From positions 1-64,000 of the forward strand of contig JAUYRN010000012.1 in assembly GCA_030696775.1 (NCBI GenBank): a stretch of 64,000 nucleotides of DNA, read 5' to 3'. The notes beneath the pieces are model-generated. The model saw only the letters and a list, made by a program, of their open reading frames with translations. It did no database searches and was not told the DNA's origin. The translations under genes and the position numbers were made by a program. Of this stretch, positions 1-64,000 are shown in pieces; position 1 is the first letter of the stretch; the number at the start of each line of letters is the position of its first letter. Source of the DNA: Sulfuricurvum sp. (lineage in GTDB: Bacteria > Campylobacterota > Campylobacteria > Campylobacterales > Sulfurimonadaceae).

Positions 1-131
1 TAAAGAACGGAAGCTTCAACCGCACCAAGTACGTATTGAGCTTCCGTATTGAGAGAGAGTATTTTACCATTCGAACTAAAAAGAACAAAGGGGTTGAAGT
101 CAAATTCAATCCACTGTTGATCGAATGTCAT
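1..131 (-). CDS. N-terminal fragment of a PAS-like sensor protein, cut by the window edge
   Basis: The ATG overlaps the rpoD stop in a TGATG arrangement, so the gene is probably translationally coupled to rpoD. The reading frame stays open for 43 codons to the window edge. The visible peptide has the pattern FNPFVLFSSNGKILSLN, which resembles the first strands of a PAS fold (phenylalanine, then DG-like turn, then ILxLN). A sensor histidine kinase is the likeliest whole protein, but only the first part is visible, so the function is inference. Confidence 0.5.
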   Translation of the reverse strand, partial: MTFDQQWIEFDFNPFVLFSSNGKILSLNTEAQYVLGAVEASVL

Positions 132-1999
132 CAGTCCTCGATATAATTTTTAAGTTTACGACCCACTTTTGGGTGTTTGAGTTTTTTGATTGCACTGCTT
201 TCGATTTGACGGACACGCTCACGGGTAACATTGAGTTCTTTACCAATCTCTTCTAAAGTACGATCACTCTCGTCATCCATAATTCCGAATCGCATTTTGA
301 TAACGGCTTTTTCACGCTCATTGAGTTGCTCAAGAACCCCTTCTATTTGCACTTTCAAGTCATCTTTGAGAATGGCATCGGATGGAGAAATAGACATTTT
401 ATCTTCGATGAAATCACCGAAACGTCCATCTTCTTCATTACCGATCGGAGCTTCAAGAGAAATTGGCTCTTTCGTGATTTTAATAACATTTTTAACTTTT
501 TCAACCGACAAGCCCACTTCTTCCGCAATGGTTTCAACATCCGGCTCTTTCCCGTGCTCTTGTAGATGCTTACGCATAATTTTATTAATACGATTGATGG
601 TCTCTATCATATGAATCGGAATACGAATTGTTCGCGCTTGGTCGGCGATGGCACGACTGATAGCTTGACGAATCCACCATGTTGCATAGGTTGAAAATTT
701 GTACCCTTTTTTGTATTCGAATTTATCGACAGCTTTCATCAAGCCGATATTTCCTTCTTGAATCAAGTCTAGGAATGGTAAACCACGATTGGTATAACGT
801 TTTGCGATCGAGACAACAAGACGGAGATTTGATTTTGCCATACGAGTTTTAGCAATTTCAGAGATACTTTTACCCCGTTTGATTTGCTCTAAAATATCAG
901 CAAGTTTTTCAGGCTCCATATCAAATCCACCTTTTGAGGCTTCTTTGGTTTGGATCAGTTTTTTAATCTCCATGTAGGTACTGACCATTGTGGCTTCAGG
1001 TACTTTACTTGAAATCTCTTCTTTGGTTAGATCACAAATTTTTTCTAAAATTATTTTGTGATTTTTTTTGAGCTGTTCATTGAAAAGAGGAAGTTTGTAT
1101 TCTAGGCGCTTAAGCTCACGGTCAAATCCTTCATCACTACGTAGTGCAGTTTCCATAGAACGAACTAACTCATTGATAAGTTTAGACGTAGGTCCTAGAT
1201 CTAGCAGTGCTTCTTTGAGTGTTTTTTTCTTAAAACTGAGCGTAAGAAAAAACAAAACGTAATCCGAGTCCATTTGTTCAAGAGTACGCTCTTCAAGCAT
1301 TTTTTCTGTTGCTTTAGACCACTCTTTTTTTGCTTTTTCAAGAGCTTTAAAAGAGGTAACAACTTTTTCAATACGTTTTTTATCTTTAACAGAAGGAGCT
1401 TTTTCTTTTACTTCTTCCTCATCATCCGTAGTGTCATCATCGCTGTCACTTTCTGTTTCTTCTTCTTCGCCATCTTCAAAGCTCTTAAAAAGTTCTTTGA
1501 CACGACGTTCACGATTAATAAGAGGGTCTTTATAATCGAGGATGAAATCGATCAAATACGGGACAGAACAGATAGCATCGATAATAATGCCTTCACCTGA
1601 CTCCATACGTTTTGAAATTTCTACTTCTTCTTCTTTGGTTAAAAGAGGAATTTGTCCCATTTCTCGTAAGTACATACGAACAGGGGAATCAGAGCGTGAC
1701 CACTCAAGAAGCTCATGCTGTTTAAGAATATCAAACTGATCACTGCTTGCTTCTTCAATATATTTAAGTTGTGCTACACGACGTGCTTCAGCTTCTTGCT
1801 GATTGAGCATTTTGGCATGTTCAGATGACGTAAAAAGACAAATTTTGTATTTTTCGGCCAATTTTAAAATATTTTTGGCTTGAGCAGAGGTGGGCTGCTT
1901 GTCGTAGGCTTCGACAATTGCTTCATAGGTTAAGCAATTTTTCGATTTGTGTTCTGAAAATAGTGTTTCGAGATGTTTGTTTAAATCTTTGACGCTCAT
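131..1999 (-). CDS. rpoD: RNA polymerase primary sigma factor RpoD (sigma-70)
   Basis: Housekeeping sigma factor that directs RNA polymerase to -10/-35 promoters. The 622 residues carry region 1.2 (about 100-135, with [11 protein letters not shown]), a strongly acidic non-conserved insert (about 174-200), region 2 (about 388-460, containing [16 protein letters not shown] and the DNA-melting stretch [10 protein letters not shown]), region 3 (about 465-545) and region 4 with the helix-turn-helix [10 protein letters not shown] (about 591-600). This is the full epsilonproteobacterial RpoD length. A GGGAG lies about ten bases before the ATG. The gene is divergent from flgF across a 135-base gap. 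Confidence 0.97.
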
Positions 2000-2085
2000 A
2001 CGCTAAAAGCTCCCTTGCGGTTTTAAAAAGAATCGGATTATACCGAAATATTATTAAGTAAGTCTAAATTGGAGTTATTAAAAAG

Positions 2086-2101
2086 TGGAATAGCCTTTGC
2101 T
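2086..2101 (+). promoter_or_regulatory. Candidate sigma-54 (RpoN) promoter for flgFG
   Basis: TGGAATAGCCTTTGCT has GG at 2087-2088 and GC at 2099-2100, exactly ten bases apart, matching the -24/-12 spacing and the TTGCT -12 box of RpoN promoters. It lies 34 bases before the flgF ATG. In Campylobacter and Helicobacter the rod and hook genes are RpoN-dependent, so the context agrees. Confidence 0.6.
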
Positions 2102-2134
2102 TTAGATGTCTAATATTGAATTTGGAGTGTGCCA

Positions 2135-2959
2135 ATGCAAACTGGATATTATGCTGCGACCGGAGGAATGATTGCTCAATTCAATCGTATGGATACGATT
2201 GCAGCAAATCTTGCAAATGCTAATACATCTGGATATAAGCACGATCAATTAATTACAGGTGATTTTGCAAAAATTTATAAAGAGGCGCGTGATACGCTGC
2301 CAATTGAAAATAATACAACAGAAGCTGCTTTGTATTTAAATCGATCATTGGCTCGTGTTCCTCAAATCACCGATTCGTACACTGATTTTTCGCAAGGTAC
2401 ACTTCAAAAAACTGACAATACCCTCGATTTGGCTCTTTCTAGAAATGATCAATTTTTTGCGGTAAAAACTCCACAAGGAGTACGTTTAACACGGGATGGT
2501 CTCTTTACTCTTAATGATGAAGGAAAACTGGTCAATAAACAAGGATATGAAGTTCTTTCCAGCGATTATTTTCAGTCTAAAACTACTATTACACTTAATC
2601 CTCAAGATTCTATTATAACCATTGATAAAAATGGACTTATTAGTACAAATGTTCCCGGTTCTACCCAAATGATTGCCGGAAAAAAGATTATGGTAGTTGA
2701 ACCTCAAAATTTGCGATTGCTCAAGAAAGAAGGTGACAATCTCTATATTCCTGATCCTTCTGTTGAAATGACCCCCCTTGATCAAAGTGGTGGCGTTTTG
2801 CAAGGTTATACAGAAAAAAGTAACGTCAATTCCGTTAGTGAAATGATAGGACTAGTGGAAGCCAATCGGTTAGTAGGAATGTACCAAAAAGCTATGGATG
2901 CACAAATGAATGATATGAATCGCGATGCTATTGAAAAAATCGCTGTAACTCGACGATAA
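2135..2959 (+). CDS. flgF: Flagellar basal-body rod protein FlgF (FlgG-type hook-basal body protein)
   Basis: Structural subunit of the flagellar rod that crosses the periplasm. The N terminus (GYYAATGGMIAQFNRMDTIA, then ANLANANTSGYK) is the paired helix signature of the FlgBCFG family. The C terminus (VNSVSEMIGLVEANRLVGMY) is the matching FlgG-type tail. I chose the ATG at 2135 because GGAG at 2124-2127 is seven bases upstream; a GTG at 2129 would overlap the spacer. The length (274 residues) is usual for FlgF. flgG follows after 17 bases. It is the more divergent of the two rod genes, as expected for FlgF. Confidence 0.88.
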   Translation: MQTGYYAATGGMIAQFNRMDTIAANLANANTSGYKHDQLITGDFAKIYKEARDTLPIENNTTEAALYLNRSLARVPQITDSYTDFSQGTLQKTDNTLDLALSRNDQFFAVKTPQGVRLTRDGLFTLNDEGKLVNKQGYEVLSSDYFQSKTTITLNPQDSIITIDKNGLISTNVPGSTQMIAGKKIMVVEPQNLRLLKKEGDNLYIPDPSVEMTPLDQSGGVLQGYTEKSNVNSVSEMIGLVEANRLVGMYQKAMDAQMNDMNRDAIEKIAVTRR

Positions 2960-2976
2960 TTTAAGGAGATAAGACC

Positions 2977-3765
2977 ATGATGCAATCACTTTATACCAGT
3001 TCTACGGGAATGATGGCAATGCAAACCCAAATCGATACTACGGCGAATAATATTGCCAACGTTAACACCATGGGATATAAAAAATCTCGTGCAGAATTTG
3101 CGGATTTGATGTACAAAGTTATGACGTATGCAGGAACGTCTACCAGTGATACTACTAAATCTCCAACAGGAATTGAAGTGGGTCTTGGGGTTCGTCCAAC
3201 GGCCATTAATAAAATCTTTTCTGAGGGAAGTTTAAAACAAACGGATAATTCTCTTGACTTGGCGATTACGGGAAAAGGATTTTTGAAATTGCAATTGCCA
3301 AATGGTACGGAAGTGTACACCCGTAATGGATCATTAAAAGTGGATCAAAATGGGACACTGGTAAATTCTGATGGGTATACAGTCATTCCTGAAATCGTTA
3401 TTCCGGATGATGCCATTGATATTAGTATTGGAACAGACGGTATTGTCAGCGTCACGCAACCGGGACAAGCACAAGCTACTCAAGTAGGGCAGCTTACTCT
3501 CACCAATTTTATCAATCCAGCGGGTCTGCATGCTATGGGAGATAATCTTTTTGTCGAAACGGACAGTTCTGGTCAGCCGGTTGAGGGGACTCCTGGAGAT
3601 ACGGGATTGGGAAGCATTAGACAAGGATTTGTGGAGCTTTCAAACGTTCAGTTGGTTGTTGAACTTACTGATCTTATTACAGGTCAGCGTGCATACGATG
3701 CAAATTCAAAAGTAATTACGACAAGTGATGAAATGTTGGCAACCACCAATGGATTGAAACGATAA
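2977..3765 (+). CDS. flgG: Flagellar distal rod protein FlgG
   Basis: Main subunit of the distal flagellar rod. The 262-residue product begins MMQSLYTSSTGMMAMQTQID followed by TTANNIANVNTMGYKK, the strongly conserved FlgG N terminus. It ends with ELSNVQLVVELTDLITGQRAYDANSK, the conserved C-terminal coiled-coil segment. AAGGAG lies eight bases before the ATG. It is in one transcription unit with flgF and is presumably driven by the same RpoN-type promoter upstream. The next gene is convergent and unrelated (adk). Confidence 0.95.
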   Translation: MMQSLYTSSTGMMAMQTQIDTTANNIANVNTMGYKKSRAEFADLMYKVMTYAGTSTSDTTKSPTGIEVGLGVRPTAINKIFSEGSLKQTDNSLDLAITGKGFLKLQLPNGTEVYTRNGSLKVDQNGTLVNSDGYTVIPEIVIPDDAIDISIGTDGIVSVTQPGQAQATQVGQLTLTNFINPAGLHAMGDNLFVETDSSGQPVEGTPGDTGLGSIRQGFVELSNVQLVVELTDLITGQRAYDANSKVITTSDEMLATTNGLKR

Positions 3766-3789
3766 GATAATCTCATTTATTTTTAATTG

Positions 3790-3809
3790 CGTCATTCCCG
3801 GGAATGACG
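3790..3809. repeat. Perfect 20-bp palindrome between flgG and adk
   Basis: CGTCATTCCC followed directly by its reverse complement sits between two converging genes. Neither side carries a clear run of T, so it is not a textbook intrinsic terminator. It may still stop transcription, or it may be a dispersed extragenic palindrome. Confidence 0.55.
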
Positions 3810-3841
3810 GAAAAAATATTAATCTGCCTAATATCAGTTTA

Positions 3842-5082
<1,241 letters not shown>

Positions 5083-5172
5083 TAATTTGATCCTTTTTAT
5101 AATCTGCCCTGAAAGGGCAAGCTTTAGTGCCTTAGCGGCAAGCGTAGCCGAGGGGGCTGCTCCATTGGCGTC

Positions 5173-6927
5173 TTATTTAATGGTTTCACGAAGACGGATA
5201 TGAAGTTCACGAAGCTGAGTGAGCTCCACCGGACTTGGTGCTTGTGTCATAATACAAGATGCTTTTTGTGTTTTCGGGAACGCTATAACGTCACGAATAC
5301 TGTCTTTTTTCGACAATAGCATCATGAAACGGTCAAATCCGATCGCAAAACCACCATGTGGAGGTGCTCCGAATTTGAGTGCATCGAGAAGGAAGCCGAA
5401 TTTTTCTTGTGCTTCTTCTTCTTCAATTCCCAACAATCTAAAGATTTGCTCTTGAAGAGCTTGTTTGTGGATACGTATTGATCCGCCACCAAGTTCTGTG
5501 CCATTTAGAACGATGTCATACGCGATGGATTCAATGTCTTCAAGATGCTCATGATTCAAATCACGTGGCATTGTAAATGGATGGTGAAGCGCTTTGACAC
5601 GACCGTCTTCGATTTCGAACATCGGGAAGTCAACAACCCATACGAATTCAAAACGGTCTTTGTCGATAAGATTCATTTTTTCATGTTCGGCAATGAAAAT
5701 ACGGAAACGTCCCATATAGTCCCAAACCGTTTTCTTATCTCCGGCACCGAAGAATACAACGTCGCCCACTTGAAGTTCAGTGCGATCCACAAGAAGCTGT
5801 AAGTCTTCAGCCGTAAAGAATTTTTCCAATGGACCTTTTAGACCCTCTTCTTTCATTTGGAAATATCCAAGTCCTTTTGCCCCAAACTTGCGAACATAAT
5901 CTTCAAAACTTTTCATTTCACGTTTTGAGAAGACCAGATCAGCACCCGGTACACGAAGCGCTTTGATACGATTCATTTTAGAGTTTGCAGCAATTGAAGT
6001 GAAAATTTCATTGTCACAACGTTCAAAAATATCAATAACATCAACCATTTTTAGGTCGTAGCGTAGATCCGGCTTATCTGATCCGTACCATTCCATCGCA
6101 TCAGAGTATTTGATACGGTTAAAAGGAGTAACCACCGTATGTCCTGCACTTGCAAACATTCCTACAATTAATTCTTCTGCAACACGAATAACGTCTTCTT
6201 GATTACAAAATGACATCTCGACATCGATTTGAGTAAACTCAGGTTGACGATCGGCACGTAAATCTTCATCACGAAAACATTTTGCGATTTGGAAGTAACG
6301 GTCAAATCCACCCACCATCAAAAGCTGTTTAAACAACTGCGGTGATTGTGGCAGGGCGTAGAACTCACCCTCATGTACACGGCTAGGAACCAGATAATCT
6401 CGGGCACCCTCAGGGGTTGATTTGGTCAAAATCGGAGTTTCGACTTCCAAAAATCCTAGACTATCAAGAACATTACGTGCAGCAATAGCGGCTTTTGAGC
6501 GTAGTAAAAAAGTGTTGTACATCGCTGGGTTACGCAAATCTAAATAGCGGTATTTAAGACGTATTTCTTCACCGACATTGTTGTCACCAATCATAAAAGG
6601 GACAGCTTCAGAACGGTTTTCGATAATCAGCTCATCCACGATCACTTCGATAGCACCGGTTTTAAGACGCGGGTTAATCAGTCCTTCTCCACGAGCGCGA
6701 ATACGGCCATGTGCTATCAGAACAAACTCATCACGAACTTCACTTGCCAATTTGTGTGCATTTGCATTGTCAGCAGGGTCACAAACGAGTTGGATCAAAC
6801 CGCTTTTATCGCGTAAATCAATAAAAACGATACCACCGTGGTCGCGGTGACTGTTCGCCCAACCACATAAAACGACTTTTTCGCCAACGTTTGTTTCATT
6901 TAATTCAGTACAAAAATGACTTCTCAA
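5173..6927 (-). CDS. aspS: Aspartyl-tRNA synthetase
   Basis: Class II synthetase charging tRNA-Asp. In Campylobacterota it is usually non-discriminating and also charges tRNA-Asn for later amidation by GatCAB. The 584 residues show the N-terminal OB fold ([17 protein letters not shown]), motif 2 ([18 protein letters not shown]), the GAD insert and motif 3 ([13 protein letters not shown]). The start is TTG, with AAGGA seven bases upstream. A TATAAT hexamer on this strand lies at 6956-6961. Confidence 0.95.
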
Positions 6928-6955
6928 ATCAAAGTCCTTGGGTTAATTTTTTGCA

Positions 6956-6961
6956 ATTATA
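6956..6961 (-). promoter_or_regulatory. -10 hexamer for aspS
   Basis: A perfect TATAAT read on the minus strand, 29 bases before the aspS TTG start. No convincing -35 box is seen, which is common for vegetative promoters of Campylobacterota. Confidence 0.5.
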
Positions 6962-7012
6962 CCGCTTACAATCTTTTGGTTTGATAATAGTGAGGTTAGA
7001 GATTGCTGATGG

Positions 7013-7021
7013 TGCTATAAT
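7013..7021 (+). promoter_or_regulatory. Extended -10 promoter for recQ
   Basis: TGCTATAAT is an extended -10 element (TG, one base, TATAAT) located 36 bases upstream of the chosen recQ start. It is divergent from the aspS -10 box, so the two promoters share about 50 bases. Confidence 0.55.
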
Positions 7022-7057
7022 TCCCGAATAAAAGAACTGTATTGAATAAGGATGTCC

Positions 7058-8857
7058 ATGTTAGCTGAGAATAAAAAGTACTCTGTACTTAAAAGCGTAT
7101 TTGGACATTCTTCTTTTAGAGCATTTCAAGAAGAAGCCGTTGACGCCATTGTTGCTGGACAAGATGTAATGATGATTTTGCCTACGGGTGCGGGGAAATC
7201 ATTATGCTATCAACTGCCTGCTTTGTTGATGAATGGTGTGACGGTGGTAGTTTCTCCTCTTTTGGCACTGATGTACGATCAGATCACAGCTCTATCGGCT
7301 TTTGGAATAGAGGCTGCCATGGTATCCTCCATGCAAACAGCTCAAGAGATTGAGATAACGATGCAACAAGCAATCAATGCACAACTCAAATTTTTGTATG
7401 TTGCACCGGAGCGGTTAAAAAGCGGAGAGTTTATCCGATTTTTACGCAATGTTCCGATGGATTTTTTTGTAGTCGATGAAGCGCACTGTGTCAGCGAATG
7501 GGGACATGAATTTCGTGAAGACTATCGGCAGCTGTACCGTTTGCGGGAACTTTTTCCCTCTGTACCCATAGCCGCATTTACGGCAACGGCGACTCATTTG
7601 GTCGAGCATGATATTATTTCCCAGCTCAGGCTTAATGATCCGGTGCTTATACGGGCAAAAGTGTCAAGAGAAAACCTCACAATCGCAGCACAGAATCGAA
7701 ACGGAAATGGTCGTGAGCAGTTGATGGAGTTTTTGGGAAGTTATGACAATGAAAGCGGTATTGTTTACACATTTACTCGCAAAGAGGCGGAAGAACTGGC
7801 CCAATTTTTAAGTCTCAAAAAAATTCCTGCCCAAGCGTATCATGCAGGATTACCGACGCTTCAAAAAAATGAGACGTATCGAGCATTTTTGAATGATGAG
7901 ATTAGAGTTGTTGTTGCTACTGTGGCTTTTGGAATGGGGATTGATAAAAGCAACATACGATTCGTCGTTCACACATCACTGCCTAAAACCATCGAGAACT
8001 ACTATCAAGAGATCGGACGAGCAGGGCGAGATGGTTTGGACGCTTCCACTTTACTGTTGTTTTCTGCCTCGGATTTTTTAGAGCGACGACGGATGATCGA
8101 GTCACAACCGGAATCGGCGTATAAAAAATTAGCGTTTGAAAAATTGGAGGCAACGTCAAAATTTGCGTCATCGCAAGTATGCCGTCATCAACTGATCGCC
8201 GAGTATTTCGATGACAGTGCATTGGCATGTAAAACACGTTGTGATAATTGTTTGCAACCTGATAAAGAGAGCATGGATATTACCCAAGAGTCACTCAAAC
8301 TGCTTTCCAGCGTTTATCGTAGCGGACAGCGGTTCGGGCTCCACTATGTTGTTGATATCTTACTGGGGTCTGGGAATGAAAAAATAATACAAAACGGGCA
8401 CAACAGGCTTTCGGTATATGGGATCGGAAAAGATAAAAGTCGTGGTCAATGGCTCACAATAGGAGACAGACTTCTCGAATTAAAAGCTCTGAGACAAGGT
8501 GATTTTAAGGTTATGCAACTCGATGAATACGGATTAGAGATTATCAAAAAGTCTCTCCCTGTGACGATTCGAAAAGAGAGGCTGGCAGAGAAGAAAAAAG
8601 GAGCTTCCAGTACGACTAAAGTAACCTACGCTTCCGGAGAAAATCACCTTATTTTTGAGAAATTACGGGTTCTTAGAACGGATATTGCCAAACGAGCCGG
8701 TGTTCCTCCTTATGTCGTATTTAGTGATAAAACACTTCAGGATATGGCAGTAAAACTTCCGAAAAATAAAGACGAAATGCTGCAAGTTGGCGGAGTAGGG
8801 GAAGTAAAATTTGAGCGATACGGCGAAGAATTTTTAGAGTTGTGCAGATCAATTTAA
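7058..8857 (+). CDS. recQ: ATP-dependent DNA helicase RecQ
   Basis: 3'-5' superfamily 2 helicase acting in recombination and fork repair. It shows Walker A LPTGAGKSLCYQLPAL, the DEAH box with the RecQ aromatic-rich loop (DEAHCVSEWGHEFREDY), motif VI with GRAGRDG, the RQC zinc cysteines (CRHQLIAEYF, then CKTRCDNCL) and a C-terminal HRDC domain over about the last 75 residues. The AAGG at 7048-7051 favours the second ATG (7058) over the one at 7052, which it abuts. Length, about 600 residues, is typical. Confidence 0.93.
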   Translation: MLAENKKYSVLKSVFGHSSFRAFQEEAVDAIVAGQDVMMILPTGAGKSLCYQLPALLMNGVTVVVSPLLALMYDQITALSAFGIEAAMVSSMQTAQEIEITMQQAINAQLKFLYVAPERLKSGEFIRFLRNVPMDFFVVDEAHCVSEWGHEFREDYRQLYRLRELFPSVPIAAFTATATHLVEHDIISQLRLNDPVLIRAKVSRENLTIAAQNRNGNGREQLMEFLGSYDNESGIVYTFTRKEAEELAQFLSLKKIPAQAYHAGLPTLQKNETYRAFLNDEIRVVVATVAFGMGIDKSNIRFVVHTSLPKTIENYYQEIGRAGRDGLDASTLLLFSASDFLERRRMIESQPESAYKKLAFEKLEATSKFASSQVCRHQLIAEYFDDSALACKTRCDNCLQPDKESMDITQESLKLLSSVYRSGQRFGLHYVVDILLGSGNEKIIQNGHNRLSVYGIGKDKSRGQWLTIGDRLLELKALRQGDFKVMQLDEYGLEIIKKSLPVTIRKERLAEKKKGASSTTKVTYASGENHLIFEKLRVLRTDIAKRAGVPPYVVFSDKTLQDMAVKLPKNKDEMLQVGGVGEVKFERYGEEFLELCRSI

Positions 8858-8994
8858 TATTAATTAATAAAAACTTTTTTGATATTTATCCTTTGAGTCT
8901 TTAGCATCTGTTTAGATATTGTTGTCTATTGAGATTTTTTTGTAACTATTTTCATATATGATGTGTTTCATAAAATGATACTAAAGGGAACAGC

Positions 8995-10089
8995 ATGGGT
9001 TGGTTTGGTAATGATGACGTTTTAAACAATGAGATAGTGCGTGTCAAAAAAGAAAATGAGGAACTTAAACTGCAAAACCAGAGTTTAAGTGATAATCTTC
9101 GTGAGAAAGAGATGTTTATTCAAGCTCAAATGACAGAGCACAAATGTGAAAATGCGTCATCCATAATGACCTATCAAAATCAGCAGCTCAAAAAAAATCT
9201 TGTTGATATTCAAGGTAACATGGCAACATCCGTTACCTCTTCAAAAGAAAATATTGCGCAATCGACGTCCCTTTTAGAAAACATTATTGATCTTGGGAGC
9301 AAAGCGTCAGCGATTTCAGTAACGTTGGAGGATTTGAACCATTTGGCTTTAGATTCTATGGACACAGTACAAGCGCTTTCTCAGCGTGCTCAAGACGTAG
9401 CCAGTATTTTAGGTCTTATAAAAGATATTTCTGATCAAACGAATCTATTAGCTCTTAATGCTGCGATTGAAGCAGCACGTGCAGGAGAACACGGTCGCGG
9501 GTTTGCTGTTGTTGCGGATGAAGTACGTAAACTCGCTGACCGAACCGATAAAGCGATTAGTGAAATAAATATCTCATTGCAGTCTATGAAACAAGACGTT
9601 AGTACTATTGGAGAAAAATTTGAACAGATTCAAGAAAGAATTACGGATTCTAACAAATCTGTAGCAAGTTTCAACACTAATATGGAGCAAAATGCGTCGC
9701 TTATGCGCCACACGTTTACGAACACTGCACATACGGCGGAACGCATTTTTATGAGTTTAGCGAAACTTGATCATGTTATTTGGAAAATAAACACCTACCT
9801 CTCAGCGGTCATGAAAAAAGAAGCTTTTGCATTTGTAGATCATCATAATTGCAGATTAGGAAAATGGTACCTCGAAGGCGAAGGTGCTGATTTTTTCAAA
9901 AAAACATCCAGTTATCCAACGCTTGAATCACCACATGCCATTGTCCATAATTCAACCCATAAAATTTTTGATCTTATGCAAAAAGAGAGTATCGGATCCG
10001 ATGCATTTGTGAAAATATTTCAAGATATGGAACAAGCTAGTGATGATGTATTTACTATTTTAGATAAAATGCTCCAAGAAAAGCAATAA
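8995..10089 (+). CDS. Soluble chemoreceptor with CZB zinc-binding domain (TlpD-like)
   Basis: Cytoplasmic methyl-accepting chemotaxis protein, 364 residues, with no transmembrane segment. The N terminus is a coiled coil (residues 10-45). The signalling hairpin tip contains [24 protein letters not shown] (residues 147-170). The C terminus is a CZB domain with H260, the CRLGKW motif (C286, G289) and HAIVH (H314, H318), the usual zinc ligands. H. pylori TlpD has the same architecture and senses oxidants through the zinc site, so a redox or metabolic cue is likely here. yaeQ follows after 25 bases and is probably unrelated. Confidence 0.9.
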
Positions 10090-10114
10090 ATTACAATTTC
10101 AAGACAGGAAAATA

Positions 10115-10642
10115 ATGGCAATAGGTTCAACGATTTACAAAGTACAGCTAAGTATTGCCAATATGGATCAAAACTACTATGAAACACATGAATTGACACT
10201 TGCCCAGCACCCATCTGAGACAAATGAACGACTCATGATACGTTTGGCAACTTTTGCCCTTAATGCATCCCAACGACTGCTCATAACCAAGGGAATCGGG
10301 GCAGATGATGAACCTGATGTATGGCAAAAAAATTACAGCGGAGAGATCCAACTGTGGATTGATTTGGGACAAGTTGATGAAAAGCGTCTCCGTAAAGCCT
10401 GTGGCAGAAGCGAAAAGGTAATCGTATATACTTACAATCCAAAAAGTGCAACAGCCTGGTGGCGTCAGAACAGCGCCACCTTTGCACGCTTTAAAAACCT
10501 AAGTGTCATTCATCTGAATTGCGAAGGGATAGACGCATTATGTGAACGTTCTATGCGTCTGCAGTGCAATATTAGTGATACTGAGTTAACTCTTCATAGT
10601 GATAAAAAAGATGTACTGATCACGCAAGAATGTTGGCAATAA
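10115..10642 (+). CDS. yaeQ: YaeQ family protein
   Basis: The 175-residue protein matches the YaeQ family along its length: an N-terminal TIYKVQLSIANMD, then LTLAQHPSETNERLMIRLAT, DEPDVWQKNYSGEIQLWIDL and RLRKACGRSEKVIVYTY. YaeQ has a PD-(D/E)XK nuclease-like fold and was linked to transcription antitermination in enterobacteria, but its biochemical role is not settled. The gene stands alone on the plus strand and converges on the peptidase-like gene 8 bases downstream. Confidence 0.85.
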   Translation: MAIGSTIYKVQLSIANMDQNYYETHELTLAQHPSETNERLMIRLATFALNASQRLLITKGIGADDEPDVWQKNYSGEIQLWIDLGQVDEKRLRKACGRSEKVIVYTYNPKSATAWWRQNSATFARFKNLSVIHLNCEGIDALCERSMRLQCNISDTELTLHSDKKDVLITQECWQ

Positions 10643-10649
10643 ATAAATC

Positions 10650-11693
10650 TTAAACCGTCCAAGCTCCATTGCTATAGACAATTTCATCTCCAAGCGTAAA
10701 GGCTTGAGTGTCTGCAAAAACATCGACATGATAGGTACCATCTCGGCGTTTGAAGCCCGGTTTTCCATAGATACCATGTTTTGCCCCTAATGATAAATGG
10801 ACACCGCACATGCGTTCGTAGGTTCCAGTATCGGCAACCGTACATGTCTTGCTAAACGCTCTATTGAGTCCAAGACCAAGCTCACGAACCCACACAACAC
10901 CGCCTTCATCCCTTCGTATATTGGAAAGTATGAGATCAAATGCCGGAGTTGAATTTTCACACTCAATCACTTGTCCTTGCTCTATTATAAGGGTAATAGG
11001 AGTTTTTGGATAATTCAGTTTATAGGTAACATCTCCGAAACTAAAGATCTTTACACGTCCATTGACGGCTCGTAAATCTTGCGCTTCAGTGAATACTTCA
11101 CCCAGTGGAAACTGACCGCCGGTATTGATCATATCCGTATAATCTCCGATATTAAGCTTAGCCGACTCAAAAGGTGAGCCATACACTAAAAGTTCTCCGC
11201 CAGTATCAAGTACTCCTGTGGAAACAGAATCTATCTTGCTTTTGAGAGTACGACCCACATAACGATAATAATCGGAGTCATACGCTAATGAATCAACATA
11301 GTAGGGTGCTTCATCATCTGACATACGACTGAGATGAGGATGCTCAATAACTTTGATTTGGCGCTTAAACAACTCGACACGTAAGCGAAAAGCATCAAGT
11401 CTAAAACTGGTAGATTGAACCAGTGCAACAAAATCAGATGGCTGTAATGTAAGCAATATTTCCAGTATCTTCTCAGGTGTTTGCACATTAAAATCAATCA
11501 AAATAGCATCCGGTAAACAGCGCTTATATGCTTCCATCAAAATCCTAGACAATGTGCAATGTGTGTCATACACAATAACAGCTCGTTCCTTATCCGTATG
11601 ATGAAAGGCTTCATTCAAAAGAGCATTTAGATGATTGCGGGCTAACATAATTAGCGATTCAAGGTCTTGAGAAGAGTGCAGACTATCATTCAT
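10650..11693 (-). CDS. M29-like aminopeptidase family protein
   Basis: The 347-residue product resembles the M29 metallo-aminopeptidase fold. It has GGQFPLGEVFTE followed by VNGRVKIFSFG, which corresponds to the metal-ligand GEVFT motif. The C-terminal part MCGVHLSLGAKHGIYGK then YHVDVF matches the histidine and aspartate ligand region. I chose the ATG at 11693 because AGGAAA lies just before it; a longer reading from 11759 starts with a hydrophobic stretch lacking a ribosome-binding site. Related NicX-type ring-cleaving dioxygenases share this fold, so the reaction is not certain. Confidence 0.6.
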   Translation of the reverse strand: MNDSLHSSQDLESLIMLARNHLNALLNEAFHHTDKERAVIVYDTHCTLSRILMEAYKRCLPDAILIDFNVQTPEKILEILLTLQPSDFVALVQSTSFRLDAFRLRVELFKRQIKVIEHPHLSRMSDDEAPYYVDSLAYDSDYYRYVGRTLKSKIDSVSTGVLDTGGELLVYGSPFESAKLNIGDYTDMINTGGQFPLGEVFTEAQDLRAVNGRVKIFSFGDVTYKLNYPKTPITLIIEQGQVIECENSTPAFDLILSNIRRDEGGVVWVRELGLGLNRAFSKTCTVADTGTYERMCGVHLSLGAKHGIYGKPGFKRRDGTYHVDVFADTQAFTLGDEIVYSNGAWTV

Positions 11694-11850
11694 AATTTTT
11701 TTCCTACCTGTGACGAAGATTAATGTCATTTGATAGACGAAGTATAGCTTAGCTGTCATATGAAGAACAAATACTTAAGAGTGGCAGTATAGCCACTGAA
11801 GCAGCAAAGGAAATGACTGCTCTTATTCAAGAGATCGAATTAAAGTTGAT

Positions 11851-13437
11851 TTAACTCTTAAACTCATAAATGCTTGCTTGTAATGAATGAGCGACTTCAA
11901 GAAGTTGACCAGAATCACTTTGAATTTGTTCAGCATTTTTTTGATTTGATTCAGAGACATGACTGATCTGAGAAATCTTGTTAATAATCCATTCTATATT
12001 CTCAACAACCTCAACCGAATCATGATACGCTTTTTGTGCTACTTCAACTGAACGTTCCATTTCTAGAGAAGTTGTTGAAATCTTAATTTCTACTTCATTA
12101 GAGATTCGAGTGAGCTCATTCATATTCGTTGCATTTTTCCCTATTTTATCACTAACATCATTGATAGCCTGAACGATAGTGCTGACGCTGATCTCTATTT
12201 CTGTCAAACTTTTTTGTGTTCTTTCTGCAAGCTTGCGTACTTCATCAGCCACTACCGCAAATCCTCGACCTTGTTCTCCAGCACGTGCAGCTTCAATAGC
12301 AGCGTTAAGAGCAAGTAAGTTTGTTTGATCCGCAATATCTTTAATAACAGATAAAACATTTTTAACTTGTTCAGCATCACTACTCAAAAGAATCAATTGC
12401 GATGACATGCTGTTCTCTGTTTCGATATATCCATCAACTTCAGATACCAAACTTGAAAGTACAACTTTTGCAGAAATAAGCTCTTTATTCGCAATAGAAA
12501 TATTTTGCTGAGTCTTCTCAGAAATAGCAATCGATTCAGACAATATTTCTTTAATCGAATGACTTTTTTTGGTTGTTACTTCTACAATAAGCCGTTCTTC
12601 TTCAACGCCTTTCGATATTTCATGAGTTGCTTCAGTTATAGTAGTTGCAATGGTATTGTTTTGTACTCCCAACACTTTTACTTCATTAACAGTATCTTGT
12701 ACCATTGTAATAAAATTATTAACCGCCATAGCTACTTTAGAAAACTCATCTTTTTTAGTGACTTTGAGACGTTTCGTTAAATCTTTGTCACCACTAACCA
12801 GTTCAGCAATACGATTATGTAATTCTTCAAGAGGGGTCAATACTTCTTTGCCGAAGAAAATATACAAAACAAATACAAAAAGGGTAACAACAATACAAAG
12901 AACTAGCAATAAAATACTTTTTGTTTTTTCAATTGTTTCATCATTTTTTTCAAGAGAAACAACTAAATCCATCACACCTATGACTTCTCCAACTTGGACA
13001 TTTGTATGGCATGCAAGACATTTCGACTCAGCTACAAGAGGCTCTAATAGTCTAATACTATGCTTGCCCTCCGTATTTTCTATAATCTTTGATTGTTTAG
13101 TTTTAAATACATCTTTAACAAGTAATTCATCACTAAATTTTTCATTCAGTCCAAACAAGTCAATGACTTCTTGAGACTTTTGAATTTTTAAATCTTGGAT
13201 TCCGTCAATCTCTTTAGCGTGTTTTGTTGCTTCTTCAACTACTTTTGGATCCCCAGCAAGCATACTCGACGAAAGAGTTTGAAAAATCGATTGACTTAAC
13301 ATATTCAATGAACGTTTTGAAGTTTCATTGGAAAAACTGTTAAATGTTATTGAAAGGTAGCTATAAATAGTACCAAGACCTAAAATACTAAATAATAATA
13401 CGGTGAATATAATTTTGGACCGGACAGAATCAAACAT
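11851..13437 (-). CDS. Membrane chemoreceptor with periplasmic c-haem (CxxCH) sensor domain
   Basis: Methyl-accepting chemotaxis protein of 528 residues. The first membrane segment spans about 8-30. A periplasmic domain (31-172) contains C140-L-A-C143-H144, a c-type haem attachment motif in the context [19 protein letters not shown], as in Tll0287/DUF3365-type haem sensors. The second segment spans about 173-195, followed by a HAMP domain (about 196-250) and the signalling tip [20 protein letters not shown]. Redox or gas sensing is the likely role. The upstream 160 bases end at the left prophage boundary, so its promoter lies in host DNA next to dif. Confidence 0.88.
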
Positions 13438-13612
13438 CGAATACCTTTACTAAAAAGAAATTACTCATAATATACATAATATTATAATGAGATTTTGTTG
13501 CAAGTTTGTTGCAAAATAGCTTTATACTGTGAATTCAAATTTTACTGAACTTCTAGTAGTTTTTATCGATTATATTAGATTACTGAGAGCATAGTTAGAA
13601 TACAAATCTATT

Positions 13613-13640
13613 TTTCAACATAATATATAACTTGTTAATC
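13613..13640 (+). other. Left attachment site, dif-like (host XerC arm plus phage XerD arm)
   Basis: 28 bp organised as an 11-bp arm TTTCAACATAA, a 6-bp centre TATATA and an 11-bp arm ACTTGTTAATC. It matches the right site at 24 of 28 positions, with an identical centre. The inner arm departs from the dif consensus, as expected if it came from the phage. Confidence 0.82.
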
Positions 13641-13709
13641 ATATATTTTTTTAAGGTAAGAGGGGATAAAATTCAAATGTTCAAAAAAACTTGCATTTCA
13701 ATTAAACTA

Positions 13710-13733
13710 TTTAAAGGGTTGCACCCCTTTAAA
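13710..13733. other. Strong stem-loop inside the left prophage end
   Basis: A perfect 9-bp stem, TTTAAAGGG paired with CCCTTTAAA, around the six-base loop TTGCAC. It lies between the left attachment site and the first phage gene, in DNA with no other coding potential. It could be the phage packaging hairpin, an origin element or the terminator of the rep transcript. Confidence 0.5.
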
Positions 13734-13799
13734 AGTACATTAATTATACCTAATTTAACCTTTAAAATGCCCTTAAATCCTCTTAAATAAAGACAAAAA

Positions 13800-14045
13800 A
13801 TGAAAATAATATATGGAATTTTATTTTTTATAGCCATAGAAATATTTTTTGAATTACCAGCAATATTGATGTATGAAAAGAATGTATATGGACTAACGGA
13901 ATTAATAATAATAAATCTAATAATGACAATACTAATATATAGAATAGTATATTTTTATATGATGAACTACAAAAATGAGAAAAAGAAAAAAGATTTAGAT
14001 CAATATATTCAAGAGTCACTAAAAAATTATAAAGGCGCAAATTAA
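13800..14045 (+). CDS. Small two-segment membrane protein of the prophage (unknown)
   Basis: An 81-residue protein with two hydrophobic segments (about 3-23 and 33-55) and a lysine-rich tail (KNEKKKKDL). It is the only prophage gene on the plus strand, and its stop overlaps the rep stop tail-to-tail by four bases. It is more AT-rich than the phage core. Position at the edge of an inovirus, outside the structural operon, suggests a cargo gene, for example one for immunity to superinfection or a host effect. No family is recognised and no good ribosome-binding site is visible. Confidence 0.5.
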   Translation: MKIIYGILFFIAIEIFFELPAILMYEKNVYGLTELIIINLIMTILIYRIVYFYMMNYKNEKKKKDLDQYIQESLKNYKGAN

Positions 14046-15280
14046 TAAGTTATCAAAGCCTTATAATCATCAAAACCAAATATTTGAGCGGTGAGAGTAG
14101 GGCATGAATCTATCAAATCACGAGCTACACAAATATTTCTAATTTGTATAAAATGATTTATATCGCATAGATCAACATCGAGAGTATTAAAATATTCTAA
14201 CAAATCCCAATCCGTGTAATCCTCAAAACTCTTTTTAGGTACAAAAGCGCGTCCATAATTGAAAACATAATCAGACAGAGCACCGTTTAAAAATATAGGT
14301 ATAGAGGAATCTTTTAATTTTGTAGATGCTGAAAATTTAGGATAATGTTTAACCCTGCTTGGAACGTGATTATTTGCTTTAGGAAATAAAACATCAAGAT
14401 CAGGGGAACGGCTATATAAAACGTCCTCACATATTCCGTCATCCTCAGTTAAGTAACGATACAAAAAGATTTTTTTATTATAAATGGGGTAGATCGTACC
14501 GTCTTTATATTTAAGAGTTGTCCAAATAAAATCACGAAACTTTTCATTATGTTTTATTTTGCGGTAAACATAGAGCGGTAAAAGCGTTTGAGAGGTCGTA
14601 AAGCGTCGAATGGAGTGTAAAGCGTAATAATACGCCTCCAATGTCATTTTATCCTCCAAGGCATGTTTAAACGTCTTATTTATATATTTCATAATATAAG
14701 CAACAGCACCGCCAGCATTTCCGCTCCATGTATATTTGTAATCCTGTGCAAGCCTAGAAGCACCATCAACCGCAAAATGACGCTTAAACACACGTTTCAC
14801 GGGCAAAATAAAGTTTTTAGGTATAAATATCAATACATGAACATGGGGCGTACCGTCTTTGTGAGGCTCAATTACGCGAATATAAATCATATTATGATTT
14901 ATTGATTTTTTGATATTTTTAAATATCTTCAATCTAAGAAATGAAGCCCAACGGCTAGAAAGATAACGAACCGAATCGCGAACCGTAGAACCGTCATATT
15001 TTTTAGAATTTGAATGAAATTGAGGTGGACACGTTTGTGTTAAAAAAACGGGATAGAGATCGAGCATTTGAGCATATTTAAAAAGACTATTTACACGATT
15101 ATTAACTTCTGCAAAATACTTTTTTGGATTAATATTTGCACCCATAGAGGAATCGAGCAAATTAAAATCATTCTCAAATATATCAATAACGAATTCAGAA
15201 AGGAATTTTTTTTGTTTTATGATCTTATTATCTACATTTTGCAAATCAGAAAGGGAAAGATTATATTTTAAAGCAGACAA
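14042..15280 (-). CDS. HUH-type rolling-circle replication initiator of the inovirus
   Basis: Nicks the double-stranded phage origin and starts rolling-circle replication. The 412 residues show the three HUH motifs in order: motif 1 FLTQTCPP (about 79-86), motif 2 TPHVHVLIF with metal-binding H146 and H148, and motif 3 AYIMKYINK with two candidate catalytic tyrosines (Y195, Y199). This resembles the GPA/phage-replication families rather than Ff pII. It is the last gene of the phage operon, after the secretin, whereas Ff places gene II first. A GC-rich hairpin pair lies immediately upstream. Confidence 0.82.
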   Translation of the reverse strand: MSALKYNLSLSDLQNVDNKIIKQKKFLSEFVIDIFENDFNLLDSSMGANINPKKYFAEVNNRVNSLFKYAQMLDLYPVFLTQTCPPQFHSNSKKYDGSTVRDSVRYLSSRWASFLRLKIFKNIKKSINHNMIYIRVIEPHKDGTPHVHVLIFIPKNFILPVKRVFKRHFAVDGASRLAQDYKYTWSGNAGGAVAYIMKYINKTFKHALEDKMTLEAYYYALHSIRRFTTSQTLLPLYVYRKIKHNEKFRDFIWTTLKYKDGTIYPIYNKKIFLYRYLTEDDGICEDVLYSRSPDLDVLFPKANNHVPSRVKHYPKFSASTKLKDSSIPIFLNGALSDYVFNYGRAFVPKKSFEDYTDWDLLEYFNTLDVDLCDINHFIQIRNICVARDLIDSCPTLTAQIFGFDDYKALITY

Positions 15281-15330
15281 ATGAGTTCCTCATTTTTCGC
15301 GGTGCGAAAGTTTATTAATAATGAATCAAG

Positions 15331-15384
15331 GGGACGCGCTGAACGCGTCCCAGCTCCTAAAATACGTTCGTCGCGCTTAACGCG
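15331..15384. other. Paired hairpins upstream of rep: candidate phage origin
   Basis: Two 13-base elements, CGCGCTGAACGCG (15335-15347) and CGCGCTTAACGCG (15372-15384), differ by one base. Each folds into a CGCG stem with a five-base loop. The first extends to a perfect 8-bp stem GGGACGCG (15331-15351). They occupy the 154-base gap between the secretin and rep genes, the only GC-rich spot in an AT-rich neighbourhood. Origins nicked by HUH proteins typically lie in such hairpins, but a role in packaging or transcription is also possible. Confidence 0.5.
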
Positions 15385-15434
15385 CTCCTCTCTAAATTTT
15401 ATACGCTGTAACTGTTTATTGATTGTATTTAATA

Positions 15435-17024
15435 TCATTTTTTTACTATCTGATCGTTATATAATTTTTGATAATGTCCTAGAGTGCCTAAATCTGTTTG
15501 AAGGGATGAAAGAGTTTTAGAATCGTCGATAATATAAGGAGTAATAACCAAAAGTAAATTATCCTTTTGTGTAATCGTTGATTGATGGGAAAATATCTTA
15601 CCAATGTAAGGAAGTTTAGAAAGAAAGGGAACGCCATCATCCACAAGAGAATCATAACTTTTGACAAAACCGCCCAGTACAATAGTTTCACCGTGATGAA
15701 GTATTGAATCAGTTTTAATCTGCTGTTTAGTTGTAATCGGTTGATTATTAGAATCGAGGACGGGCAATATATTCTCAATTACAGCATCAATCGAAATCGT
15801 TAATTTATCTTTAGAAGCCACAAGAGGTTTAATAGAGAGTGACAAACCAACGTCAGAGCGAGAGAGTGAACTAGTTGTACCAGCTGATCCAGTTGTTGAT
15901 CCAGTTAAAAAAGATAAAGATTTACCAACGACAATTTTTGACTCTTTATTGTTGAGACATAACAAAGACGGATCACTTAAAGTTTTAGATACGCCCTCAC
16001 TTTGAAGAAGATCAAGGGAAGCACCAATTGTAAGGAGCTGTTTAACATTTCCCAGCGAAGAAGTAAGAGAGGATAAAATCATTTCATTAACGGGAGCAAC
16101 AGAAGCACCGCCAACGTTACCAGCAAAAGTAAAGAAGTTAGAAGCACTAACAATTCCACCATCCAAGCCGTATTTTACGCCTATTTTAGAACTCAAATCA
16201 TTATTTAATTCTATGATACGGACTTGCACATATACTTGATATTGTTCGCGGTCTAAATCGGAGATCATAGCGGGAATTTTTACAATCAAATCATTATCGC
16301 CCTGGACAAAAAGAGTATTTGAATCTTGATGTATAGAAATAATAACATTCGATTTATTATTATCTGTAAACATGGATCGAAGAGTTTTAGAGACAGAATC
16401 TGCGGAAGAATTAACCAAGTGAAACGATTTAAAAGACTGATCCTTGATAAATGGTTTTTTATCAATATCATTAATCAAACTTTGAATAATTTTAATATTA
16501 TCCGAAAAATCAGAAACAACCAAAACGCCACTATCAGGAACACCGAAAGCAGAACCCGACGAAGAGAGAAGAGATCGAACACTTTCCAAAATGGGAATTA
16601 CATTTGCATATTTAATATGAATTACTTTTGAACCGTACCCAGCTGATGATCGAGAGCCTAAATAAACATTATCGTACTGACGCAAATCTTTAGAGTTTAT
16701 AACAGAATAATATTTTCCATTATTTACCAAAGCATAATTATTAAGCTCTAAAGCAGATTTTAAAAGAGGAAGTAAATCGCGATTTTTAATATCCATGTTT
16801 GAAAGATAATCAATTGATCCTTCCAGCTTGCCCGATACTAAGATATTTTTACCTAAAGACTTTGAAGCTAAACGTACAAATTCATTCAATGACATACCGT
16901 CCAGTGACGAGAGCAAAGGAGGCGGAGGAAGTAAAGCACCAGTAGAAGGCAAAGGAGATGGAACAATTAAAGGCGAACCAAAAAGAGAAAGAGAAAAGAG
17001 AGATACAAAGATAAATTTAAACAT
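15435..17024 (-). CDS. Phage-encoded secretin (pIV-like outer-membrane channel)
   Basis: Outer-membrane gate for extrusion of the filamentous virion. The 529 residues begin with a signal peptide (MFKFIFVSLFSLSLFG) and a proline-rich linker. Periplasmic N-domains follow, with KVIHIKYANVIPILESVRSL and the repeated FHLVNSSADSVSKTLRSMF. The C-terminal secretin barrel ends with VPFLSKLPYIGKIFSH and LLLVITPYII, hallmarks of the GspD/PilQ/pIV family. The ATG at 17024 has GGAG upstream and follows the zot stop by one base. Many inoviruses borrow a host secretin; this one brings its own. Confidence 0.9.
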   Translation of the reverse strand: MFKFIFVSLFSLSLFGSPLIVPSPLPSTGALLPPPPLLSSLDGMSLNEFVRLASKSLGKNILVSGKLEGSIDYLSNMDIKNRDLLPLLKSALELNNYALVNNGKYYSVINSKDLRQYDNVYLGSRSSAGYGSKVIHIKYANVIPILESVRSLLSSSGSAFGVPDSGVLVVSDFSDNIKIIQSLINDIDKKPFIKDQSFKSFHLVNSSADSVSKTLRSMFTDNNKSNVIISIHQDSNTLFVQGDNDLIVKIPAMISDLDREQYQVYVQVRIIELNNDLSSKIGVKYGLDGGIVSASNFFTFAGNVGGASVAPVNEMILSSLTSSLGNVKQLLTIGASLDLLQSEGVSKTLSDPSLLCLNNKESKIVVGKSLSFLTGSTTGSAGTTSSLSRSDVGLSLSIKPLVASKDKLTISIDAVIENILPVLDSNNQPITTKQQIKTDSILHHGETIVLGGFVKSYDSLVDDGVPFLSKLPYIGKIFSHQSTITQKDNLLLVITPYIIDDSKTLSSLQTDLGTLGHYQKLYNDQIVKK

Positions 17025-17025
17025 T

Positions 17026-18159
17026 TTAAGCTCCAGTAGTTTTAATAACATCACCCGCACTATTAAAATTTGATTTAGGTGATTTTTGAGCATTTACGGG
17101 GATCGTCCACATTGAAAAGATAGACATATCTGAAGAAGGAATTGAAAATAAACTATCTTTATAAGTAGTGCTAAATATACGAAGATCAGAACTCACAAGA
17201 AGTTTTGCATTTGTCAAATTTAAAGCTTCCTCAAAATACAATTTAGGAATATAATTTGTTACAAAGGCAGGATCAACACGAGAACAATTAACAGCATCAC
17301 AGCGAACACGAAGAAGCATAACGGAAGCCACAGAAGCTTTAAGAGGCTCAACAATGGGATCATTAGGATTAATTACAGCAGGAGCAGGAACAGAGGAAGG
17401 GGCTAGTTTGTCCTCCATTCTACCCATGAATAAATAAACCATTAAAAGAATGAATGCAACAGCACCGCCCATAATAGCAATATATTTGTATAAAACTTTT
17501 TTTGGTTTATGAAGATCACCCGATTTGTAAAGCTCGAAAATATCATTAGAGGCGGTTATCTTATCGGAAGAATATCTATTATCTTTTGTGTAGGTATCAG
17601 TACCGTAAAAATAATATCGAAACGAATTATTTGATAATGCTTTGGATTTAGGTTGAGCATCAATAAACTCTTCTGAATGAGCTTTATAATCGGAGTGCAT
17701 GAGAGATGGACGGTGAATAATAAATACTAAATCTAATCCTAAATGACCGTGATAACCATTAAGCCATACAAGAGCCGGATCGCTTTTTTTTGTATAAAAT
17801 CTGTACGCCTCATCAACAACAATTAAAGCAGGTGAAATTTTATGGTATCGAGCATAACGAAGAAGATCATCATCCGATTTGTCAGCTTTGGCCATTTCGT
17901 GTAATTTTAAAATATGGGGATAAAAGGTATTCCAATCTAAATACAGAGCTTCTTTAGTAATTACTTCCTCATCCGTAATTATCGGATTATTAGAAAGTAT
18001 TTCATTAACAAGATCATATTTAAAACCGCCGATATTTGTATATAAAAATCTATGCTTTGAATAATCTTTAGAAGTAAATTTTATGAAGGTTTCGTTAATC
18101 TGCCAAACGGCACGATATGATTTACCCGAACGAGGCAAACCAGTTAAAATCGTAATCAT
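17026..18159 (-). CDS. zot: Zot/pI-type assembly ATPase
   Basis: Inner-membrane ATPase that drives assembly and extrusion of filamentous phage. The 377 residues begin with Walker A GLPRSGKS (7-14) and contain Walker B ALIVVDEAYRFY (111-122). A single membrane segment (about 226-246, IAIMGGAVAFILLMVYLFMG) leads to a periplasmic tail that would meet the secretin. This is the marker gene of inoviruses. It overlaps the pVI-like gene by four bases (ATGA) and is followed directly by the secretin. Confidence 0.95.
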   Translation of the reverse strand: MITILTGLPRSGKSYRAVWQINETFIKFTSKDYSKHRFLYTNIGGFKYDLVNEILSNNPIITDEEVITKEALYLDWNTFYPHILKLHEMAKADKSDDDLLRYARYHKISPALIVVDEAYRFYTKKSDPALVWLNGYHGHLGLDLVFIIHRPSLMHSDYKAHSEEFIDAQPKSKALSNNSFRYYFYGTDTYTKDNRYSSDKITASNDIFELYKSGDLHKPKKVLYKYIAIMGGAVAFILLMVYLFMGRMEDKLAPSSVPAPAVINPNDPIVEPLKASVASVMLLRVRCDAVNCSRVDPAFVTNYIPKLYFEEALNLTNAKLLVSSDLRIFSTTYKDSLFSIPSSDMSIFSMWTIPVNAQKSPKSNFNSAGDVIKTTGA

Positions 18160-18431
18160 GTCGAACGAACAAACGCTAAGACTTGTTTAACGCCAAAGCC
18201 AGCAATAATAATAGTGATATAAAGGCTAATAGCTTGCAATAAACCAAGATAGGAAGCCAAAACAAAAATAGAATTTGACACCATATAAGGACGAACCATA
18301 TCAAACATAAAATCCAATGCTGTCAAAACTAAAGAAGTGAATATAGCAAAAATCATCATTTTTAAAACAAAAGGATGTTTAACAAGAAAAGCAAAAGCAG
18401 ACGTTAGAGCAGTCCAAATTAAAGCGGGCAT
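18156..18431 (-). CDS. pVI-like minor coat protein (DUF2523-like)
   Basis: A 91-residue protein with three hydrophobic segments (about 5-17, 24-44 and 55-83), typical in size and topology of the inovirus protein encoded between pIII and Zot. In other phages it caps the adsorption end of the virion together with pIII. Its position, three bases after the pIII-like gene and overlapping zot by four, supports the assignment more than sequence alone does. Confidence 0.78.
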   Translation of the reverse strand: MPALIWTALTSAFAFLVKHPFVLKMMIFAIFTSLVLTALDFMFDMVRPYMVSNSIFVLASYLGLLQAISLYITIIIAGFGVKQVLAFVRST

Positions 18432-18434
18432 TTT

Positions 18435-19982
18435 TTAAACTCCTGATAATACGGTGATTAAACCGAGTAAAGCACCAATAAACAAAAACAAGCCCTTAAT
18501 CATGTCGATAGGCAATTGATTAATCATTGCTTGATCCAAAATAACAAAGTGACGACCATAGAGAGTAAAACCATAAGATTGAATGCCAGCACCACCACCG
18601 AGAGAATTAAGATTAAGGGGATCAGTCAAAATAAAACCATTAAATGATCCCGAAACGTCAGATTTTAAAGTATTAAAAGTGCTTGATCCGTCATCACTAG
18701 GAACATTAGAGAATCCGTCACCACTAAATAAAGATTTTATATCACCCAATAAAGTTGCAGTAACACCCGTATTCGTTTTAATAGAACCCAAAACGGCACT
18801 ATAATCGGGAGAAGTTCCAGTTGTGCCAGTTGTGCCAGTTGTATCCGTTCCCGAAGAACCACCACCCGAAGAAATAACACTTCCACCGTTAGAACCCGAA
18901 ACAGTCGGTGCATTTGCTTGAGTAGTTGTCGTCGCGGTTGTAGTGCCATCAACGTTTTGAGAAATTGTAAAAACAGAAGTAACGGAAGTGGTAACAGGGA
19001 CGGCAGAAGTTGAAGTCGGGGACTGTGTAACAGAAGTTGCTTTTTTAGTAGTGTAATCGTAAGTTGTTACACGAACGCCAGCCGTTGAAATAGGAGCATT
19101 TAAAGCCCCCGTATCTTTATTAACATTAGATGGGACAGCCATAGAAGCTTTGACAGTATCAGGAATAAAAACGTTTTGTGTAACTTTCCCGCTAGTTATA
19201 TCGGTTTTAGTTACATTCGTACCCGCAACAGTTCCAGTTGAACCGCCCGAAGTTGTCAAAGAGACTTTTATACGATCTGATCCATTAGTAACATCGGTTG
19301 CGGGTTGAGTAGACCAATCAAATAAATTGACACCTGAGGCAACAAGAGAACCGACACCAGCAACAGCGGCAAGAGTTCCGACAGTAACAACACCAACAGG
19401 AGTTGCAGCCAAAGCAACAGAAGCAAGAGCACCGCCAGCACCGAAAGTAACACCACCAACCGAAAGCATAGCACCGACAACAGCAAGAGGATCTTGAAAC
19501 ATTTTTGACAGAGCCTCACCCGCACCATTACAAGAACCATCAGCAAAATAATATCCGCCCGCAGAATCACAACCCGCTGGATCATCATTAAAATCATTCA
19601 TAGGATCAGGAAGAGGCGCACCAATAGCGGGATCAATAGGAGAGCAGTAGCCAGTAATATTTGACTGTCCAGCGGGACAAGAATCAGGTTTGCAAAAATT
19701 ACCATTCGACATGCCAAATTCAGAAGAACCAGCGGGACAAATATCGACAATTTCACAAACGTAATAAGTAGCGATACAAGTATCCGATCCAGTATAATAA
19801 GGCCAATTAAATTGTTCACAACCCGTCCAGCCCTCGGGATTAGCAACAGAACACGGAAGAGGATAATTATAATTTCCGCCCGCATCTTCACTATAAGAAT
19901 TAGTAATTACAATTCTTTCGCCCGAATATGCAAACGAAGAAGAAGCAAAAAGAAAAGATGCAAGAATTAAAGATTTGTACAT
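18435..19982 (-). CDS. pIII-like adsorption (minor coat) protein
   Basis: Receptor-binding and release protein at the virion tip. The 515 residues have a signal peptide (1-18), a cysteine-rich N-terminal domain (about 45-155, repeated C-P-A-G motifs such as CPAGSSEFG and CPAGQSNITG), a long alanine-valine-glycine hydrophobic stretch (about 166-215), a serine-threonine-rich linker (about 230-390) and one C-terminal membrane anchor (about 494-515). This layout and the place in the operon match pIII. Pilus binding is known for the family, but the receptor here is unknown. Confidence 0.85.
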   Translation of the reverse strand: MYKSLILASFLFASSSFAYSGERIVITNSYSEDAGGNYNYPLPCSVANPEGWTGCEQFNWPYYTGSDTCIATYYVCEIVDICPAGSSEFGMSNGNFCKPDSCPAGQSNITGYCSPIDPAIGAPLPDPMNDFNDDPAGCDSAGGYYFADGSCNGAGEALSKMFQDPLAVVGAMLSVGGVTFGAGGALASVALAATPVGVVTVGTLAAVAGVGSLVASGVNLFDWSTQPATDVTNGSDRIKVSLTTSGGSTGTVAGTNVTKTDITSGKVTQNVFIPDTVKASMAVPSNVNKDTGALNAPISTAGVRVTTYDYTTKKATSVTQSPTSTSAVPVTTSVTSVFTISQNVDGTTTATTTTQANAPTVSGSNGGSVISSGGGSSGTDTTGTTGTTGTSPDYSAVLGSIKTNTGVTATLLGDIKSLFSGDGFSNVPSDDGSSTFNTLKSDVSGSFNGFILTDPLNLNSLGGGAGIQSYGFTLYGRHFVILDQAMINQLPIDMIKGLFLFIGALLGLITVLSGV

Positions 19983-19984
19983 TT

Positions 19985-20074
19985 TTAAAGCCTTGATAAT
20001 CGAATAAAACCACTAATTAAAGCATAGACACAAACACAAAAAACGATAAAAAGTAAAATAAAAATAAGCTCCAT
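19985..20074 (-). CDS. 29-residue single-span membrane protein, pVII/pIX-like
   Basis: The ATG overlaps the stop of the preceding gene as TAATG, and the frame ends three bases before the pIII-like start. The peptide MELIFILLFIVFCVCVYALI followed by SGFIRLSRL is one hydrophobic helix with a basic tail. Size (29 residues) and position match the pVII and pIX tip proteins of Ff phage (33 and 32 residues). Identification rests on size, topology and context. Confidence 0.65.
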   Translation of the reverse strand: MELIFILLFIVFCVCVYALISGFIRLSRL

Positions 20075-20202
20075 TATTTACCCTTTAAAGCGGTTACACC
20101 GACAGACAAAAGAAAAAACAATACAGCCATAGAAGCAGGAAGCGAAAAAAAGAAATTTTCAGCATTATTTGTTAAAAAACCAAAATTTAAAAAAGTAGAC
20201 AT
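20074..20202 (-). CDS. 42-residue coat-like membrane protein, copy B
   Basis: It starts within the stop of copy A (TAATG) and ends within the start of the 29-residue gene. It encodes MSTFLNFGFLTNNAENFFFS then LPASMAVLFFLLSVGVTALKGK. There is one membrane helix, an acidic or neutral N terminus and a basic C-terminal GK, without a separate signal peptide. It shares FFFSLPAS-A-LFF and the VT--G+ end with copy A, so the two are tandem paralogues. A minor or alternative coat role is likely. Confidence 0.65.
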   Translation of the reverse strand: MSTFLNFGFLTNNAENFFFSLPASMAVLFFLLSVGVTALKGK

Positions 20203-20330
20203 TATCTACCTCGAAACATAGTAACGCCAGTTGTGACGATAAAAAACAAAATAGCCAAAGATGCAGGAAGCGAAAAAAAGAAATCAAAAGAAGGATCACC
20301 AGTTACGCGAAAAGTTAAAAAAGTATTCAT
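20202..20330 (-). CDS. 42-residue coat-like membrane protein, copy A
   Basis: It overlaps the preceding 61-residue gene by four bases (ATGA) and copy B by one base (TAATG), implying translational coupling. The product MNTFLTFRVTGDPSFDFFFS then LPASLAILFFIVTTGVTMFRGR has one membrane helix and a basic end (FRGR). It aligns without gaps to copy B. The length equals that of the predicted mature major coat protein, which suggests it packs in the same helical array or at a virion end. Confidence 0.65.
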   Translation of the reverse strand: MNTFLTFRVTGDPSFDFFFSLPASLAILFFIVTTGVTMFRGR

Positions 20331-20512
20331 CTTATTTTCCAAAGGAACAAACCAAAAAGAAAGCCTGAAAGTGTGCCAGCGTATGCCATTGAATATTCAT
20401 AATTTGCGGTAGTTAAGCCTAACGCCGAAGCGTTTGTGGCTGGACTAGTAGAAAAAGCACCGAAGCACAAAGAAACAGCACCTAAGAGAATTATAATAAA
20501 TGCTGTTTTCAT
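20327..20512 (-). CDS. 61-residue secreted or membrane coat-like protein
   Basis: An N-terminal signal-peptide-like helix (MKTAFIIILLGAVSLCFGAF) precedes a polar segment (STSPATNASALGLTTANYEY) and a second hydrophobic helix ending in WKIR. This is the pVIII plan: leader, short exposed segment, membrane helix, basic end. It lies three bases after the major coat gene, so it is probably a second or minor coat protein. No specific family is recognised. Confidence 0.65.
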   Translation of the reverse strand: MKTAFIIILLGAVSLCFGAFSTSPATNASALGLTTANYEYSMAYAGTLSGFLFGLFLWKIR

Positions 20513-20515
20513 TAC

Positions 20516-20707
20516 TTACTTACCAGTAAGACCAAGAATTTTGCGGAAACCGAAAAGAACGATTGAAACACCCAAAACAGCAAGAAACACAAGTGTAACG
20601 TCAGAAGTTGCAGTTGTCATAGGTACGTCAGTAGCAGTTAAAGCCGCACTAGCATTTGAAACCATAGCACTAAGAGCAATTAAGCCCAATAAGATATTTT
20701 TTTTCAT
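20516..20707 (-). CDS. Major coat protein (pVIII-like)
   Basis: A 63-residue precursor with signal peptide MKKNILLGLIALSAMVSNASA and a predicted mature chain of 42 residues. The mature chain starts ALTATDVPMTTATSD, continues as one hydrophobic helix and ends with a basic segment (FRKILGLTGK) that would face the DNA. The start at 20707 has AAGGA about seven bases upstream, whereas the longer frame from 20752 would destroy the leader. Position directly after the pV-like gene matches other inoviruses. Confidence 0.82.
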   Translation of the reverse strand: MKKNILLGLIALSAMVSNASAALTATDVPMTTATSDVTLVFLAVLGVSIVLFGFRKILGLTGK

Positions 20708-20801
20708 TTTGTCATCCTTGACAATAAAAGATTTTGGGAGCAAATGCCACACTTACACAAAAAAACCCTTTATGACATCGAGTTTATTTGATGCCCAATT
20801 T

Positions 20802-21131
20802 TTACTCTATAATTTTAAAAGTAGCGTTTTTTTGTGGTTCGAGATTTAACGATAGGTGTTTACCCTCTTGCGCTTTGTATTTGTCTATTTCGAGCGGTAG
20901 AAGATCGTCAGTTGTAGCGATAGAAATCGTAATTAATCGCGTAGCGGTGGAATCAATAAAAACGCCTTTAACTTCCATTCGTTTATTGAATTTCGCGATA
21001 AAGTTCAATTTAACAGACGCGCCCCATGTCATTTCGTTATTTTTTCCTGATTTTGTAGGCTCTGCACTTAAGAGAGTACCGTGAAGATAAAGACCGTTTA
21101 AAACGTTTGGATTTTTGATTTCCTCAGCCAT
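20802..21131 (-). CDS. Candidate ssDNA-binding protein (pV-like)
   Basis: A 109-residue, beta-rich, basic protein with no cysteine and no membrane segment, first gene of the virion operon. In Ff-type phages the ssDNA-binding protein pV occupies exactly this position before the coat genes, and its size is similar (87 residues in Ff, longer in others). Segments such as LNGLYLHGTLLSAEPTKSGK and NFIAKFNKRMEVKGV would suit an OB-like barrel. The assignment comes from position and composition, not from a recognised motif. AAAGGA lies near the ATG. Confidence 0.45.
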   Translation of the reverse strand: MAEEIKNPNVLNGLYLHGTLLSAEPTKSGKNNEMTWGASVKLNFIAKFNKRMEVKGVFIDSTATRLITISIATTDDLLPLEIDKYKAQEGKHLSLNLEPQKNATFKIIE

Positions 21132-21492
21132 TTTTTTTATCCTTTAATTTTGATATGACATTATTTAACGAGTTTTATTAGAGGAAAATACAATTTCTCA
21201 CAAAACAGCAGAAAAAAGCAAAGAATTTTTATAATTTGGCGTTTTTTGATTAAAAGATTTTGTTTTCTGTAGTTTAAAGAGAGAGCTTAGCTAGACCAAA
21301 CGCTTCGGAAACATTACAGCGAGAGGAGGGCTTTAAAAGAGCGGGCTTTGAGGCGAAGGGGTTAATTTCCCTCATCTTGAAAGTGTTTAGCCCTCGGAAA
21401 GAGTTTTTTATGTTTGACAAGTGGGAGCGCAGTTAAGGGCGGTGAACTCCGTTCATGGTCAGGGTAAACCCTAACAACCCAAAGAAAAAAAG
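21132..21492. promoter_or_regulatory. Phage non-coding region with structured GC-rich core
   Basis: 361 bases without a gene, between the regulatory and virion modules. The part at 21290-21480 is clearly more GC-rich than its surroundings. It contains a long-range 7-bp pairing (GAGGGCT at 21326-21332 with AGCCCTC at 21389-21395), the hairpin TGAAC-TCC-GTTCA (21443-21455) and the palindrome AGGGTAAACCCT (21461-21472). It probably carries the virion-operon promoter and may hold the packaging signal or complementary-strand origin. Confidence 0.45.
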
Positions 21493-21840
21493 CTATTTTT
21501 TAAGATTTTTTAATTCTTTCATGTACAGATCAAAAGAATCAAAATCATGTTTTTTAATTCCTTGAAATTCATAATCTGCAAAGAAAAGGCGCAAGATTGT
21601 AGGGTGATCGTAGAACTTCATAAACATTCTAAAGTATTCAGGAGCATTAAAAGCGTAACCCTCTTTTTGATAAATCTCTTTAACAGTTTGTTGAAGCTTA
21701 GAAAGCGTTTCGAGTTCGTCAGCTGTCATATAATATTTGACATATTTATCACGAGGCAAACCATTTTTAAATGGTCGCCCTAATTTAGGATAATTTGAAA
21801 AATCAAAATCATCATCCTCAGTTGTTATTTTAAAAGTCAT
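21493..21840 (-). CDS. Phage DNA-binding regulator candidate (GRP motif, ribbon-helix-helix-like)
   Basis: A 115-residue protein. An acidic N terminus is followed by KLGRPFKNGLPRDKYVKYYMT and ADELETLSKLQQTVKEIY. The GRP-containing basic stretch before a strand and two helices resembles small regulators of the ribbon-helix-helix type, though this is weak. Of two adjacent ATG codons the second (21840) has the better spacing to GGGAGGG. It overlaps the preceding 74-residue gene by 11 bases and ends before the structured non-coding region. Confidence 0.5.
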   Translation of the reverse strand: MTFKITTEDDDFDFSNYPKLGRPFKNGLPRDKYVKYYMTADELETLSKLQQTVKEIYQKEGYAFNAPEYFRMFMKFYDHPTILRLFFADYEFQGIKKHDFDSFDLYMKELKNLKK

Positions 21841-22054
21841 CATAACCCTCCCAATCGTCAATGATTTTATTTTCATAATTATTTTTTTCACAATCGAGGA
21901 CAAAAGAAAGCTCATCAGGCGAAGCAGGGGAGAAAAAGAAATTATCAGGATTGAAACATATTTCATTACCTTGCAAAAGCGAATTATACGATAAATCACT
22001 GAATTGATTATTTTCTATATTTTGATTGTAAAAGAGTTTTAGGAAATCAAACAT
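21830..22054 (-). CDS. Small acidic phage protein (unknown)
   Basis: A 74-residue, strongly acidic protein (tail DDWEGYDDF) with no recognised domain. It starts directly after the stop of the winged-helix gene and has a GGGAGGG ribosome-binding site. It overlaps the next gene by 11 bases. Being cytosolic, acidic and in the regulatory module, it could be an inhibitor or cofactor of a DNA-binding protein, but nothing in the sequence proves this. Confidence 0.5.
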   Translation of the reverse strand: MFDFLKLFYNQNIENNQFSDLSYNSLLQGNEICFNPDNFFFSPASPDELSFVLDCEKNNYENKIIDDWEGYDDF

Positions 22055-22765
22055 TTAATCCCTCCCAATTAAATCAAAAATATTTGTGCCGGCTGGTAAA
22101 ACTTGGTTATTTTGTGGATAACCCATTTTGACCCATTCATGATATGCGAAAATAGTCTTATTGTGATTTTTGTGTAACGGATTATTAAATGCGTCGAAAA
22201 TAGAAGCTTTAAACATGACAGGGCTATGAACCTTTTTTGAAGAACGCACAGCATAAGAAAGAAACAAATCAAAATCAGGATACTGATCGTTTAAAAGATC
22301 ATAACTTTCCATTTTTTGAGAGAGTGAAAAAGTAACGTAAGAAGTAGGGAATAAATCAGTAATAATAATATCTCTCTCTTCTTCATTTGCTTGGAATTCT
22401 TTATTACTAATACTCGGCTGATTTTCGACTAAGTGGATTTTCGGTTGACGCTTAGTCGATTTTCCACTAAGTCGATTTTCGATTAAGTGAGTTTGAAAAG
22501 TATCAAATATCTCATAATCATATCCACCTTGGATAGGTAGACGAGAAAGCAAACCAACGTCCTCAAGCTCCTGTAAGCCTGTATTAACAGAGGCAATAGC
22601 GTCCTTATTCTGTGTAGCAATAAGACGAGCGGAGAAAGTCCAGTTATCAGGCTTTGACAATAGGAACAAATACAATCCTTTAGCCTTAAGAGTTAAACGA
22701 TCATCATTTACGATATTATTCGTTACAACGGTAAAATTATTTTTAGGCTTAATTAGTTTTGACAT
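22055..22765 (-). CDS. Winged-helix replication or regulatory protein of the prophage
   Basis: A 236-residue protein. Residues about 22-76 (RLTLKAKGLYLFLLSKPDNW, then TFSARLIATQNKDAIAS and GLQELEDVGLLSR) form the helix-turn-helix typical of DnaD-like and plasmid or phage replication organisers. The C-terminal half (KASIFDAFNNPLHKNHNKTI) is not recognised. Next to a HUH initiator elsewhere in the phage, it may act as a transcriptional regulator or in host-mode replication. It overlaps the preceding small gene by 13 bases. Confidence 0.6.
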   Translation of the reverse strand: MSKLIKPKNNFTVVTNNIVNDDRLTLKAKGLYLFLLSKPDNWTFSARLIATQNKDAIASVNTGLQELEDVGLLSRLPIQGGYDYEIFDTFQTHLIENRLSGKSTKRQPKIHLVENQPSISNKEFQANEEERDIIITDLFPTSYVTFSLSQKMESYDLLNDQYPDFDLFLSYAVRSSKKVHSPVMFKASIFDAFNNPLHKNHNKTIFAYHEWVKMGYPQNNQVLPAGTNIFDLIGRD

Positions 22766-22968
22766 TTTGAAGCCTCCAGATAAAATTTAGCACGATTAAC
22801 AACAATTGCAGACTTATAACGAGTAACTGGAAGAGTTTTAACGATTAAAGTCAAATCTTCAATATCATAAAAAAAGACAGATTTAACGCCAATATTTGAA
22901 AAAACTTTAGAAAAATATCTAAAATTAACACTTAAGCTTTTAAAGAATTCTTTTGCTGAAACTTGCAT
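22753..22968 (-). CDS. First gene of the phage operon, 71-residue protein (unknown)
   Basis: Starts at the ATG at 22968 (MQVSAKEFFKSLSVNFRYFS), with AAAAGG about eight bases upstream. A longer frame would begin three bases inside the right attachment site and lacks a ribosome-binding site. The basic, aromatic-rich product has no recognised motif. As the promoter-proximal gene of a phage operon, a repressor or replication accessory protein is plausible but unproven. Confidence 0.5.
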   Translation of the reverse strand: MQVSAKEFFKSLSVNFRYFSKVFSNIGVKSVFFYDIEDLTLIVKTLPVTRYKSAIVVNRAKFYLEASKCQN

Positions 22969-23024
22969 TTCAAAAACCTTTTTTAAAAACACAAAGCCCT
23001 GAACAAGGGAGTATAATCGCACCT

Positions 23025-23052
23025 TTTCAATATAATATATATTATGTTAATC
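23025..23052 (+). other. Right attachment site, dif-like (phage XerC arm plus host XerD arm)
   Basis: 28 bp: arm TTTCAATATAA, centre TATATA, arm TTATGTTAATC. The right arm shares TTATGTTAA with E. coli dif (whose XerD arm is TTATGTTAAAT). Combining this outer arm with the left site's outer arm TTTCAACATAA gives a dif with a perfect 20-bp palindromic core. Confidence 0.85.
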
Positions 23053-23173
23053 AAACTAAAAAAAATACTTTTCTCAATCTCGCTTCTTCTAAGTTTTTAT
23101 AAAATAAAAATCATTAAAAAATCATTAGTTAAATATAAAATAATCTCCTACAAACAATACCAAGGAGTTTATT

Positions 23174-23605
23174 ATGTTAATTGCAAAATACAGTCCGTTA
23201 GCGGATTATATGAATTTTAATAACAGGTTCAATTCACTTTTAAGTGAATTTGATAATAAAGAGTCGACATTAAGTGGTTTTACACCCGTAGTCAATACGC
23301 ATGAAGGAGAATTTGCTTACCACGTAGATGCTGATCTTCCTGGTGTTAAAAAAGAAGATATAAAAGTCAGTGTCAAAGGCAACATGATCACTATCTCAGG
23401 TGAACGGCATGATAAAAAAGAGACTAATGAGAAGGATTATCACCGTATTGAAACTTCTTTTGGAAAATTCGAACGCAGTTTTACCCTTCCTGATGGTGTT
23501 GATATAGAAAATATTACCGCTTCAAATGAGGATGGTGTCCTGGAAGTAGTCATTCCAAAACTAAAAAGTGAGACTGAAAAAGTCAAAAAAATCGAAGTAA
23601 AATAG
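23174..23605 (+). CDS. Hsp20/alpha-crystallin family small heat-shock protein
   Basis: ATP-independent chaperone that holds unfolding proteins. The 143 residues contain the alpha-crystallin domain (about 40-132) with YHVDADLPGVKKEDIKVSV, the GxFxRxFxLP-like FGKFERSFTLPDGVD and NEDGVLEVVIPK. AAGGAG lies eight bases before the ATG. It is the first host gene to the right of dif, and its promoter must lie in the 120 AT-rich bases after the attachment site. No CIRCE element is seen. Confidence 0.93.
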   Translation: MLIAKYSPLADYMNFNNRFNSLLSEFDNKESTLSGFTPVVNTHEGEFAYHVDADLPGVKKEDIKVSVKGNMITISGERHDKKETNEKDYHRIETSFGKFERSFTLPDGVDIENITASNEDGVLEVVIPKLKSETEKVKKIEVK

Positions 23606-23616
23606 ACTTACTCACG

Positions 23617-23655
23617 TAGGATACCTTTTCGTGAGCTATCATGAAAAGGTCCTAT
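23617..23655 (+). terminator. Hairpin after hsp20
   Basis: ACCTTTTC (23623-23630) pairs with GAAAAGGT (23643-23650), and AGG/CCT extend the stem past a two-base bulge. CTCACG (23611-23616) can alternatively pair with CGTGAG (23630-23635). No strong T run follows, so termination is probable rather than certain. Confidence 0.45.
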
Positions 23656-23739
23656 TCAAAGAAAACATTTCTCTGATTCAATAATTGATTATGAATAAGT
23701 GAAGTGTTTTGATTTATCAAATGATTAGGAACTATAAAT

Positions 23740-25119
23740 ATGGAAACTGTCATTATTGCTAAAAAGAATGATTTTCTTTCCTTTGAAAATGGCATAATCA
23801 TTGGACGTACCAATGTGGAACTCACGTGTGAAATGGCTACAAAGCTGGCAGAATCTTTCGGTTCAGTTTTACCTGTCGGGTCTACGGTCTATGTTTCACG
23901 AGATTATCATAAAAGTTCAAGGATGTTGAAACGTGCATTTTTAGGTGGGCTGCTGTCGACTGGGATTAATGTATTTGATTTAAAACTCACCTCCCCTGCT
24001 GTCATGTGCTTTAATTTGGCTCGTAATTATCACATCGTTGCCGGAGTTCATTTTGAACAGTCTTTTGAAAGTCACAGCTGTACACAAATTAGTTTTTTCA
24101 CAAACGAAGGTCTCACTATTGATATCAGTAAAGAAAAAGCAATAGAACGTATCTTTTTTAGAGAAAATTTTCTTAGAGTTAACTATACTGATATAGGAGA
24201 AATACATGAAAACGGTTATCTCGATAATAGCTATGTCAAAAAATTTCTCGAACGTCTCAACGTCTTGGCAATCAAGCATAAAAAATTTCATATTGCCATT
24301 GATTTACTGTATGGGTCAGCAGCATCGATATTTCCAGCTATATTAAATGAACTTGATGTGGACTCTGTGATATTAAATGCCTATTTTAATGATAAAAAAT
24401 TAACCAATGTTTCCAATCAACTTTTAAAATCTAAACGAGAACTTTCCGAGATTATTGTTGGCATGAAATTGGATTTGGGTTTTTTGATATATCCTGATTT
24501 CAAAACATTGGATATTGTTTGCAATAATGGAATTATTTTAGAGCGGCACATTGCATTATTGATTTTTTTAGAGCTGTTAGCTCATGAAAAAGATAAAAAA
24601 AGAGTTTTATTACCAGTATGGGCTCCAGATTTTATCGATAACCGATTTCAAAACTTACGCATTGATCGCTCAAAAATCACCAATCTAAAGAGTGCTGATT
24701 TAGAACGATATGACTTCATTGCTACAACGAGTGGAAACTATGTATTTAGTGAATTTGGATTCCATTTTGATTCGCTGTTTGCCAGTATGAAGCTGATCGA
24801 AATGCTAAGTCGTGAGAGTAAATTCATCAGTGAGATTGCAATGATTTTCGAACCATTTTATTATTTTGAAACCAAAATAGCATGTGAGAACAGGCTAAAA
24901 GGGAAAATGATGCGTAAGTTATTGGAAGACAGTCTGGATAAAAGAAACTCGAATGGTGATGGAATCAAAATCTGGATGAATGAGAAGAATTGGATCGTGA
25001 TAATCCCCGATCAAAACAGTGATACTTTACGCCTATATATCCAAGCATCTACAGAAAAAGATGGGCAAAAAATTCTCAAAGAATATAGGAAAAAAATAAG
25101 ACACTGGGCAGATGAATAG
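23740..25119 (+). CDS. Degenerate phosphohexomutase-fold protein (probable pseudoenzyme)
   Basis: The 459 residues follow the four-domain plan of phosphomannomutase/phosphoglucomutase, for example VYVSRDYHKSSRMLKRAFLG, then VFSEFGFHFDSLFASMKLIE and TLRLYIQASTEKDGQK. Every active-site loop is altered. The phosphoserine loop (usually TASHNP) reads VHFEQSFESHS, the metal loop (usually DGDGDR) reads DLGFLIYPDFKT, the sugar loop (GExSGH) reads TTSGNYV, and the phosphate loop lacks RPSGTEP. Catalysis is unlikely. A binding or regulatory role in sugar-nucleotide metabolism is inferred. It is a single gene between hsp20 and a rhodanese. Confidence 0.7.
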   Translation: METVIIAKKNDFLSFENGIIIGRTNVELTCEMATKLAESFGSVLPVGSTVYVSRDYHKSSRMLKRAFLGGLLSTGINVFDLKLTSPAVMCFNLARNYHIVAGVHFEQSFESHSCTQISFFTNEGLTIDISKEKAIERIFFRENFLRVNYTDIGEIHENGYLDNSYVKKFLERLNVLAIKHKKFHIAIDLLYGSAASIFPAILNELDVDSVILNAYFNDKKLTNVSNQLLKSKRELSEIIVGMKLDLGFLIYPDFKTLDIVCNNGIILERHIALLIFLELLAHEKDKKRVLLPVWAPDFIDNRFQNLRIDRSKITNLKSADLERYDFIATTSGNYVFSEFGFHFDSLFASMKLIEMLSRESKFISEIAMIFEPFYYFETKIACENRLKGKMMRKLLEDSLDKRNSNGDGIKIWMNEKNWIVIIPDQNSDTLRLYIQASTEKDGQKILKEYRKKIRHWADE

Positions 25120-25199
25120 CCAGTCGTCATTCATAAAATGACTTTTTAATATTTTTACTTGAAATTATTGGCATAATAGCAAAAAAATAGGAGTCGCCA

Positions 25200-25610
25200 A
25201 TGACAACGAAAAAAATAAGCAATATTCTCTTCTATTTTGCGATTGCTGCAATCGCTACGTATTTAGCGTATGCAAAAGGGTGGATACTCACTGATTTCAA
25301 ATCTATCTCTCCGAAACAAGCCTATGCTCTTATGAAAAATGAACCAAATGTTATTTTACTTGATGTGAGGACACCTGAAGAATTTTCGTCAGAACACATA
25401 GCGGGCGCAACCCTCATCCCCGTACAAAAATTAGGTGAAAATCTTTCGAAGCTTGAAAATGCAAAAGAGAATAAAATCATCGTCTATTGCCACAGCGGTA
25501 CACGAAGTGTAGCCGCATCACGAATTCTTGTTAAAAATGGATTTACACCTCTCAACGTTACAGGTGGAATATCGGCATGGAAGGCTGAAGGATTGAGTGT
25601 TGTTCAATAA
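25200..25610 (+). CDS. Membrane-anchored rhodanese-like sulfurtransferase
   Basis: A 136-residue protein with an N-terminal membrane anchor (about 8-28) and one rhodanese domain (about 38-135). The domain shows VILLDVRTPEEFSSEHIAGA and the active-site loop VYCHSGTRS, with the catalytic cysteine. It would transfer sulfane sulfur or sense sulfur species on the periplasmic side, which suits a sulfur-oxidising lifestyle, though the substrate cannot be read from sequence. AGGAG precedes the ATG. Confidence 0.88.
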   Translation: MTTKKISNILFYFAIAAIATYLAYAKGWILTDFKSISPKQAYALMKNEPNVILLDVRTPEEFSSEHIAGATLIPVQKLGENLSKLENAKENKIIVYCHSGTRSVAASRILVKNGFTPLNVTGGISAWKAEGLSVVQ

Positions 25611-25664
25611 TAGGGTATTTTTTTAAAACAGTGTACAATCTCTTACACCAATAAAGGATATTGT

Positions 25665-26033
25665 ATGCCATTTACTCCTCAACAGCGTCTAATAATCAAA
25701 GAATCGAGTGAGCTTTATCGTCATGAAATAGAGAATATCAACGATTTGATTGAAAAAGAGTCTGATAATGATCGATGTGACCAACTCTATTTACTTCGTG
25801 CAATCGCTACCATTGAGCATGGTAACCGTATCGGATTGTTTACGAATGAAGAGGGAAGTGAAGAATATTTTGAGGCGATGGCAAAAGAAGTAAATCTTTA
25901 TTTCCCGCATAAAAATGATTCTGAGTTATTTGATGATATTAGTGTTTTAGAAGAATATGTGAAAAAGAGTTTCTTTGATAATCCTGCGAAAGAGAAAGAC
26001 ATCCTAGTCAAGATGTTGGGAATATCCCTTTAA
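25665..26033 (+). CDS. Conserved-looking hypothetical protein, 122 residues
   Basis: Soluble, acidic and mostly helical, with no recognised family. It starts MPFTPQQRLIIKESSELYRH, and AAAGGA lies upstream of the ATG. The codon use looks like that of its neighbours. It stands 54 bases after the rhodanese gene and may share its transcript. No function is assigned. Confidence 0.65.
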   Translation: MPFTPQQRLIIKESSELYRHEIENINDLIEKESDNDRCDQLYLLRAIATIEHGNRIGLFTNEEGSEEYFEAMAKEVNLYFPHKNDSELFDDISVLEEYVKKSFFDNPAKEKDILVKMLGISL

Positions 26034-26103
26034 ACGTTTGCATACGAGCGTTCTCATATCCAAAAATTTTGCAATGGCTAACAAAACTTAAATATATGTG
26101 ACA

Positions 26104-26400
26104 TCAGTCTGTAGCCTTATAGATCAAAAAGCCTGCAAGCTCCATATAAAGACTCTTTTTTCGAGATTCAATTAAATTGCTGTTTTCATAGCCATAACAT
26201 TTCACTGCATCATTAAGATTGTCTTCCTCATAATATTTCATTAACATTTCCTCCATGGATGCCATTCGAGTAATAATTTCATCAAAGGCATCTTTTGTAA
26301 AATCCTCACTAGTTTGATTCACAATATCCCAATATTTAGACTGTGGTGTTCCACCAAGAATATCGTTTTCATCCTCAAAAAGTGCATCGTAGTTCTTCAT
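26104..26400 (-). CDS. Hypothetical acidic protein, 98 residues
   Basis: A small acidic, helical protein (MKNYDALFEDENDILGG at the start) without a recognised domain, signal or membrane segment. It converges on the preceding 122-residue gene and is followed on its upstream side by 185 bases with no gene, which must hold its promoter. Function unknown. Confidence 0.55.
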   Translation of the reverse strand: MKNYDALFEDENDILGGTPQSKYWDIVNQTSEDFTKDAFDEIITRMASMEEMLMKYYEEDNLNDAVKCYGYENSNLIESRKKSLYMELAGFLIYKATD

Positions 26401-26585
26401 TATTTACCCTTAATTTCTTCATATTTTAATGAATTTACTGCATTTTTAATAGTATTCTCATGTCTATTCATTAAAAAAATATTCTCATACAAGAGAAATG
26501 TTTTCATAGATACCACAGCAAAAAAATTTCATCTTAAGTGCTCACAATGAAGTTAGAAGCTTACCCTTTGTTACAATATAATCGT

Positions 26586-27629
26586 TTACCGATGGTTGTT
26601 CACGGTAGGAGATATTGTCTCGCCGCTTGCTTGCAATGCAATCGCATGGGGATGCAACTTATAATGTTGTCGAACAACATTAGCCAACGCTGATTTCATT
26701 TTTTCATCGACTAAAACTTTATCTCCCTCGCCCAATGTATCTACAATTACTTGCAGAAGATCATTTTGAACGCCATTGAGTTTTCCAACCCATGATTGTA
26801 ATAATGATGTACTGACGTGCGATGGTAGTGACCCCATAATCCCTACATCATTTTGATCATGGATTAACAGTCCTGAGGTTGTTCCGCGATCCAGCGTCAG
26901 TACCTGTAGCAAATAAAGCGTATGATATTCCAACTGATGCATACGCGCTTCATCTTCGACTTCTTGACGCTCTTTGATAGCGTTAATGATGATAGCAATA
27001 TAGATGTCAATCACTTTTTTACCAAATAAAGAAGCGAAACGCTTATCAGATCCCTCATCACCGCTGTTAAAATTTTCAAGATAAAAATGAGATACGCCTC
27101 GATGTCGACCTAAAGCAGGGATATAAAAATAACGCTCACCCTGTGCACGTCCTTCCTCATAATAGCTTTGAGCAGCTTCTCTCAATGTGTTTTCAAAAAT
27201 ATACGTGTCCGAGGAGTTAGGGTTACTCGGATTTAAATCCGCCATAAGACGCCAATACCCACTTCCATCTCGCATCTGTGTCCAGCTGATGTGCATATGC
27301 ATCGAAGGGACAAGAGGATTTGAAGGATGAATAATCGTAGATATAGCGGTTGCCGAAGAGAGCTTTTTAGTTGGATCATCATCATAATGGACTTGCGAAT
27401 AATTGACAGAACCGCGATTAAACAGCTGCTCATCTGCTGCTTCATACCGAACACCTCCGCCATGAGCCCCTTCATCACGAAACCATTCAACACCTATAAA
27501 GGGATTGCTTGCTCCAAGTGTACGTGTAAGATCATTGAGACCGTTCACAAAATACGATTGTAATTGCGAGATTACTTCCGAAGCTGCATGAGCGCTAGGA
27601 GATTGTGCGTCTATTCTTGTCATTGGCAT
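26586..27629 (-). CDS. hemF: Coproporphyrinogen III oxidase, oxygen-dependent (HemF), divergent
   Basis: Haem biosynthesis enzyme that decarboxylates coproporphyrinogen III using oxygen. The 347 residues follow HemF: GGGVRYEAADEQLFNRGSVN, HPSNPLVPSMHMHISW (family form HPxNPxxPxxHxNxR), an internal helical part and LTLDRGTTSGLLI near the C terminus (family form WDRGTxFGL). Several usually invariant positions differ, so it is a divergent branch. Another oxidase of the fold cannot be fully excluded. The oxygen-dependent form implies at least microaerobic growth. It lies next to the Y-family polymerase on the same strand. Confidence 0.75.
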   Translation of the reverse strand: MPMTRIDAQSPSAHAASEVISQLQSYFVNGLNDLTRTLGASNPFIGVEWFRDEGAHGGGVRYEAADEQLFNRGSVNYSQVHYDDDPTKKLSSATAISTIIHPSNPLVPSMHMHISWTQMRDGSGYWRLMADLNPSNPNSSDTYIFENTLREAAQSYYEEGRAQGERYFYIPALGRHRGVSHFYLENFNSGDEGSDKRFASLFGKKVIDIYIAIIINAIKERQEVEDEARMHQLEYHTLYLLQVLTLDRGTTSGLLIHDQNDVGIMGSLPSHVSTSLLQSWVGKLNGVQNDLLQVIVDTLGEGDKVLVDEKMKSALANVVRQHYKLHPHAIALQASGETISPTVNNHR

Positions 27630-27697
27630 TCACTTAAATTTGTTAGTTTGATCCATAAATAATACCCAAAATAAGTTATGACTTCGTTTTATCTCAC

Positions 27698-28984
27698 CTA
27701 GCCCTTCTCAATAGCACACCGTAAAATATCGACACCATATTTGTCACGTAGTTTTGTGACCTGTTCTCCCAATGCGCGAGATTTTTGATCATCATCCTGA
27801 TCAAACAGGGAAAACGTTTTTGGTTTAGCTGTGGAGGTAAAATTAGAAGCTGACATCGAGATACTATGAATACCGTATCGAGGGAGATTATCGATCTTTA
27901 TTAAGGTCTCAACGGCTATATGACGCATCAGGGTTTCGCTGAATGCTCTGTCAATGGTAGTAGAGATACTCGAAGAGGCTCCACTGTTGTATTTGAGGGC
28001 AAACGAATAGGTGGTTGGGTTTACTTCCAGCTTGCTAATGGTATGCGATAAATGACGTGAGAGGATAATAACTCGGCGCTTTATCTCATTTCTGTCCATG
28101 GTTGCTGTGAAGTTGCGCGATATTCCTATGGATTTGCGATCATGATTTGGATTTACCCTCTCGCGATCAGTACCGTTAATACGTCTGATCAAGTCTTCGC
28201 CCACCCTGCCCCACGATTGAAGCATATGGGCGGAGTCTAGTACCTCTCCTAACGTTTTTATCTTGTAACTTCCAAGACGTTTGGAAAGTGCTTTACCGAT
28301 TCCGGGAAACTCATCAATACTCATAGGAGAAACGAAGTCAATTATGCACTCTTTTGGGACCATTGTAATTCCATAGGGCTTATTGAAATCAGTGGCCAGT
28401 TTTGCAATCCATTTGGCACTGGATGCCCCAAAGGACATAGGAAGATCAAACTTCTCTAATATCTCCTCTTGCAAGGCAGCAATGAAATCATAGACATCTT
28501 CATCTTCCACCCAACCGCCTAGATCTCCCCAAAACTCATCAATGCTGTATTGCTCTAAGACCGGTATTTTAGTTTGAAGAAACTCTCTCAGCCTTCCAGA
28601 AAGGATTTGGTAAAATAAATGATCGCCCTGTACTACCACAAGATTCGGACACATTTTTAAAGCATCACTAAGATGTGTTCCTGTTTTTATACCATAGGGT
28701 TTGCATTCATAGCTTCGAGCTATTACTATGCCATGGACGCTACCCTGATTATCAATAAACTCTTTTTTCCAGTCATTGGTATCAAACCCCTTCCACGTGC
28801 GTTCATGCTGAAAAAGTGAATTAAATCCACCTGTACGCTCAGTCATAACACTTTTAGTATCTTCCGTAGAAAAAATTGAATGGTCAGTCCCTTTACAGAC
28901 GACAACAGGTTTGCCTTTTAGATAAGCGCTTCGGGTTCGTTCAGCGGAAACAAAATAGCAGTCCAGGTCTAAATGGATAATCAT
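27698..28984 (-). CDS. Y-family DNA polymerase (DinB/Pol IV-like) with an N-terminal insertion
   Basis: Translesion polymerase. The 428 residues start MIIHLDLDCYFVSAERTRSA (palm metal aspartates D6 and D8), with YSIDEFWGDL supplying the catalytic acidic pair. A helix-hairpin-helix follows (SIDEFPGIGKALSKRLGSYK), then a little-finger domain. Between the first palm strand and SYECKPYGIKTG there is an extra segment of about 45 residues (around 34-80) that ordinary DinB lacks. The gene is 68 bases upstream of hemF. No LexA box was seen. Confidence 0.88.
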   Translation of the reverse strand: MIIHLDLDCYFVSAERTRSAYLKGKPVVVCKGTDHSIFSTEDTKSVMTERTGGFNSLFQHERTWKGFDTNDWKKEFIDNQGSVHGIVIARSYECKPYGIKTGTHLSDALKMCPNLVVVQGDHLFYQILSGRLREFLQTKIPVLEQYSIDEFWGDLGGWVEDEDVYDFIAALQEEILEKFDLPMSFGASSAKWIAKLATDFNKPYGITMVPKECIIDFVSPMSIDEFPGIGKALSKRLGSYKIKTLGEVLDSAHMLQSWGRVGEDLIRRINGTDRERVNPNHDRKSIGISRNFTATMDRNEIKRRVIILSRHLSHTISKLEVNPTTYSFALKYNSGASSSISTTIDRAFSETLMRHIAVETLIKIDNLPRYGIHSISMSASNFTSTAKPKTFSLFDQDDDQKSRALGEQVTKLRDKYGVDILRCAIEKG

Positions 28985-29131
28985 TATGCGCCTTCCCCTG
29001 GTTTATAGTGAAGGCAGTGTAGTGGGATTTTGGAGTGCATCTCAAATAGATGTCAAAATGACATATAAATTCACTGAAATCCCATGTACATGGTATAATC
29101 TTATTTCAAAATTATATTCAAAAGGATTTAT

Positions 29132-29410
29132 ATGAATAAAGCTCAATTTGTTGAACTGGTTCAAAAATGTGGAGATTACTCAACTAAAACAGCAGCTGAT
29201 GCTGCAATCACAGCCGTAACAGCTGCCATCACAGAAGCATTATCAAACAAAGAAGACGTTCAATTAGTAGGCTTTGGTTCATTCAAAACCGCATTACAAG
29301 CTGCTAAAGAAGGAAAAGTTCCTGGTACTGATAAGACTTACAGCAAACCAGCGACTACCGTGCCTAAGTTTGTTGCAGGTGCAACACTTAAAGATGCAGT
29401 GGCTAAATAA
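29132..29410 (+). CDS. hup: HU family histone-like DNA-binding protein
   Basis: Nucleoid-associated protein that bends DNA as a dimer. The 92 residues have the helical N terminus MNKAQFVELVQKCGDYSTKT and the conserved strand VQLVGFGSFKT. The beta-arm region is shorter and less arginine-rich than in E. coli HU (GKVPGTDKTYSKPA in place of the RNPRTG-type loop), which is typical of Campylobacterota HU. AAAGGA precedes the ATG. A hairpin follows 20 bases after the stop. Confidence 0.92.
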   Translation: MNKAQFVELVQKCGDYSTKTAADAAITAVTAAITEALSNKEDVQLVGFGSFKTALQAAKEGKVPGTDKTYSKPATTVPKFVAGATLKDAVAK

Positions 29411-29430
29411 GTTTTTACTTCTTTTTATCC

Positions 29431-29454
29431 AGCCTCAAACTCAGTTTTGAGGCT
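29431..29454. terminator. Hairpin between hup and the hydrogenase genes
   Basis: AGCCTCAAA (29431-29439) pairs with TTTGAGGCT (29446-29454) around a six-base loop, a perfect 9-bp stem between two converging genes. No long T run follows on either side, so it may be a weak bidirectional terminator. Confidence 0.55.
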
Positions 29455-29481
29455 ATCATCAAAAAGCTTTCCCTATAAAAC

Positions 29482-31167
29482 CTAACTTGCAGAGATTTTA
29501 TATCGAGAAAGCTCTCTCCCTTTAGTATCAATCACATGAACCGCACACGCCAAACATGGATCAAATGAATGAATCACCCGTAATACTTCTAATGGTCGTT
29601 CAGAATCTGCAAGCTTTATTCCGATAAGTGATTCCTCATACGCTCCGAGCTGTCCTGTCGCATCTCGCGGTGATGCATTCCATGTTGTCGGTGCTACAAC
29701 TTGATAATTAGCAACTTTAGCATCTTCAATTCGGACAAAGTGACCCAATACACCTCTGGGAACTTCAAAAATTCCTGCACCTTTGGATGCACTTGGCAGG
29801 GTTTCAAAAACATACTTTGTCCATGTTTCTTCATCGTAATATTTGATATTTTCGATTAAATCACTCATAAAATCAAAAAGATAATCACAGCATATCTGCG
29901 CTTCAACAGCACGAGCCGCATTGCGTCCGATAGTTGTAGAAAAATCGATAAGAGTCATCCCAGTATCTTTCATAAAACGATCCATATAGGGCTTAATCAC
30001 TTTAGAGTTTTTAACCACGCCCACGATCATTCGAGCTACTGGACCTACTTCCATTACTTTTCCGCCATAGCGAGGAGCTTTTACCCAGCTGTATTTCCCC
30101 TCACTTTTTAGCGTTCCATCCTCATTCAAATCGGTATAAAATGGGACAGTCTCTTGATCGTATGGCGAGCTTGGAAGATCATCTTCATACCAAGATCGGG
30201 ATGCTTCTTCGGTGATTTTAGACAGATCAAATGACTCTATTTCGTCAAAATTATGACCAGTCAGAACACCACTTTCAAAAAGCTGTTCTTTTGAAGCAAA
30301 TTGATACCCGCCACAGCACATAAAGTTTCCGCTTCCGCGCCCTTCTCCCATTTTGATCGATTCTTCATATGCTTTTACCATCATCTTCATGTCAGGTATA
30401 TACGCACGCTCCAAGAAATCACGCGTCTCTTTGATCAGAAACATAAAATCATTGAGTCGTTGAGGATTGAGCATATCTACAACACTGGTAACGCCTCCAA
30501 CAACTAGATTTTGAGGGTGCGGTGTTTTTCCGGCGAAAATAGCGATGGCTTTGGAGATGTCATGCTGAATCCGAAGCGCTTCGAGATAATGGTTCATATG
30601 GACCAAATTTTCCTCAGGCGTGAGCCGATAGCTTTCATGTCCCCAATAACCATTAGCAAAGAGCCCTAACCGCCCTGCTTTGACGAAACTGTTCAGTTTC
30701 TCCTTGACGCTTTCCAAATGTCCCTCAGAATTTCGATAAGGACGTTCATGATACTGTTGTGCCGTCTTGACTGCTTTAGAACAGTCCGCCGTTAAAGCAC
30801 TCGTAATGTCCACAAAATCAAGTGAATGAAGATGATAATAGTGGATAATATGATCTTGGACAAAGAGAGAAAGAGTGACAAGATTACGGACAATCTCGGC
30901 ATTTTGAGGTATCATAATCCCATACGCATCTTCGACAGCACTGATGGAAGCACGATAATGCACATTGGTACAAACACCGCAAATACGCTGCGCTATAAGC
31001 CCGGCATCTCTAGGATCACGTCCTTGGAGAATAATCTCAATACCTCGAAATAGCTGTCCGGATGCCCATGCATTGGTAACAATATTTTCTTCATTCACTT
31101 CCACTTCGATACGTAAATGCCCCTCAATGCGAGTGATAGGGTCGATAACAATTTTACGCTTACTCAT
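29482..31167 (-). CDS. [NiFe] hydrogenase large (catalytic) subunit, group-2-like
   Basis: Holds the Ni-Fe active site for H2 activation. The 561 residues carry the N-terminal ligand motif RICGVCT and the C-terminal motif DPCLACAVHVID, with processing expected after the histidine. The start at 31167 (MSKRKIVIDPITRIEGHLRI) has AAGGA just upstream and overlaps the small-subunit gene by eight bases. A longer frame from 31278 lies inside that gene and is rejected. The partner subunit has no Tat signal, so the enzyme is cytosolic. Maturation genes are not in the window. Confidence 0.93.
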   Translation of the reverse strand: MSKRKIVIDPITRIEGHLRIEVEVNEENIVTNAWASGQLFRGIEIILQGRDPRDAGLIAQRICGVCTNVHYRASISAVEDAYGIMIPQNAEIVRNLVTLSLFVQDHIIHYYHLHSLDFVDITSALTADCSKAVKTAQQYHERPYRNSEGHLESVKEKLNSFVKAGRLGLFANGYWGHESYRLTPEENLVHMNHYLEALRIQHDISKAIAIFAGKTPHPQNLVVGGVTSVVDMLNPQRLNDFMFLIKETRDFLERAYIPDMKMMVKAYEESIKMGEGRGSGNFMCCGGYQFASKEQLFESGVLTGHNFDEIESFDLSKITEEASRSWYEDDLPSSPYDQETVPFYTDLNEDGTLKSEGKYSWVKAPRYGGKVMEVGPVARMIVGVVKNSKVIKPYMDRFMKDTGMTLIDFSTTIGRNAARAVEAQICCDYLFDFMSDLIENIKYYDEETWTKYVFETLPSASKGAGIFEVPRGVLGHFVRIEDAKVANYQVVAPTTWNASPRDATGQLGAYEESLIGIKLADSERPLEVLRVIHSFDPCLACAVHVIDTKGRELSRYKISAS

Positions 31168-33586
31168 GTGATTCCTTTGGAAGTGGCCGATTATTGGCAT
31201 ATTCGTCAAACGCGATTTTACCCGCACCGCAGGCAAAACATCCATGACCTGCTTGTACCGGCCAGCTGGTTCCCTCATTAAACTTTACTTGTGGGCAGTT
31301 CATTTGGGCATACGGTCCTTTGCATCCCATTTGAAACAAACACCACCCTTTTTTTGCTCCCTCATCACCCCATTCGAGGACAAACTCGCCCAGATCAAAA
31401 TGTCCGCGCCGTTCGCAGTTATCATGAACCAAAAAGCTATATGCCCATTCGGGACGATTTTTAGTATCAAGTTTTGGAAATTCGTCAAACATCATAAAAT
31501 GAAGCAATGTTCCTACAATGTTGATTGGATTAACAGGACATCCGGGGAGATTGATGATGTCTTTTCGTCCCAGTGCTTCAGAAACCCCAACAGCTCCGGT
31601 TGGGTTAGGTGCAGCAGCTACTACTCCACCATCATACGCACACGATCCAACGGCAATTACAGCCGCCGCATCTTTTGCAACCCGCTGGAGCAGTGCATGT
31701 CCTGTTTCCCCTTTTGGTCCGATACGCAAAAACTTCCCATCAAGACCAAGAGGCACTGCACCCTCGACAATCAAGACGTATTTACCTGAATCATATTTAA
31801 TAATATTATCAAGTACATTTTCCGATTGTTCACCTGACCCTGCCATGAGAAGTTCATGGTAATCGAGCGAAATGTATTTGAGGATCAAATCATCGATTTT
31901 CGGATGAGATGATTTGATAAACCCTTCTGAATTTCCACTGCAATCGGAGAGTTCCAGCCAAATGATAGGGATTTTATTGAGCTGCTTAACTCCTTCGTTA
32001 ACGACGTTTTCAAAATCAGGATGCAAATGCATTGTCGCCGTAATCATCGAAACCCATTGATTGAATTCACGGCTCATATCAAAAGAAGCAATTGCTTCTT
32101 CAAGATTCTCTGCACTGAGCTGATTTTTAGGATGTATGGTATTGTATTTATTGATCCGGGCACGAACACGTTCCAGCTCCGCTTCTTTTAACTTATTTTC
32201 TCGTTCCTCTCTAAGTCGTGCAGCTTCTTCATGATTGACAGGCGTAGCCGCGATTAAAGCAGAAATATCTTGCTTACATCGACCGCATACCCGACCTGCA
32301 TTGGTATACGGTTTGAGTTCGGCAAACGAAGTAATGGCATTGAATTTAATAATCTCAATGAGCTCTTCCTCATAAACACTCTCACAACTGCAAACCAAAC
32401 GACCCTTTCCACTATTGAGACGATTTGAGTAAAAGTATGCTGGATCAATTGTCTCATTTTTTTCCATTAACTTTTTGAGATGGATTAGATCAATATTGGT
32501 ATTAATACCGATAAAACGCTGGAGACGATCATGGCTGATGATGTATTGATCGATTCGATTTTTATGGGTGATGAGAATGGTTTCGTTCTCTGAATCTTTA
32601 GGATCATAACTTGGGGAACGCACATCAGCAAAAAGAAATGAACCCACTTTTAGCCCATCGATAGACACCGTTTGCTCGAAAGTTTTTCTTTCTAGCCCCA
32701 ACAATGTTTCAACAGCAACATCAGCTTGCAATGTACACTCTTTTACTCGTCCGGCGATAAAGCCATTTTTACGCAATTGCGCTGCTTCACCGACACAATA
32801 AATATCAGGATTGGAGGTACGCATCGTATCATCTACCAAAATACCTTTGTCACACTCGAGCACATCACGAGCAAAAGATACATGTGGATCAATCCCTGCT
32901 CCAAAAATAAGAAAAAGATTGTCAATCGTTCTATGACGGGTTTGAATTTCAGTGATTTCATCTTTGTAGACTTTTTTACTGACTATCTCGTCATTAAAAT
33001 CGATTCGTATTCGTGAATCCTGTTCAAAAATTCCTCGTAGCAGAGCAATTCCCTCTCGACTTAAATCCGATGAATAGAGATGCTCTTTTCGAGCAAGTAA
33101 CGTAATTGATTTTGGATACGGACTTCGCATCAGCGTATCAAGAAGTTCGAGGCCAATGGGCCCGACTCCCACAATCACAACATTTTTTCCGATTATTCCT
33201 TGCTCTATTTTTTCGCACTCTTTTTCACATCGAAACGTTGATGCGTTTTTGATTCCCTGAATATCAAAAGGTGCTTTAGGCTGAGAGCCGGTAGCAATAA
33301 TGAGTTTATCATAGGAAAATGCTGCATGCGCACTTAGGATACGTTTGCTTGAAATATCAATACTTAGTACTGCTTGATTGAGTTCTAAACGTACTCTTGG
33401 GTCAAGATCGAGAGTAATGGACTCAACGCACTGACTTTTTTCCACAAGTGCGCAAAGGTGAATCCTGTCATACGGAGGATGGGATTCATCAGAGACAATA
33501 AGTACCTCAGATGCAGAATCTTTTTGCAACAACGTGTTGGCAAGATACACAGCAGATATTCCACCTCCGACAATCACTACTCGCAT
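31160..33586 (-). CDS. Fusion of NAD(P)H/FAD oxidoreductase, [2Fe-2S] BFD-like domain and [NiFe] hydrogenase small subunit
   Basis: An 808-residue electron-transfer subunit. Residues 1-300 are a NirB-like flavoprotein: FAD site VVIVGGGISAVYLA (3-16), NAD(P) site VVIVGVGPIGLELL (136-149) and FAD motif DIYCVGEAA (261-269). A BFD-like [2Fe-2S] domain follows, with C399, C401, C434 and C437. Residues from about 535 are the hydrogenase small subunit: DCSGN at 548-552 (asparagine replacing the usual second cysteine, as in group 2 HupS), C649, GCPVNP (C683), H721/C724/C749/C755 for the distal cluster and C764/C783/C786 for the medial one. No signal peptide. It likely links H2 to a pyridine nucleotide or other cytosolic carrier. 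Confidence 0.9.
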   Translation of the reverse strand: MRVVIVGGGISAVYLANTLLQKDSASEVLIVSDESHPPYDRIHLCALVEKSQCVESITLDLDPRVRLELNQAVLSIDISSKRILSAHAAFSYDKLIIATGSQPKAPFDIQGIKNASTFRCEKECEKIEQGIIGKNVVIVGVGPIGLELLDTLMRSPYPKSITLLARKEHLYSSDLSREGIALLRGIFEQDSRIRIDFNDEIVSKKVYKDEITEIQTRHRTIDNLFLIFGAGIDPHVSFARDVLECDKGILVDDTMRTSNPDIYCVGEAAQLRKNGFIAGRVKECTLQADVAVETLLGLERKTFEQTVSIDGLKVGSFLFADVRSPSYDPKDSENETILITHKNRIDQYIISHDRLQRFIGINTNIDLIHLKKLMEKNETIDPAYFYSNRLNSGKGRLVCSCESVYEEELIEIIKFNAITSFAELKPYTNAGRVCGRCKQDISALIAATPVNHEEAARLREERENKLKEAELERVRARINKYNTIHPKNQLSAENLEEAIASFDMSREFNQWVSMITATMHLHPDFENVVNEGVKQLNKIPIIWLELSDCSGNSEGFIKSSHPKIDDLILKYISLDYHELLMAGSGEQSENVLDNIIKYDSGKYVLIVEGAVPLGLDGKFLRIGPKGETGHALLQRVAKDAAAVIAVGSCAYDGGVVAAAPNPTGAVGVSEALGRKDIINLPGCPVNPINIVGTLLHFMMFDEFPKLDTKNRPEWAYSFLVHDNCERRGHFDLGEFVLEWGDEGAKKGWCLFQMGCKGPYAQMNCPQVKFNEGTSWPVQAGHGCFACGAGKIAFDEYANNRPLPKESHE

Positions 33587-33676
33587 TTATTATCCTTTTT
33601 GTGAACTCTTATGTATTATGCCATATCAAAATGATGTGCCACGATAAAATAAACACCAATTCGTTATACTTTCACT

Positions 33677-33883
33677 ATGGAATCTACTAAAGAACAACTT
33701 ATCAGTGATATTCAAAATTTACTCAACCGTTATGACGGATTAAAACCAACAACAATAAATTCGAATCTTTTGGAATTTATGGATAAACCAACTCTTCTGC
33801 AAATTATAAATTCCTTGTTAAAGCAGCAAGAAAATGCAAATGAAGATAATATTGAATGGTTACAACAATTTAAAACGACATAA
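33677..33883 (+). CDS. Small hypothetical helical protein, 68 residues
   Basis: Reads MESTKEQLISDIQNLLNRYD and ends in EWLQQFKTT; soluble, helical and acidic, without a recognised domain. It lies between the divergent hydrogenase operon and the response-regulator gene, with 107 bases before the latter. Codon use is like that of its neighbours, but no strong ribosome-binding site is visible. Function unknown. Confidence 0.55.
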   Translation: MESTKEQLISDIQNLLNRYDGLKPTTINSNLLEFMDKPTLLQIINSLLKQQENANEDNIEWLQQFKTT

Positions 33884-33990
33884 TCTCATTTCTTAAACTT
33901 GTTAATATCTGTTTTTGAATATAATAACACCGTAAAATACAATGACATTTTTTAACATGTTGTTGAACACCAAATTTAGGAGCCTTACTT

Positions 33991-34539
33991 ATGTCTAACA
34001 TTGACTTGATCCAACTTACAGAGCAAACTAAAAAACTTACAGCAATGGTTGTAGAAGATGAAGTAGTTGCAAATGATCTTTTAAGCTCTACGTTTAAAAA
34101 CTTTTTTGCGGATGTAACATCTGCTTATAATGGCGCAGAAGCTTTACGTGTCTATGAAAAAATGAATCCGGATATCGTATTCGTTGATATTATTATGCCA
34201 GAAATTGATGGTATCGAACTTTCTCGTCGTATTCGTGCAATCAATCCATCACAGATCATTATCGTTATTTCAGCAAGTAATGATATTCAAAAGATTTCAG
34301 AATCAATCGAAGTTGGAGTAAACAGCTTTATTCAAAAACCAATCGATACCAAAAAAATTCTTGAAATGCTTCATAACATCGTTTCGCTTATCTCTAAACG
34401 TAAAAAAATCGAAACAAAAACATTTTCTATCTCATTGCCATTAGATGTATATGAATTAGTAGATGACAATGCTAAAGCAGAAAGTATTTCTAAAAATGCT
34501 GTTATCATTCGCGCACTACGTTCATTTTATCACAACTAA
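33991..34539 (+). CDS. Response regulator with a ribbon-helix-helix (CopG/Arc-like) output domain
   Basis: A 182-residue two-component regulator. The receiver domain (about 15-130) has the acidic pair E22/D23, phosphoacceptor D66 in FVDIIMPEIDG, a conserved SAS loop (94-96) and K116 in QKP. The last 40 residues (about 144-182) read KTFSISLPLDVYELVDDNAK and then AESISKNAVIIRALRSFY, which fits a ribbon-helix-helix: one strand (FSISLP), two helices and a serine-asparagine helix cap. That would bind DNA as a dimer. The gene has AGGAG upstream and a strong terminator after it. No histidine kinase is adjacent, so it is an orphan. Confidence 0.85.
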   Translation: MSNIDLIQLTEQTKKLTAMVVEDEVVANDLLSSTFKNFFADVTSAYNGAEALRVYEKMNPDIVFVDIIMPEIDGIELSRRIRAINPSQIIIVISASNDIQKISESIEVGVNSFIQKPIDTKKILEMLHNIVSLISKRKKIETKTFSISLPLDVYELVDDNAKAESISKNAVIIRALRSFYHN

Positions 34540-34555
34540 ATTTTCTTTTTTTTAG

Positions 34556-34591
34556 ATCATAATGGGAATCCATTATGATTTAGTTTTTTTT
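34556..34591 (+). terminator. Intrinsic terminator of the response-regulator gene
   Basis: A perfect 10-bp stem (ATCATAATGG with CCATTATGAT) with loop GAAT is followed by TTAG and a run of eight T. This is the clearest rho-independent terminator in the window. Confidence 0.88.
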
Positions 34592-34641
34592 CAGCTTTTT
34601 ATCACTATAATTTCGGCTCAGGAATTAATTCCTACAAAAGT

Positions 34642-34716
34642 GGCTCCATCATCTAATGGTTAGGATTTCAGATTTTCATTCTGGTCATAGGGGTTCAAAT
34701 CCCCTTGGAGTCACCA
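34642..34716 (+). tRNA. tRNA-Glu (anticodon UUC)
   Basis: 75 bases that fold as a complete cloverleaf. The acceptor GGCTCCA pairs with TGGAGTC (one G-U). D stem ATC/GAT; anticodon stem TCAGA/TCTGG with loop TTTTCAT, giving anticodon TTC; T stem AGGGG/CCCCT with loop TTCAAAT. Discriminator A and an encoded CCA end follow. Its 3' part is repeated 3.7 kb downstream, marking it as an integration target. Confidence 0.95.
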
Positions 34717-34760
34717 TAACGCTTTCCCTCCACAACGTACTTTCAACCACTTTAAGCTTT
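34700..34760 (+). repeat. Left copy of the tRNA-Glu 3'-end direct repeat
   Basis: The first 15 bases (TCCCCTTGGAGTCAC) are the 3' part of the tRNA, and the rest is its downstream flank. 55 of 61 positions match the copy at 38426-38494, apart from an 8-base insertion there. This is the pattern left by site-specific integration into a tRNA 3' end, followed by drift. Confidence 0.8.
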
Positions 34761-34814
34761 ATTAGGTCTCCGCTTGGGTCTCCACTTTTTTCTTTAAGTT
34801 TTCATTATTAACGC

Positions 34815-34913
34815 CTATCCTATTTGATTTTTAGCTATCAATTTATTCACTTCTACGATCTTATAAAAGAGTTTCCCGCCGAATTTATAGTACGGAATTT
34901 CGTCATTCGTCAT
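34815..34913 (-). pseudogene. Excisionase-like (MerR/AlpA-type helix-turn-helix) remnant
   Basis: A 32-codon open stretch ending TAG reads DEIPYYKFGGKLFYKIVEVN then KLIAKN. This corresponds to the second half of the HTH_17 excisionase domain (proline, K-x-G, L-F/Y-K, then the E-hydrophobic helix). The first half is absent: a stop lies directly before the ATG. On the same strand at about 34762-34812 another short open tail follows, possibly the end of a lost integrase. The fragment is short, so the identification is tentative. Confidence 0.42.
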
Positions 34914-35141
34914 TCATCATCTAACATCAATAAATTGCTTTTTAGAAACAGTTATAAAATTATTGTTGTTGTCTACTTAATTTAAATTAATAATTTATAA
35001 ATGTTACAAAACATGCCATATAAAATAAATTCTACATAATTGTTAAGGTTAATATTTGATTTTTACCATACAGAAAATGTATAATAAATACACATATAAA
35101 CATTTTTAATCCATATAAAAAATTATATTAAAGAGTCTGAT

Positions 35142-36620
35142 TTGAATATAAAAAAAAGCCTGCGGATATTACGTGTCATTTTACCGATTTGTATTGATAC
35201 ATTTAAAGCAAATGCTGTTATTAATTCTCTTAAGCTATGTATACGAAAAATAAATTTAACTATTATATTTATTCTAGCTGTAGAGATGTATATACAAACT
35301 TCCACCTCATTCTTTGTACCTTTTGACAGAGCTGCACTCGCTTTAACCAATTCTACAGTAATCAATTTTGATGCTGAAGACAACAACGGAACCATTCATA
35401 GCGGTCTACGCTGGAGAGAACTTCAAAATTTCAATCATCCAGACGCCCCTGTTTTACTTACTATCGAACAATCCACATTTGATCACCATTATGGCGGAAT
35501 TTCTCCTATCGATCGATGTAAATTTGCAGATGCTATCAATCCCATACTCGCAACGAACCCAAAAGTCTTATTTATCGACTATGATCTATCACCACTTCAA
35601 ATTGATAGAAGTGAGCAACAAATCATGCAAGACGGTGAAAATAATACAATAATCACTCAGTATCCTCAACATCAATTCAAAATATGTCAAGAAAAACTCA
35701 ACCAAACTTTATTCAAATACGGTGAAAAAATTATCCTTATAGAGCCTTTCAGCGATTCTCAAGATATACTATCGTGGAAAAAAAATTTAGAACAACATGG
35801 AGTTAAATTCGCTTCAGCTAAAATGAATTCTTCACTTGGAATGGTTGTTACCACTTCCACACACCCGAATTCAGTTGCCAAAGTTATTAACGACAAAATT
35901 ACACAATGCGGCTTAGCGCAATGTACTGAAGATATAATGACAACTTCACCGATTAATTTTGCCGGTTTAGGAAAGTTTGAAGATATTGATTCTGAAAATA
36001 CCACATTTGATCCCAATAAAGTTATTTTTATTGGAGGGACTTACGGCATTGATGATCACCATATTACTCCTATCGGTGAAAATACTCCAGGAATTATGAT
36101 CCAAGCATACGATTACGCATCAAGTTTAAAACCATTTTCAAACGCTTATTGGGTACAAATTCTAACTTTTCTCTTTGAACTGATTTTTGCTACACTCATT
36201 TTAAATATTTTGCAAAAACTATGGCAATGGTATATCAACTATGAAACCAGTGAAAATCCTGTCAAAGTGCAACTTGCAGTCTTCGTTTCAATAATCATAT
36301 ATATAATAAGTGGTCTACTCGCATGGATATCTTTATATATTGCAGGTTGGCTTCTAAGAGGAGATCCTTTTGGTATTCAGATTTGGATTTCGCCTGTTCC
36401 AATAATTTTGGCTATTTTTGTTTACAGCGCTAAAGAAATTCTATTCAAAAAATTAAAATTTGCACTCCAAAGTCAATCTGAACGAAATTTACAGGATTGT
36501 TCAATCTCTACTTCTGAAAAATCAAAATTTTCAGCCAAAACAATTGCTTGGGCTCGTGCAATTAATTACATCAAAATTATTCTTGGAATCATGTTATTAA
36601 TTTTGATTTATACAAAATAA
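35142..36620 (+). CDS. CHASE2-domain membrane sensor without an output domain
   Basis: A 492-residue protein starting at TTG. One membrane segment (about 38-58) precedes an extracytoplasmic CHASE2 domain (about 65-335). That domain shows APVLLTIEQSTFDHHYGGIS, then NPKVLFIDYDLSPL and KVIFIGGTYGIDDHHITPIG with PGIMIQAYDYASSL, all typical of the family. Four hydrophobic segments follow (about 342-370, 390-418, 427-446 and 473-490). CHASE2 normally feeds a cyclase, kinase or phosphatase, but here the protein ends in the membrane. Signalling must therefore go through a partner, or the protein works differently. First gene of the island operon. Confidence 0.82.
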   Translation: MNIKKSLRILRVILPICIDTFKANAVINSLKLCIRKINLTIIFILAVEMYIQTSTSFFVPFDRAALALTNSTVINFDAEDNNGTIHSGLRWRELQNFNHPDAPVLLTIEQSTFDHHYGGISPIDRCKFADAINPILATNPKVLFIDYDLSPLQIDRSEQQIMQDGENNTIITQYPQHQFKICQEKLNQTLFKYGEKIILIEPFSDSQDILSWKKNLEQHGVKFASAKMNSSLGMVVTTSTHPNSVAKVINDKITQCGLAQCTEDIMTTSPINFAGLGKFEDIDSENTTFDPNKVIFIGGTYGIDDHHITPIGENTPGIMIQAYDYASSLKPFSNAYWVQILTFLFELIFATLILNILQKLWQWYINYETSENPVKVQLAVFVSIIIYIISGLLAWISLYIAGWLLRGDPFGIQIWISPVPIILAIFVYSAKEILFKKLKFALQSQSERNLQDCSISTSEKSKFSAKTIAWARAINYIKIILGIMLLILIYTK

Positions 36621-36630
36621 GGAGTTCAGA

Positions 36631-37278
36631 ATGCTTACAAAAACAATCGTGTTAATTTTAATGAGTAGTTTTATAGGTTATACCGCTGAGTGTAAGTTTC
36701 CTAATCCATGCGGTCAAATGCTTATACATCATGAAGCTATTGCAGCATCTTCACCTCTTAAAGGACAGATTGACTCAAACAAATATTCTGAAAATGCAGT
36801 AAATCTGGCTTGGGAAAAACTTTTTCATCAAGTAACATTTGGAGGAAAAAGACTTAATACTGAAGTGCCTGATGGGATGCCAGTGGGGGATGTATTCTTT
36901 AATACTGAAGGATTACTCGTAGAAACCAATGTTGTGATTCTATCTTTCGATCTCATATATAAGAACACGCGTATTTGGACATTGAATCCACCTAGAAACT
37001 CTTTTATCATCCCATCAAATATTCTAAAAGTTGGAGAAGAATATTCATGGGAAGCCACTATAAAAAATGGTGTAGATCAATATACACTCAAAGATGATTT
37101 CACTCTTATGAACTCTTCGGATCAAAAAACAATTCAAATTGAACGGAAAAGAATTGTTCGTGAATCAGGAGATCCCACAAGTAGTGAGTTTTTATTTGCT
37201 GTTTACTGCTATGACTACGGTTACAGATACAATGGAGACATTATCCTCCAAAAATTAAATAAAGAAAAAATCAAATGA
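36631..37278 (+). CDS. Secreted beta-rich protein of the CHASE2 operon
   Basis: A 215-residue protein with a signal peptide (about 1-18, ending GYTAEC) and no membrane segment. The middle part has alternating strands such as SFIIPSNILKVGEEYSWEAT and KNGVDQYTLKDDFTLM, recalling the beta-sandwich periplasmic domains found with FecR or DUF928 proteins near CHASE2 genes in other bacteria. That resemblance is weak. Cysteines occur near the mature N terminus. AAGGAG lies before the ATG, 10 bases after the CHASE2 gene, and the gene overlaps the M48 gene by four bases. Function unknown. Confidence 0.7.
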   Translation: MLTKTIVLILMSSFIGYTAECKFPNPCGQMLIHHEAIAASSPLKGQIDSNKYSENAVNLAWEKLFHQVTFGGKRLNTEVPDGMPVGDVFFNTEGLLVETNVVILSFDLIYKNTRIWTLNPPRNSFIIPSNILKVGEEYSWEATIKNGVDQYTLKDDFTLMNSSDQKTIQIERKRIVRESGDPTSSEFLFAVYCYDYGYRYNGDIILQKLNKEKIK

Positions 37279-38282
37279 AAAATCAAACATCTACCGCAAT
37301 AATACTAAGTAGTTTACTTATGGTTGGTTGTGCAGTACCCTCCAATACTTCGTCATCTACCTATAATAGTTTTAGTCTTTCGGAAACGTTAAACAAAGCG
37401 CAAAGCAAACCGATCGTAGCCAATTCATCAATAGCCGCTTACGAATATGATAGAGAATGTAAACACCCTGTGGAATCATTCAGGCTTATCGATAGTGCGG
37501 CAATATTAGGGACCTTATTTGCAAAAGCTAAAATGGCTGAAACATTTGGAAATAAAAATGTCAATACATTACTAATGATAAAAAATGGAGCGAAACAAAT
37601 AAACTGGCTTCCAATGGAAGTTGAAATTATGTTCTCAGAAAAAGAACAAGAACAATACAAGAAAATAACTCTTCAAAAAAATAAAGCTCCAAAAGAGTAC
37701 GCAAAAGCTCAAGAAATATTAGATACATTGGTTTCCAATATAGGAAAAGAACACGATTATAAATTTCAGATCTTTGTTACCAACGGGAAAGGAAAAGAGG
37801 CGATTGCACTTCCAGGAGGATTTGTATATGTTTCCAAAAGTGCGTTAAAAGATGAAAAATTTGTAAAATTTACTTTAGCTCATGAGATTTCACACTCTTT
37901 AAAACGTCATGAAACGATGGGTCTACAGTCACAAATTATTGATAGTATTCAATCCGTAGATGAGTTATCCAAAGTATTACAAAATCCAACTAAAAACCTA
38001 ACAACAATTGGTGCACGAGCACTGACCAATAAAACATTTTTTATGAAGTTTGCTGAAGATCAAGAATTGGTTGCAGATGCTTGTGCAGTTGCATTACTGA
38101 AAAAAGCATATCCCAATGATACCAATAAAATCATCGAATTTTACATGTCTACGTTACCAACTAAAAATCCAGATATAAAACAAAAAACAGTTTTCGATAT
38201 GGCTTTTGCATCAATGCAAAAACACCCCGTAAGTGCTGAAAGAAGAAAAAATTTGATCTTCTTCAAAAATAAACAAATGTAA
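37275..38282 (+). CDS. M48-family metallopeptidase lipoprotein
   Basis: A 335-residue lipoprotein. The signal peptide ends in the lipobox LMVGC, with C19 as lipid site. The peptidase domain has KEAIALPGGFVYVSKSAL, the zinc motif HEISH (in TLAHEISHSLKRHE) and the downstream glutamate in EDQELVADACAV, the gluzincin pattern of BepA/LoiP-type periplasmic proteases. It overlaps the secreted protein gene by four bases (ATGA), implying coupled synthesis. It probably acts in the envelope on misfolded or partner proteins. The region 38283-38425 downstream holds no clear gene. Confidence 0.88.
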   Translation: MKNQTSTAIILSSLLMVGCAVPSNTSSSTYNSFSLSETLNKAQSKPIVANSSIAAYEYDRECKHPVESFRLIDSAAILGTLFAKAKMAETFGNKNVNTLLMIKNGAKQINWLPMEVEIMFSEKEQEQYKKITLQKNKAPKEYAKAQEILDTLVSNIGKEHDYKFQIFVTNGKGKEAIALPGGFVYVSKSALKDEKFVKFTLAHEISHSLKRHETMGLQSQIIDSIQSVDELSKVLQNPTKNLTTIGARALTNKTFFMKFAEDQELVADACAVALLKKAYPNDTNKIIEFYMSTLPTKNPDIKQKTVFDMAFASMQKHPVSAERRKNLIFFKNKQM

Positions 38283-38425
38283 ATTTTACAATTAAGTTGA
38301 TATACAATTATGCAAAATTTGATTTGATCAAACGTTATGCTGTATTTGGCCAATCACTTTTCGCTACAACTTTTGGAATCAAGTTTAAATAAAACAACTC
38401 ACTATTAAACCGTCGGATACTTTCG

Positions 38426-38494
38426 TCCCCTTGGAGTCACTATAACACTTTCCCTTCATAACGTACTAACCTACTTTCAAGTACTTTAAGCTTT
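38426..38494 (+). repeat. Right copy of the tRNA-Glu 3'-end direct repeat
   Basis: It begins with the same 15 bases as the tRNA 3' part (TCCCCTTGGAGTCAC). It continues with the same flank, interrupted by the 8-base insertion TAACCTAC, and ends ACTTTAAGCTTT. The CCA end is lost (CTA). It marks the right limit of the island. Confidence 0.8.
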
Positions 38495-38548
38495 TGGTCG
38501 TAAAAACTACAATACGACAGCTTTCTTTTAACTCCGCGTCTGACAAAT

Positions 38549-38711
38549 GGAACAGCTGTAACCATTTCAGCTAGTGTTGAAGTAGCTGTTTATCCTAAAG
38601 ATAAAAGATCTGTTACAAAATGCTGATAAAGCGATGTATGATACAAAAAGAGAGGGTAGAAGCAGATTTTCCCCCTATCAACAAGTCAAAGAAGAAACAA
38701 AAATACTCTAG
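38549..38711 (+). pseudogene. Broken diguanylate cyclase (GGDEF) C-terminal fragment
   Basis: Two reading frames give successive pieces of a GGDEF domain end. The first, from 38549, reads TAVTISASVEVAVYPKDK (family form VTISIGVAxYPxD). The second, from 38607, reads DLLQNADKAMYDTKREGRSR (family form LLxxADxAMYxAKxxGRN) and ends at TAG. A frameshift or small deletion near 38600-38609 separates them, and no GGDEF catalytic core remains upstream. It lies 55 bases right of the island repeat. The rest of 38283-38891 has no gene. Confidence 0.75.
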
Positions 38712-38891
38712 ATAATAAGTAATAATTGTGCAAAAAATACGTTAAAAATTTCGCTTTTAGCGAGGTTTGAATAAGTGAATTCCAAGAGAGAAGATTTGAA
38801 CAATTAGACTAAGATAATTCAACAAATCAAACAACCTTCTTAAACACTTTTCTGCTAAAATTCGATTTATACTTTATCTTAGGAATTTTGA

Positions 38892-40190
38892 ATGCTTCGT
38901 TTTGCCCCCAGCCCTACTGGAGATATGCATATTGGCAATCTTCGAGTCGCTTTATTTAACTATATTATGTCCAGAAAACGCAATGAGCCCCTTTTAGTGC
39001 GTATCGAAGATACCGATAAAGAACGCAATGTTCCTGGAAAAGAGGATGAGATACTAGCTATTCTTGCATTGTTTAAAATTGAACATCAAGAGCATCAACT
39101 TCAAAGTAATAATCTCCGTTTTCATCGCGCTATGGCGCTTCAGCTTTTACATGATAAAAAAGCATTTAATTGTTTTTGTACGTCAGAAACTCTCGAAGCG
39201 AAACGTGAAGCTAGCAAAGAGAACAAAATTGCATATCGCTACGATGGTGCATGTGAGAATCTCCACGCAGAAGAAGTCATCGACAATCCTCTCCCTTTTA
39301 CGATCCGAATTAAAAAACCTTCTGATTCGATTACCGTACGAGATATCATCAAAGGGGAGTCCACCTTTGCTCCCAATGATATTGACAGCTTTATAATCAT
39401 GCGTGCCGATAAATATCCCACTTATAATTTCGCTTGTGCCGTAGATGATATGCTTTCGGATGTTTCACTGATTATTCGTGGAGAAGATCATCTCAGCAAT
39501 ACTCCCAAACAAATCGCCATTCAAAAAGCCCTTGGATATGATAGAACCATAGAGTACGCTCATCTGCCTATTATTTTAGGTCATGAGGGTAAAAAAATGT
39601 CGAAGCGTGATGATGCATCAAGCGTCAAATGGCTTCTTGAAGAAGGCTTTTTACCTGAAGCTATCACCAACTATCTTATTTTAATGGGTAACAAAACTCC
39701 GCTTGAAATCTTTTCACTCGAAGAAGCGATTAAGTGGTTTGATTTAGAGACGATTTCAAAATCTCCTGCCTATTTCGATATTGATAAACTCAAATTTATT
39801 AACCGTGAACACTTAAAAGGTCTTGATCCCAAAGAACTCTCACGTTACGTAGGGTTTGCTGATGAAGAAATCGGACGTCTTGCCAAAATATTTTTAGAAG
39901 AGGTAAGTACACTCAAAGAGCTGCGCGAAAAGATCAGTGCCATTTTTGCTCCCAAGATTGTTCCGGACGAGTACAAAGAGGGATTTGATGTTTTACGTGA
40001 TTTAACGATTAAAGCACCTCATTTTGATGATTATGAATCTTATAAGAACTATTTGATTCAACATTCAGGATTAAAAGGAAAAGCCCTCTTTAAACCTCTT
40101 CGGATTTTGATAGGTGGTGCAGAACACGGTCCTGAGCTTAATGATCTTTATATGCATCTTAAAAATTATCTCAAAGAGGTTGTAAAATGA
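38892..40190 (+). CDS. gltX: Glutamyl-tRNA synthetase
   Basis: Class I synthetase. The 432 residues begin [20 protein letters not shown] with the HIGH-type motif HIGN (13-16) and contain KKMSKR as the KMSKS loop. Campylobacterota usually have two GluRS paralogues, one for tRNA-Glu and one for tRNA-Gln before amidation. The short length fits either, so the specificity is not assigned. It is 2.2 kb after... the tRNA-Glu locus island and starts an operon: it overlaps yggT by four bases (ATGA). AGGAA lies before the ATG. Confidence 0.93.
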
Positions 40191-40474
40191 TGGGGAATAT
40201 TGTTTCAGGTCTAGGTGGAATTGTCCACTCATTACTCACTGTTTACATGTGGATTGTTATTATAGGGGCTCTTCTTACTTGGGTACGTCCTGATCCTTAT
40301 AATCCTATTATTCAGGTCATTAATCGCTTAACCGAACCTGCTTATCGTTTTGTGCGTCGCCTAATGCCTACTGTATTTAACGGACTGGACTTGGCGCCCT
40401 TAATTCTAATCATATCACTGCAGATAATTGATGTGATATTGGTTAATATCACAAATGCCTTGGTTCTTGGATGA
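40187..40474 (+). CDS. YggT family membrane protein
   Basis: A 95-residue protein with two membrane segments (about 8-32 and 64-90) separated by the family motif [20 protein letters not shown]. YggT proteins are linked to cell division, osmotic response and envelope assembly, without a known activity. It overlaps gltX and the downstream transglycosylase gene by four bases on each side, so the three are translationally coupled. Confidence 0.9.
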
Positions 40475-42129
40475 AACGTTCACTTCTATTAAGTTTCCTT
40501 CTTGCGACCTCTAGTTGGGGGATTACCCTTGCTGAAATCAACGATAAACCGGCTTCACGACAAAAGAATTTTTTGATTTGGCAATTTTTACATCAAGATA
40601 TTAATGCCTCTCAAGCCAGTGAAGCATTTTATCAAGTGGAAAATGTCAACGATCGTTTTTTATTCGATTATTCAGCTAAAACGGATGAAATAGATATTAA
40701 ATACACTACTGATTGTATGCAAAAAAAAGCGTGTGACCTTCCCTTTATTGAACAGGATGATTGCTTGATGCTTGCGCTTACGCCTTATAAAGCAGTAGCA
40801 TTAAAAAATGAAGAACGTGAAACGATAGCAGTACGTCTAAATAATCGTTTTGGTAATACCCAATGGCTGAAGGCGTTAAATCAAGAGAGTTTTTATTCCT
40901 CTATTGATAATCTTCATAATGAAAATACCCTCTTCCGTCTTGCTGGTACACAATTTCGTTATGATCATTTCAATCACACTGTAACCCCTGAAATACTCAA
41001 TGCATTGACTCAAAGCAGTGCTTTTTCTCAAATCGTTTTCTTAGCTGTTACTGATCCAAAAATGGATCAGCTACAGCAATCACTTGCTATGGTAAAAGTC
41101 GGCAATTTTGATCCAAAAACAGAGTTCTTTTTGGCTATGAATGCCATTAAATATGGAAATATGGCGAGTGCATTAGAGCATCTTAAATCAGCTAAGGGAC
41201 ACTATTATGCCCCGATCGATAAAGATAAATGTCTTTTTTGGCTCTATAAAATCACTCAAGATAACACGTATTTAACGGAACTTTCTCAAAGTTTGGATAT
41301 TAATATGTACGTCCTTTATGCACGTGAGCTTCTTGGATTACCTACTGAAAATTACTTTACCACACTTCCAACAACTCCTAACCAAAAAAGTATCACAGGT
41401 ATTGATCCATTTGAGTGGAGAGCATTTTCACAAGAAATTATGGCATCAAACCCTGATACGCTTGCACCTCTTATCGACCGCTGTGATGGTGAAGACTCTA
41501 TAGCAATTCAAGGTTATATTCTGGAACGTACCTACGAGCCTTATATTCACAATTTTACGCATGCTTATGATCAATATATGACATCTCTTAACAATGATCA
41601 AAAAGCACTGATGTACGCTCTTATGCGTCAAGAAACACGCTTTGTTCCAGGATTGATCTCGCGATCTTTTGCTCTTGGATTGATGCAGATTATGCCATTT
41701 AATGTCGATACAATCAGTAAGGTTCATCCTCTTAAGCCTACCAATTATTTTGATATGCTAAAACCTGAGTACAGCATTGCATACTCTATTTCTCATCTGA
41801 AACATTTGACGGATAAATATTACAATCCTATTTTAGTTGCGTATGGATATAACGCAGGTTTCGGTTCTACTAAGCGTCTGCTGACGGATGGCAGCGGTCG
41901 TTTTTTACCGGGAGCCTATGAACCCTTTTTGAGTATGGAACTTATGGGAAATGATGAAAACAGAGAGTATGGCAAGAAAGTACTTGCCAATTATGTCATG
42001 TATAAAAAAATACTCGGTGAAGAAGTAAAAATCACTTCCCTTTTTTATAACTTAGTGCAACCGAGCCAGTCTGATTATTTTCGAGCAGAAGCGTTAAAGC
42101 CCCTTCTGGTACAGAGTCAAATCGAATAA
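40471..42129 (+). CDS. slt: Soluble lytic murein transglycosylase (Slt family)
   Basis: Periplasmic enzyme that cleaves peptidoglycan glycan strands to 1,6-anhydro products. The 552 residues have a signal peptide (about 1-17), a helical superhelix region, and the C-terminal SLT domain with ALMRQETRFVPGLISRS (catalytic glutamate) and ALGLMQIMP, then VAYGYNAGFGS. The last 98 bases overlap the oppositely oriented lipoprotein gene, so the two 3' ends are antisense to each other. Confidence 0.92.
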   Translation: MKRSLLLSFLLATSSWGITLAEINDKPASRQKNFLIWQFLHQDINASQASEAFYQVENVNDRFLFDYSAKTDEIDIKYTTDCMQKKACDLPFIEQDDCLMLALTPYKAVALKNEERETIAVRLNNRFGNTQWLKALNQESFYSSIDNLHNENTLFRLAGTQFRYDHFNHTVTPEILNALTQSSAFSQIVFLAVTDPKMDQLQQSLAMVKVGNFDPKTEFFLAMNAIKYGNMASALEHLKSAKGHYYAPIDKDKCLFWLYKITQDNTYLTELSQSLDINMYVLYARELLGLPTENYFTTLPTTPNQKSITGIDPFEWRAFSQEIMASNPDTLAPLIDRCDGEDSIAIQGYILERTYEPYIHNFTHAYDQYMTSLNNDQKALMYALMRQETRFVPGLISRSFALGLMQIMPFNVDTISKVHPLKPTNYFDMLKPEYSIAYSISHLKHLTDKYYNPILVAYGYNAGFGSTKRLLTDGSGRFLPGAYEPFLSMELMGNDENREYGKKVLANYVMYKKILGEEVKITSLFYNLVQPSQSDYFRAEALKPLLVQSQIE

Positions 42130-42523
42130 AATAATATTTATTCCAGTTATTTTGAACCGGTATCAATGCACGTCTTGGATCGTTCTCTTTGAGCTCTTCA
42201 AGGAGTGTCGGTTTTGCCCCATTTAATGTTAGCGTGTAGCCATGCGTGTATAAGTCCCATTTTTTCACATCCTGATTAACTTTTTCAAAATAAACAGCGC
42301 CGACAAAATATTCTCCGTCCTTATATGTTTGAGGATCAATCGGATTGAGATAGATAGACGATACTAGAACTTTAGTTTCAAAAGATTGAATAATAGCCCC
42401 AGTACGTAACTGCTCAACTGCGCGTTCATGCGCTTCGTCCATTTTAAAAAGATCAAATGTCCCTTTTTGTGCACACCCGCTAAAACCTATCAATGCAATC
42501 ATTGCCATGCTTAAAAATCTCAT
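42032..42523 (-). CDS. Lipoprotein of unknown function
   Basis: A 163-residue lipoprotein: signal peptide with lipobox IGFSGC (C16), then a soluble domain containing VLVSSIYLNPIDPQTYKDGE and PTLLEELKENDPRRALIPVQ. No family is recognised with confidence, but codon use and the clean lipobox indicate a real gene. It converges on slt with a 98-base overlap. Its upstream neighbour mobB is divergent, and the 92 bases between must hold both promoters. Confidence 0.75.
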   Translation of the reverse strand: MRFLSMAMIALIGFSGCAQKGTFDLFKMDEAHERAVEQLRTGAIIQSFETKVLVSSIYLNPIDPQTYKDGEYFVGAVYFEKVNQDVKKWDLYTHGYTLTLNGAKPTLLEELKENDPRRALIPVQNNWNKYYFIRFDSVPEGALTLLLENNQTGSVALSYKKGK

Positions 42524-42615
42524 ATTACTCCTTCAATGGTGTTCTTATCCGCCATCTTAACAAAATTTCAATGATAGTTGACTATAATATGCCTATATAA
42601 TTATGAGGCTTCTTT

Positions 42616-43122
42616 TTGAAAAAACGTTTAGCGGTTGCATTTACCGGTCCTTCCAACAGTGGTAAGACAACATTGATTTTAAAAGTAGCACGTAAATTAA
42701 TCCATGAACACGGATTAGACGTTGCTATTATTAAAAATGATCCAAAAGATAAAGCACAGTTTGATGTGCCTGGAAAAGACAGCTATAAATTTAGCGATAC
42801 AGGTGCGGAGGTAGTGGTCACTTCCCCTACTCGCACAACCTACTTTTCACAGCGCCATAAAGAACTGGACGAAATAGTTGCCATGTTTGCAGACTTTGAT
42901 GTCTTACTGGTTGAAGGATTAAAAAACCTTCCACTTCCTCGTATCAGTATTTTTAGAACCACAATTGATACAGACTATTTTCCCTACATGAACGCATTGG
43001 CTATTGATGAATCAATCACTATTACTGATTATGATTTGCCCGATACCGTCGATGTACTGGATTTAAACGATGCAGACAATGTTATTGAATGGATATTAAA
43101 CAACGCAAAGGTATTGAAATGA
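42616..43122 (+). CDS. mobB: Molybdopterin-guanine dinucleotide biosynthesis protein MobB
   Basis: GTP-binding partner of MobA in molybdenum cofactor maturation. The 168 residues have P-loop [10 protein letters not shown] near the N terminus, the family segment [20 protein letters not shown], then [16 protein letters not shown] and [15 protein letters not shown]. The start is TTG, with GAGG seven bases upstream. It overlaps fbp by four bases. A molybdoenzyme is therefore expected elsewhere in the genome. Confidence 0.92.
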
Positions 43123-43961
43123 AAGAAATTTTAGAAGCGATTGAGCGTAGCGCTATTCGTATTAAAAGAGCTATTGATGTCAAAGATATAGGTTACTCAC
43201 AAGAGCAAAACAGTTCAGGCGAAACCCAATTACAATTGGACATTCAAAGTGATTTGATTATCGAAGAAGAGCTTAGTCATGTAGCTTCCGTACACACGAT
43301 TGCCAGTGAAGAAAAAGAATTACCGATGCTTTTAAACGAAGCAGGTCATTATTTCATTGCCTTTGATCCTCTCGATGGTTCCTCTCTTGTGGATGTAAAT
43401 CTCAGCGTTGGTTCGATTTTTGGAATCTATGAGGGCGAGTTTATCGGAAGTAAATTGGTCGCTTCTTGTTATGTTGTCTATGGTCCCCGTGTCGAGCTTG
43501 TATTTGCGTATGAAGGAAAAGTAAAACTTTATCTTCTACAAGAAGGTGAATTTGAATATGTCAAAGAGATTCACTTGGGTGAAAAAGGTAAAATTAACGC
43601 TCCAGGCGGGACTCAACAGTTTTGGGCACCGTATCATAAGGTTATGATCGATTCATTTTTTGCACAAGGGTACCGTTTGCGTTATTCAGGGGGGATGGTT
43701 CCTGACTTGCACCAAATCCTTCTAAAAGGTGGCGGACTATTCAGTTATCCAGGTGCCACCGATAAACCAGAAGGAAAATTGCGTCAATTATTTGAAGTAT
43801 TTCCTTTTGCATTAATTTTTGAAATGGCTGGCGGACAAGCAATAGATGGAACAATCCGTGTTCTTGATAAAACCACTGCTCATGTTCATGATACCTCACC
43901 GTGCTTTTTTGGCTCAAATCATGAAATTACTGTAGTTTTGGATGTTTATGGACGAAACTAA
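43119..43961 (+). CDS. fbp: Fructose-1,6-bisphosphatase, class I
   Basis: Gluconeogenic enzyme, needed for sugar synthesis in autotrophs. The 280 residues contain the metal-site motif [24 protein letters not shown] near the first metal, and [19 protein letters not shown] and [20 protein letters not shown] near the C terminus. I chose the ATG at 43119, which overlaps the mobB stop (ATGA), rather than 43089 inside mobB. The length is shorter than the E. coli enzyme (332) but usual for this lineage. The next small gene overlaps its end. Confidence 0.93.
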
Positions 43962-44142
43962 CAGTGTCTACGAGGGAAAGCTTGATGATGCTAAACAATC
44001 GCTTATCGAGTGTCAAACGTCTAAAGCTGTAGAAAGCTGTCTAAGCTGCCCTCAACTTATTGGATGTCCCATACGAACACAGTATGTACGTGCAGTGTAT
44101 GAAAGTATGTCCAAAGGTGAAATCGGCGGATTTGATTTTTAA
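43948..44142 (+). CDS. Small cysteine-containing protein overlapping fbp
   Basis: A 64-residue protein ([20 protein letters not shown] onward) with four cysteines: one in IECQT, then [12 protein letters not shown]. The cysteine spacing could hold a metal or a small iron-sulfur site. Its start lies in the last codons of fbp in another frame, with GGA five bases upstream, so it is coupled to fbp. The conserved-looking end GGFDF suggests a real family, but no function is known to me. Confidence 0.65.
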
Positions 44143-44244
44143 TTAACGTAAAAGTCATAAGAATGTATTTCTTTGGCTACATTTGAACAAAAAATAATTA
44201 AACTTGCCTCTCACGAGGCAGAAAATAAAGGAGAAGAGACTGAA

Positions 44245-46197
44245 ATGAAAAATTATATTACAACCCCTATATATTATGTTAATGGTGAAGCCCATATTGG
44301 TCATGCTTATACGACTTTTATCGCGGATACACTTGCACGTCATTCTCGTCTCTTAGGTAATGAAACCTATTTTTTAACCGGAACTGATGAACACGGTCAA
44401 AAAATTGAAGAAGCAGCAAAAAAATTAAATAAACCTACCCAACAATTTGCTGATGAAATCAGTGCAACGTTTAAAAACCTATGGGATAGTTTTGATATTA
44501 GTTACGATCAATTCATTCGTACAACCGATGAAAAGCATAAGCATGGTGTTCAAGCCGCTTTTCTTAAAATGGTAGAAAAAGGTGATATTTACAAAGATTT
44601 TTATGAAGGTAATTACTGTGTCAGCTGTGAGACTTTTTTCCCCGAATCTCAACTTATGGACGGCGGATGCTGCCCTGACTGTGGACGTGCTACTACTATT
44701 CTAAAAGAAGAGAGTTACTTCTTTAGACTGTCAAAATATGAACAACCATTGTTGGATTATTATGAAGCACATAATGATTTTATCCTACCAAAATCACGCA
44801 AAAATGAAGTTATTAGCTTTGTAAAGGGAGGATTGCATGATCTTTCCGTCACACGGACAAGCTTTAACTGGGGGGTTCACCTTCCTGAGTCTCTCAATGA
44901 TCCTAAGCATGTTATGTATGTTTGGCTCGATGCTTTGATGAATTACGTTACGGCTTTGGGATATGGTAATGGTGAAGAAAACATGGACTTTTGGCCAGCT
45001 ACAACTCAGCTTGTAGGTAAAGATATTTTACGTTTTCATGCAATTTACTGGCCGGCATTTTTGATGAGCTTGGATCTACCGCTTCCAAAACATATCGGCG
45101 CTCACGGCTGGTGGACGCGTGATGGTGAAAAAATGTCAAAATCAAAAGGAAATGTTGTTGATCCTATCGAAGTGGCAAAACATTATGGTGTCGAAAACTT
45201 CCGCTATTTCATGATGAGAGAAGTTCCTTTCGGACAAGACGGTGATTTTTCACAACGCGCACTTATTGACCGTATGAATTCGGACCTTAGTAATGATTTG
45301 GGTAATCTTCTTAACCGTGTTATTGGAATGTCTGAAAAATATTCTGATTTTGTGATTGATAGCGTAGATGTTTTGAAATATCATTCCAAAGAAATAGACG
45401 ATGCCCATGTCATTATCAATTCTCTCGAAGAGTATATGAAAGATTTACAGCTTCATCGTTATCTTGAAGAACTTTGGAAAGTTTTCACCATCGGAAATAA
45501 AGCGATTGAAGAACATGCTCCATGGGTAAAAATCAAAGAAGGTCGTATAGATGAAGCACTGGCTACCGTTGCACTGGTTGCAAACTTGTTAGCCAAGGCA
45601 TCAATGATGCTGCACTCCATAATGCCTCATACCACAGCTACCGTTGCGGATGCACTTGGATTTGAAATCAATACTGCAAGCTATACTGATTTGATTCTCA
45701 ACAAAGCACTTCTACAAACCTTTACGATCAAAAAAGTCCCCCCTCTCTTCCCGCGTGTTGATGAACCATTAATGGATGAGGCACCCAAGGCGATGATGAC
45801 AGAAGAACCTGCAATAATTATTGCTGCAACGAAAACAGAAGAGAAAAAAGTGACTACCGTTCCTGAAGAAGGACTAATCACTATCGATCAGTTTTTCCAA
45901 ACATCATTAAAAATTGGTACCGTCATTGAAGCTCAAGAAGTACCAAAAAGCTCGAAGCTTCTCCGTCTTCAAGTTGATCTTGGGGAAGAAGTACCGCGAC
46001 AAATTGTTGCTGGAATCAAAGAATATTACAGTGCTGAATCACTAGTAGGGACTCAAGTGTGTGTTGTTGCTAACCTCAAACCTGCCAAACTTATGGGACT
46101 GCTCTCTGAGGGGATGTTACTTGCTGCAAAAGATGCCGATGGACTTTCTCTTATCCGCCCCGAAAAACCACGTGCTATTGGAAGTTCCATTGGATGA
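44245..46197 (+). CDS. metG: Methionyl-tRNA synthetase
   Basis: Class I synthetase. The ATG at 44245 begins MKNYITTPIYYVNGEAHIGH with the HIGH motif; AAAGGAG is about 11 bases upstream. A TTG frame 24 codons longer has no support. The 650 residues show the zinc-knuckle cysteines (CVSCETFF, then CCPDCGR), KMSKSKGNVVDP and a C-terminal EMAP-II tRNA-binding domain (about the last 100 residues, from FQTSLKIGTVIEAQEV). It overlaps the next gene by four bases. Confidence 0.95.
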   Translation: MKNYITTPIYYVNGEAHIGHAYTTFIADTLARHSRLLGNETYFLTGTDEHGQKIEEAAKKLNKPTQQFADEISATFKNLWDSFDISYDQFIRTTDEKHKHGVQAAFLKMVEKGDIYKDFYEGNYCVSCETFFPESQLMDGGCCPDCGRATTILKEESYFFRLSKYEQPLLDYYEAHNDFILPKSRKNEVISFVKGGLHDLSVTRTSFNWGVHLPESLNDPKHVMYVWLDALMNYVTALGYGNGEENMDFWPATTQLVGKDILRFHAIYWPAFLMSLDLPLPKHIGAHGWWTRDGEKMSKSKGNVVDPIEVAKHYGVENFRYFMMREVPFGQDGDFSQRALIDRMNSDLSNDLGNLLNRVIGMSEKYSDFVIDSVDVLKYHSKEIDDAHVIINSLEEYMKDLQLHRYLEELWKVFTIGNKAIEEHAPWVKIKEGRIDEALATVALVANLLAKASMMLHSIMPHTTATVADALGFEINTASYTDLILNKALLQTFTIKKVPPLFPRVDEPLMDEAPKAMMTEEPAIIIAATKTEEKKVTTVPEEGLITIDQFFQTSLKIGTVIEAQEVPKSSKLLRLQVDLGEEVPRQIVAGIKEYYSAESLVGTQVCVVANLKPAKLMGLLSEGMLLAAKDADGLSLIRPEKPRAIGSSIG

Positions 46198-47198
46198 GAC
46201 TTGAAAATATCCTCGCATTGACAAAAGGAACACTGCACAGTGATCCGAATATCAGTCTTTTTGAAAGTATTGCTTTTGAGGTCTCAAAAGTAAAGAGAGG
46301 ATCACTTTTCGTAGCCTATAATCCTGCTGATATTCCAGAAGCATTGAGTTGTGGCGCGTATGGAATACTTTTTGACAAACCAACACAAATGGGTGATCGT
46401 GAAGTAGCATGGATCAAAGTTGAAAAAATTGATGATGCACTTAAACGATTGTTACGTTTTTATTTACTCGAAAAAGAGTTACAAGTCTATGCGTGTGATC
46501 CCATTACACTACATCTTGCTCATTCTGTCTCAACCCCCGGTAATTTTTGCTCTATAGAAGGCTCAATGGGACAAGTTTGGGAAAAACTGTGGCCATTAGA
46601 AAAAAAATCGGTTGTGCTCTATTCCCCTGCTCTTACTGATCCTGAAATATTTATTGAAACAAATCAACTTATTCGTGCTCAAGAAACAACCATCACCATT
46701 ATTGAGCAAACATTATTTGAAACCTCATTTATACACAACGATACTTTTTATGAGCGTCAAATGCTTTCCCCGTTTTTCATTCCCTACCTCGAACATCTTC
46801 TCTTTTTTTATACCTTTATGCGCATACCTTTTCAGCTAAAAAGCTTCAGTAAAATGGGACATTTCACTCCCGTATTTACCAATGCACGTTTGGAAGTAAA
46901 AGAATTTGGGAGCAGTGATCGTGTGGTCATTTTTGAACCGCTTCTCGAACTTATCGATGAGCAAATTGATTTTTTACGAGAACAGGCATCATGGTCAAGA
47001 ATTCTATATATTCTACCAGATTCTATGAAATCAAGTCTCACGATCGGGATAGAAAATATTCTTTTTTACGGTTATCCTGAAGAGATTTTAACATTGTTGC
47101 AAACCAATTCCTTTCATTTTGCTCTTATTGCAGGAGCAGATAAAAGCATCCTAAACCCTGCCCGATCATCCATGAGACAATTGGAACTAGATTTTTAA
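46194..47198 (+). CDS. MurF/MurE N-domain-like protein lacking the ligase core
   Basis: A 334-residue protein coupled to metG by ATGA. The first 90 residues resemble the N-terminal UDP-binding domain of Mur ligases (FEVSKVKRGSLFVAYNPADI, then EALSCGAYGILFDKP, like the DSR and GA-x-G-x-x parts). The central P-loop (GTNGKT) expected next is missing, with STPGNFCSIEG in the approximate place. It ends QLELDF. It could be a substrate-binding relic or a regulator of cell-wall synthesis. The function is unknown, and the metG linkage is the main context. Confidence 0.6.
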   Translation: MRLENILALTKGTLHSDPNISLFESIAFEVSKVKRGSLFVAYNPADIPEALSCGAYGILFDKPTQMGDREVAWIKVEKIDDALKRLLRFYLLEKELQVYACDPITLHLAHSVSTPGNFCSIEGSMGQVWEKLWPLEKKSVVLYSPALTDPEIFIETNQLIRAQETTITIIEQTLFETSFIHNDTFYERQMLSPFFIPYLEHLLFFYTFMRIPFQLKSFSKMGHFTPVFTNARLEVKEFGSSDRVVIFEPLLELIDEQIDFLREQASWSRILYILPDSMKSSLTIGIENILFYGYPEEILTLLQTNSFHFALIAGADKSILNPARSSMRQLELDF

Positions 47199-47833
47199 CC
47201 TATCCTTATCTCTTTTAATTCACTTCGTAATTTTTTTTCATTCTCTAAGACAGTTCCTACCAAAGCATGAAACTCTTTTGCGTGATTCATGTGTTTTAAA
47301 TGTGCCAATTCATGTACGATAATGTAATCAATATGTTCATAAGATAGCTGCATCATCATGGTATTAAAAGTTACTATCCCTAAACTATTACAACTGCCCC
47401 ATCGTCGCCGTAACCGTTTATACCGTATCTCACTTGGGTGCAAATTCATTTTTTTAGCATAATAATTAATTCGCGATGGAAGAGTTAAAATTGCTTCATT
47501 TTTGTAAAATTGACGATAATATTTTTCAATATCAATGTTATTTTCGTCTTTTTTTAGCTTTTTTTGTAAGAATTCAAAAGAATCTATATTCATAACTTCT
47601 CCGCGAAAACGGATTGTACTTCCTAATGTATGGGTAAGCGAAGAACATTTTTGGACAGAAATAAGTTTAGAATTAATCCACTCTTCTTTTTCTTTGAGTA
47701 GATTGCGAATCAGTCTGATATCTTTAAGTGGTGTTCGTACCCTGACTTCACCTTCATGCGTGATCGTGATGTAAGTATTGCGATTACGAGGTAAAAAAAA
47801 GACATTTATTTCAGATATAGCTGCATCAAACAT
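47195..47833 (-). CDS. YgjP-like zinc metallopeptidase (WLM/M48-like)
   Basis: A 212-residue protein with the family core [20 protein letters not shown], then [19 protein letters not shown], giving zinc motif HELAH with a later histidine, as in YgjP/DUF45 proteins. I chose the ATG at 47833 ([13 protein letters not shown]) because the upstream part of the frame lies inside queC. The start overlaps the queC end by eight bases. The substrate is unknown. Its stop overlaps the tail of the MurF-like gene by four bases, convergently. Confidence 0.82.
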
Positions 47834-48491
47834 ACGAAATTGGGTCGTTTTCTCCAGCAAATTCGAAACCACGAAGTCGAAGACGACAGCTATCACAAAC
47901 ACCGCAGGCCTTATCTTCACTTTGATAACAACTCCATGTCAAATGGAGTGGAACATGGAGCTTGAGCGATTCTAGAACAATTTGAGATTTTTGTAAATGG
48001 ACCAATGGCATTTCGATGGTGATACTTGTTGTATCTTTTGTTCCTAAATTGGCAGTATCTTGAAATGCTTGTATGAAAGCATCACGACAGTCAGGATAAC
48101 CACTGCTGTCTTCCTCCACCACACCAATTGCTATACTGGAGCACCCCTCTTTTTCTGCAATAGCTGTTGCTATACTCAAAAAGATACCGTTACGAAAAGG
48201 GACATACGTAACAGGAATCCCCTCTTCTATTCCCGTAGTAGGTACAGCAATACTATGGTCAGTTAATGCTGAAGCACCTATTGTTTTGAAAAAATCCAAG
48301 TCGATTTCATATTTTTCACTCACCCCTAAATCGCTACAAACAGTACGGTAAGCTTCCAGTTCTTTGGATACTGTTCGTTGACCGTAATTAAAGTGCAGTG
48401 CTATAATCTCGTAACCGCGTGAGCGCATAATGTAAGCAACCAAAGTTGAATCCATACCACCGCTCATAATACAAAGTGCTTTTTTAGTCAT
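47826..48491 (-). CDS. queC: 7-cyano-7-deazaguanine synthase QueC
   Basis: Makes preQ0 from 7-carboxy-7-deazaguanine in queuosine synthesis. The 221 residues have the PP-loop [13 protein letters not shown] and the C-terminal zinc cysteines [19 protein letters not shown]. Tgt, the enzyme that inserts the later base into tRNA, lies at 59.7 kb in the same window. It is divergent from ybeY, and GGGAAA precedes the start. Confidence 0.95.
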
Positions 48492-48545
48492 AAATTTCCC
48501 TTTGATGAGATTGTACCAAGGGGAGCCTTATGCTACAATGCGTTT

Positions 48546-48965
48546 ATGATAGATTTAGATAACAGAACCGATAAAAATTATAATTTTGCTCTATTAGAGC
48601 AAATTGCCAATACGCTTAGTGAGCGTGAAATAGAGTTACTGCTCACTGATGATGATGAAATTTCCCAAATCAACCGTGAATTTCGAGGGATTGATAAAGC
48701 CACGGATGTACTTAGTTTTCCCAGTGATCCCTTTCCAAATGCACCGCTTGGTAGTATCATTATCAGTGTAGATAAAGTACAAAGTGTTGCAGAAGAACTG
48801 GGACATACGGAGGACGATGAAATTGCCTTACTTTTTATCCATGGAATACTTCATCTTCTTGGATACGACCATGAAGTCGATAGTGGAGAAATGCGCGAGC
48901 GTGAAAGAGAGCTCGTCAACGAATTTAATTTACCGTTGAGTCTGATTGTTCGGACGCAGGGCTAA
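48546..48965 (+). CDS. ybeY: Endoribonuclease YbeY (rRNA maturation)
   Basis: Zinc-dependent RNase for 16S rRNA 3' maturation and ribosome quality control. The 139 residues show the family motifs NREFRGIDKATDVLSFP and HGILHLLGYDHE (the H-x3-H-x5-H zinc site). Its last 41 bases overlap the end of mrdA on the other strand. Confidence 0.95.
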   Translation: MIDLDNRTDKNYNFALLEQIANTLSEREIELLLTDDDEISQINREFRGIDKATDVLSFPSDPFPNAPLGSIIISVDKVQSVAEELGHTEDDEIALLFIHGILHLLGYDHEVDSGEMRERERELVNEFNLPLSLIVRTQG

Positions 48966-50766
48966 TTTTTTCCGATTGACCCAGTTTAACGTAGCCCAAC
49001 TCCAGTAATTTATTATAAATCCCAGAAACAATGGTTCCGGCAGCTTCTCCTCCGTGTCCCCCGTGTTCAATCAGTACCGTCACAATAAACTGAGGATTAT
49101 CAGCAGGACCGTAGGTAGTAAACCATGCATGGGAACGTTTTAAATACTCCATATTCTTTTCATTTAGACGGTTTTTAACACTTTGCCCTATTCCAGTTGT
49201 TTGTGCTGTGCCTGTTTTTCCTGCAATTGGAAAACGTGTCGAGATAAAGGCTTTGGCTGTTCCGCCTTTGTCATTACAAACAGCTCTCATAGCACTTTGA
49301 ATTATTGGGAGATTCTTTTTCTCCACAGGAGACAATACATCTTTAGGTTTTGGCTCAACAATTCTTGAGCCAATCTTATACGCGATATGCGGCTTAGGAA
49401 GTTTACCCGTTGCCATCAATGCAGTATATTGAGCTATCTGCATAGGTGTCGTTAACACATCACCTTGCCCAATAGCAGTATTGAGTGTTTCACCACGATA
49501 CCATGGTTGTTTAAATTTTTCTATTTTCCATTGTCTGTTTGGTATCGTTCCTATAAATTCGTTTGGAAGATCTATTGACGTTTTAACACCTAATCCCATT
49601 CTCATCAAACCTGAACTCATTTTCTCTATCCCAAGGTTTAAACTTCCCTTATAAAAATAGTCATCACAACTTTGGGTAATTGCTTTATGAATGGTTACAT
49701 CACCGTGTCCATGTTGATTCCAACATCGAAATGATCGATTTCCCAAACGAAATGATCCCGTACAATCAACAGCAAAATTTTCATTCATTACACCCGAACT
49801 AATATAAAGAAGTCCCATGCCTATTTTAATCGTTGAGCCTGGTGGGTACAATCCATTAACAATTTTATTGGTAAAAGGAGCATCTACACTGTTTATAAGG
49901 TAGTTCCATTGCTCTGAACTTACCCCCTCGACGAATGCATTTAGATCATATTCAGGATAACTTCCTGCTGCATAGAGTGCACCTTTTGTGTCCATAACAA
50001 CAATCGCACCAACATTACCCTTAAAAGCCTCTGCTATGTACTTTTGAAGTCGTATATCTATATTGAGAACAAGATTTCGATTCTCTTTAGTTGCACTTCG
50101 CCCCAACTCTTCAATTTCAACATTGTGCGCATTGACTTTAATCCGACGCTCACCTGCTTCACCTTGAAGATAAGTATTGTAATATTTTTCAATTCCCGTT
50201 TTTCCAACATGCCCAAGTAGTTGTAAGAGTGAATTATTTTCAACTTCTCTTTGATTCGCCTTTGCCACATATCCAATAAGATGGGATGCGATTTTTCCAT
50301 AAGGATACAACCGTTTAGGTGAAGGTGAAATTTTAATCGTCTCACGTAAATTCATCAATGCATAAAGAGGTATCATCGTTTCATGAGGGATAAACTCAAC
50401 AACATCAATAAAATTATGGTTATAGTAAGAGTCTTCCTGCTTATACGCTTTGGCTATTTTTTTTGCATCCAGTGAAGAAATCATAGAGAGTAAATAAGCT
50501 ATTTCCTGCTTCAAAAGGTGATCATCATCACCTTTCGTTAAATGCGGAGCAAGTGAAATTTTAAATCCAAGCTCATTAATAGCAATAGGTTCCAGATTAC
50601 GATCTAAAATCTCACCACGAACCGGTGGGGAAAGCTCTGCTTTGATACTATTATTTTGTGAAAGCATTTCATAATGTTCATTGGATTGAACCGATAAATC
50701 ATAAACACGTACAAGAAGTGAGATCCAAGACAATATAAAAAAAATGATTAATAATTTTACTTTCAT
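48925..50766 (-). CDS. mrdA: Penicillin-binding protein 2 (elongation transpeptidase)
   Basis: Peptidoglycan transpeptidase of the rod-shape elongasome. The 613 residues have an N-terminal membrane anchor (about 3-22), a dimerisation domain and the transpeptidase motifs: STIK with S311 and K314, SCD at 366-368 (SxN-type) and KTG at 517-519. It is the last gene of a long minus-strand operon and follows an MreD-like membrane protein with a one-base overlap, the usual mreD-mrdA order. Confidence 0.95.
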   Translation of the reverse strand: MKVKLLIIFFILSWISLLVRVYDLSVQSNEHYEMLSQNNSIKAELSPPVRGEILDRNLEPIAINELGFKISLAPHLTKGDDDHLLKQEIAYLLSMISSLDAKKIAKAYKQEDSYYNHNFIDVVEFIPHETMIPLYALMNLRETIKISPSPKRLYPYGKIASHLIGYVAKANQREVENNSLLQLLGHVGKTGIEKYYNTYLQGEAGERRIKVNAHNVEIEELGRSATKENRNLVLNIDIRLQKYIAEAFKGNVGAIVVMDTKGALYAAGSYPEYDLNAFVEGVSSEQWNYLINSVDAPFTNKIVNGLYPPGSTIKIGMGLLYISSGVMNENFAVDCTGSFRLGNRSFRCWNQHGHGDVTIHKAITQSCDDYFYKGSLNLGIEKMSSGLMRMGLGVKTSIDLPNEFIGTIPNRQWKIEKFKQPWYRGETLNTAIGQGDVLTTPMQIAQYTALMATGKLPKPHIAYKIGSRIVEPKPKDVLSPVEKKNLPIIQSAMRAVCNDKGGTAKAFISTRFPIAGKTGTAQTTGIGQSVKNRLNEKNMEYLKRSHAWFTTYGPADNPQFIVTVLIEHGGHGGEAAGTIVSGIYNKLLELGYVKLGQSEKISPASEQSDSTVN

Positions 50767-51218
50767 TATATCATCGCTATCAAAGCAAACTCAATCGCCA
50801 TATAGAAAAAAGAATGCCAATCGAACGCAGGCAAGTCGTGAAGAAAAATTCCATTAATCATCGTTATAAAAATCCAAAAAAGAAAATAACTTGCAACAAC
50901 AAAAAGTGCTTTAATACACAGTTTACATCGCATTGTTTGCTCAAGATAAGGGAGCGTATATTGACTAATAAGCGTAAAAAACAGGATTGAACTTCCGAAC
51001 CAGTACCCTTTTTCAGCCTCAATCATTAAGAGCATAAGTGAAAAAATAACGAGAGAATAGAGATCATTGCGCGTCAGTGACCGATAGAACAAATAACCCA
51101 ACAAAGCAAGCATAGGAGGCAAAAAAAGATAAATACTGCTAAGTGCACTGTATATACCAAATGCAACAACCCAAAAAAGGCTGCTTAAAGCGTTTTGATA
51201 AGTGATACTTCGTTGCAT
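50766..51218 (-). CDS. MreD-like membrane protein upstream of mrdA
   Basis: About 150 residues with five hydrophobic segments (YLFLPPMLALLGYLFY, then LVIFSLMLLMIEAEKGYWFG and further spans). Size, topology and position directly before mrdA match MreD of the rod complex, but sequence signatures of MreD are weak. The start is uncertain: ATG codons at 51254, 51236 and 51218 all lie inside the upstream acetyltransferase gene without a clear ribosome-binding site. Confidence 0.6.
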   Translation of the reverse strand: MQRSITYQNALSSLFWVVAFGIYSALSSIYLFLPPMLALLGYLFYRSLTRNDLYSLVIFSLMLLMIEAEKGYWFGSSILFFTLISQYTLPYLEQTMRCKLCIKALFVVASYFLFWIFITMINGIFLHDLPAFDWHSFFYMAIEFALIAMI

Positions 51219-51649
51219 ATCGGAAAATGTTTGCATTTGATGCAGTCGGCCCAAATCTTATGTTCGGGAATGGTCTCTTTTGGAATTTCTACAAATCCGA
51301 GACGTTCAAAAAATGTTCGTTGATAAGTAAGCGCCAATACTTCATGAAGACCTAGAAGTCTACCTTCATCACATACTTTGGCTACTAAAGTACTTCCAAT
51401 ATTTTGCCCACGATAATTACTATCAATAATCATAGAACGAACTTCAGCAAGATTGGGTGAATGAATATGCAGCGCGCAAAATCCAACTAATTTATCTCCA
51501 TCCATTGCCAAGGTATACGAACGTATATTCGTAGCTATTTCATCGTCACTGCGATACAAAATTACACCGCTTTGGATTTCTGGCTCTACAAGACTTTGCA
51601 TAGCTGAAATATCCAATAGTGAAGCTTTTTTATACGTTATCAGCTTCAC
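51185..51649 (-). CDS. GNAT acetyltransferase, probably N-acetylglutamate synthase
   Basis: A 154-residue GNAT-fold enzyme. It shows LVGFCALHIHSPNLAEVRSM followed by the acetyl-CoA loop YRGQNIGSTLVAKV, then LTYQRTFFERLGFVEIPKET. The tail KIWADCIKCKHFPICNE resembles stand-alone N-acetylglutamate synthases (ArgA type) that begin arginine synthesis. The family assignment is good and the substrate moderately so. It overlaps engB by four bases and the MreD-like gene by about 34. Confidence 0.75.
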   Translation of the reverse strand: MKLITYKKASLLDISAMQSLVEPEIQSGVILYRSDDEIATNIRSYTLAMDGDKLVGFCALHIHSPNLAEVRSMIIDSNYRGQNIGSTLVAKVCDEGRLLGLHEVLALTYQRTFFERLGFVEIPKETIPEHKIWADCIKCKHFPICNEVSLIKTL

Positions 51650-52257
51650 TCACGGCCACCTTTTAACATTCCATAAAGAACTGAAACAATTTTATCAACG
51701 CCCTTACGCTTACTGTTTGAAATCATCAATGCGTTTGGAAATCGATTTTTAAGTACGGAGAGTTCTTTTTGATTAAGCTTATCTATTTTGGTATAAACTT
51801 GAAGGATATGTTGGTCTTCTGTACATATCTCACTGAGATACTGAGCTACAGATGCATCAATTTCCAAGTCAGGATGACGGCAATCGATCAGATGTACAAA
51901 AACACGTATTTGTTTACGTTCCGAAATAAAATTTGTAAGATTGCTTTCCCAATCACTTTTCAAACTTTTAGCAACTTTGGCATATCCAAATCCAGGAAGA
52001 TCCACCAATATAGCACTGCTTTTTTCTCCAGATTCTCGATCCATAAAAATAACATCAAAATAGTTTATAAGACGCGTTTTACCCGGTGTTGATGAAACTT
52101 TTGCAAGTGATTTACGCTGTGTTAGCGTATTAAGGAGTGAACTTTTACCCGTATTTGAACGTGCCATAAAAGCGATTTCATTTTGAAAATCATTTTCTGG
52201 TGCCAATCGTATAGTGGGCGCAGAAGTAAGAAAGGCGGATTCGATAATTTCAATCAT
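51646..52257 (-). CDS. engB: Ribosome-assembly GTPase EngB (YsxC)
   Basis: Essential GTPase in 50S ribosome assembly. The 203 residues have the P-loop ARSNTGKSSLLN (most family members read GRSNVGKSSL), switch II DLPGFGYA and the specificity motif TKIDKL. It overlaps lptA by four bases on one side and the acetyltransferase by four on the other. Confidence 0.95.
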   Translation of the reverse strand: MIEIIESAFLTSAPTIRLAPENDFQNEIAFMARSNTGKSSLLNTLTQRKSLAKVSSTPGKTRLINYFDVIFMDRESGEKSSAILVDLPGFGYAKVAKSLKSDWESNLTNFISERKQIRVFVHLIDCRHPDLEIDASVAQYLSEICTEDQHILQVYTKIDKLNQKELSVLKNRFPNALMISNSKRKGVDKIVSVLYGMLKGGRE

Positions 52258-52745
52258 TTTTGACTACTTTTCTTTGTTGTATTTTTGTCTTCCAAGGTAA
52301 AAACCATGACGACTGGTTCCCCCCCTGCACTATCAGCACTCGCATGGCCCTGTAAAGTATTGAGCACTACTTTATCACCTTTCACGCGGCGATAATCATC
52401 AATACGGACAAGATCAACTTTTTGATAAAACTGATATTCGTTTTCATTGGGCAGATAGATGGCTCTTTGTGAAACACCGCGATACTTTTCACCTATCTCT
52501 GTCACAATATAAAAAGAAACACTGCCTTCCGCCATATATTTAACAGGTTTACGAGAAGCATCTGTGTAAATTGTGACTTTTGTAGCGTTAAGCTCATCAT
52601 GACCTTTCGTTACTTTGACATTTCCCGTAAAAATAGATACACCTTGAGGTTGGTCACCTTTAAAATTATCTGAAATTACTTTTAACTCTTGTGCGCTAAT
52701 TGATAATGTCAATAAAAATGTTAATAATGTTAATTTTTTAATCAT
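52254..52745 (-). CDS. lptA: Lipopolysaccharide transport periplasmic protein LptA
   Basis: Forms the periplasmic bridge that carries lipopolysaccharide to the outer membrane. The 163 residues have a signal peptide (about 1-18, ending SISAQ) and a beta-jellyroll OstA-type domain (SIFTGNVKVTKGHDELNATK, then YMAEGSVSFYIV). It follows lptC after eight bases and overlaps engB by four. Confidence 0.9.
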   Translation of the reverse strand: MIKKLTLLTFLLTLSISAQELKVISDNFKGDQPQGVSIFTGNVKVTKGHDELNATKVTIYTDASRKPVKYMAEGSVSFYIVTEIGEKYRGVSQRAIYLPNENEYQFYQKVDLVRIDDYRRVKGDKVVLNTLQGHASADSAGGEPVVMVFTLEDKNTTKKSSQK

Positions 52746-52753
52746 AAATTCTC

Positions 52754-53263
52754 CTAATTAAGTTGATAACTTGCTTGAATTTTATCCGCAGAAACGGTAT
52801 CAAGATTCAAATTATAGTAAAGACGTGTCCCCTGAATAATATTTTCATTTTTGGTAATAGTAAAATCCCCATCAGTCGTTATCAAAGAACGTGTTTGATC
52901 ATATATACCTTCATCAGAATGAAATTGAAGTCCGTCCGAACGGGTATAATGGACTTTGCCATCAAGACTAATCACATCATCTTTATACAAGGCATTGTCT
53001 GCACGAATGGATTCAAGCAAAGGCTTTTCATTATTTGTAAATTTTGCTTCACTCACTTCATAACGATCCGAAAAGCGTTTTCCATGATCACCTTCAAAAA
53101 AGCGGTCAATTCTATGAGGTGAAATCTCATAAATTATAAATTTATCCAATTCAAATTGAGGAACCTCTTTCAATGCTAACAGATCATGTTTTACAGGCTT
53201 AAAATAACTGAACATTCCAACAAGAAGTGTTAAAATAAGAATGAAAAAGATATTGATCGACAT
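52754..53263 (-). CDS. lptC: LPS export component LptC
   Basis: Bitopic partner of the LptBFG transporter that hands LPS to LptA. The 169 residues have an N-terminal membrane segment (about 3-20, IFFILILTLLVGMFSYF) and an LptC-type beta domain with LDGKVHYTRSDGLQFHSDEG and LITTDGDFTI. It lies directly after kdsC, one base away, and before lptA, the order seen in many Gram-negative genomes. Confidence 0.88.
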   Translation of the reverse strand: MSINIFFILILTLLVGMFSYFKPVKHDLLALKEVPQFELDKFIIYEISPHRIDRFFEGDHGKRFSDRYEVSEAKFTNNEKPLLESIRADNALYKDDVISLDGKVHYTRSDGLQFHSDEGIYDQTRSLITTDGDFTITKNENIIQGTRLYYNLNLDTVSADKIQASYQLN

Positions 53264-53755
53264 CTATATCCAAAACTTTAAAAAGCGCTCTTCATCATTA
53301 TTTTCTTTGATGATAATCTCAATCATTTCACGGACACATGCATCTCCGCCTACACGATCAAGAACGTGTGCAATCGGTTTTAGATAATCCGATCCATTAT
53401 TAGGAGTAAATGGGCGACCTGACCACTGTAAAAGGCGATAATCATTCAAATCATCACCGATTACTGCAACTTCTTCGGGTAGTATCTCAAGCTTGCTGCA
53501 CAACTCTTGTGCAACGCTAAGCTTGTCTTTTACCCCTTGATAAAAATGGGGGATATCAAGTTCACGAGCGCGATTGGATACTATTAACGAATCACGACCG
53601 GTAATGATTGCTACATGATAGCCCATTTTAACAATTGACTTAATGGCAAAACCGTCTCTGACGTGGAAATTTTTAAGCTCCACCCCTTCATTCGTATACG
53701 TTATTTTACCATCGCTCAAGCATCCGTCAACGTCGAGGATTAGCAATCGAATCAC
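53264..53755 (-). CDS. kdsC: KDO-8-phosphate phosphatase KdsC (HAD family)
   Basis: Removes phosphate from 3-deoxy-D-manno-octulosonate 8-phosphate for LPS core synthesis. The 163 residues begin with the HAD motif LLILDVDGCLSDGKI and continue KNFHVRDGFAIKSI, AIITGRDSLIV and VIGDDLNDYRLL, the class C0 KdsC pattern. It overlaps hisB by four bases and abuts lptC. Confidence 0.93.
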   Translation of the reverse strand: MIRLLILDVDGCLSDGKITYTNEGVELKNFHVRDGFAIKSIVKMGYHVAIITGRDSLIVSNRARELDIPHFYQGVKDKLSVAQELCSKLEILPEEVAVIGDDLNDYRLLQWSGRPFTPNNGSDYLKPIAHVLDRVGGDACVREMIEIIIKENNDEERFLKFWI

Positions 53756-54324
53756 AAAATACCTTTAGTGCTTGGAACACCCGCTCGATCATTTTTGCTC
53801 AAAGCGCGGCGTAAAGCAACGGCAAATGACTTAAATGCGGCTTCAATTATATGGTGTTTATTGTTTCCACGCTGTTGAATGATATGGGCAGTAATACCAG
53901 CATTGAATATGACTGCACGAAAAAATTCTTCGGTCAATTCTGTATCAAATTGCCCTACTTTTCCAGTAACTTCTAACTCACAAAGCAAAAAAGGGCGGTT
54001 GCTAAGATCAAGATCACAGCTAACGCTTGCTTCATCCATAACGATCACTGCATTGCCGAATCTCTCTACACCTTGTATTGGATAAATAGCTTCACGTAAC
54101 GCTTGCCCCAATACAATCCCGATGTCTTCAACACTGTGATGGTCATCAATATGAGTATCACCTGTACAGGTAATAGTTAAATCCATCCAAGCATGTTTTG
54201 CAAAACTTTCTAACATATGGTCTAAAAAACCAACGCCCGTTGAAATAGTAGATTTACCTTCACCTTCTACGTTAAGCGAAAGACGAATATCAGTCTCTTT
54301 GGTTTTACGTTCTTTTTGAATCAT
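53752..54324 (-). CDS. hisB: Imidazoleglycerol-phosphate dehydratase HisB
   Basis: Sixth step of histidine synthesis. The 190 residues show GVGFLDHMLESFAKH, IDDHHSVEDIGIVLGQAL and NKHHIIEAAFKSFAVALRRA, which hold the manganese-binding histidines. This is the monofunctional form. It sits in an envelope-gene operon rather than with other his genes, one base after rlpA. Confidence 0.95.
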   Translation of the reverse strand: MIQKERKTKETDIRLSLNVEGEGKSTISTGVGFLDHMLESFAKHAWMDLTITCTGDTHIDDHHSVEDIGIVLGQALREAIYPIQGVERFGNAVIVMDEASVSCDLDLSNRPFLLCELEVTGKVGQFDTELTEEFFRAVIFNAGITAHIIQQRGNNKHHIIEAAFKSFAVALRRALSKNDRAGVPSTKGIL

Positions 54325-54325
54325 C

Positions 54326-55156
54326 TCATTCCCTTGTGATAAACTGCCCGCTAAAATAGCCTTTTGCTATAAAATCACGTGCTTCAGCTTCACTCCTAAA
54401 TCCACGCAACCAAATACGGAATAACTTATCGTTATTATACTGTGAATCTTTAATGATTGCAGAGTAACCATTAAAACTCGCGTATTTTTTTTGTGTTTCA
54501 AGAGCTCCGTTGATATTTGCAAATGCTCCTATCTGGACAGCGAAGGAGGTTAACACTTCTTGGCGAGGTCCTGCTGCCATTGCCGTATAATCAATAGACT
54601 TAATTCCGGTAGGCTCAAAACCTAGAACCTCTAAACGAATGTCTGAACTTCCCTTACCGACTAAATCAATCTCTTTTGCTGCTGCAAATGATAAATCTAT
54701 TATTCTGCTTTCAACAAATGGACCTCTGTCATTAATCCGAACAACAGTAGTACGGTTATTCACTAAATTAGTAACTTTCACAACAGTATTCATAGGTAAT
54801 GTCTTGTGAGCTGCAGTCATTGCGTGCATATCATACCCCTCACCGCTGCTTGTTTGCTTGCCGTGAAAGTCAGATCCATACCAGCTTGCACGTCCGTTTG
54901 AAGTATCTCCAACATTGACTACAGTTGGGTAATATTCTTTACCAAACACCGTATAAGGCCGCATAGAAGCAACACTGTCTCCATTTTTCTTTTTTAGTCC
55001 AGAAGGAAGATTATCTAAATTTTCGGATGGATATTTTTTAGAGGGTTTTGCAGCTTGATATGGATAAGAACCTTTAAACGTAGTACATCCACTTAAAGTA
55101 AGAATCAAAACTGCTAAAAATACTCTAATATACAACTTTATTTTCCTCTTTATCAT
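54326..55156 (-). CDS. rlpA: RlpA-like lipoprotein with double-psi barrel and SPOR domain
   Basis: Septal peptidoglycan-processing protein. The 276 residues have a lipoprotein signal with lipobox LTLSGC, a double-psi beta-barrel (about 90-180, GRASWYGSDFHGKQTSSGEG then VVRINDRGPFVESRIIDLS) and a C-terminal SPOR domain (about 200-276) that binds denuded glycan. The start overlaps the mltD end by 32 bases but is required for the signal peptide. Confidence 0.92.
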   Translation of the reverse strand: MIKRKIKLYIRVFLAVLILTLSGCTTFKGSYPYQAAKPSKKYPSENLDNLPSGLKKKNGDSVASMRPYTVFGKEYYPTVVNVGDTSNGRASWYGSDFHGKQTSSGEGYDMHAMTAAHKTLPMNTVVKVTNLVNNRTTVVRINDRGPFVESRIIDLSFAAAKEIDLVGKGSSDIRLEVLGFEPTGIKSIDYTAMAAGPRQEVLTSFAVQIGAFANINGALETQKKYASFNGYSAIIKDSQYNNDKLFRIWLRGFRSEAEARDFIAKGYFSGQFITRE

Positions 55157-56339
55157 CTGTTTTGATTGGATTGAATGGATTTATAATTTTTAGTTTATCA
55201 AAGTTGAAATTATACCCTTTAGGGGCTGAAACTGGGATTTTATCTTTTATTAGAGATTCATTTTTGATAAATGAATTTATCATAGGAATTTTTACAATAC
55301 GATTTTCTTTAAAATCTTCACGGCCACCTATCATATTTTCACGCATAATGCTTGTTTTATCAATATTATAACGTTTAGAAAGTGATGTCAATGTTTCGCC
55401 TGATTTGATTTTATGCATGACAAAATATTTTTTCAACTCACTTGGTCTGTATTTTTCTTCAAAAAGAGCCAGTTTATCTTCGGGGATATAAACTGGATAG
55501 GAGTTTTCATTGGGCGGGGTAATTCCGCGTTTAAGATGAGTATTTAACAGCTTTAATTTTTGTTTGGGTATCTCTAAGACAGCGGCAATTTTATTAAGAT
55601 CTTCTCCCTCAGGAAGATAAACTGTTGCTATCGGATTTTCAGATGCCACACCGATGAGATGTTCGTATTGTATCTGTTCCAAGAAAACCCGGTCACTTCC
55701 AAGTAATGCAAGAGCAATAATGCGACGAATATAACGTCTACTTTCTGCTGGAATATAGCCTTTTGTTGGGCTAGCTAAAACTTGCAAGTCATTGCTTTTG
55801 GCTTTACGTATTGCACTGGCTAATTTTCCGTCACCACAATTGTAGGCAATAATTGCAAGATACCATTTACCAAATTGACGGTGTAATTGAGAGAGATAGC
55901 TAATTGCTGCTCGAGTAGATTTAATATGATCACGTCGTTCATCAACATATTGAGTAATAGCCAAACCGTGTATTTTCCCTGTTTCGGGCATAAACTGCCA
56001 CAATCCACTAGCCCCTTTAGAAGAAGTAGCCAGAGTATCAAGCCCAGACTCGGCCAAAACAATAAATAAAAACTCAGCAGGTAAATCGGATTGGGCAATC
56101 AAAGATGAGAGCATTGGAATAAAAATATCAGCGTTTTCGCTTGAATTTGCAAAACCATTTAGTAAGCAATCCCTCTTACGCTCCACATACATATCATGGA
56201 GATAGGGATCATTTAAAAATGATGGTGAAATATCAAAATGATTTAATACTTCAATTTTTTTAGCATCGTTAGGATTAAATGCTAAAGCATATAAATATAA
56301 AGGGATGAAAGCTATAAGTAAAAACCAGCGCAACATCAC
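55125..56339 (-). CDS. mltD: Membrane-bound lytic murein transglycosylase D (MltD-like) with LysM
   Basis: Peptidoglycan-cleaving enzyme. The 404 residues have a signal peptide (about 1-20), an SLT domain (about 85-190) with FIVLAESGLDTLATSSKGAS and GLWQFMPETGK, YNCGDGKL, and a LysM module near the C terminus (KIKSGETLTSLSKRYNIDK, about 310-350). It lies beside rlpA, another cell-wall hydrolase, so the pair probably acts together at the septum or during growth. Confidence 0.92.
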   Translation of the reverse strand: MMLRWFLLIAFIPLYLYALAFNPNDAKKIEVLNHFDISPSFLNDPYLHDMYVERKRDCLLNGFANSSENADIFIPMLSSLIAQSDLPAEFLFIVLAESGLDTLATSSKGASGLWQFMPETGKIHGLAITQYVDERRDHIKSTRAAISYLSQLHRQFGKWYLAIIAYNCGDGKLASAIRKAKSNDLQVLASPTKGYIPAESRRYIRRIIALALLGSDRVFLEQIQYEHLIGVASENPIATVYLPEGEDLNKIAAVLEIPKQKLKLLNTHLKRGITPPNENSYPVYIPEDKLALFEEKYRPSELKKYFVMHKIKSGETLTSLSKRYNIDKTSIMRENMIGGREDFKENRIVKIPMINSFIKNESLIKDKIPVSAPKGYNFNFDKLKIINPFNPIKTDDKEENKVVY

Positions 56340-56384
56340 CCCCTAATCATTAAAATCTGCTTATCTCTAGAAAACATGATATCA

Positions 56385-57167
56385 CTAAGTTATTAAATTT
56401 CCAAATAGACGTACAGCATTGTTCGTTGTCAAGCTCTCAATTTCTTCTAAGGGTGTATTTAAGATATCAGACATTTTTTGAGCAACTAAAGCAGTATAAG
56501 ATGGTTCATTACGTGAGCCTCTATGAGGATGAGGGGTTAAATAAGGACCATCTGTTTCGATTAAAAGCTTATCCGTTGGGATACGAGGAAGTATATTCAC
56601 TAATTTTTTGGCATTGGAAAAAGTCAGAACTCCACCTATTCCAAAATAAAAATTTTCATCGGCAAGACTTAGCAGTTCATCATCTGCATTATAGCAGTGC
56701 AGAACTCCCCCAACTTCACCTGCACATTCTGAAAGCAATATCATTTTTGAGTCATGACTTGCATCACGGATATGGACAATAAGTGGCTTTTTTACCTTTT
56801 TTGCAAAGCGTATTTGTAATCTAAACGCATCTTCTTGTCGCTTTTTTTCCGCTGATTTTTCCTCTTCACTTCCCTCAAGTCGATAATAATCCATCCCACA
56901 CTCTCCGATAGCTACACATTTTGGATGAGACGCATAGTGTTCAAAATCCAGCCCCTCCAGCCCCTCTAAATCATACGGATGAACGCCTACTGCAAAATAA
57001 ATATTTTCATACTGTTCACATAACTCAACGGCTCGACTCAAAGTAGATGGATGCGCTCCTGGGATAATAAAACTTTTGACACCAACGCTCAGCGCTCTCT
57101 GTATCATCTCCTCAAAATCCTCACGGTATCGATCATCATCAAGATGAATATGGGTATCAATAATCAT
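56385..57167 (-). CDS. tatD: TatD-family metal-dependent hydrolase (DNase)
   Basis: The 260 residues have the family motifs: DTHIHLDDDRY at the N terminus, GECGMDYYR, VHIRDASHD, LHCYNAD and ETDGPYLTPHPHRG. TatD proteins are 3'-5' DNases used in DNA repair and degradation. The start overlaps the recN stop by four bases. Confidence 0.93.
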   Translation of the reverse strand: MIIDTHIHLDDDRYREDFEEMIQRALSVGVKSFIIPGAHPSTLSRAVELCEQYENIYFAVGVHPYDLEGLEGLDFEHYASHPKCVAIGECGMDYYRLEGSEEEKSAEKKRQEDAFRLQIRFAKKVKKPLIVHIRDASHDSKMILLSECAGEVGGVLHCYNADDELLSLADENFYFGIGGVLTFSNAKKLVNILPRIPTDKLLIETDGPYLTPHPHRGSRNEPSYTALVAQKMSDILNTPLEEIESLTTNNAVRLFGNLIT

Positions 57168-58711
57168 TTGGAATACTCCATTCGAACACGTTCATATAAC
57201 TCTTTTGCAAAACCTTTTGCTTCATTACTAACACCATCACCGCTAATAATACGGGCTATTTCATCAATACGCTCTTCATCACTCAGCTCACGAACACGAC
57301 TTTCATCCTCTTTATAAATTAAAAAATGCTGTTCGCCCATAGACGTTAGCTGTGGCTGATGCGAAATAACAAAGATTTGATATTTGGTTGAGAGATGACG
57401 TAAAACTTTGGCAACGCTCATCGACTCTTCCCCGCTAAGATTGGCATCGATTTCATCAAGCATCAAAACACCGCCCTGCTCATTCATACATTCTACTTTA
57501 AGTGCCAAAAGTGCGAGGCGTAAACGGTTGAATTCACCGGAACTGAGTTTTTCAAGCTTCGTACCCTCAAGTCCCAACATTACACGGTCGATCCCCAATG
57601 ACGTATGCTCAATTTTTTCAATGCTCAACGTGGCACTTCTCAAATAAAGCATAGAGAGATAATCATTCAGCTTGTCACGCGTTATTTCAATTTCGTGTTG
57701 GCGCTTTTGAGAAAGTTCTTGTGCGAATGAGGTTAATTCAATTTCAAGTTTAGCAATTTGCTGTACCAACTTGCTTTTTGAATACTCTATATTTTGATAC
57801 GATTCAAGCTCTAGCGCTTTTTGTTCCCGATATATTAATGCTTCTTCAATACTCCCATAACGTCGTTTTAACTCAGACAAAAGCTCTATTCTGTCGAGAA
57901 CAGTTTCAATCGAAGTCTCCTCAAGCATCTCTAATTTTTCCAATGAATTCTCAAAAATACCCCGTAATTCATTCATAGCATCGTCAAAAAAACTACTTTG
58001 TGTATCCAATAGAGAAAGCGCATTGGAAACGTGATTTTCAAAGCGAAAAATATCTTCAGCAGCATGGATAGCTTCTTCGATCTTCTCTTTTTTTGAAAGC
58101 TGTTTTTTGATGATATTCAGCTCTTCATCTTCTCCGACAGTAGGTTTTATAGCATCGATTTTAGCTATTTCATACGTTGCAAACTCTTTAAGCTCTAGTA
58201 GCTTTTTCTCTTGATCTTCAATGGATTTTAATTCATCGCTAAGAGATTTGTATTCTAAAAAAACTTCTTTGTGCTTTTTGACGCTTGCGTGATGTTGGTC
58301 ATCAGCGAGAGAAATCCTCTCATCCAACAATCCTATGAGTGATACCGCATCAAAATCCGTATAGTCTTTCAGACTCAAATGACGCAAATAGCCAGAACTG
58401 ATAGATTCCATGGAGGATTTTGAAGCACGCTGATTGTTGATGAAATAGGAAGTTTTTTCTTTTTTTACGTGTCGAAAAATATTAGTACTTTCATTGTCGA
58501 TTCCGTATTTTTCTTCATCGATTTGCCATGCGACTGAAGACTCACATACACTGGCATCAACACTGTCTAACCCTACGGAAGCCAAGATAGAGCGCATCAA
58601 AATAGATTTTCCGCTACCGCTTGGTCCCGTAAACACAATTAACCCCGGTTTAAATTCAAGCTCCGCTTCTTTAAAACTAAGAAATTCTTTGAGATAAAAT
58701 CGTTCTATCAC
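57164..58711 (-). CDS. recN: DNA repair protein RecN
   Basis: SMC-like ATPase in double-strand break repair. The 515 residues have Walker A FTGPSGSGKSILMRSI (about 29-44), long coiled coils in the middle, LSSGEFNRLRLALLALK and Walker B GGVLMLDEIDANLSGEES. It begins one base after nadK, the common nadK-recN pairing. Confidence 0.94.
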   Translation of the reverse strand: MIERFYLKEFLSFKEAELEFKPGLIVFTGPSGSGKSILMRSILASVGLDSVDASVCESSVAWQIDEEKYGIDNESTNIFRHVKKEKTSYFINNQRASKSSMESISSGYLRHLSLKDYTDFDAVSLIGLLDERISLADDQHHASVKKHKEVFLEYKSLSDELKSIEDQEKKLLELKEFATYEIAKIDAIKPTVGEDEELNIIKKQLSKKEKIEEAIHAAEDIFRFENHVSNALSLLDTQSSFFDDAMNELRGIFENSLEKLEMLEETSIETVLDRIELLSELKRRYGSIEEALIYREQKALELESYQNIEYSKSKLVQQIAKLEIELTSFAQELSQKRQHEIEITRDKLNDYLSMLYLRSATLSIEKIEHTSLGIDRVMLGLEGTKLEKLSSGEFNRLRLALLALKVECMNEQGGVLMLDEIDANLSGEESMSVAKVLRHLSTKYQIFVISHQPQLTSMGEQHFLIYKEDESRVRELSDEERIDEIARIISGDGVSNEAKGFAKELYERVRMEYSK

Positions 58712-59566
58712 CTATTTCCCCCAACCGAGTTTTTCTTTTAGCACTTCGAAATAGTTAAACTCTTTACGATGAATAAGATGAGCACTTCCGCTTGCTAGTT
58801 TAATGTACACAGTATCACTATCAGTGATTTCAACCATATCCTGCCCATCAACGATAACTAAAGCACTGCTATCGGGAGTTTTGATCTCAATCTCATAATG
58901 ACCCGGTAAAACAACAGGGCGTTGAGTTAAAGAATGCGGACAGATAGGAGTTAATGCAAAAACACTTGTAAGCGGAAACAATACGGGCCCTCCGGCTGAA
59001 AGATTGTAGGCTGTTGATCCTGTCGGAGTCGAAATTACTACACCATCACCATAATACGTATTAAAGGCTTTTCCTTCAACATACGTTTCTAATCGAATCA
59101 TTTTGGAGATTGACGGGCGGGTTAAAACAATGTCATTGAAAGCAACAACTTGACTGACACCATTTTTAGTCGTGATGGTTGCTTGAAGCATTGCACGCTC
59201 ATCAATACGATACTCACCGGTAAAAAGCTTATCAACAAATGTTTCAAGCTCACAAAAATCTAAATCCGCTAAAAAGCCTAATTTTCCAGCATGAATACCC
59301 AAAACAGGAAGCTGAAAATCGTAGGATCGTCGTACGGCTGAGATAAGAGTACCGTCCCCGCCAATGGTGACCAAAAAATCGCAATTACGGCACATCATTT
59401 CAAACGGCTGCCCCATGACGTCAATCATACCACCGCTAATATGATCAATATAAACCTCAATGCCTCGAGATTCAAAAATTCTCTTGGCTTCTAAGAACAT
59501 CTCTTTAAGTTCAGGAGTTGAGGGTCGTAAAACAATACCGACACGTTTAAGATTATCTAGTTTCAA
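58712..59566 (-). CDS. nadK: NAD kinase
   Basis: Makes NADP from NAD. The 284 residues contain the nucleotide motif TIGGDGTLISA, LGIHAGKLGFLADL, the substrate stretch STPTGSTAYNLSAGGP and SLTQRPVVLP. It is the first gene of the long minus-strand operon that runs to mrdA. The promoter should lie in the 137 bases between it and the divergent tgt. Confidence 0.95.
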   Translation of the reverse strand: MKLDNLKRVGIVLRPSTPELKEMFLEAKRIFESRGIEVYIDHISGGMIDVMGQPFEMMCRNCDFLVTIGGDGTLISAVRRSYDFQLPVLGIHAGKLGFLADLDFCELETFVDKLFTGEYRIDERAMLQATITTKNGVSQVVAFNDIVLTRPSISKMIRLETYVEGKAFNTYYGDGVVISTPTGSTAYNLSAGGPVLFPLTSVFALTPICPHSLTQRPVVLPGHYEIEIKTPDSSALVIVDGQDMVEITDSDTVYIKLASGSAHLIHRKEFNYFEVLKEKLGWGK

Positions 59567-59697
59567 TGTTCATTCTCAATTATTTTATTTTAGTAGGGAC
59601 TTATTATAACGAAGTTTTTAAAATTGAAAAATTATGTGACAGATTGCAATATTTTTTATTTGTCGTTATTTAGATAAAATACGAAAAAATCAAATGA

Positions 59698-60825
<1,128 letters not shown>

Positions 60826-60866
60826 AAAATAAATTATCCAAATCCCTTTAAAGAATTAGTACTTTT

Positions 60867-60894
60867 CACCCTTAAAAATATTCTTTTTAAGGTG
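60867..60894. terminator. Bidirectional hairpin between tgt and the Sel1 gene
   Basis: CACCCTTAAAAA pairs with TTTTTAAGGTG with one bulged base around a short loop, leaving T runs on each strand. It includes the stop of the convergent Sel1 gene, so it can end both transcripts. Confidence 0.6.
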
Positions 60895-61195
60895 TGTCAT
60901 ACTTCAAACTCATATTACTGCATCCAAGCATTTCTTTAGCGCGACATGCCTGTGCATAAAAAGTTGACGCTTTGTATTTGTTTTGAGCTACGCCCTCTCC
61001 GTTTTCGTACATAGCACCAAGATTAAAACACCCCTTACCATTTCCATTATCACACGCTTTTGTAAACGATGTAATGGCATCAGAGTAGTTTTTCTGCTCT
61101 AAAGCTTTTTTTCCCTCACTCAATGCATCTGCATAACATGTTGTCGTAATTCCTGCTATCATCAATAATGATGCTAAACTCAGTATCTTTTTCAT
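60887..61195 (-). CDS. Secreted Sel1-repeat (TPR-like) protein
   Basis: A 102-residue protein with a signal peptide (about 1-22, ending CYADA) and Sel1-like repeats. One complete repeat reads CFNLGAMYENGEGVAQNKYK and is followed by ASTFYAQAC. The cysteines spaced about one repeat apart are typical of Hcp-like proteins of Helicobacter and Campylobacter, which act in the periplasm. The partner is unknown. Confidence 0.85.
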   Translation of the reverse strand: MKKILSLASLLMIAGITTTCYADALSEGKKALEQKNYSDAITSFTKACDNGNGKGCFNLGAMYENGEGVAQNKYKASTFYAQACRAKEMLGCSNMSLKYDTP

Positions 61196-61251
61196 AGTTT
61201 GGTTTCCTTTTTTATAGTGTGTCGTGAAAATTTGAAATGACCTTTTACTGA

Positions 61252-62154
61252 TTACATTTTAAGGGCACTCCTTGGGATGGATTTAGTCGGGATAATACTC
61301 ACAGAACAAGTCATACCGGCAGAAAGAATTAAACCAGCCGGAATCTCGTCAATATGAATACGAACCGGAATTCGTTGTGCCAATCTAACCCATGTAAATA
61401 TAGGATTTACATTCGCTAAAAGCCTTCCATCCGTCACATTATCACGATCGCTGATACCTCTTGCGATACTTTCTACATGCCCTTTTACCGTATATTTCGT
61501 TCCTAACATTTTCATTTCGGCTGAATCTCCTATATGAATCAATGAAAGTTTATGTTCTTCAAAATAACCATAAATCCAAAAGGAACCGCTGGTAATGAGT
61601 GCCATATGCTTTTCCCCTCTATCTACGTAATCACCTTTACGAAGCAGAAGGTTTGAAACCCAACCATCGCATGGAGCACGTATACTGGAGCGATCTAAGT
61701 TGAGCTTTTGTGTTTCTACCTGAGTCAATGCCTCTTCATATCTGGCATGTGCGATTTGGGCATCATAAAGAGCATCATCTCGGCTTTCTGCAGATACAAT
61801 CTCATCATCTGCGGCTAGACGTCGTACTGATTGATGTTGTTTCATCTCATATTCTGATTTTCGCGTCTGTGCAATTGCCTGTGCTTCGTGCAAAGCATGA
61901 TGAAAGCGTTCTTCATCAATTTGATAAAGCAGCTCTCCTTTTTTAACAAACTGATTGTCAACAACAGCGACACGACTGACCAATCCGCCAACATCCGGAG
62001 CGACCATGACAACGTCAGCACGAACACGCCCATCTCTTGTCCAAGCGCTATTCATATAATTGTCCCATAACATCAGACCTAAAAAAATGGCGAGTGAAAG
62101 CACCAAAAAAGTAATGGAAAAGCGTAAAAGCTTTGCTCGTTTACTATTATTCAT
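61252..62154 (-). CDS. HlyD/EmrA-type membrane fusion protein (AaeA-like)
   Basis: Periplasmic adaptor of an efflux system. The 300 residues have one N-terminal membrane segment (about 12-31), a biotinyl-lipoyl-like domain (VDNQFVKKGELLYQIDEERF), a short helical hairpin and the second half (SSIRAPCDGWVSNLLLRKGD). The C terminus contains LIPIRIHIDEIP-type strands (RIPVRIHIDEIPAGLILSAG), as in AaeA. It follows the DUF1656 gene after 10 bases. Confidence 0.9.
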   Translation of the reverse strand: MNNSKRAKLLRFSITFLVLSLAIFLGLMLWDNYMNSAWTRDGRVRADVVMVAPDVGGLVSRVAVVDNQFVKKGELLYQIDEERFHHALHEAQAIAQTRKSEYEMKQHQSVRRLAADDEIVSAESRDDALYDAQIAHARYEEALTQVETQKLNLDRSSIRAPCDGWVSNLLLRKGDYVDRGEKHMALITSGSFWIYGYFEEHKLSLIHIGDSAEMKMLGTKYTVKGHVESIARGISDRDNVTDGRLLANVNPIFTWVRLAQRIPVRIHIDEIPAGLILSAGMTCSVSIIPTKSIPRSALKM

Positions 62155-62164
62155 TTGTAATTCC

Positions 62165-62365
62165 TTATCGATAAATTAGTAAACACGGAATCGTAAACAA
62201 ACAAACGAATACCGCTGTTCGAAACAACCCAGGATGCCAAACATGGTTATAAATACCGGCATCCGACATCATACGATCCAGTAAAATCTGCACTACGGCA
62301 CTCATGACAAAGATAAGGAGCAGTGTCGGCATCTGAATGCCGAATAAAGTTATGTCTAATTGCAT
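62165..62365 (-). CDS. DUF1656 small inner-membrane protein (AaeX-like)
   Basis: A 66-residue protein with two membrane segments (about 10-28 and 46-64) separated by a short loop. DUF1656 proteins regularly lie between a FUSC permease and an HlyD adaptor, as here. It overlaps the FUSC gene by 10 bases. Its exact role in efflux is not known. Confidence 0.85.
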   Translation of the reverse strand: MQLDITLFGIQMPTLLLIFVMSAVVQILLDRMMSDAGIYNHVWHPGLFRTAVFVCLFTIPCLLIYR

Positions 62366-64000
62366 GAATCCTCCGATAGAAGGGGAAATGTTTCTGAATT
62401 GATCAGAACAGTCCGTATAAGTGTCAATTCGACGATCAGTATTTCTACACGCTTACGCTGCCCTATCTCTGTTGGCATAGGAGATGAATGAAGTTCTTGC
62501 AGGCTCTTTTGTAATATACTTAACAGCTGATCCCGTCCCGATACAGTCGGAGTCTCAAAGTAGCTTTTAATCAGCTCCATAGCATTGTCAACACTGGGAT
62601 GCAAATAATGAGAATAGAGCCTCTGAATACTGCGTCTAATTGTCAAAATTGCCCGCCCTATTTCAAGAGTAGAGAGAAGCCATTCATACACCAGACGGCT
62701 GGAACGCATATTTAGCCGTCCCTGTGTTGAAAACTGCTGAATAAGATCGCGCCCAGTGCTCTCAAGCGCACTGCGTTCAACATTCAATGCACCATCGCAT
62801 AACCTCACGATTTGAGTACGCAATATCTTCGCAACTCGTTTTTGCGTCAGTGAACACGACCAAAAATTTACCAGTATATAGGCTAGACCGCCAAAGAGTA
62901 TTCCAATCAGTGCTGCCAATGAACTCTCCATAAATTTAGTCGGTTCGATTTTATAATAAGGGTCAAGGGCCAATTGATTCATAAACATGAAAACAAAACC
63001 AAAGGTGAAAATAGCCAATTTTGGTCGAGTTGTCATCCATCCGATAAAGGCTAAAACGGGAGTGATAAGCAAACTAAGCGTCAAAAGATCCGATGTATAT
63101 TCGGGTATGATATAAAAATCATATACAGCCGCTACAATGAGGGCGATCACAGCTCCTTTAAAAAAATCTTTTACTCCATCGAGGGGACTTGGCATGGTTC
63201 CAAGCAGCAATCCGATGACAACGGCAAGTGTTATTGTAAGAGTTGCATACGGCCATCCGCTCCAGATCCAAAATATCATGGTAAGCAATAACACTCCACT
63301 TCCTCTCAATGCTGCAAGGGCAACAAGTACATTATCCGTATGGGTCGAAAATTGGATGACTCGGCTGATTTCTCGAGAAGCATTACCCGATAATCTGTGT
63401 TTGAGTAAAGAGAGATACGTCGCACAGTGGTTATGTAGCTCATTTAGTAGTCGAATGATCAGATACGCTGCTGATATAAATTCATCTTCTCCCACAGAGT
63501 GCATCGATTCGTAAAGACGTTTATACTCTAAATCTAACTGCACTTGGATCGTGTTTTTGACCGCTAAGAGTTCTCGTATAATTCGATTTAAATCTTCTGG
63601 TGTTAATAGTGTCTCCGGAAGCGTTTTCAACACCGATACTACAGGTAAATAAAGAGATTTTAATGCACTTAAGTCTTCTATTCTTTCCCGCTTTTTGATT
63701 GCTTGTACGATACTTTTAAGCGAATAAAACGTTGTAGATAGATTCATATATTCCTGATTAAGATGCGCATAGTGCTGTCTCTCTTTTTGGCCGGCTCCAC
63801 TCTCAAAACTGCTATTAACTCGGGTGGCATTCAGTCCGACAACTCCGCTTGAAAATCTGCTGACAGCAGGATTGGCTTCATCGAATGCGGCGAAAATAGA
63901 ATCTGGATCAGACAAAGTAGAAAGAACGTTATGAAAGCGCTCCTGCTCACGTGTAATCAATGAGTCCAAAAGACGACGTGGGAAAATCACATCGCTGACC
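62356..64000 (-). CDS. FUSC-family aromatic acid/efflux permease (AaeB-like), 5' end outside the window
   Basis: Inner-membrane component of an AaeBXA-like efflux set. The frame is open to the window edge; a GTG at 63990 is internal rather than a start. The visible 548 residues have one hydrophobic bundle of about six segments (around 230-375), including SGWPYATLTITLAVVIGLLL and LAALIGILFGGLAYILVNFW, flanked by long helical cytosolic parts. FUSC proteins usually have two such bundles, so the first probably lies beyond the window. The substrates cannot be read from sequence. Confidence 0.85.
   Translation of the reverse strand, partial: VSDVIFPRRLLDSLITREQERFHNVLSTLSDPDSIFAAFDEANPAVSRFSSGVVGLNATRVNSSFESGAGQKERQHYAHLNQEYMNLSTTFYSLKSIVQAIKKRERIEDLSALKSLYLPVVSVLKTLPETLLTPEDLNRIIRELLAVKNTIQVQLDLEYKRLYESMHSVGEDEFISAAYLIIRLLNELHNHCATYLSLLKHRLSGNASREISRVIQFSTHTDNVLVALAALRGSGVLLLTMIFWIWSGWPYATLTITLAVVIGLLLGTMPSPLDGVKDFFKGAVIALIVAAVYDFYIIPEYTSDLLTLSLLITPVLAFIGWMTTRPKLAIFTFGFVFMFMNQLALDPYYKIEPTKFMESSLAALIGILFGGLAYILVNFWSCSLTQKRVAKILRTQIVRLCDGALNVERSALESTGRDLIQQFSTQGRLNMRSSRLVYEWLLSTLEIGRAILTIRRSIQRLYSHYLHPSVDNAMELIKSYFETPTVSGRDQLLSILQKSLQELHSSPMPTEIGQRKRVEILIVELTLIRTVLINSETFPLLSEDSCN

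Follow-up and report, generated by a model that had tools for sequence, protein, structure and literature searches.

A rare gene trio on tRNA- and tmRNA-associated islands of Campylobacterota: a CHASE2 membrane protein without a cytosolic effector, a secreted Ig-like protein and an M48 protease

Three consecutive genes in the window (the whole 64,000-nucleotide stretch of DNA that was analysed) encode a CHASE2 membrane protein with no detectable cytosolic enzyme, a secreted protein with a predicted Ig-like core, and a zinc protease of the M48 family, and the same trio, with the same order and strand, was present in four further Campylobacterota genomes. The trio is cargo of islands associated with tRNA or tmRNA genes. 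Tentatively, we read it as a conserved envelope module of Campylobacterota islands in which the CHASE2 protein may be the anchor or receptor controlling a periplasmic M48 protease, with the Ig-like protein as a possible adaptor.

Layout and distribution of the trio

An earlier note on this DNA had described three adjacent or overlapping plus-strand genes with envelope products, and the open reading frames were recovered exactly where it had placed them (Table 1). The CHASE2 gene and the Ig-like gene are separated by a 10-nt gap, the Ig-like and M48 genes overlap by 4 nt (ATGA), and intergenic distances in the trios range from -8 to +33 nt. The GC content of the trio was 33.3%, compared with 37.7% in the remainder of the window. 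Promoter-like sites of the kind listed upstream of the CHASE2 gene were no more numerous in the region than expected by chance. The protease is present in one copy in its own genome, where the other CHASE2 gene is an ordinary one, the CHASE2-histidine kinase of a set with FecR and OmpA.

Table 1. Features of the trio and its island in the window, and loci of a related CHASE2-cyclase operon in other genomes
Feature	Position	Strand	Details and basis
CHASE2 membrane protein without effector, predicted TM1 + CHASE2 + TM2-4 + TM5	35142..36620	+	492 aa, TTG start; PF05226; hydropathy; homologues in four further trios
Secreted protein, predicted Ig-like beta-sandwich + C-terminal helices	36631..37278	+	215 aa; AF2 model, fold comparison, homologues
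M48 zinc protease, HEISH / ELVAD / HPx4R, signal sequence	37275..38282	+	335 aa; PF01435; motifs; 3c37
Promoter-like TTGATT-18-TATAAT	35056..35085	+	56 nt upstream of CHASE2 start; consensus 10/12
tRNA-Glu (TTC), integration target	34642..34716	+	ARAGORN
Left att-like repeat, starting within the 3' end of tRNA-Glu	34700..34760	+	direct repeats D1/D2
Right att-like repeat	38426..38494	+	direct repeats; just past the protease
Decayed C-terminal remnant of a diguanylate cyclase gene	38525..38693	+	tblastn with G007 protein, 55-70% identity, two frames, stops
SH3-M48-CHASE2-cyclase operon loci	L054 3117-6576; L055 6074-9521; L056 1091-4463; L057 5389-8765		

Elsewhere in the window, low-GC genes resembling those of a filamentous prophage (a Phage_GPA replication protein, a secretin, and Zot) occupy 14042-18159 and probably extend to approximately 22000. 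An 808-aa fusion of a pyridine-nucleotide oxidoreductase carrying a BFD-like domain with a NiFe-hydrogenase small subunit (31160-33586) adjoins a large-subunit gene, and the same fusion occurs in the sister genome G007. At 33991-34539, a response-regulator receiver domain precedes what may be a ribbon-helix-helix DNA-binding domain (RHH_1, below the cut-off).

A first contig scan with the window protein gave no match, and a second returned only two Sulfurimonas records. The family-wide search with the middle protein yielded a 24%-identical relative in another genus (G156), with CHASE2 and M48 genes on either side in the order seen in the window, and profile searches revealed further complete trios in G241, G489, and G629. 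G156 and G241 are Sulfurimonas records, while G489 and G629 share a genus in a second family (probably the Arcobacteraceae); the proteins of these four trios share approximately 19-29% identity with those of the window. The search for the same three-gene set elsewhere, which the earlier note had suggested as a check, thus found the genes together, and the arrangement is not due to chance, given the homologous, identically ordered trios of four other genomes. These genomes likewise rule out a trio confined to its source genome. The trio was found in 3 of the 228 genomes of the window's family and in 2 of the 104 genomes of the second family, and samples of 397 and 399 genomes (phylum and order, respectively) added only G489 and one lone M48; by these surveys, the trio is uncommon and patchily distributed, with all three genes in every copy found. 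The lone M48 (G692; L167 470-1123) is an M48-like gene fragment near the trio family, with neither a CHASE2 gene nor a secreted protein. Among viruses, phages, and plasmids, no relatives of the proteins tried were detected, one search giving only distant generic M48s.

Predicted architecture of the three proteins

The CHASE2 protein of the window matched Pfam CHASE2 (PF05226) with an E-value of 3.9e-8 and a score of 33.6 bits (cut-off 26.3), and the match (residues 90-341; profile positions 27-246 of 257) covers nearly the whole domain. Among the copies scanned (window, G156, G241, and G489), those of G156 and G241 also exceeded the cut-off, and that of G489 fell just below it (26.0). Topology was predicted from hydropathy, which gave the window protein a single membrane helix ahead of the domain and four behind it; an extra, weak N-terminal hydropathy window has charged residues inside. 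Hydropathy and alignment pointed to one architecture in all five trio proteins, namely a helix, the ectodomain, three helices, and, beyond a short loop, a fifth helix at the extreme C-terminus (TM4 of the G241 protein lies below the hydropathy threshold, yet the aligned segment is present). In ordinary CHASE2-cyclase and CHASE2-kinase proteins taken for comparison, hydropathy gave one plus three helices followed by the enzyme, whereas neither Pfam nor NCBIfam detected a cytosolic effector (cyclase, kinase, or GGDEF) in the trio CHASE2 protein, which has the fifth helix there instead. These analyses bear out the earlier description of a CHASE2 protein with five membrane segments and no cytosolic effector. 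Because all five proteins share the short loop and the fifth helix, as opposed to the enzyme that follows the 1+3 helices elsewhere, the enzyme is, judging from the sequences, consistently replaced rather than chopped off. The structure model of the CHASE2 protein (pLDDT 45) was too poor for use.

The middle gene had been proposed to encode a beta protein with a signal peptide, in agreement with the signal peptide and the Ig-like core of the predicted structure. In the AF2 model, which was built from three sequences only, an Ig-like beta-sandwich spans approximately residues 75-163, with pLDDT values of 78-91 over residues 101-160 and poor values elsewhere; the part predicted with fair confidence covers approximately residues 86-160. 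The best matches in a fold comparison (Z of about 8) indicate an Ig-like sandwich and no more. No family match was obtained in Pfam or NCBIfam, a profile of the secreted protein found no solved relative, and a suspected likeness to DUF928 was rejected, with no DUF928 Pfam match at E-values up to 10. Four cysteines are common to four copies of the secreted protein, and the window copy has three.

The protease of the window matched Pfam Peptidase_M48 (PF01435; E=7.5e-12) and was one of four trio proteases scanned, all of which gave this match; its nearest solved structure was 3c37. It contains HEISH, a downstream ELVAD, and an HPx4R plug, and HExxH, E..AD (with the third-ligand Glu), and HPx4R are invariant in all five trio proteases; the HPx4R active-site plug has been described for BepA (PMC7950410). 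The NCBIfam BepA model scored far under its cut-off on the window protease. The envelope M48 proteases BepA, LoiP, and YcaL and the relative 3c37 are like the trio protease in HExxH, the third Glu, the HPx4R plug, and export, whereas the trio protease differs from BepA, LoiP, and YcaL in having its own N-terminal extension with a conserved cysteine and in travelling with CHASE2. Two cysteines are invariant in all five proteases, one in this extension and the other beside the third zinc ligand, and they could form a disulfide. The characterization of this protein as a lipobox/HEISH peptidase held only in part: the HEISH M48 protease was confirmed, but the lipoprotein feature was absent from the other four copies. 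The weak lipobox (Cys19 after M-V-G) is restricted to the window copy; the G156 and G629 proteases have no cysteine within the first 35 residues, and in those of G241 and G489 the cysteine falls inside the signal-sequence core.

Islands at tRNA and tmRNA genes

In the window, the 3' end of the tRNA-Glu gene and its flank are repeated 3.73 kb further on, with the trio in between (D1/D2 direct repeats of 42 nt at 90% and 27 nt at 89%), a boundary absent from the earlier note. In the sister genome G007, whose glutamyl-tRNA synthetase is 98% identical to that of the window, another island, which encodes a tyrosine integrase, occupies the same tRNA-Glu gene and has that repeat at its borders, and the right-hand repeats of this island and of the window share bases. 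The G007 island (L127 4358-9232) also encodes a 470-aa protein that matched no family and a 369-aa secreted protein. The diguanylate cyclase gene is intact at the same place in G007, and its remnant in the window marks the edge of the island, outside the trio.

The trio of G629 lies past a tmRNA gene. Homology with the congener G628 extends to the 3' end of the tmRNA, breaks, and resumes 4.2 kb later, and in G628, which represents the empty site, the two homologous parts lie approximately 120 bp apart, which shows insertion to have occurred at the 3' end of the tmRNA gene. G629 may carry two or more stacked insertions, because ahead of its trio there is a partial internal repeat of the tmRNA end. 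A 105-aa open reading frame between the tmRNA and the trio (L140 5516-5833) resembles, by eye, the N-terminal part of a Fic protein and had no PHROG match. In G489, homology with congeners ends at the 3' end of tRNA-Arg, 64 bp from the protease, and in G156 an integrase fragment separates tRNA-Asn from the trio that comes after it. No tRNA was found near the G241 trio, and the trios of G489 and G156 showed no flanking repeats. If some 30 such sites are assumed per 2.5 Mb, as a rough figure, the position of four of the five copies next to a tRNA or tmRNA gene would be far beyond chance. The proposal that a mobile island carries the trio is well founded, given the tRNA-Glu repeats, the integrase-bearing island of G007 at the same site, and the empty site of G628. 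Like tRNA/tmRNA-targeted integrative islands and helper-dependent elements, the trio islands show insertion at the 3' end, flanking repeats, and cargo that varies at each site; unlike such integrative islands, the window island has no integrase of its own and contains almost nothing but the trio.

Sporadic presence in both families (3/228 and 2/104 genomes) and insertion at tRNA/tmRNA hot spots, which are typical places for defence cargo, would agree with a defence or exclusion module in which the passage of phage or conjugation machinery through the envelope makes the CHASE2 protein release the periplasmic protease, so that incoming proteins are cleaved or the cell is crippled. However, PADLOC gave nothing beyond a weak metallopeptidase match on the trio (capP only, E=0.0015, 39 residues), no known defence genes lay beside the trio in the loci read, and the cargo of mobile elements is often metabolic or stress-related. 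A role in defence is possible, at a fairly low probability.

Related CHASE2 systems and a possible mechanism

Secreted or outer-membrane partners are often encoded or act together with CHASE2 receptors, as exemplified by NsrA upstream of the Sinorhizobium meliloti CHASE2 cyclases (PMC13001267), LysM-FecR paired with a CHASE2 kinase (PMC5192318), and MtxA paired with a CHASE2 cyclase (PMC4439547). The FecR and OmpA genes of the window's own genome are a further instance of such pairing. The CyaD1, CyaD2, and CyaK cyclases of S. meliloti and the CHASE2 kinases with LysM-FecR share with the trio a CHASE2 ectodomain, the 1+3 helices, and a secreted or outer-membrane partner, whereas the trio CHASE2 protein lacks a cyclase, kinase, or GGDEF domain, has a fifth C-terminal helix, and belongs to a divergent subfamily. 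MtxA with the CHASE2-adenylate cyclase of magnetotactic bacteria likewise places a secreted protein (discussed with Ig-like domains) beside CHASE2, but no M48 has been reported in that system. Our literature search found no paper covering both CHASE2 and M48.

A rare operon combining SH3, M48, and CHASE2-adenylate cyclase genes was observed in four genomes of the window's family (G015, G018, G152, and G165). Like the trio, it comprises three genes, for a small secreted protein, an M48 protease (there a lipoprotein), and a CHASE2 protein; unlike the trio, it retains the cyclase, has another gene order, and has no tRNA nearby, and its small protein shows no visible relation to the secreted protein of the trio. 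The M48 proteases of the two systems fell into separate clades in a tree with very long branches, and the CHASE2 profile of the trio found none of the cyclase-operon CHASE2 proteins. Direct descent of the trio from this operon is unsupported by the tree and the profile, and a deep link is possible.

That genes for a secreted SH3-like protein and an M48 lipoprotein immediately adjoin a CHASE2-adenylate cyclase gene in those four genomes, and that CHASE2 proteins normally signal inward, would suit a trio CHASE2 protein that still signals to the cytosol, its TM4-TM5 loop docking a host enzyme in trans and the M48 and Ig-like proteins serving as upstream signal processors. We consider this less likely, as the short loop shows little conservation of length or sequence among the copies, the CHASE2 and M48 proteins of the trio are not specifically close to those of the cyclase operon, and a travelling module would less probably depend on a single host partner in two families. 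Truncation of a CHASE2-cyclase or CHASE2-kinase gene in a decaying trio, an outcome that the earlier note had named and that the absent effector, the island without an integrase, and the decayed neighbouring diguanylate cyclase gene might suggest, is so improbable that we dismiss it, the relic being ruled out by the same ending with an added membrane helix in all five genomes, alongside intact reading frames and active-site motifs retained at approximately 25% identity.

Most likely, the CHASE2 protein would regulate a periplasmic M48 protease from the inner membrane, together with an Ig-like adaptor. It would act there as receptor and anchor, with the ordinary ectodomain and transmembrane block retained, and because a fifth helix stands in place of the cyclase or kinase, its output would be expected in the membrane or periplasm and not in the cytosol. 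Upon sensing an envelope condition, it would license or restrain the M48 protease, and the cysteine-containing Ig-like protein may serve as an adaptor or substrate selector. The conserved cysteine pair of the protease could add a redox clamp, and the protease would then degrade damaged or foreign envelope proteins. The simplest reading would be that the envelope half of a CHASE2-cyclase-type system was kept and the cytosolic half dropped, with CHASE2 directly regulating a periplasmic protease, and self-contained envelope sensing and proteolysis would fit this picture. The fuller proposal of a new mobile system, in which a CHASE2 receptor acting on the periplasmic face switches a dedicated M48 protease, and which has spread between Campylobacterota families on tRNA/tmRNA-targeted islands, possibly for defence or exclusion, is more doubtful.

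Made of known parts in an unusual combination, the trio appears to be a case of a signalling receptor that has become a component of a mobile envelope-protease unit. Because tRNA/tmRNA islands carry it, the module is presumably useful on its own in new hosts. CHASE2 domains have been counted as receptors for cytosolic enzymes, with ligands that are mostly unknown; here a conserved CHASE2 form is encoded with no partners other than a protease and a secreted Ig-like protein, which suggests that periplasmic proteins may be under the control of the ectodomain itself, and the trio offers a small, portable system for asking what a CHASE2 domain binds.
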